Of a stretch of 22,072 nucleotides of DNA, positions 1 through 22,072 are shown in pieces. The DNA is taken from the IMG/VR virus record IMGVR_UViG_3300021959_000450, positions 1 to 22,072 of that record. One strand, given 5' to 3'. Position 1 is the first letter of the stretch. The number at the start of each line of letters is the position of its first letter. A model generated the notes under the pieces. That model made no database searches. It saw only the letters and a list, made by a program, of their open reading frames with translations, and was not told the origin of the DNA. A program made the translations under genes and the position numbers. The DNA comes from a virus.

Positions 1-74
1 TGTCTTGCAATATACGGATACGGTTGTTGAAACGTATAAGAAGATGGGTTTGCTGTCCAAATCTGTTGAGCCAT
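1..74 (-). CDS. Partial repeat-bearing fibre-like protein (N-terminus only, cut by left window edge)
   Basis: An ATG at 72-74 overlaps the TAA stop of the upstream 562-residue gene by one base (TAATG) and opens 24 codons that stay open to the window edge. The peptide starts MAQQIWTANPSSYTF and continues QQPYPYIAR. The last part is the same P-Y-I-A repeat style as the upstream gene, which contains TFQQPY near its own start and QQPYPYIANA further in. The DNA is also alike: the 14-mer gcaatatacggata occurs here and near 1536-1549. I infer a second, paralogous repeat-type virion or fibre protein that continues outside the window. The rest of its domain content, including whether it has a Hint domain, cannot be seen. 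The start is well supported by the coupled stop/start and by the repeat match. Confidence 0.72.
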   Translation of the reverse strand, partial: MAQQIWTANPSSYTFQQPYPYIAR

Positions 75-1762
75 TATTCAACTCCCCTATCAATTACTGA
101 GTCTACTAGATGACCGTTTGCATAGAAATTATTATACTTAGTTTGAACTGCAAAGTTTTTATGTGTTCCCTCATGTCTTTCAATAGAAACAATCTCTTCT
201 AAAGTTCCATCAAGTTTCATCATTTTATCACCAACAACTAACTGATCAACTTCTTGTTTGTAGTTCAAAAGTGTTGCTTCAGGATTTACTGAAGCCTTTC
301 TTCCACCTTCTAAGTAGACAGGGTGATCTTCTGTCATAATGAGATCATTAACTTTGTAGTCCACATCTCTGTCAACAATGATTATATCAGTTACTTCTGT
401 AAGTTCATCTTGACCAGTTTCGAAATTGTGAGACACAACTTTATCACCTATTTGTATATCGTATATACTCTTCATGTCATCTCCAGTTGCAATCAACATA
501 CTATCGTGAACACAACATAGTGGACATCCACCATCACTACCACCAGTATTAAATACAAGGACTTCATAATCAGTATCAATTGTTGTAAAAGTAAATTCAG
601 GATATCCTGTTTTTTGTAATTTTAGTGTGTGGTCATTTGAAACAAACACCGAGGGACTACCACCATATTGTTGAGAAACACTAGTTTGTAATTGATAACC
701 TGCTGTATATCCATTTGAAGTTGGCCATGTATATGTTTGTGTAGTCCCATTTATAGAATAGGTTGCATCAGGATTTGAACTAAAAGCTGTGGTATGGCTG
801 GAAGTTCCATTGAAGCCCTCTTCAGTAGTAGTGACATCATTTATCAGCTTATATGAATTAGGTGCAGAACCTATTGTAGCATAAAACATAGTGTAATATG
901 CTCCCCATGTAGTATACCAACTTGGGGCTGATCTATTAGTATAACCACCAGTAAGAAATTTTACCGAAACACCAAACGTTGTAGGAGTAGTAATGAACAA
1001 CTGAAGACGGGCAGTCAGATAAGTTGCACTAATTATAGTGCTCGTTGTTTTGTAAACCCACAATGAAGTTCCTGTTGATGTTTGATTAAAGGTGTTATTA
1101 ATTTCGGTTGTTGCACCTGGCTGTGTTCCTATAGCAGGTGCTGTTCCTGTAGCATTATAAGTGACCTGATAGGTAAAAGGAACTTGGTAACTCCCTGATG
1201 CGTTATATGTTGTTTGATATATAAATGGTTGTCTAGCGTTTGCTATGTATGGTTGCTGTGCATTTGCAATATATGGATTTTGACCGTTGGCAATATAGGG
1301 GACACGATAAGTAAAAGGTGATCGTGCCTGATAAGTAAATGGATTTCTTGCATTTGCAATGTAGGGTGTCTGAGCATTTGCAGGATATCGTGCCTGATAA
1401 GTAAAAGGTTGTCTTGCATTAGCAATATAAGGTTGCTGTGCATTTGCCTGATATGGATTTTGACCATTAACAGGTTGTCTGTTCTGATAAGTGAACGGTG
1501 TCTGACTATTAGCTATATAAGGTTGTTGAGCATTTGCAATATACGGATAAGGCTGTTGTGCATTAGCAATATATGGTTGTTGAGCAGCCGAAGGATTCCG
1601 ATAGGTAAACGGTGATCTGTTCTGATATGTGAAAGGGTTTTGTGCGTTTCTTGGTTGTCTTGCAGTTAACTGTGCATTGGCAGGAACCCTACCATTTGCA
1701 GGTTGACGAGCATTATAGGGTTGTTGAAACGTTGTCCCAGTATTTACGTATATATCTGTCAT
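74..1762 (-). CDS. Repeat-bearing tail fibre/adhesin-like protein with C-terminal Hint (hedgehog/intein) domain
   Basis: This 562-residue protein has three visible parts. Residues 12-206 hold about 26 short imperfect repeats of 6-8 residues, of the form [QR]-x-P-[YF]-[IT]-[AY]-[NQ]-[AN], such as QQPYIANA and RQPFTYQA. Residues about 213-412 are rich in Thr, Ser and aromatic residues with alternating beta-strand character, as in virion surface domains. Residues 417-562 are a Hint domain: Cys417 begins CVHDSMLIATGDD with IGDKVVS behind it (block A), TEDHPV lies at 477-482 (block B), and NNFYANGHLVDS lies near the end (block F/G). The final His-Asn of a splicing intein is replaced by Asp-Ser and only seven residues follow. 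The ATG lies 9 bases after the stop of the fibre gene upstream, with a weak GGGA-type ribosome site. Position beside the tail fibre suggests a fibre or adhesin. Self-cleavage or cross-linking is inference. Confidence 0.85.
   Translation of the reverse strand: MTDIYVNTGTTFQQPYNARQPANGRVPANAQLTARQPRNAQNPFTYQNRSPFTYRNPSAAQQPYIANAQQPYPYIANAQQPYIANSQTPFTYQNRQPVNGQNPYQANAQQPYIANARQPFTYQARYPANAQTPYIANARNPFTYQARSPFTYRVPYIANGQNPYIANAQQPYIANARQPFIYQTTYNASGSYQVPFTYQVTYNATGTAPAIGTQPGATTEINNTFNQTSTGTSLWVYKTTSTIISATYLTARLQLFITTPTTFGVSVKFLTGGYTNRSAPSWYTTWGAYYTMFYATIGSAPNSYKLINDVTTTEEGFNGTSSHTTAFSSNPDATYSINGTTQTYTWPTSNGYTAGYQLQTSVSQQYGGSPSVFVSNDHTLKLQKTGYPEFTFTTIDTDYEVLVFNTGGSDGGCPLCCVHDSMLIATGDDMKSIYDIQIGDKVVSHNFETGQDELTEVTDIIIVDRDVDYKVNDLIMTEDHPVYLEGGRKASVNPEATLLNYKQEVDQLVVGDKMMKLDGTLEEIVSIERHEGTHKNFAVQTKYNNFYANGHLVDSVIDRGVE
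77..514 (-). other. Hint (hedgehog/intein-type) autoprocessing domain inside the 562-residue protein
   Basis: Residues 417-562. The putative N-terminal nucleophile Cys417 is encoded at 512-514. It is followed by D-S-M-L-I and a GDKVVS turn, the usual block A pattern, and then by T477-x-x-H480, the block B pair that helps activate the scissile bond in hedgehog and intein proteins. The C-terminal block reads FYANGHLVDS where an intein would read roughly YANGILVHN. N-terminal thioester chemistry therefore looks possible, but C-terminal Asn cyclisation does not. This resembles Hog domains and type-B bacterial intein-like domains. No homing endonuclease is inserted. Confidence 0.8.
1145..1729 (-). 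repeat. Tandem short repeats encoding P-[YF]-I-A-N-A type units
   Basis: About 26 imperfect units of 18-24 bp within the 562-residue gene (residues 12-206). Two unit types mix irregularly: QQPYIANA-like (plus-strand words such as catttgcaatatatgg) and RQPFTYQA-like (plus-strand words such as cctgataagtaaaagg). The region has few charged residues other than Arg and is rich in Gln, Asn, Pro and Tyr. The repetition likely forms an extended shaft. At the DNA level it could support unequal recombination, including with the downstream paralogue at the left edge. Confidence 0.9.
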
Positions 1763-1771
1763 TTTGTCCCA

Positions 1772-2860
1772 TTAAATTACAAACCAAAGGTGTCCAGTAG
1801 ATGTTGAACCAACACTAGATGGTGCAGTGGACGTGGTTTCGTAATCCAATACGACATTATCACCTGAAATTTTCACACCATTGCTTGTATTTACACTCAT
1901 GTCTGTTCCTGTTAGTGTTAGTCCGTCACCACCTGTAACAGAGTTTGACCCTGTGAAAGAAAGTGTGTTACTTGCATCATCATAAGAAACAGTAATGTTA
2001 GAATGTGAACCATTAGTAATCATGGTTGCTACTGCATCTTGTGCTTGTTCATCAGTATAGTTTACAGGTGCATCGGAAGCTTCCCACTTACTAGTTGATG
2101 AACTATAAATCAATAATTGACCGTTTGTAGCACCAGTAGTATCAACATCATTAAGTGAGTTTACACTATGATTTGTTATTGAGGAAACTGTTCCTGTTAC
2201 ATTACCTGTTACATTGCCTGTTACATTACCAGTCAGATTACCCACGAAACTTTTACCACTTGCAAGTTCTATGTTATCTTCTGCATAGGTCTTTCCTGCA
2301 AGTTGAATTGTAAAACCACTTTGAAGTGCTGTTGTTGGTGTTGAGTTATCACCATTTAATATAACACCACTTTGATTAGAGTTATATATGATGTTTTGTG
2401 CAGTCTCTACAAAATAACCAACTGAACCTTGTGCAGTTGATGTTCCTTCAAAAGAACCTGTGAATGAGTAGACAGTGATGACATCACCTAGTGTTGCACC
2501 ACTTGTTAACTGAATATTTAAATAATAACCCCCTGAAGGATTACTGACAGTGAAGTCAACATTACTAAGTAAGTGTTCCCCATTTTTAAAAACTTGTAGA
2601 CGGTTGGGTTTAAATTTAAGTTCCTCTCCACCGTCATCGTTTCCACTAAAAGTCTGTTGTCCTGAAGTTGCAGTAAAGGTAAATTCTTTGAAGAAAAATA
2701 CTTTGTCTTCAATTGCATTAACAGCATCAACAAGTGTTCCACCATTAAAATTTTTGATCGTTTGTCTTAAGCCAGAGATATCACCAACATCTGTTGCCAG
2801 TTCGTTATACCGTCTTCTAAAATCTTCAATCGTGCTGTGGTTGTCTACTGTCTTAGCCAT
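1772..2860 (-). CDS. Tail fibre protein
   Basis: A 362-residue protein built like the fibres of T4-like marine phages. The N-terminus (residues 1-55, MAKTVDNHSTIEDFRRRYNE then VGDISGLR) is helical and probably anchors the fibre to the baseplate. Residues about 58-135 form a beta domain with GQQTFSG and LQVFKNGEHLL motifs, a pattern common in phage fibres and also found in the gp7-like protein here. Residues about 207-225 contain G-N-L/V-T repeats, typical of a trimeric beta shaft. The C-terminus is Gly/Ser/Thr-rich and ends GHLWFVI. The ATG at 2858-2860 overlaps the stop of the 70-residue gene by 8 bases, with GAGA a few bases upstream, so the two are probably coupled. Receptor specificity cannot be read from sequence. 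Confidence 0.82.
   Translation of the reverse strand: MAKTVDNHSTIEDFRRRYNELATDVGDISGLRQTIKNFNGGTLVDAVNAIEDKVFFFKEFTFTATSGQQTFSGNDDGGEELKFKPNRLQVFKNGEHLLSNVDFTVSNPSGGYYLNIQLTSGATLGDVITVYSFTGSFEGTSTAQGSVGYFVETAQNIIYNSNQSGVILNGDNSTPTTALQSGFTIQLAGKTYAEDNIELASGKSFVGNLTGNVTGNVTGNVTGTVSSITNHSVNSLNDVDTTGATNGQLLIYSSSTSKWEASDAPVNYTDEQAQDAVATMITNGSHSNITVSYDDASNTLSFTGSNSVTGGDGLTLTGTDMSVNTSNGVKISGDNVVLDYETTSTAPSSVGSTSTGHLWFVI
2190..2242 (-). repeat. 12-bp tandem repeats encoding G-N-V-T in the tail fibre
   Basis: On the plus strand the word cctgttacatta or a close variant recurs with 12-bp spacing about four times, encoding GNLTGNVTGNVTGNVTGTV. Such in-frame repeats are common in phage fibre shafts. A gain or loss of one unit would change shaft length by four residues without a frameshift. 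Confidence 0.8.
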
Positions 2861-3065
2861 TTAGTTTCTCTACCATTGTTCTGAGAAGAAGTTTAATTTC
2901 TTGAACTTCACTCTTTAGTGTATTTATTTCGTTTACCTGTGATCGAAATATCTCTTTTCTCCTTTTTGCCATATAGTATGAGTTAATATCAGTATTAACG
3001 ATAGCAGTGGTCTCTTCATCTCTTATAAGATTTGAGTGTCCTTCTACTCTACTATACTCTGACAT
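2853..3065 (-). CDS. Small coiled-coil protein, probable fibre/baseplate accessory
   Basis: A 70-residue protein starting MSEYSRVEGHSN. The ATG at 3063-3065 lies one base after the TAG stop of the 2233-residue gene, so I prefer it to the upstream TTG at 3081-3083, which would overlap that gene. Residues about 33-70 (from AKRRKEIFRSQVNEINTLK onward) show Leu, Ile and Val at heptad-like spacing and should form a coiled coil. The N-terminal half is polar. The stop overlaps the start of the tail fibre gene by 8 bases (ATGGCTAA), giving tight coupling to the fibre. Short coiled-coil proteins between giant tail proteins and fibres may act as oligomerisation partners or chaperones. That role is inferred from position only and I do not recognise a named family. 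Confidence 0.68.
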   Translation of the reverse strand: MSEYSRVEGHSNLIRDEETTAIVNTDINSYYMAKRRKEIFRSQVNEINTLKSEVQEIKLLLRTMVEKLNG

Positions 3066-3066
3066 A

Positions 3067-6000
3067 CTATGTTGCAAGTGCAATACATCTAAGTGCAGAT
3101 ACGAGTGGCACTACTGAAGTATTACTTCCTTGTCCTATAACTTTGATTGCAAATGCACCAAATTCAGGTAGGTTATCAACTGTAAAGTCGTATTCTTTAA
3201 AGTTCCTTGCATCGGATACTAATGAAGTATCAGGTGAACCATTAGTGTTGAAATATTCCCATCCTGTATCATCGAAAGGAGTTGCTTCATCATTTCTCAA
3301 TACTTTATACATGAACTTAACATTCGTTGTAGGTGGGTTGAAGATATCAGCTGTGACTCTCAATGCAGTTGCAGGAGTTTTTAAGTTAACCTTTTTCGTT
3401 ACATAAACCATCTTGTTATTATCACCATCGGGTTCTGTAGATGCAACATAAACGGTTCCACTTGGAACGTCTGAAGATGAATTAATTTGATTCAATCTAT
3501 TTGCAATACCTAAACATCCAATAGTTGCAACATCTAATACAGGTGAGATATTACTGTTTTGTGTCTTCATCTGAACTCTACAATGGAATGATTTCTGTGA
3601 AGACATTTCATTGGTTTCATTAATAGGTGATGCAACAATACTTGGTGAACTAAAGAACACATTATCATTCAATGTGATCATCTCTCCAGCTGCTCTCATT
3701 TGATAAGCAGTTCCACCCCCTGTATATCCTTCAGGTGAATCCATTGCAGTTGTGTTTACTGCAACACTAATCATAGTGTTTTCCAACATAGTATTTGGAA
3801 TCATTGTGTGAATGGTATCAAAGTAGTAGTTTCTAGTTGATTTTGCATTTGCACCACCACTCAATGTTGACTCAACTGATGTATAACCTGAAATGAAATC
3901 GTATGATGACACATCGGGTGTTACACAGAATGAGTCAATAGTTATATTAGAGATAGATGTAAATGTCTGATTAATTGTATCAACTGGTATACCACCCAGT
4001 GTTTCTGCAACTGTATCAATTGCTATGGTTAGACTGTTTGTTGCACTACCAAAGTTTGTAACTGTTAGTGTGTCACTTGTTGTGTATGATAAGCCTGGAT
4101 TTGAAATCTTAGTTGATGTGATTGCACCTGAAGATACAATAATATCTACTGTGCAGTTTTGTCCATTACCACTTGTAGTGGTTGCAAGACCTGTGTATGT
4201 TCCATCAACGGGTAGACTTCCTGAGGCCAATGTTGCCCCACCTATATTCACAACACATCCTGTCATGTTTCCTGTTACACCACTAATAGTTACATTAGAA
4301 TTAGTGGTATACATACCGTGAGTATAACTGTAAATTTTTACATAATTCTGACCACTAAATGCTTCAACAGGATTATCCTGAAGATTTGCAATAGGTAGTG
4401 CAGCGTTATCAAATCTTAAATCTGCATATTTTGATACATCAAATTTTGCATGTTTTAAATTAAATTTAAGATCATCTGTCTGTTCTGCTGTCCATGTAGA
4501 TGCATTCTGAGATAAGAATAGTGAACCAGTTGCAGGTTGTTCTGCAATTGTTTGACCAGTGATAAGATCAGGTTCACCCATTCTAGAAATGAATGCTTCA
4601 TACTTGTTAGAGTTTGATAATACTACGAAACAAAATTCTCTACCTTGTTCTAAGTAGACAGGTGAGTCAAATGTAAATGTAGTTGCAACAGAACCATCAA
4701 CTGAAGTATTAACCTCTGAAGGATTTTTAACCACATCTGAGAAAGGTAGAATAATTTGGCCTGGATATCCATTAACCATATTTCTAATTTCTACTCTTAC
4801 TGGAAGTGATTCATCTTTAGTTGCAAAGTATACATCCACTGAAGTTAAGAATATACCACCTGATGCATCAACCAAGAATGATTGTGCAAGTGGGTCTACA
4901 TCTTGTTGAAATTCTCGTCTCCATATTGGAATTCTATCAAAATCTCTTTCAAACCATGGCACTTCAAAAAAGTCTTCTACTGTTGGAATGTTTACCGTAG
5001 GTATAGTCGGACTTGGCACTGGTTCAGGAGCTGTAACTGGTGAGGTTACAGGTGCTGGTTCAGGTGTTGGAGTAGACGGAACAGGCACAGGTGTAGTATC
5101 AACTGGAATCTGTGCAGCTGGTGGAATCTCAGGTGGAGATGGGTAAGGAGTTGCAGATGTATCAATTGCAGTTGAGTTTAGAATTTCTCCTCTACTTGAG
5201 AAGTCTCGTGCCTGTGATGTTGTTTCTGTTACAATCTTACCATTTCTAGTTGAGATAATTTCTGTTTGTGAAGATTGAAGAAGACCCTGTGCTTGATACT
5301 GAGTGTTTCCACTAGATGCAGGGTTAGTCAAGTTATAGAAACTTGATGTAATTCTTAAATCTCTTTGACCAGTTGGGAACCTCTGTGCAGAATTACTTGG
5401 AATATCAAAGTATGCACGAAGTCTACCGTTACCATTTGTTTTTACACCTGAAGATGCACCAGTTCCACCGTCTTGTGAGAAGGTAGAACTAAATGGTCTT
5501 ACATATTGATCAACTCTTATACCATCAAAGAATATAAAGTGATTAGTATTAGGTTTTAAGTTGGTTGCATCAATTTCAATTGTTCTTGCACGAATGAAAG
5601 GAACAACTGATACTGACACGATTCTATCGTTTCTTGTTTCTACAAAGTCTTCTACAACACTTGTTGTTACACCTGTTCTAGTTTGTGTTTCGGGTGTTTC
5701 GGTGATCTCTCTTGTCAACTGGAATCCAGCTTGCCATTCACCACCTTGTGCAGGGTCACCTGACCACTGACCGTTAGAGGTTGCAGTGACTTGACTAGAA
5801 ACTGTTCTAGGTTCACCAACCCATGTTGTCTGCCAGTTATTCCAAACTGTTCCAATACCATTTAAACCTGAAAGTGCATCAAAGTTTCCTTCTCTGTTCA
5901 CTCTTACTTCAGGTAGTTGCTCGGTATCCTGCCAAATATCTGTTGCAGGAGTTAGTTTGATATTACCGATAAATGCAAATACATTATATGGATTAACATT

Positions 6001-9000
6001 TATTTGTCTTGAAGCTTTATTGTTATTGATTAAACTCTTTTCAGTATAAGGTAGTGTAATCAAGTCACCAGTCTTCTGATAACTTCCTGAAGCACCTGTG
6101 TTTAATTCAATATCAAAAAACTGTGTATAATTCTTAGGTCTCATTGCACCCAATTTGTTATCAATTGAAATTGAATAGTCGGGGTGTTGAGTGTCACCAA
6201 CTCTGTGACCTCTAAAGTTGTCTACTAAGAAACCTGATTTGAATCTATCAAATCCATCTGTGTCTAAAATCTGTTTAGTTTGTGTATCTTTTTCCAATAA
6301 AGAAAGAGATGTAATTCTTTCAAGGTTAGTTACACGGTTGTTGATCTTACCAATGTCTGACATTGTGTATCGTCTGTGTTCAAACGATCTTACCTTTATC
6401 TCTGATAGATTTAAAGTGTAAGGTGGAATTGACACCTCAAACATCTCGATAGATTCATCTAGAGATTTAGGTTTTGTCGGTGAAAGAGCTGGAATACCTT
6501 GTGAAAGTCTAAACTCTCCACTTCTGTGTAGGAACACTTTATCAATTCTTCCCACATAGAAACTTAGGTCACCTACTACGGATGTTTCATTGACAGGTGT
6601 GTCTACAACACTTGCATTTGATGATGTGATACCTGTTCTACTACTCTTATATGATCTACCAGTGTCATAACCCATCGGTGCATAAACAGCACCACTGGTT
6701 GAATTAGATAAATCAATTGGAGATGTTGGGTCTGCATTTACAGTTGCAAATGTAGAACTTCCTATGATCTGTCCAACAGATGGTCTGAAGTCTACTGCAT
6801 CTGATAACTCATAAGTTCCATCGGGTTCTAAACCACCTAAGTCAACTCTACTTGGAGAGTAGACAGGGATGTCTTTATAATCAATTGATGAATAAGAGTT
6901 AACATCGTAGAAGTCACCACCACCTGATGCAGTGAAGTAGTCAAATACTACTAGTATAGGATTGTTTGGTGCAGGTTCTCCTGCCTTTCTTGTAAGTTTT
7001 GAAAGGTCATAGAAACCATCTCTCTGTCCATCGTCAAAGAAGAATCTCTTTGTAATATTTGGTGAACCAGCTGAGATTGAACCGATAGTAAAAATTGCAT
7101 TTGATGTTTGACCAATAACAGTTTCACCATCTTGGAATCTATTGTTGTTTGTATAGTAGTAGTATGATGTTGCACCACTACCGTTGTATGTAATGATTAC
7201 AGCGTGTGCATCTGATGTTTGTCCGATAATCTTTTCATATGCAACTGGTGTTCCACTTGAAATACTAAATGCTGCATTCGGTGGTAGAGGGGTTCCATCT
7301 ACACCTTCGTAAACACCACGAACTTTAAATACATCTGTGACACCCAATGAAATATCTTTATCATTGTATGCAGTTCCGTAGAAACCACCAGCACTTCTTG
7401 GACTACCTACTTTCAAACATCTTGCTTGTCGTAGTGTTTTATCTCTGTTTACTGGATTGACATATGATGCAGAGAAGGTTACCTTCAACCTTGCACCGTT
7501 GTCTGCTGTGTTAAATCCTGATACTGTTAACTGTTGTCCTGAACCTGAAGTTGTTACACTTAGTGTATAATCTTCAATGTTTAGAATATCACCATTGTTA
7601 ATTGTTGGTGAACCTGATGCTTGTTCAACTACTGCAATAGAGAAGTTATCAGTATTTCTCTGTAAGAAAGTTCCGTTTGAATCTGTATCGATAGTAAACG
7701 AACCTGAAGAAATTGTGACAACTTCCTGTTTTTTAATATTTACTGATTCGGGTGTGTGTGATGCAACCCAGTTTCTTGGCCATGAGAAGATGTTAACTGT
7801 CTGATCTTGATTGTGCAGTTGAGCTCTTCTTCTTGTTGCACTACCTTGGTATGTCCCACCTGCATTTGATGTTGCAGTGAAGGAAGTGTCACTTGTTATT
7901 GAACTTACGATTAGAAGTTCGGATGCGCCAGGGTTGTAAACTAAATCACCTTCTTTGAGTTCAGAAGCATACCTTGTTCCAAAACCTGTGACAGTGGAAT
8001 TTCCACTTGCAAAGATAACGGTTCCTGTTAGAGTCTTGTCTGAATCTAATTGGACATCAGCAGTGAACACTTCTCTAGAAGTGTTTTCAGGAACCTGTGT
8101 GATTGATCTTACTCTATCAATGTTGTAGTTTCTAACAGCTGTTACTGTTGAAATCGACCCTGTAGTTGAACCCTCAGATGAAATAGAATCTGAAGTTGTA
8201 AATGTTCCGATTACATCGTGAACATATAGTTGTCCTGATGAAGTGTATGCAACAATACCTGATGCACCTGAAGAGGAACCAAGGACTCTGTCACCAGCTG
8301 TGAATGTTCCTGTTTGGGTTCCTGAAATTTTTGTGAACATCTTAATGTCAAACATTGAGAGTTCCCAAATACTTGCATTGGTATAGACATTAGAGGAATC
8401 TGTTCCTTCTCTTAATGTAATGTCTCTAACTCTTGCAAAACCAATATAGTCTTCTGAGTTTTCTGTTCCTGCACTTGAAACAACACTAGGCCATAACTTA
8501 CATGTGTTGAATGGGTCAATAGTGTCTGAACCTGATTCGTTACCAAACTCAGGAAGTGAGTGTGCATTGTATACTCTAAGATGATTACCTAAACGAATAG
8601 GAGTGTTTGCATCTTCGATACTTTTTGTTGTTCGTGCTTTAGAGAAAGGTAGATTGGTTGTTCCAATTTTATCAATTTCATAACCACGAACATATGCCTT
8701 ACCTGGCGAAATCTGTAGGACGAATTTATCTTCTTTACCACCATATCTCTTTGGATAGAATCCTCTGTTTGTGGTATCGTCTAAGTGCTCTCTAAGTGAG
8801 TGAGTAAATTGATTAACAACAAAGTCACCGTTTGCATCGTATGTTCTTCGTGCAAGTGTTGAGGTAATACCGTCACCATATCTTGTAGTATTGATTAGGG
8901 ATTCAATAAGACCTTGATTAACTCTTGCAAGTTCAACAAAGTTAATATCATCTGTTGAATCGATTGCAAATTTAGATAATGTAAGTGTAATCTTTAAACG

Positions 9001-9768
9001 GTCAGCACCAGCAGCGTTTTCGTTATTTGTTCCTGTTGCATTATCTAAAAGTGTGTTATCTTCTGCTGAACTGATCAAAGACTCAACTATACTTAAACCA
9101 ACTCTATAGGATGGTTTACCTGAATATTTTTCTAAAATAATTGTCTGTTCTGCAACCTTTACAAAGAAACCTCTGACATAAATGACCCCTTCAGTAATCT
9201 TTGCAAGAGACCCCCTTCCGATTGGAAGTTTGTCTGCACTTAAAACTGTAAAGTCGTTGTAGTTTGAACCAACATCTGAGGCTGCACCATTTTCATCAAG
9301 TGTGACTACTTGAAGTTCTTCGTTTGCTAGGAAAGCAAATGAGTGTGCATCGTTGGTTCCTTGTGAAATGTATTTAACAAATAAAGTGAGTGAATCACTT
9401 TCTGATTCAGCTGCAGAGTAAACACACTTTGCAATAACACCTGAGGTTTTACCTTGAAGATATTTTTCGTGGGTTGCAGTTCTGTATGTTTCAACATTTG
9501 CATCACCACTTGCATTTGGATTAGCAGAAGATACCTTGACATAGTATGCTTCCATGTCAATATCTGTTTGAGCACCTTGAACGATTGCACCTTCTTTAAA
9601 GAAGTGATCACCAAACTTCTCAACCTGATTTTGAAGTATAGATTGAGACTGAGTTAACTCTCTAGCTTGTAGTGGACGACTTGCACGGAAAAGAACCTTG
9701 TGAAAATTCTTATCTTCATTGTAGTCGTCATAATATGGTGATATATTTAAATCGGTTTTTTCTGCCAT
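3067..9768 (-). CDS. Giant DUF4815-type baseplate/tail structural protein (2233 aa)
   Basis: The N-terminus (NISPYYDDYNEDKNFHKVLF, then RASRPLQARELTQSQSILQNQ) matches the opening of DUF4815 proteins, which are large virion proteins of marine T4-like phages; that part covers very roughly residues 1-650. Two beta modules follow (about 483-543 and 838-903), then mixed beta regions. A Pro-rich linker at about 1539-1597 (PVPVPSTPTPEPAPV) leads to a conserved-looking block, DPLAQSFLVDASGG then PVRVEIRNMVNGYPG. A DGTYT/VSSGAI module lies at about 1851-1890. The ATG is preceded by a hairpin, a late-type box and AGAGATAGGAC. It directly follows gp8, where T4 has gp9 and gp10, so it probably forms the peripheral baseplate or fibre-attachment platform. 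Equating it with gp10 would be a guess. Confidence 0.8.
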   Translation of the reverse strand: MAEKTDLNISPYYDDYNEDKNFHKVLFRASRPLQARELTQSQSILQNQVEKFGDHFFKEGAIVQGAQTDIDMEAYYVKVSSANPNASGDANVETYRTATHEKYLQGKTSGVIAKCVYSAAESESDSLTLFVKYISQGTNDAHSFAFLANEELQVVTLDENGAASDVGSNYNDFTVLSADKLPIGRGSLAKITEGVIYVRGFFVKVAEQTIILEKYSGKPSYRVGLSIVESLISSAEDNTLLDNATGTNNENAAGADRLKITLTLSKFAIDSTDDINFVELARVNQGLIESLINTTRYGDGITSTLARRTYDANGDFVVNQFTHSLREHLDDTTNRGFYPKRYGGKEDKFVLQISPGKAYVRGYEIDKIGTTNLPFSKARTTKSIEDANTPIRLGNHLRVYNAHSLPEFGNESGSDTIDPFNTCKLWPSVVSSAGTENSEDYIGFARVRDITLREGTDSSNVYTNASIWELSMFDIKMFTKISGTQTGTFTAGDRVLGSSSGASGIVAYTSSGQLYVHDVIGTFTTSDSISSEGSTTGSISTVTAVRNYNIDRVRSITQVPENTSREVFTADVQLDSDKTLTGTVIFASGNSTVTGFGTRYASELKEGDLVYNPGASELLIVSSITSDTSFTATSNAGGTYQGSATRRRAQLHNQDQTVNIFSWPRNWVASHTPESVNIKKQEVVTISSGSFTIDTDSNGTFLQRNTDNFSIAVVEQASGSPTINNGDILNIEDYTLSVTTSGSGQQLTVSGFNTADNGARLKVTFSASYVNPVNRDKTLRQARCLKVGSPRSAGGFYGTAYNDKDISLGVTDVFKVRGVYEGVDGTPLPPNAAFSISSGTPVAYEKIIGQTSDAHAVIITYNGSGATSYYYYTNNNRFQDGETVIGQTSNAIFTIGSISAGSPNITKRFFFDDGQRDGFYDLSKLTRKAGEPAPNNPILVVFDYFTASGGGDFYDVNSYSSIDYKDIPVYSPSRVDLGGLEPDGTYELSDAVDFRPSVGQIIGSSTFATVNADPTSPIDLSNSTSGAVYAPMGYDTGRSYKSSRTGITSSNASVVDTPVNETSVVGDLSFYVGRIDKVFLHRSGEFRLSQGIPALSPTKPKSLDESIEMFEVSIPPYTLNLSEIKVRSFEHRRYTMSDIGKINNRVTNLERITSLSLLEKDTQTKQILDTDGFDRFKSGFLVDNFRGHRVGDTQHPDYSISIDNKLGAMRPKNYTQFFDIELNTGASGSYQKTGDLITLPYTEKSLINNNKASRQINVNPYNVFAFIGNIKLTPATDIWQDTEQLPEVRVNREGNFDALSGLNGIGTVWNNWQTTWVGEPRTVSSQVTATSNGQWSGDPAQGGEWQAGFQLTREITETPETQTRTGVTTSVVEDFVETRNDRIVSVSVVPFIRARTIEIDATNLKPNTNHFIFFDGIRVDQYVRPFSSTFSQDGGTGASSGVKTNGNGRLRAYFDIPSNSAQRFPTGQRDLRITSSFYNLTNPASSGNTQYQAQGLLQSSQTEIISTRNGKIVTETTSQARDFSSRGEILNSTAIDTSATPYPSPPEIPPAAQIPVDTTPVPVPSTPTPEPAPVTSPVTAPEPVPSPTIPTVNIPTVEDFFEVPWFERDFDRIPIWRREFQQDVDPLAQSFLVDASGGIFLTSVDVYFATKDESLPVRVEIRNMVNGYPGQIILPFSDVVKNPSEVNTSVDGSVATTFTFDSPVYLEQGREFCFVVLSNSNKYEAFISRMGEPDLITGQTIAEQPATGSLFLSQNASTWTAEQTDDLKFNLKHAKFDVSKYADLRFDNAALPIANLQDNPVEAFSGQNYVKIYSYTHGMYTTNSNVTISGVTGNMTGCVVNIGGATLASGSLPVDGTYTGLATTTSGNGQNCTVDIIVSSGAITSTKISNPGLSYTTSDTLTVTNFGSATNSLTIAIDTVAETLGGIPVDTINQTFTSISNITIDSFCVTPDVSSYDFISGYTSVESTLSGGANAKSTRNYYFDTIHTMIPNTMLENTMISVAVNTTAMDSPEGYTGGGTAYQMRAAGEMITLNDNVFFSSPSIVASPINETNEMSSQKSFHCRVQMKTQNSNISPVLDVATIGCLGIANRLNQINSSSDVPSGTVYVASTEPDGDNNKMVYVTKKVNLKTPATALRVTADIFNPPTTNVKFMYKVLRNDEATPFDDTGWEYFNTNGSPDTSLVSDARNFKEYDFTVDNLPEFGAFAIKVIGQGSNTSVVPLVSALRCIALAT
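4976..5152 (-). other. Pro-rich linker in the 2233-residue protein
   Basis: About 59 residues with Pro at nearly every second or third position, mixed with Thr, Val, Ser, Ala and Glu (e.g. PSTPTPEPAPVTSPVTAPEP). This probably forms a stiff polyproline-II-like or extended linker. It divides an N-terminal two thirds from a C-terminal third that begins VEDFFEVPWFERDFDRIP. Confidence 0.85.
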
Positions 9769-9785
9769 GTCCTATCTCTTTAAGT

Positions 9786-9793
9786 TATTTATT
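9786..9793 (-). promoter_or_regulatory. Candidate T4-type late promoter box before the 2233-residue gene
   Basis: The minus strand reads AATAAATA, one mismatch from the T4 late consensus TATAAATA. It lies 17 bases before the ATG in a 48-bp gap. A start about 6 bases downstream gives a leader of about 12 nt with GAGATAGGAC before ATG. It overlaps the foot of the hairpin at 9792-9813. Confidence 0.5.
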
Positions 9794-9813
9794 TGACCTC
9801 TCTAGAGGTCAAA
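9792..9813 (-). terminator. Hairpin just after gp8 (candidate terminator or mRNA 3' end element)
   Basis: A perfect 9-bp inverted repeat, TTTGACCTC and GAGGTCAAA, with a 4-nt loop (TAGA on the transcribed strand) begins three bases after the gp8 stop codon. It is followed by AAATAACTT rather than a clear U tract, so it could be a weak terminator, a processing or stability element, or a boundary between gp8 and the next transcription unit. Confidence 0.6.
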
Positions 9814-9816
9814 CTA

Positions 9817-11283
9817 CTACATTTCGATGATAAGTTTAATATCTTCGATTTGGTCTGCTGCTCTTGAAACTGCACCTCTATTTTCAACATACATTACTTG
9901 ACCTGAGAATCTTGCAACTTCAGGGAATGAACTGTTAACATTAGATACTGTTCCTATTGATGAACCATTCTTATATATTGTATCAGAGTTGGCAAAATTT
10001 ACATATCCACCACCACTGTTTGCAATAGGAATGTATGATACATCATTAGAGGAGATTGAAATTATTCTTCCAACTGCAACTCCTGCTCCGTTTGAGGATG
10101 CATTCATAATAATGTCATCAACTGATAAACCTGACACTGTAGAAAGTGTCATTTTGTTGTAAGCTGCAAGTGTAGATGCAGTAGCAACTGTTGTTGTTCC
10201 AACTGTAAATGGGTCTTGAATAAGACCGATTCTTCTAAAGTCATTATCTGTTGGGAAGTCACCTGAACCTTCTGCAAACTCAAGTCTTGAGTTTACGATT
10301 ACATAGTTACCACCAAGTTCTTGAACGGGGTCTGCACCATGTCCAATTTCAGGTGAGATAATTGGTTTAACAGTTCCATTTGAACCTGAACCAATACCTG
10401 CAATATTATCTATATCTATAGATGCACGTCTGTATCCAGTTCCTTCCTGTCCAGCTGGGACAGTAACATATGAAATTGCACCTGATGAAACAACAACTGA
10501 ACATGTAGCACCTGAACCGTCACCATTAATTGCAACACTAGTATAAGTTCCGTCTGTATATCCTGAACCACCATTTGTTACAACTACGTGGAAGATTCCA
10601 CCATCGATTGCACTGTTCTCTACATCCCATTGTGCAGAACCATCATCGGTTGCAGCTGAACCTAATGAACCACCTGAACCTGTTCCATCAACTTCTGTTT
10701 GAGCACCAAGTGTTTTAACAGGCATGAAGTCACTGGTTACGAATTTAATTGTATCTGAGGCACCAATTGTATACATGTATTTCCATTTGTAACCACGACC
10801 TGCGGCAGCTAAAGAGTCTGAGGTTTCTAAAATAGAAGTTGCACTTGTTCCAGTTGGTTTGACATCTGAAGCTACGACAGAACCACTTGAATCTCTTCCT
10901 GTTCTGATACACTTGTATACATGATACTCATCTGTGATTACATAGAATCTTGAATCGTATAGGTTACTAGCACTAGTAGCTACTGAAGTGTTGGTTGCAC
11001 TATAGTCATGTGCATACTCATCGTAGGTTGTTCCACTTGTCCAGTCATATCTTGTTAAACCGTGTGATACATCAGCTGAACCAATCTTTTTGAGTGCGAT
11101 CATATCTGACCATGAATCTACTTCCTCTCCAATACCATTTGCAGGTGTAGGGGGTGAGTTTTCATCAGTCCATGCTTGTGGTCTACCAATGAAGACATAG
11201 GTTGATGAAGCTGATTCACCAAAGTCTTCCTTAAATTGTTTAGCGTTATGAACTCTAAACTTTTCCGTAATTATTGCTGCCAT
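9817..11283 (-). CDS. 8: Baseplate wedge protein gp8
   Basis: A 488-residue protein. The N-terminal pattern (FRVHNAKQFKEDF, then YVFIGRPQAW) and above all the C-terminus (SGQVMYVENRGAVSRAADQI, EDIKLIIEM) match T4 gp8, whose end reads SGEMIYMENR with DQTEEINILF. T4 gp8 has 334 residues; the extra length here lies in the middle and includes a GGSGYTDGTYT/VSSGAI module (about 231-282) also found in the 2233-residue protein. In T4, gp8 is a dimer in the wedge that binds gp10, gp7 and gp6. Expression probably starts from its own late promoters in the 48-bp gap upstream, with a clear AGGAG ribosome site. The neighbours (gp7-like upstream, peripheral structural protein downstream) fit the T4 order 6-7-8. 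Confidence 0.92.
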   Translation of the reverse strand: MAAIITEKFRVHNAKQFKEDFGESASSTYVFIGRPQAWTDENSPPTPANGIGEEVDSWSDMIALKKIGSADVSHGLTRYDWTSGTTYDEYAHDYSATNTSVATSASNLYDSRFYVITDEYHVYKCIRTGRDSSGSVVASDVKPTGTSATSILETSDSLAAAGRGYKWKYMYTIGASDTIKFVTSDFMPVKTLGAQTEVDGTGSGGSLGSAATDDGSAQWDVENSAIDGGIFHVVVTNGGSGYTDGTYTSVAINGDGSGATCSVVVSSGAISYVTVPAGQEGTGYRRASIDIDNIAGIGSGSNGTVKPIISPEIGHGADPVQELGGNYVIVNSRLEFAEGSGDFPTDNDFRRIGLIQDPFTVGTTTVATASTLAAYNKMTLSTVSGLSVDDIIMNASSNGAGVAVGRIISISSNDVSYIPIANSGGGYVNFANSDTIYKNGSSIGTVSNVNSSFPEVARFSGQVMYVENRGAVSRAADQIEDIKLIIEM

Positions 11284-11287
11284 TGTT

Positions 11288-11303
11288 ATATCTCCTCAGA
11301 TAT
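11288..11303 (-). promoter_or_regulatory. Leader hairpin presenting the gp8 ribosome-binding site in its loop
   Basis: The transcribed strand reads ATATCT-GAGG-AGATAT, a 6-bp AU-rich stem with a 4-nt loop that holds the core of the Shine-Dalgarno sequence (GAGGAG), 5 bases before the ATG region. The hairpin would begin at or near the 5' end of a transcript from the proximal late box. Confidence 0.5.
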
Positions 11304-11309
11304 TTTAAT

Positions 11310-11317
11310 TATTTATA
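11310..11317 (-). promoter_or_regulatory. T4-type late promoter box (proximal) for gp8
   Basis: Exact minus-strand TATAAATA, the T4 late -10 consensus. It lies 26 bases before the gp8 ATG. A start about 6 bases downstream (near 11304) gives a leader of about 20 nt containing the AGGAG site. Confidence 0.72.
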
Positions 11318-11320
11318 TAC

Positions 11321-11328
11321 TATTTATA
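11321..11328 (-). promoter_or_regulatory. T4-type late promoter box (distal) for gp8
   Basis: A second exact minus-strand TATAAATA, 11 bp upstream of the first, so on the same face of the helix. It starts a few bases after the stop codon of the gp7-like gene (11332-11334). Confidence 0.65.
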
Positions 11329-11331
11329 CAC

Positions 11332-14300
11332 TTATGCAGACTTTACATAAGCACTAAATGTTAAATTTGTTCTTCTTCTTGCATGATGTTCGTATTCTGC
11401 AACAAAGAATTTTGGATAGAATTCATCTAACTGATTTATTCTTAAACCTTCAGATTTGGATGCTTCACTGAGTAGGTTACCATAACCATCTTCAAGTAGG
11501 ATATCATCACCATCGGTTTCATCTTTTAAGTAGTATGCAATATCAAAAGTATTCTGTCTACTGATTGTATTTATCGTTCTTACAGATGAACCAAATGGAA
11601 TAAACGATGTTGAATGATTTGCACCACTTTCTTCATTAATAATATAGTTTCCATCTTCAGTAATGATGGTTGTTCCATCTTCAAAATAAACATGTTTGTC
11701 GGTTAATTCTATTGATCTTTCTGTTACAAAGAAATTAGTTTCCTCATCGACTGTAAGGTCTTCTAATCTAAGAAGTGTTTCCCCATCCTCACTTAAAATA
11801 TTGTCTCCATAGTCACCTTTATGGACTGCCCATGCAGAAGGTTCAAGTCTTAAGAGACATACTTCTTCTTCCAACACAATGTGACTACCATCCTCATGAA
11901 CTAAATGTTCTTCTGTAAATGCATCAGAAATTTGATACACCTTACCTTGATCAGCTGGTCTTAATGTGTAGGGCCATGAGATGTTATCTGCATTGTCTGT
12001 TCCTAATGCAAGGTAGTTATTATCTGCTCTAACTAAGTTTAACACAGATGTTGCACCATCTAAACGAGGTGAACCTTGTGTATAAGTGTGTGCAAATGAA
12101 TTAATAATATTAATGTTTAAGTGTCTGTTTCTCATTGAAGAGTCGCCGACTTCAGTGCTTCTTCCACTTACTGCACCTGCGGGGTTAGTAACGTTTGTAG
12201 TGTCGTATACTGTATTAGTTATTGCAAGACCTGTTCTAGGGTCTGTTTCTGCAACGGGAACCCCTGCAGCTCTTAGAATAGACTTTAAGTCATGTCCAAT
12301 ACCACCATCATCCAACTGTAGTATAAGAAGATGTTCGTGAACGGTAACTGCCTTCATGTCAGGGCCGTCTTCTAAGAGAGGGTAACCACCCTGTTCAAAG
12401 ATTATATGAGACTCATCGTCTCTCTCTGCAACGGATGTATATAAAGTTCTACTTGCATCTTCGAGTTCGTATCTCCAAGTCGGATGAAGTTTGATAATGA
12501 TAGTAGGACGGAATGTTGAATCAACTTGTGCATCATCAATCACATTCTTAATTGCAACCTCACCAAAGAATATGTGACCAGCTGGGTGAATTAAATCTTT
12601 AACAATACTTCTATATTTGTTAATTGACTCACCAACTCTAATTACATAAGAGTGTGTTTGGTAGTATAAACCATCTTGTAGGTTTACTGCATCTGCATCC
12701 AGTGTTCCTCTGTCACCCAATAATTGTTTTTGGATAATACCTTCACCTGCTTGAATACCTCTACCAAAGAATGGATTGGAACGAAGAATAGTGAACTCAT
12801 CAGTATTGTTAAAACTTACTGTCTCGTTGTCTAAGAAGTATCCGTCTAATGCTGTGTAGGTGAGAACATGAGTATTTGAATCATAATTCACAACCTTACC
12901 TGTGGTTCCTGAAATATCTCCAGTGATGGTTAGGTCTCTTGTCAAGTTTGCAGTTGGAGTGGTGATCAACATATTAAAGAAGGATGTTTCTGATAATTGT
13001 GCATCCCTGTCAAAGTCGTATCCTTGACTTTGAACATTAATCGTTCCCACACCACCAATACTATCTGACCAAACAAATAGTTTTGCACCCGTTCCAGTTG
13101 CAACGGTTTGTTTTTTATTTAATTTTGCAGTAGTTGATGTTTGTCCAACGATCTCTTCAATGTTTTGAAAAACACCTGTATCAGTTGATTCTCGTTTGAC
13201 TAGAATTCTTTTTTCTTTTGGTTGTAGTTTAATAATAGTTGCAGTTGCACCACTTGTAGTTCCAACTACTTGTTCACCTTTTACAAAACCTGTTATATCC
13301 TCAAAATAAATATATCCGCCTGGATATACTTTTGGTGGTTTAGTAAATCCTACACCACCGTCATTAATCTGAAGACTTCTGATTCTACCATCGTTTGATA
13401 CAATAGTTCCAGTTCCATCATCATAACCATCATAGTTAATGATACTACCATCTTCATTTAATAATCTATTATACTGTGTGTATATCTCAACTATCTGACC
13501 TGCATTTAATCCTGTTACAAAGGTGACTCGATCATTTTGTGATGTGTATGCAGATTTAGATTGAAGAATACCATCAACATATACATCAATCTGATTATCG
13601 TTGAAGACAATGTATCTACCATTAACATCTTTGACACCAGGCCCACCGAATAGTGTTTGACCATTTGTCTCTGCATGAATTTCAAATTGTCCCCAGTAGG
13701 TTGCATTCTCTAATACAATCTCATCACCAGTTGAACCAATTACACCTTCTGCACCATTACCTTCCGTTCCGTCTTCTTCAAAGACGATCATCTCACCACC
13801 TTCGTAGTTTAGACCACCATCTTCAATATAGATTTTATCTACGGTTCCTGATAATAATGCACTAATGACTGTTTTAGATTCATCTGCATCTAGAGTATTG
13901 TTAACTGCACCTTTAAAGTTTAGTTTGTCATTGATTGAATACATAGAACCACTTCTACTATATTCAAGTGTAACTGCATCTCCTGTCTCTAAGAGAATAA
14001 TACCGTCATCATCGTGTGAAATGAAAATAGAAGAAGAGTCTGTTCCTCTATCAAAATCTGAGACAATTCCTAATATTGTTCCAAAGTATTCTGTTTTTTG
14101 GTCTCTATCTTTAAAAGATACAACCTTACCAATGGTGAAATCACCATAATGGTTTTGTGTAATATCACAATAATATAACCCATTGTTGGTATTGATTGTG
14201 TAGACATTCTCTACATTAGCTTCAGCTGTAACAACCTTTCTATTAACGTCATCATAGTATTCTATAATTTGGTCTGTAGCATTTGGAATACCTGAGGTCA

Positions 14301-15072
14301 TTCTAACTGCAAGACTTCTTCTCTGATTATAATTTGAATCAGAGAGATACATGGTTTCGTTATCGGGATATCTTATTTCTGCATCTTGACCGAATAGTAG
14401 ACGCATTAGGAACTTAACTGATTCTTGTGTTCCCTTTTTCTTGTATAAGTCTTTAATGTTTTTTATTGTCAATCGTTTATTGACAACATTTTTTAAATCT
14501 AGTGAAGGAACAAAGTCCTTTTGAAAATAGTCTAAGAAGTCTTCTGTGGTATGATCAATATCTGAATAGTCTAACAGTTTATTGTTTGCAATAATTGTGT
14601 TTTCTTTGTAAGACTTAACAATTGCAGTTTGACCACCATCTCTACCCTCTACAACTTCTTTTGGAGAGTATCCGTTTCCTGAAACGGTTCTAATGTGTAG
14701 TGTATTTCCATTGATTACATCAATGCGAGAAACAGCACCATTTGACTTACCATAGATGTATTCACCTACGACAAATGGGTCTGCATCTGAATTTGTATTT
14801 GTTGCACTTCTTTCGTTGACTACTCTAGAAGTATCCTGATCAGGAGAAGGTGCGACGGTCGCAGTCTCTAATAAAAGAGAACCTTGACCGTCTTCCAACG
14901 CAACTCCATCTAGATCGCTCTGAGACTCTAAAACAATAATTTCAGATTCTAAGAATTCAAAGTATGCTCTTAAGAATTGTTCAAGTGCAGGAGACTCTTC
15001 TCTCAAATGCTCAGGAAGCAGAGATGGAAGTCTATGACTTATCTTATCTATAACATACTCTTGATGTGCCAT
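11332..15072 (-). CDS. 7: Baseplate wedge protein, gp7-like (1246 aa)
   Basis: The 1246 residues compare with 1032 in T4 gp7. The N-terminus (ISHRLPSLLPEHLREESPAL, then EQFLRAYFEFLE) resembles the start of gp7-like and tail-protein-I-type wedge proteins. Residues 155-240 are helical and basic (KNVVNKRLTIKNIKDLYKKK). Beta modules follow: FVVGEYIYGKSNGA (99-154), a NGQTLFGG/QIDVYVDGI domain (about 461-532) and FVKGEQVVGTTSGA (595-650). The C-terminal third has many acidic EDG-type beta motifs. Position between gp6 and gp8 is exactly that of gp7 in T4. I see little direct similarity to T4 gp7 beyond size and position, so the name rests mainly on order. Start: ATG 12 bases after the upstream stop, with AAGG about 10 bases before. 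Confidence 0.72.
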   Translation of the reverse strand: MAHQEYVIDKISHRLPSLLPEHLREESPALEQFLRAYFEFLESEIIVLESQSDLDGVALEDGQGSLLLETATVAPSPDQDTSRVVNERSATNTNSDADPFVVGEYIYGKSNGAVSRIDVINGNTLHIRTVSGNGYSPKEVVEGRDGGQTAIVKSYKENTIIANNKLLDYSDIDHTTEDFLDYFQKDFVPSLDLKNVVNKRLTIKNIKDLYKKKGTQESVKFLMRLLFGQDAEIRYPDNETMYLSDSNYNQRRSLAVRMTSGIPNATDQIIEYYDDVNRKVVTAEANVENVYTINTNNGLYYCDITQNHYGDFTIGKVVSFKDRDQKTEYFGTILGIVSDFDRGTDSSSIFISHDDDGIILLETGDAVTLEYSRSGSMYSINDKLNFKGAVNNTLDADESKTVISALLSGTVDKIYIEDGGLNYEGGEMIVFEEDGTEGNGAEGVIGSTGDEIVLENATYWGQFEIHAETNGQTLFGGPGVKDVNGRYIVFNDNQIDVYVDGILQSKSAYTSQNDRVTFVTGLNAGQIVEIYTQYNRLLNEDGSIINYDGYDDGTGTIVSNDGRIRSLQINDGGVGFTKPPKVYPGGYIYFEDITGFVKGEQVVGTTSGATATIIKLQPKEKRILVKRESTDTGVFQNIEEIVGQTSTTAKLNKKQTVATGTGAKLFVWSDSIGGVGTINVQSQGYDFDRDAQLSETSFFNMLITTPTANLTRDLTITGDISGTTGKVVNYDSNTHVLTYTALDGYFLDNETVSFNNTDEFTILRSNPFFGRGIQAGEGIIQKQLLGDRGTLDADAVNLQDGLYYQTHSYVIRVGESINKYRSIVKDLIHPAGHIFFGEVAIKNVIDDAQVDSTFRPTIIIKLHPTWRYELEDASRTLYTSVAERDDESHIIFEQGGYPLLEDGPDMKAVTVHEHLLILQLDDGGIGHDLKSILRAAGVPVAETDPRTGLAITNTVYDTTNVTNPAGAVSGRSTEVGDSSMRNRHLNINIINSFAHTYTQGSPRLDGATSVLNLVRADNNYLALGTDNADNISWPYTLRPADQGKVYQISDAFTEEHLVHEDGSHIVLEEEVCLLRLEPSAWAVHKGDYGDNILSEDGETLLRLEDLTVDEETNFFVTERSIELTDKHVYFEDGTTIITEDGNYIINEESGANHSTSFIPFGSSVRTINTISRQNTFDIAYYLKDETDGDDILLEDGYGNLLSEASKSEGLRINQLDEFYPKFFVAEYEHHARRRTNLTFSAYVKSA

Positions 15073-15084
15073 CTAAAAGTTACC

Positions 15085-15558
15085 TTAACTTAATGTTGCT
15101 CCAACATTTGAAATTGGGAACCAGTTTGAACCATCCCAAATTAAAATCACAGCTTCACCTCTTGTATCAAGAATGATCTGCTCTGATGTGTCAGTTGAAT
15201 AACCCCATGAACTTACTGTGATTGCAGCCTGATAGGTTGAAGCTGGTTCAGTTGAGGCATAGATCACTTTGATCTGTCCTGTATCTGTTCCATCATCCAA
15301 TGTGAATGCAACGTTAGCTGACCATGCAGAACCATCGATTGCTGTTGCAAAGGTTGATGCAAGGTTAGATGCTGTTGAGGTTAAAGTATTAATATCGTCA
15401 ACTGCAAGGTGAGTTGGGATATTTTCAAAAAGCTGACCGATGGTCATCTTTTTATTTACTGGTGTGCCGCCAGGGTTATCTACAATATGCAAAAGATCAT
15501 CGGCACCGATGTCTGAATCTGCAACTTGTGTTAATGCACTTATTTTCTTATCTGCCAT
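15085..15558 (-). CDS. Small virion structural protein (157 aa)
   Basis: The N-terminus KISALTQ...ADDLLHIVD...PVNKKMTIGQLFENI is a pattern that opens many marine phage fibre and virion proteins. The middle is a beta-rich domain (FTLDDGTDTGQIKVIYAS) and the end reads LIWDGSNWFPISNVG, similar to tips of phage fibres. There is no T4 counterpart between genes 6 and 7. It is led by a strong AAGGAG site 8 bases before the ATG, which fixes the start. It follows the longest gap in the window (75 bp) and lies 12 bp before the gp7-like gene. A minor baseplate decoration or connector is likely from context. A specific role is not visible. Confidence 0.75.
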   Translation of the reverse strand: MADKKISALTQVADSDIGADDLLHIVDNPGGTPVNKKMTIGQLFENIPTHLAVDDINTLTSTASNLASTFATAIDGSAWSANVAFTLDDGTDTGQIKVIYASTEPASTYQAAITVSSWGYSTDTSEQIILDTRGEAVILIWDGSNWFPISNVGATLS

Positions 15559-15600
15559 TTTGGTTTTCTCCTTATTAAATCCAAGTTAATGGGAAACTAC

Positions 15601-15615
15601 TCAGGGGACTCCTGA
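15601..15615 (-). promoter_or_regulatory. Short inverted repeat in the gp6 / 157-aa gene gap
   Basis: TCAGG and CCTGA flank a 5-base loop (AGTCC on the transcribed strand), 18 bases after the gp6 stop. No U tract follows. It could be a weak RNA hairpin in the 75-bp gap, which otherwise holds only the AAGGAG site of the 157-residue gene and shows no late box. Confidence 0.3.
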
Positions 15616-15633
15616 TCACTTCTTTCATTACGA

Positions 15634-17508
15634 TTAATAGTCTGAGCTTGATGTTGAACGATATCCAACACCTGCACTCGATTCACCACTTGCGATGGTG
15701 TCTACTTCACCTTTTACCGAAATGTCTGACGCAGATATATCAATTAGATTACCTCTAGTTGCCACTACATCATAACTGTTAGGTATAACAGTGAAATCAA
15801 TAGAACGATCAGTGTTTACTGTATTAGTAATTGTGACCGCTCCAATTGTTATTTTTCCGTTTGAATAATCAACTGAACCAGCTTGATTATCTTGGTAAAT
15901 TCTTGTTGCACCTGAGAGATAATATCTTCTCAAGTTACCAGCTCCGTCATCGTCAAAGTATTGAACTCTAACGGAATCTCCTTGAACATAAAATCCTGTG
16001 GTTGAGAGTATACCACCACCTGACTTATTATAGTTATTATTGGGATGGTAGAATCCATTAGCAAAGTCTGCATAAAAACCTAGACTTTGATTTAGTGTGA
16101 CTTTCTCTCTTTTTCTTAAACGAATATTTGTAATGTTAGAAAGAATGGATGTCTCTGCTTGATCGATTGCAAACACTAGTTTTGAATGTCTGAAGATAGA
16201 ATCGAAGTTATTTAGATTCTCATCATCATAGTTTATAATTGCATTAGACACTAGTGTTTCCAATTCACCTTTTGATAACTGTGTGAAAGAGGGATTATAT
16301 TTAAATGTTGTTGAAATGATAATCTTAACAATTGCAGGGTCTACAATAACAGGTCTAACAGTTAACATGTTTAACTGATTTAATTTAGTTCTGATTACTC
16401 TTTTTTCTTCTGTTGTTAAGTAGTCACTGTTTGTTGGTTTGATTGCAAGGAACACCTTACCATACTCAGGTGGATTGTTGTCCTCACCACCCCATACTGC
16501 AACTGCATCTGCATTTGGATAGTATTCACTTACTTTTGCTTTATAGTCATTAAGTGTCACAAGTCTGTTTTGTGAAGTATAGAATTTATTTGCTTTAAAC
16601 TTAATAGACTCTATTGATTCTTTTTCTGCACCACCTTGAGCTGGTTGAATACATGTAATAATTGAATCACTGAATCCATTGATAGATGTCAACTGTTGAA
16701 ATACTTTTGCACCTTCAGCATGTTCACTTGAAACAACAATATAAGTAACAGTGATAATGTCACCGTCTAAAAGTTCCTTACCCAACACACCGTCACCAAA
16801 ATATACTTCAGTGTGTCCTTCTTCGTTTTCTTGTGTATAGTAGACTGTGCTAGTTGTGTTAATTGTAGATACATCTGTGGATAGAGTATAAGATGTTGAT
16901 ACACCACCTGAGTTCACAGATACATCGATATATGCTCTATCTACTCTCTCGTTTGATAGCACAAACTTAGAATTTTTTACCTGTCTGTCATATACGAATA
17001 CATCTGTTACATAAGTTCCCTGAACAAGTGGGATGTCCACATAGTTATAAGTTGAACTGTTCTGTGTTGGTTTGATTGAAGAAGAAACTACGAACTCATA
17101 GGTTGAACCATCAAATACTGTTTGAAACCTTGAACCTCTTAAAAGAGTCATATCATTAAGTGTAGGATATGTTCCGTTTGCATTTCTAACATTTCTAAGA
17201 CTCATCTCAACGATAGCCTTTGATGCTTTCTCAGATGCAGGAACAAATCCTAAGTCCTTTGCACGAGACACTACATTCTTTCTAATTTGTGCAGAGTCTA
17301 AGAATAACTCTGAAGCTGCAATGTTAGTGTTTACTGCACTAATGTGTGATGCATAGGAAAGAAGATCAATAATAACAGAAAGAGTAGACCCCTCAAAGTT
17401 GTAATCCTTTAAACGATCTTGTCCTTTAAGATAGTTCTTAAGGTTATTACCTATTGCTTCAAAATCTAAATCGGTAACATTAATCTGTGAACTTTTAGTT
17501 GTTGCCAT
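15634..17508 (-). CDS. 6: Baseplate wedge protein gp6 (Baseplate_J family)
   Basis: 624 residues, close to the 660 of T4 gp6. The N-terminal region (DLDFEAIGNNLKNYLKGQ, then FEGSTLSVIIDLLSYASHI) and AASELFLDSAQIRKNV match gp6/Baseplate_J proteins, which describe the loading of sequential domains in the wedge ring. EVYFGDGVLGKEL at about 234-246 is the typical Baseplate_J core. In T4, gp6 dimers encircle the hub and their rearrangement starts sheath contraction. The ATG overlaps the TAA of gp25 by one base (TAATG), with AAGGAC 7 bases upstream. The gp25-gp6 order fits their direct contact in the wedge. Confidence 0.95.
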   Translation of the reverse strand: MATTKSSQINVTDLDFEAIGNNLKNYLKGQDRLKDYNFEGSTLSVIIDLLSYASHISAVNTNIAASELFLDSAQIRKNVVSRAKDLGFVPASEKASKAIVEMSLRNVRNANGTYPTLNDMTLLRGSRFQTVFDGSTYEFVVSSSIKPTQNSSTYNYVDIPLVQGTYVTDVFVYDRQVKNSKFVLSNERVDRAYIDVSVNSGGVSTSYTLSTDVSTINTTSTVYYTQENEEGHTEVYFGDGVLGKELLDGDIITVTYIVVSSEHAEGAKVFQQLTSINGFSDSIITCIQPAQGGAEKESIESIKFKANKFYTSQNRLVTLNDYKAKVSEYYPNADAVAVWGGEDNNPPEYGKVFLAIKPTNSDYLTTEEKRVIRTKLNQLNMLTVRPVIVDPAIVKIIISTTFKYNPSFTQLSKGELETLVSNAIINYDDENLNNFDSIFRHSKLVFAIDQAETSILSNITNIRLRKREKVTLNQSLGFYADFANGFYHPNNNYNKSGGGILSTTGFYVQGDSVRVQYFDDDGAGNLRRYYLSGATRIYQDNQAGSVDYSNGKITIGAVTITNTVNTDRSIDFTVIPNSYDVVATRGNLIDISASDISVKGEVDTIASGESSAGVGYRSTSSSDY

Positions 17509-17924
17509 TATCGTGTCCTTCTTATGTTAAACTGTGTCTGTTGTGATGGTTGTCCTGATTTTATAGAGTAGTTCACAGTTACACTCAGTTCGTTATTGTC
17601 AAGTTTATTTAAAGTGATGAAGACATTTTTAACTCTAGGTTCAAAATTCTCAATAGTCTTTTTGAGATTGTTCTGAACACGCTGTAGTCTTCTGTCGGTG
17701 TCTAACTCAAACAACATGTTTCGTAGACCACCACCTAAACTTGGTTTGAATGGTCTTTCGTAGTAGTTGGTTAACACTATGTTCTTGATTGATCTCTTAA
17801 TTGCATCTGAATCTAGTCTTCTAGAAACATCCCCAGTTATAGGGTGTGCAGAGAATAACAAATCTATATCTGAATATAACTCGTTATTTGCTACTGTTTT
17901 TGCCTTGCTAACTATATCAACCAT
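17508..17924 (-). CDS. 25: Baseplate wedge protein gp25
   Basis: 138 residues against 132 in T4. The family hallmarks are present: SDIDLLF near the start, ERPF at 56-59 with GGGLRNMLFE behind it, and the EPR motif at 95-97 (FEPRVKNV), the conserved signature of gp25-like proteins. Gp25 sits at the base of the sheath in the wedge core and nucleates the sheath together with gp6 and gp53. There is no other in-frame Met, so the start at 17924 is likely. It has no nearby Shine-Dalgarno sequence, and an exact late box ends just 5 bases before the ATG, which is unusual. It ends in a TAATG overlap with gp6. Confidence 0.95.
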   Translation of the reverse strand: MVDIVSKAKTVANNELYSDIDLLFSAHPITGDVSRRLDSDAIKRSIKNIVLTNYYERPFKPSLGGGLRNMLFELDTDRRLQRVQNNLKKTIENFEPRVKNVFITLNKLDNNELSVTVNYSIKSGQPSQQTQFNIRRTR

Positions 17925-17929
17925 TATAC

Positions 17930-17937
17930 TATTTATA
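17930..17937 (-). promoter_or_regulatory. T4-type late promoter box directly before gp25
   Basis: Exact minus-strand TATAAATA in the 17-bp gap between gp5 and gp25. Only five bases (GTATA) separate it from the ATG. With the T4 spacing, transcription would begin at or within a base or two of the A of the start codon, giving a leaderless gp25-gp6 mRNA. Confidence 0.6.
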
Positions 17938-17941
17938 CATC

Positions 17942-19225
17942 CTAACTAGGTTTATCTGTATCTGAATTACTTGCAACATGGACAGGAACCTTATACTTGT
18001 GTTTATGTGTTGCAAGTGTTGGGCCGTTACCTGCATCTGTAGAGATATCACCTTTTGCATGGATGGTAGAGTCATTAGTTTGAGCTCCAGTCACATGAAG
18101 TGTTCCTGTCACCGTAGTGTCAGAAATAATCTCTGTAGTGTTATTACCAGTGATTGTAATCTTACCTTCTGAGGTTACATCGGTTGTCCCACCAATCGTT
18201 CCTGTAAAGTTTCCTTTAGTTATGGTTGAAGTTACATTACCTTCTGAAACTGTCATGTCTACATTACCCTTTGCAACATTAGTCACCACATTCCCAGTGC
18301 TAACATTGATGGTCACATTACCGTAACCAACTTGTAGATCAACATTACCAGCTACATACAACTTGTCATCTTTTAAAATTGCAGTGTAGTTATTGTTTAC
18401 AACTCTTGTTACTTCAGAACCATCGGGATGTATCTCATGGAAGGTTCCTGATCTGTGATGAATGTTTAGTCGTTCTTTTCCGACTGTGTCATCCATCTCA
18501 AAGACATGTCCTGACTCTGATTGAATAACTTTGTTAAAAGGATATACGGGTTCTGCCTGAACATCTACAAAGTCATCTAGTAGTTTTTGTTCTTCAGGTC
18601 TCTCTTCTTCCGTTACCTGAATCACATGATTGAGTTTTTCTCCTCGTGCAAGACTTGACAAATCTGAAGCATCGACATATAGTGGATACCACGGAAGTTT
18701 ATCTTCTGTAACTTCTTGTTCTTTGATGGTTGACCCAGTTGAATCATATTTAATCTCTAATGATTCAGGTGACTTAGGTGCAGTGTCCATTGCAAGTGTA
18801 AGACCATGTGGTCTGTTCGGTGCATGTTGAGGATTGGGCCCATCGGGTGTTTCTGCATATGCATCTACTGTTAATCGTCTAGGGTCATTGAATCCTTTCT
18901 CAACACCACGACTTAATAACTCATCTGTGATTGTTTCTTTATATCCTGCCTGAGGAATACCAGCTGCAACACCAAATACAATTGGGTCTTGCATATCTTT
19001 ATCTCTAAAGACACCAAACACTGTTGACCCTTCAACGAGTCCGTGTTGTGTTCCAATACCTGAGAGTCCTGCACTGGTCGTAGGAAGAAGAACTTGACAC
19101 CATGGGAGATCAGGAGTTGAGATCATTTGTTTGTCGTCTGTATGAATACCATGCACACGAACACGAACTCTTCCTATTTTAAGAGGGTCATTTCTATCTT
19201 CTACTATACCGTAAAATGTTTTCAT
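17942..19225 (-). CDS. 5: Baseplate hub/spike protein gp5 (OB-fold plus beta-helix, no lysozyme domain)
   Basis: The 427 residues are shorter than the 575 of T4 gp5. Residues 1-95 form the gp5/VgrG OB-fold domain (MKTFYGIVEDRNDPLKIGRV with RVRVHGIH, LPWCQVLLP, GSTVFGVFRDKD). The middle has a VIQSESGHVFEMDD segment and HHRSGTFHEIHPDGS, typical before a spike. Residues 293-346 hold six 9-residue GNVxxxVxx repeats, the beta-helix of the membrane-piercing spike. H407 and H409 in THKH resemble the metal-binding HxH of spike tips. No lysozyme domain is present between the OB-fold and the helix, unlike T4. The start overlaps the previous stop (TAATG) and has a strong GAGGAAAT site. The gene follows the gp27-like gene, its trimeric partner. 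Confidence 0.9.
   Translation of the reverse strand: MKTFYGIVEDRNDPLKIGRVRVRVHGIHTDDKQMISTPDLPWCQVLLPTTSAGLSGIGTQHGLVEGSTVFGVFRDKDMQDPIVFGVAAGIPQAGYKETITDELLSRGVEKGFNDPRRLTVDAYAETPDGPNPQHAPNRPHGLTLAMDTAPKSPESLEIKYDSTGSTIKEQEVTEDKLPWYPLYVDASDLSSLARGEKLNHVIQVTEEERPEEQKLLDDFVDVQAEPVYPFNKVIQSESGHVFEMDDTVGKERLNIHHRSGTFHEIHPDGSEVTRVVNNNYTAILKDDKLYVAGNVDLQVGYGNVTINVSTGNVVTNVAKGNVDMTVSEGNVTSTITKGNFTGTIGGTTDVTSEGKITITGNNTTEIISDTTVTGTLHVTGAQTNDSTIHAKGDISTDAGNGPTLATHKHKYKVPVHVASNSDTDKPS
18188..18349 (-). repeat. Six 9-residue GNVxxxVxx repeats in the gp5 spike
   Basis: Residues 293-346: GNVDLQVGY, GNVTINVST, GNVVTNVAK, GNVDMTVSE, GNVTSTITK, GNFTGTIGG. They are exactly 27 bp apart. The T4 gp5 beta-helix uses 8-residue VxGxxxxx units, so the period differs. 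Confidence 0.88.
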
Positions 19226-20676
19226 TATATTTCCTCAGGGTTTGCAGTTGAAGTCAATGGTTTGACATTTACTAGTTTATCCATGTAACTTTCTTTTACA
19301 CACTCCATGTGTATGACCCCCACTCCTTTAGCTGGGTTACCTGCAACATTTATATCAGTGATCAAGTATCTACCATCATTTAGTTTGTCCGATACATCTT
19401 GTTCAGACGTAGGTTCGTTTGAGGGTAGTTTTAAAATCACTACAGTTCCAACTGACAAGTCTGTTCTCAAAGGAATAGTCACTGTAATGACTTGTTGTTG
19501 AAGAGTTTCTAAGAGAGCTCTTCTTTCTAACTTTGAATTATCTTTGTTATCAGCACCTTTAAAAATATCGTTGGTTGTGATATCATTGCTATCATCAAAA
19601 GAATGATTCATTTGATACTCGTATTCAATCAAACTATTGAAATGTTTGTTAGGTGGTAGGTCTACATCCAATTCACTGATTTGAGGAGACTGAGTTTTAT
19701 CTACTTGGTTCTCAGATGTAAAGACATATTCGTAATCGTCTTCCATATGTATCATTGGATAACCCGAAAGATGTTTACCTCTCTCAAAGGTTTCTTTTAA
19801 ATCAAAAACAATATCTTCTTCAATTTTTCTGACAGGGTCATAAGTCTTCATCATGGATGCATATGCACCACCCATTGTTGCACCTAGTGTATCAAATATT
19901 TGTGGTTTGTTAAATGCAAGTATCTGTGTATTCAACCCCCCCTTTGCATTGAGGTCTACCTCTCCAGTATTTGGGTCAGAATTTCTAGGTCGGAAAGAAA
20001 ACGGTAGAGGAAATTCCTTTGTGAACATATCCCCAATACTCTGATATCTAAACCCACCATTTAATGTCTGAAAGAAGAACATACTGTTTCTCCAGTCTGC
20101 ACCCACTCCTGTATCTCCATTGACCACACAATAGTCAATAACTTGAGAGGCTGTCCAGTTTGGACAAATAAATTGAAAGTTGTCGGGTATTGTTTCTTCC
20201 CAGTGATCAAACTCTTCTATAGGAATCTTTGCTTCATTAACTAATACATTCTCTAACATATCATCGAAGGAACCTCTTAATACTCTACTGAGTCTCGTTC
20301 TTCTACAGTGATAGGTTCTTGGTTCACATAAGTGCATTAAGAAAGCTTCTACTTTTTCTGATGGTCGTAATACATTATCTACTTTGTATACTCTAAAGGT
20401 TTTATCGATTGTGTATTCTTTAGATGCTTCTTCACCCATTCCTTCCATCTGTTTGATTGAAATCCTAACAAACTCTTGTCCTGAAAAACGATAGTTTTTC
20501 AAAAGTGAGATACCATCTATTACAGAAAGTGTTCCTGTGATAAATTTATTATAGATACTACTAAACAAGTTGAACTCATCCACTAGACCTCTAATGTCTA
20601 CTGACTCACCGTATTGATTTATCAGTGCAAGGGATTCAATTGTAAATTGACCCTGTATTTGATTTTCACCTATCAT
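19225..20676 (-). CDS. 27: Baseplate hub protein, gp27-like
   Basis: 483 residues against 391 in T4 gp27. The beginning (GQFTIESLALINQYGESVDI then FNLFSSIYNKFITGTLSV) and NWTASQVIDYCVVNG with FFFQTLNGGFRYQSI are typical of gp27/gpD hub proteins, which have two tube-like beta domains and form a trimer that joins the tail tube to the spike. It stands directly before gp5, its T4 partner, with a one-base TAATG overlap at each end. The extra length lies mainly in the second half (an acidic insert around 280-400). Call based on motif style and order; the remote alternative is an unrelated hub protein of the gpD class with the same role. Confidence 0.78.
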   Translation of the reverse strand: MIGENQIQGQFTIESLALINQYGESVDIRGLVDEFNLFSSIYNKFITGTLSVIDGISLLKNYRFSGQEFVRISIKQMEGMGEEASKEYTIDKTFRVYKVDNVLRPSEKVEAFLMHLCEPRTYHCRRTRLSRVLRGSFDDMLENVLVNEAKIPIEEFDHWEETIPDNFQFICPNWTASQVIDYCVVNGDTGVGADWRNSMFFFQTLNGGFRYQSIGDMFTKEFPLPFSFRPRNSDPNTGEVDLNAKGGLNTQILAFNKPQIFDTLGATMGGAYASMMKTYDPVRKIEEDIVFDLKETFERGKHLSGYPMIHMEDDYEYVFTSENQVDKTQSPQISELDVDLPPNKHFNSLIEYEYQMNHSFDDSNDITTNDIFKGADNKDNSKLERRALLETLQQQVITVTIPLRTDLSVGTVVILKLPSNEPTSEQDVSDKLNDGRYLITDINVAGNPAKGVGVIHMECVKESYMDKLVNVKPLTSTANPEEI

Positions 20677-21389
20677 TAGTTTCTCATTACTTTTTCAAAC
20701 TCTGATACTACTCTCTTAATGAACTCAGGTCTAATAACTTTAATTTTTCTTTTCTCTTCGTTGTGTTCGTATTCATGATCGAATATAGAGACTGGAGTCC
20801 ATCCGTCTCCTGCATGATTTCGTTTTAGACCATCTGCATTTACATAGTGACTCACTGAGTCTCTTTCCCAAATTGCATTTTGAATAGTAAAAGACTTTCC
20901 ACTGATTGCACCAGTGATCACCTCTCCGTTTACGAAACTGTCTGCCTCTGTGGCAATTCTTTTATGTAGGGGTTCTATTTTTATAATTCTTCCTTCTTTT
21001 CCTGAAGAAGTTGTAATTCTTTCACCTAGTAAAAACTTTTTAGATGAATCTATAATGTCTGAATAGTTGGATGCAATTAATGCTTGGCCAGGGTATTTGT
21101 CATTTATGTAGTGTTCAAAACTCTCTTGATCTAGATACCAATCGTAGTAGTTAGTATATTCATTAACCAAAAATAAAGTCCAATGTAGATCACTGTCTCC
21201 ATATAACTTTGCAGCTACTATATCAGGTCTTTCACCTTCTAAAATTTCATAGTAGGTGTAGTTTGTTAAACTAGGAATTGAAATATTTTCTACTGCAGCC
21301 TTACGAAAGAAATCTCGAATAGTTACAATCTTTCCATCTGAAAGTTTGTATTGTAGTTTCGGAAAATTTTGGAATAATTGATTAGCCAT
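20676..21389 (-). CDS. 53: Baseplate wedge protein gp53 (LysM-like)
   Basis: 237 residues against 196 in T4. Residues 1-45 (FPKLQYKLSDGK, IVTIRDFFRKAA) match gp53 N-termini. Residues 46-78 (YYEILEGERPDIVAAKLYGD, LHWTLFLVNEY) show the LysM-like fold known for gp53. Residues about 118-173 contain two copies of an F-x-x-G-E-x-I-T module (FLLGERITTSSGKEG, FVNGEVITGAISGKS) that probably explain the extra length. Gp53 clamps the inner wedge to the hub in T4. Start: ATG overlaps the stop of the upstream cap gene by one base (TAATG); the next gene starts the same way. Identity is well supported by motif and order. Confidence 0.92.
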   Translation of the reverse strand: MANQLFQNFPKLQYKLSDGKIVTIRDFFRKAAVENISIPSLTNYTYYEILEGERPDIVAAKLYGDSDLHWTLFLVNEYTNYYDWYLDQESFEHYINDKYPGQALIASNYSDIIDSSKKFLLGERITTSSGKEGRIIKIEPLHKRIATEADSFVNGEVITGAISGKSFTIQNAIWERDSVSHYVNADGLKRNHAGDGWTPVSIFDHEYEHNEEKRKIKVIRPEFIKRVVSEFEKVMRN

Positions 21390-22072
21390 TATCCATTACC
21401 CCCACCTTGATTTTGTGCTTGTTCAATTGCACCACCAGCTGCATCCTGATTAGCTGCAAATGCAGAATCACTAGTTTGTCTATCTAAAAGACTGTCCATA
21501 GACTTGAGACCTGATTCTGCACCTTTTGGATTTGCAGTAATCTCTTGATAAGACTCTTGAGTAAGAATTTTAATCTCTGCAAAGTCTAATGATATAGAAG
21601 TTTTGATTGGTTGACCGTCATAGTAAGTAGAGAACTTAAGACCACCTGTGTGGTTTACATCACACTTAGTTAATACACATGGAAGGAAACCATCTACCTT
21701 ATCTGCAATTGGCCCACCGAATTGAATATCCCAAACATTCGGCATGTTGAAAAACCCTTCGATATCTGATGGGTCATCTCCACCACCACCCATTGCAGGG
21801 TAAGTGTCAGGTAACATTGCAGTTCTAAAATAATAGATGATGTCGTTAATCATCTGTGCTTCTTGTTGTGACTTAGGGTAAAAAATATAGTTAAATGTAA
21901 ATGTTCTAAAGTCTACACCCTTTAACATTTGTTCTTGCATAGGGTTCTGTGCCTTACCTTGCATGAAGAACATCACATTACCTGTTGCATTGTTCATCAT
22001 ATTCTGTAGACCCGTCATTGCAGCTGTTACACCTGCCATGACACTGTCACCTATTGCATCAATCGTTCCCAT
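21389..22072 (-). CDS. 48: Tail tube cap/initiator protein, gp48 (or gp54)-like, 5' end probably outside the window
   Basis: At least 227 residues. The central pattern RTFTFNYIFYPKSQQEAQMI with NDIIYYFRTAMLP, then NVWDIQFGG, FLPCVLTKCDVNHTGG and TSISLDFAEIKILTQE, corresponds to the C-terminal, tube-like part of T4 gp48 (364 aa) and its paralogue gp54. These proteins cap the hub and start tube polymerisation. The Met used here is encoded by the last three bases of the window, so it may be internal, since T4 gp48 has a long extra N-terminal region. The C-terminal 40 residues are Gln/Gly/Ala-rich and look disordered. The gene is followed by gp53 through a TAATG overlap. Gp48 is favoured over gp54 only by usual gene order. 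Confidence 0.75.
   Translation of the reverse strand: MGTIDAIGDSVMAGVTAAMTGLQNMMNNATGNVMFFMQGKAQNPMQEQMLKGVDFRTFTFNYIFYPKSQQEAQMINDIIYYFRTAMLPDTYPAMGGGGDDPSDIEGFFNMPNVWDIQFGGPIADKVDGFLPCVLTKCDVNHTGGLKFSTYYDGQPIKTSISLDFAEIKILTQESYQEITANPKGAESGLKSMDSLLDRQTSDSAFAANQDAAGGAIEQAQNQGGGNG

Follow-up and report, generated by a model that had tools for sequence, protein, structure and literature searches.

A putative self-processing Hint module at the C-terminus of phage tail proteins

The window, that is the whole stretch of 22,072 nucleotides analysed here, is a complete 22-kb virus record from IMG/VR (IMGVR_UViG_3300021959_000450) and represents the tail region of a marine T4-like phage, with genes of the gp25, Gp5, gp6, gp8-like and DUF4815 types. 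The closest cultured relatives of its baseplate wedge protein gp6 are found in the OM43 phage Melnitz (43%) and in the pelagiphages Mosig and HTVC008M. The window also encodes a wedge protein like gp8 and a DUF4815 protein of 2233 amino acids (aa). The DUF4815 gene is followed by genes of 76 and 362 aa and then by an open frame at 74-1762 on the minus strand, whose 562-aa product is a putative tail-fibre or tail-tip protein ending in a Hint domain. The label 'tail fibre' can reasonably be inferred from the position of the gene, after the gp25, gp6 and gp8-like baseplate genes and the DUF4815 structural gene. Its stop codon is overlapped by the ATG of the next gene, of which the window holds the start (1-74, minus strand) and which encodes a second repeat protein, without Hint and 258 aa long in the near-identical contig L002. 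Neighbouring pairs of genes with proline/aromatic repeats in steps of 8 and 6 aa (xxPYIANA and xxPFTYQA) occur in the window (1-1720, minus strand), in L002 (4753-7217) and in L004 (5176-7133); in each pair, Hint ends only the product of the first gene, and the two proteins are possibly two subunits of one fibre. Neither the repeats nor the Hint module are present in the stretch examined of the cultured relatives Melnitz and HTVC008M.

Starting from the N-terminus, the 562-aa protein consists of short proline/aromatic repeats, recognised from the sequence and its spacing in steps of 8 and 6 aa (QQPYIANA, RQPFTYQA; residues ~15-212, 1129-1720), a middle region that appears beta-rich from a reading of the open frames (residues ~215-409, 536-1120), and a C-terminal Hint domain of 146 aa (residues 417-562, 77-514), all on the minus strand. 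The end of the middle region seems, from the same reading, to resemble that of L005, L006 and L028 (...KKSGYPDWKAHTFKV versus ...QKTGYPEFTFTTI). The protein holds three cysteines only, which lie together in the motif C413-P-L-C416-C417 (512-526), where a CxxC stands immediately before the nucleophile. Cys417 (512-514), the first residue of the Hint domain and therefore Cys1, is the putative nucleophile of an N-S acyl shift, and block B reads T477-E-D-H480 (323-334). In place of the usual terminal His-Asn stands D554-S555 (98-103), and the protein ends in FYANGHLVDSVIDRGVE.

That residues 417-562 form a Hint domain is established by fold and by profile. An AlphaFold2 model of the 146-aa domain (pLDDT 93.5, pTM 0.87) has the horseshoe-like, all-beta Hint fold, and its top match in a Foldseek comparison with the PDB is BIL2 of Tetrahymena (6tmm/6y75; E ~1e-10, TM 0.83, 22% identity), with further matches to a BIL of C. 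thermocellum (2lwy, TM 0.70), to the gp41-1 and DnaB inteins, and to hedgehog (1at0, TM 0.68). Pfam matches of the window domain alone are sub-threshold (PT-HINT 2.9e-4, Intein_splicing 6e-3), and a PDB search with this single sequence matched nothing; a profile is required, and one built from 11 sequences matches BIL2 at 3e-7 and the NrdJ-1 intein at 3e-6. NCBIfam gave no match, and the sole match in PHROGs is phrog_21587 (2.7e-4), for the Hint part of a relative. The Pfam model AXH (ataxin-1/HBP1) matches 11 of 11 family members about as well as the Hint models do, with a best value of 4.4e-8 that stays below its cut-off, and ataxin-1 structures are reached at E ~0.02 by the A5 profile; a relationship between AXH and Hint is possible, as is an artefact of the models.

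Relatives of the module number at least about 100 among the uncultured phages of IMG/VR, where the scans confirmed 79 loci, and 101 with a second alignment, in overlapping sets; these counts are not independent, because many loci are near-copies, and some of the 84 complete modules that were aligned are likewise near-identical. Cys1, Thr61, Asp63, His64 and Pro65 are present without exception in all 84, the apparent copies without Cys1 all being truncated by the end of a contig, and the residue before Cys1 (-1) is always F, L, C or I. The final two motif positions read HS in 68 modules, DS in 10, SS in 3, NS in 2 and SW in 1, so that Asn never occupies the last position (0/84), and in the clade of the window and a few others the penultimate His is missing too. 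The module always forms the extreme C-terminus of its protein, with 2-11 residues between the last motif and the stop codon. Outside the invariant residues much of it diverges to about 26-30% identity, and judged by the dN/dS of close pairs (0.05-0.11) it evolves under strong purifying selection. As 84 relatives keep the same five residues at such dN/dS values, the motif pattern is not a product of chance. The CxxC before Cys1 is found in all nine members of the window's clade (L025-L031, L005 and L006), on different carriers, and is missing from the other, larger clades.

A search of 84,980 bacterial and archaeal genomes yielded 201 pattern matches, none of which was confirmed, and neither the window protein nor any other query found a convincing homologue among 50,697 phage records (cultured phages). 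Two candidates were rejected: a match in LR756508, which is a portal gene with several inteins, and one in a Ruminococcus phage, which is a different Hint protein with another domain after it. In the former record (LR756508.1, 3831-7991; L101), the portal-like gene of a 484-kb phage carries several intein-like insertions, and there is one in the upstream gene too.

An earlier note on this DNA, made from the sequence alone, had pointed to Cys417, T477 and H480 in the stretch 77-514, and had read this end of a tail-fibre protein as a Hint domain that keeps its N-terminal chemistry and has lost the C-terminal cleavage residues. Its coordinates and residue numbering are exact, the Hint assignment is borne out by a predicted fold and a profile that both lead to known Hint domains, and all 84 complete copies retain Cys1 and TxxH; of the outcomes that would have refuted that note at the level of the sequence none occurred, since the fold is Hint and the homologues keep Cys1 and His. 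The word 'lost', however, needs qualifying: the terminal Asn is indeed missing, but it is absent from the whole family, in which 68 of 84 copies end the motif in HS. The CxxC before Cys1, the size of the family and the separability of the module go beyond the earlier note.

The proteins that carry the module include that of the window, with its short repeats, a beta-sandwich protein recognisable by the signature SLxDxSDGTxATINTxNxSxxRPDGxxPH, a protein with an AD45-gp19-like N-terminal module, and a lambda tail-I-like protein in L031 (PF06805, 0.007, below the cut-off). Foldseek on the carrier domain gave weak beta-sandwich matches only, which were set aside. In L031 the tail-I-like protein with its Hint module (2938-4236) is followed by a gene of 1372 aa at the position of J, and because of these two genes its source is probably a siphovirus. 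The module of L031, which shares 66% identity with that of the window, has the same C-x-x-C-C on another carrier, and the CxxC is therefore part of the module. In tail locus L173 (2501-2707) a relative of the carrier is cut down to its 68-aa N-terminal part, which suggests that this part alone is a docking module.

The gene order in the major clade is an S74-type fibre (S74 match 2e-19 for one example), a gene of about 80 aa, the Hint carrier, a 98-aa membrane and coiled-coil protein and a 127-aa thioredoxin-like protein. This last protein has a signal peptide, shows WNYAN or WNHQN instead of CxxC, and is conserved in L035 and in most loci of the major clade; its gene is the second or third after the Hint gene, adjoins that of the 98-aa protein, and is also found next to Hint-less carriers. 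A comparison of neighbours revealed no partner gene common to the window's clade and the major clade.

When the carrier part was used as the query instead of the Hint domain, relatives with and without Hint were retrieved, the Hint-less orthologues being those of the beta-sandwich carrier and not of the repeat-type carrier of the window. They are up to 81% identical to Hint-bearing carriers and syntenic with them, in the gene order given above for the major clade, and their available flanks contain no Hint motif. Of the 21, 17 stop at the Cys1 position or up to 3 residues past it, three stop 6-10 residues short of it, and one retains the N-terminal part only. Their last residues before the stop codon read ..ITGSITFQGGGFAP, ..ITFQGGGFAP, ..ITFESGGGFDP or ..ITGNITFGGFLP, and the corresponding residues directly before Cys1 in Hint-bearing carriers read ..ITGNITFPGIGGL, ..ITGNITFLSGGF or ..ITFLSGGF; the residues that follow the Hint domain are missing from the Hint-less alleles as well. 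The DNA of L150 (without Hint) and L039 (with Hint) shares 81% identity in the 288 bp that lead up to the junction and 88% in 506 bp that begin with the next gene; what separates the two stretches is the Hint segment alone. A carrier tree, made by a quick method, contains at least three changes of Hint state, with L150 as sister to the Hint-bearing L046 (support 95), and with L128 and L131 (without) in one clade with L058 and L133 (with; 100). At the level of genes, these comparisons show the Hint module to be a separable cassette. From the ends of the Hint-less carriers and the DNA of L150 and L039 it follows that the proposed product of cleavage would be essentially what the Hint-less alleles encode directly. 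Residue 199 closes the last strand in the model of the carrier, and the chain beyond it, a Gly-rich tail, is disordered, which would make this tail suitable as an accessible cut site.

With moderate confidence, and on evidence from sequence and prediction, I favour the reading that the Hint domain is a C-terminal auto-processing cassette, which would cut at Cys1 and release a mature tail-tip protein. In Hint domains, Cys1 together with the Thr and His of block B turns the preceding peptide bond into a thioester (PMC4031507). After translation, Cys417 would thus attack the bond before it in an N-S acyl shift, assisted by T477 and H480, and since a C-terminal Asn and a splicing partner are both lacking, water or a small nucleophile would then resolve the thioester; without this Asn, neither C-terminal cleavage by Asn cyclisation nor normal splicing is available. 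The reaction would free a Hint piece of 146 aa and leave a tail-tip protein of ~416 aa. I infer both this cleavage and a transient role of the domain in folding or assembly, comparable to that of S74, the chaperone domain that cleaves itself off the neighbouring fibre of the major clade. Release is favoured because the Hint-less alleles manage without attachment and because this neighbouring fibre has another removable C-terminal domain. The earlier note had likewise proposed that the fibre part could be released, a reading that gains strong support from the comparisons, in which Hint-less orthologues of related carriers end at the cut site. Against release, in my own reading of the alignment, the Asp at intein position F:4 is not conserved in the family, where Ala or Thr is found instead; residue -1 in the window is a Cys within the CxxC, and a disulfide there could block the reaction; the Hint-less orthologues belong to the beta-sandwich carrier and not to the repeat type of the window; and the Hint-less carriers, of which three stop short of the junction and one retains just its N-terminal part, could be merely shorter proteins that never needed processing.

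Alternatively, the Cys417 thioester may be captured by an amine or hydroxyl of a virion protein, a lipid or a host-surface molecule, by which the protein would become covalently attached through its new C-terminus. BIL2 of Tetrahymena, the nearest solved relative, forms an isopeptide bond between lysines and the ubiquitin-like domain upstream of it (PMC8616854), hedgehog transfers onto cholesterol (PMC7765530), and the tail that leads up to Cys1, rich in Gly (..GGF, ..GGL) and exposed, would be accessible. However, no acceptor is identifiable, no sterol-recognition region follows the Hint domain, the window's clade and the major clade share no partner gene, and as syntenic Hint-less alleles of the same carrier exist, attachment is not essential for that carrier. 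I consider such a transfer unlikely, and do not rate it lower because BIL2 does dispense its ubiquitin-like domain onto lysines (PMC8616854). Hedgehog/BIL2-like conjugation in its full form, in which a mobile cassette across T4-like and lambda-like tail proteins would attach the tail tip covalently to an acceptor on the virion or host surface, with a CxxC switch in one clade, deserves only limited credence. It is also rather improbable that the Hint fold stays on permanently as a structural or binding domain, with Cys1 and TxxH serving stability or binding. Presence or absence of a C-terminal add-on among close relatives is what an adhesin tip might show, and the C-terminal chemistry is missing from every copy; the residues invariant in 84 of 84, however, are precisely those of the first step of the reaction, while the rest of the module diverges, and the fusion point is the natural end of the Hint-less proteins.

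In the clade of the window, release could in addition be gated by redox state: a disulfide among C413, C416 and C417 would hold the precursor back under the oxidising conditions of seawater, and cleavage would set in during infection, once the disulfide is reduced on or inside the host. The CxxC is kept with the module in nine of nine members, on carriers that include the lambda tail-I-like protein, and by analogy with the MoaA intein of P. abyssi, where a disulfide between an N-extein Cys and Cys1 blocks the first step (PMC10663303), it suggests redox control in this clade. However, synthesis takes place in a reducing cytoplasm, where the domain should react already, and the larger clades have no CxxC, and I hold this gating to be doubtful; it is one form of release, and the confidences given to these readings overlap. 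A functionless fossil of an intein near the C-terminus of a tail gene would explain the missing Asn and the short remaining tail, inteins being common in phage genes, but such a degenerate intein is very improbable in view of the low dN/dS, the invariant N-terminal residues, the unrelated carriers with the module always at the extreme C-terminus, and the Hint-less alleles that lack the residues after Hint. An intein that still splices was rejected, as there is neither an Asn nor a C-extein.

Inteins, hedgehog, BIL domains and toxins are known to use Hint chemistry. The phage Hint domains mentioned in the literature searched occur as inteins, in genes for terminase, ribonucleotide reductase or others, and that literature, whose coverage was incomplete and in which absence is weak evidence, contained no account of Hint on phage tail proteins, of its position there, of its cleavage or of its behaviour as a cassette. 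Going by that literature, a removable Hint cassette at the C-terminus of phage tail proteins appears not to have been described. Cleavage would make it a second self-processing route for tail fibres besides S74, and transfer a mechanism of covalent attachment in virions. The natural pairs with and without Hint make both cleavage and transfer directly testable, and a compact, Asn-free C-terminal Hint domain would be a useful tool for making C-terminal thioesters.

Among known systems, BIL2 (Tetrahymena BUBL1; 6tmm, 6y75) is the best structural and profile match and has Cys1, the block B His and the N-terminal acyl shift in common with the phage module; however, BIL2 has Asn143 as its last residue and a ubiquitin-like domain on either side, whereas the phage module has no such Asn and nothing after it. 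The Hog-Hint domain of hedgehog is likewise C-terminal and non-splicing, with Cys1, TxxH and the same fold (1at0, TM 0.68), but the phage protein ends after Hint and lacks the sterol-recognition region of Hog. PT-HINT is an autoproteolytic Hint on long filamentous proteins (PMC3482391) and gives a weak Pfam match; it has a toxin domain C-terminal to it, the phage Hint none. Peptidase_S74, the endosialidase chaperone, is a self-cleaving C-terminal domain of phage tail fibres and is present on the neighbouring fibre gene of the major clade, but with another fold and Ser/Lys chemistry it is an analogy of role only. Some proteins of uncultured Caudovirales in UniProt named 'Hint domain containing', and a few matched Hint-fold entries named collagen or fibronectin III, place the Hint fold in phage proteins, under names that are automatic. 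Splicing inteins have a C-terminal Asn and a C-extein starting with C, S or T, in contrast to the phage module (Asn 0/84, stop after 2-11 aa), and the C-terminal His-Asn of type A BILs is replaced by HS, DS, SS, NS or SW. The phage module thus falls outside the inteins, the type A BILs, the complete hedgehog Hog domains and the PT-HINT toxins, as it lacks a defining feature of each. Type B BILs keep the N-terminal splicing motifs, lack the C-terminal Asn motif and are expected to cleave N-terminally (PMC4031507, PMC7765530), as proposed here; they are flanked on both sides and cleave also C-terminally by an atypical reaction, whereas 2-11 residues follow the phage module. By the logic of its motifs, it most resembles a type B BIL without the C-terminal flank.
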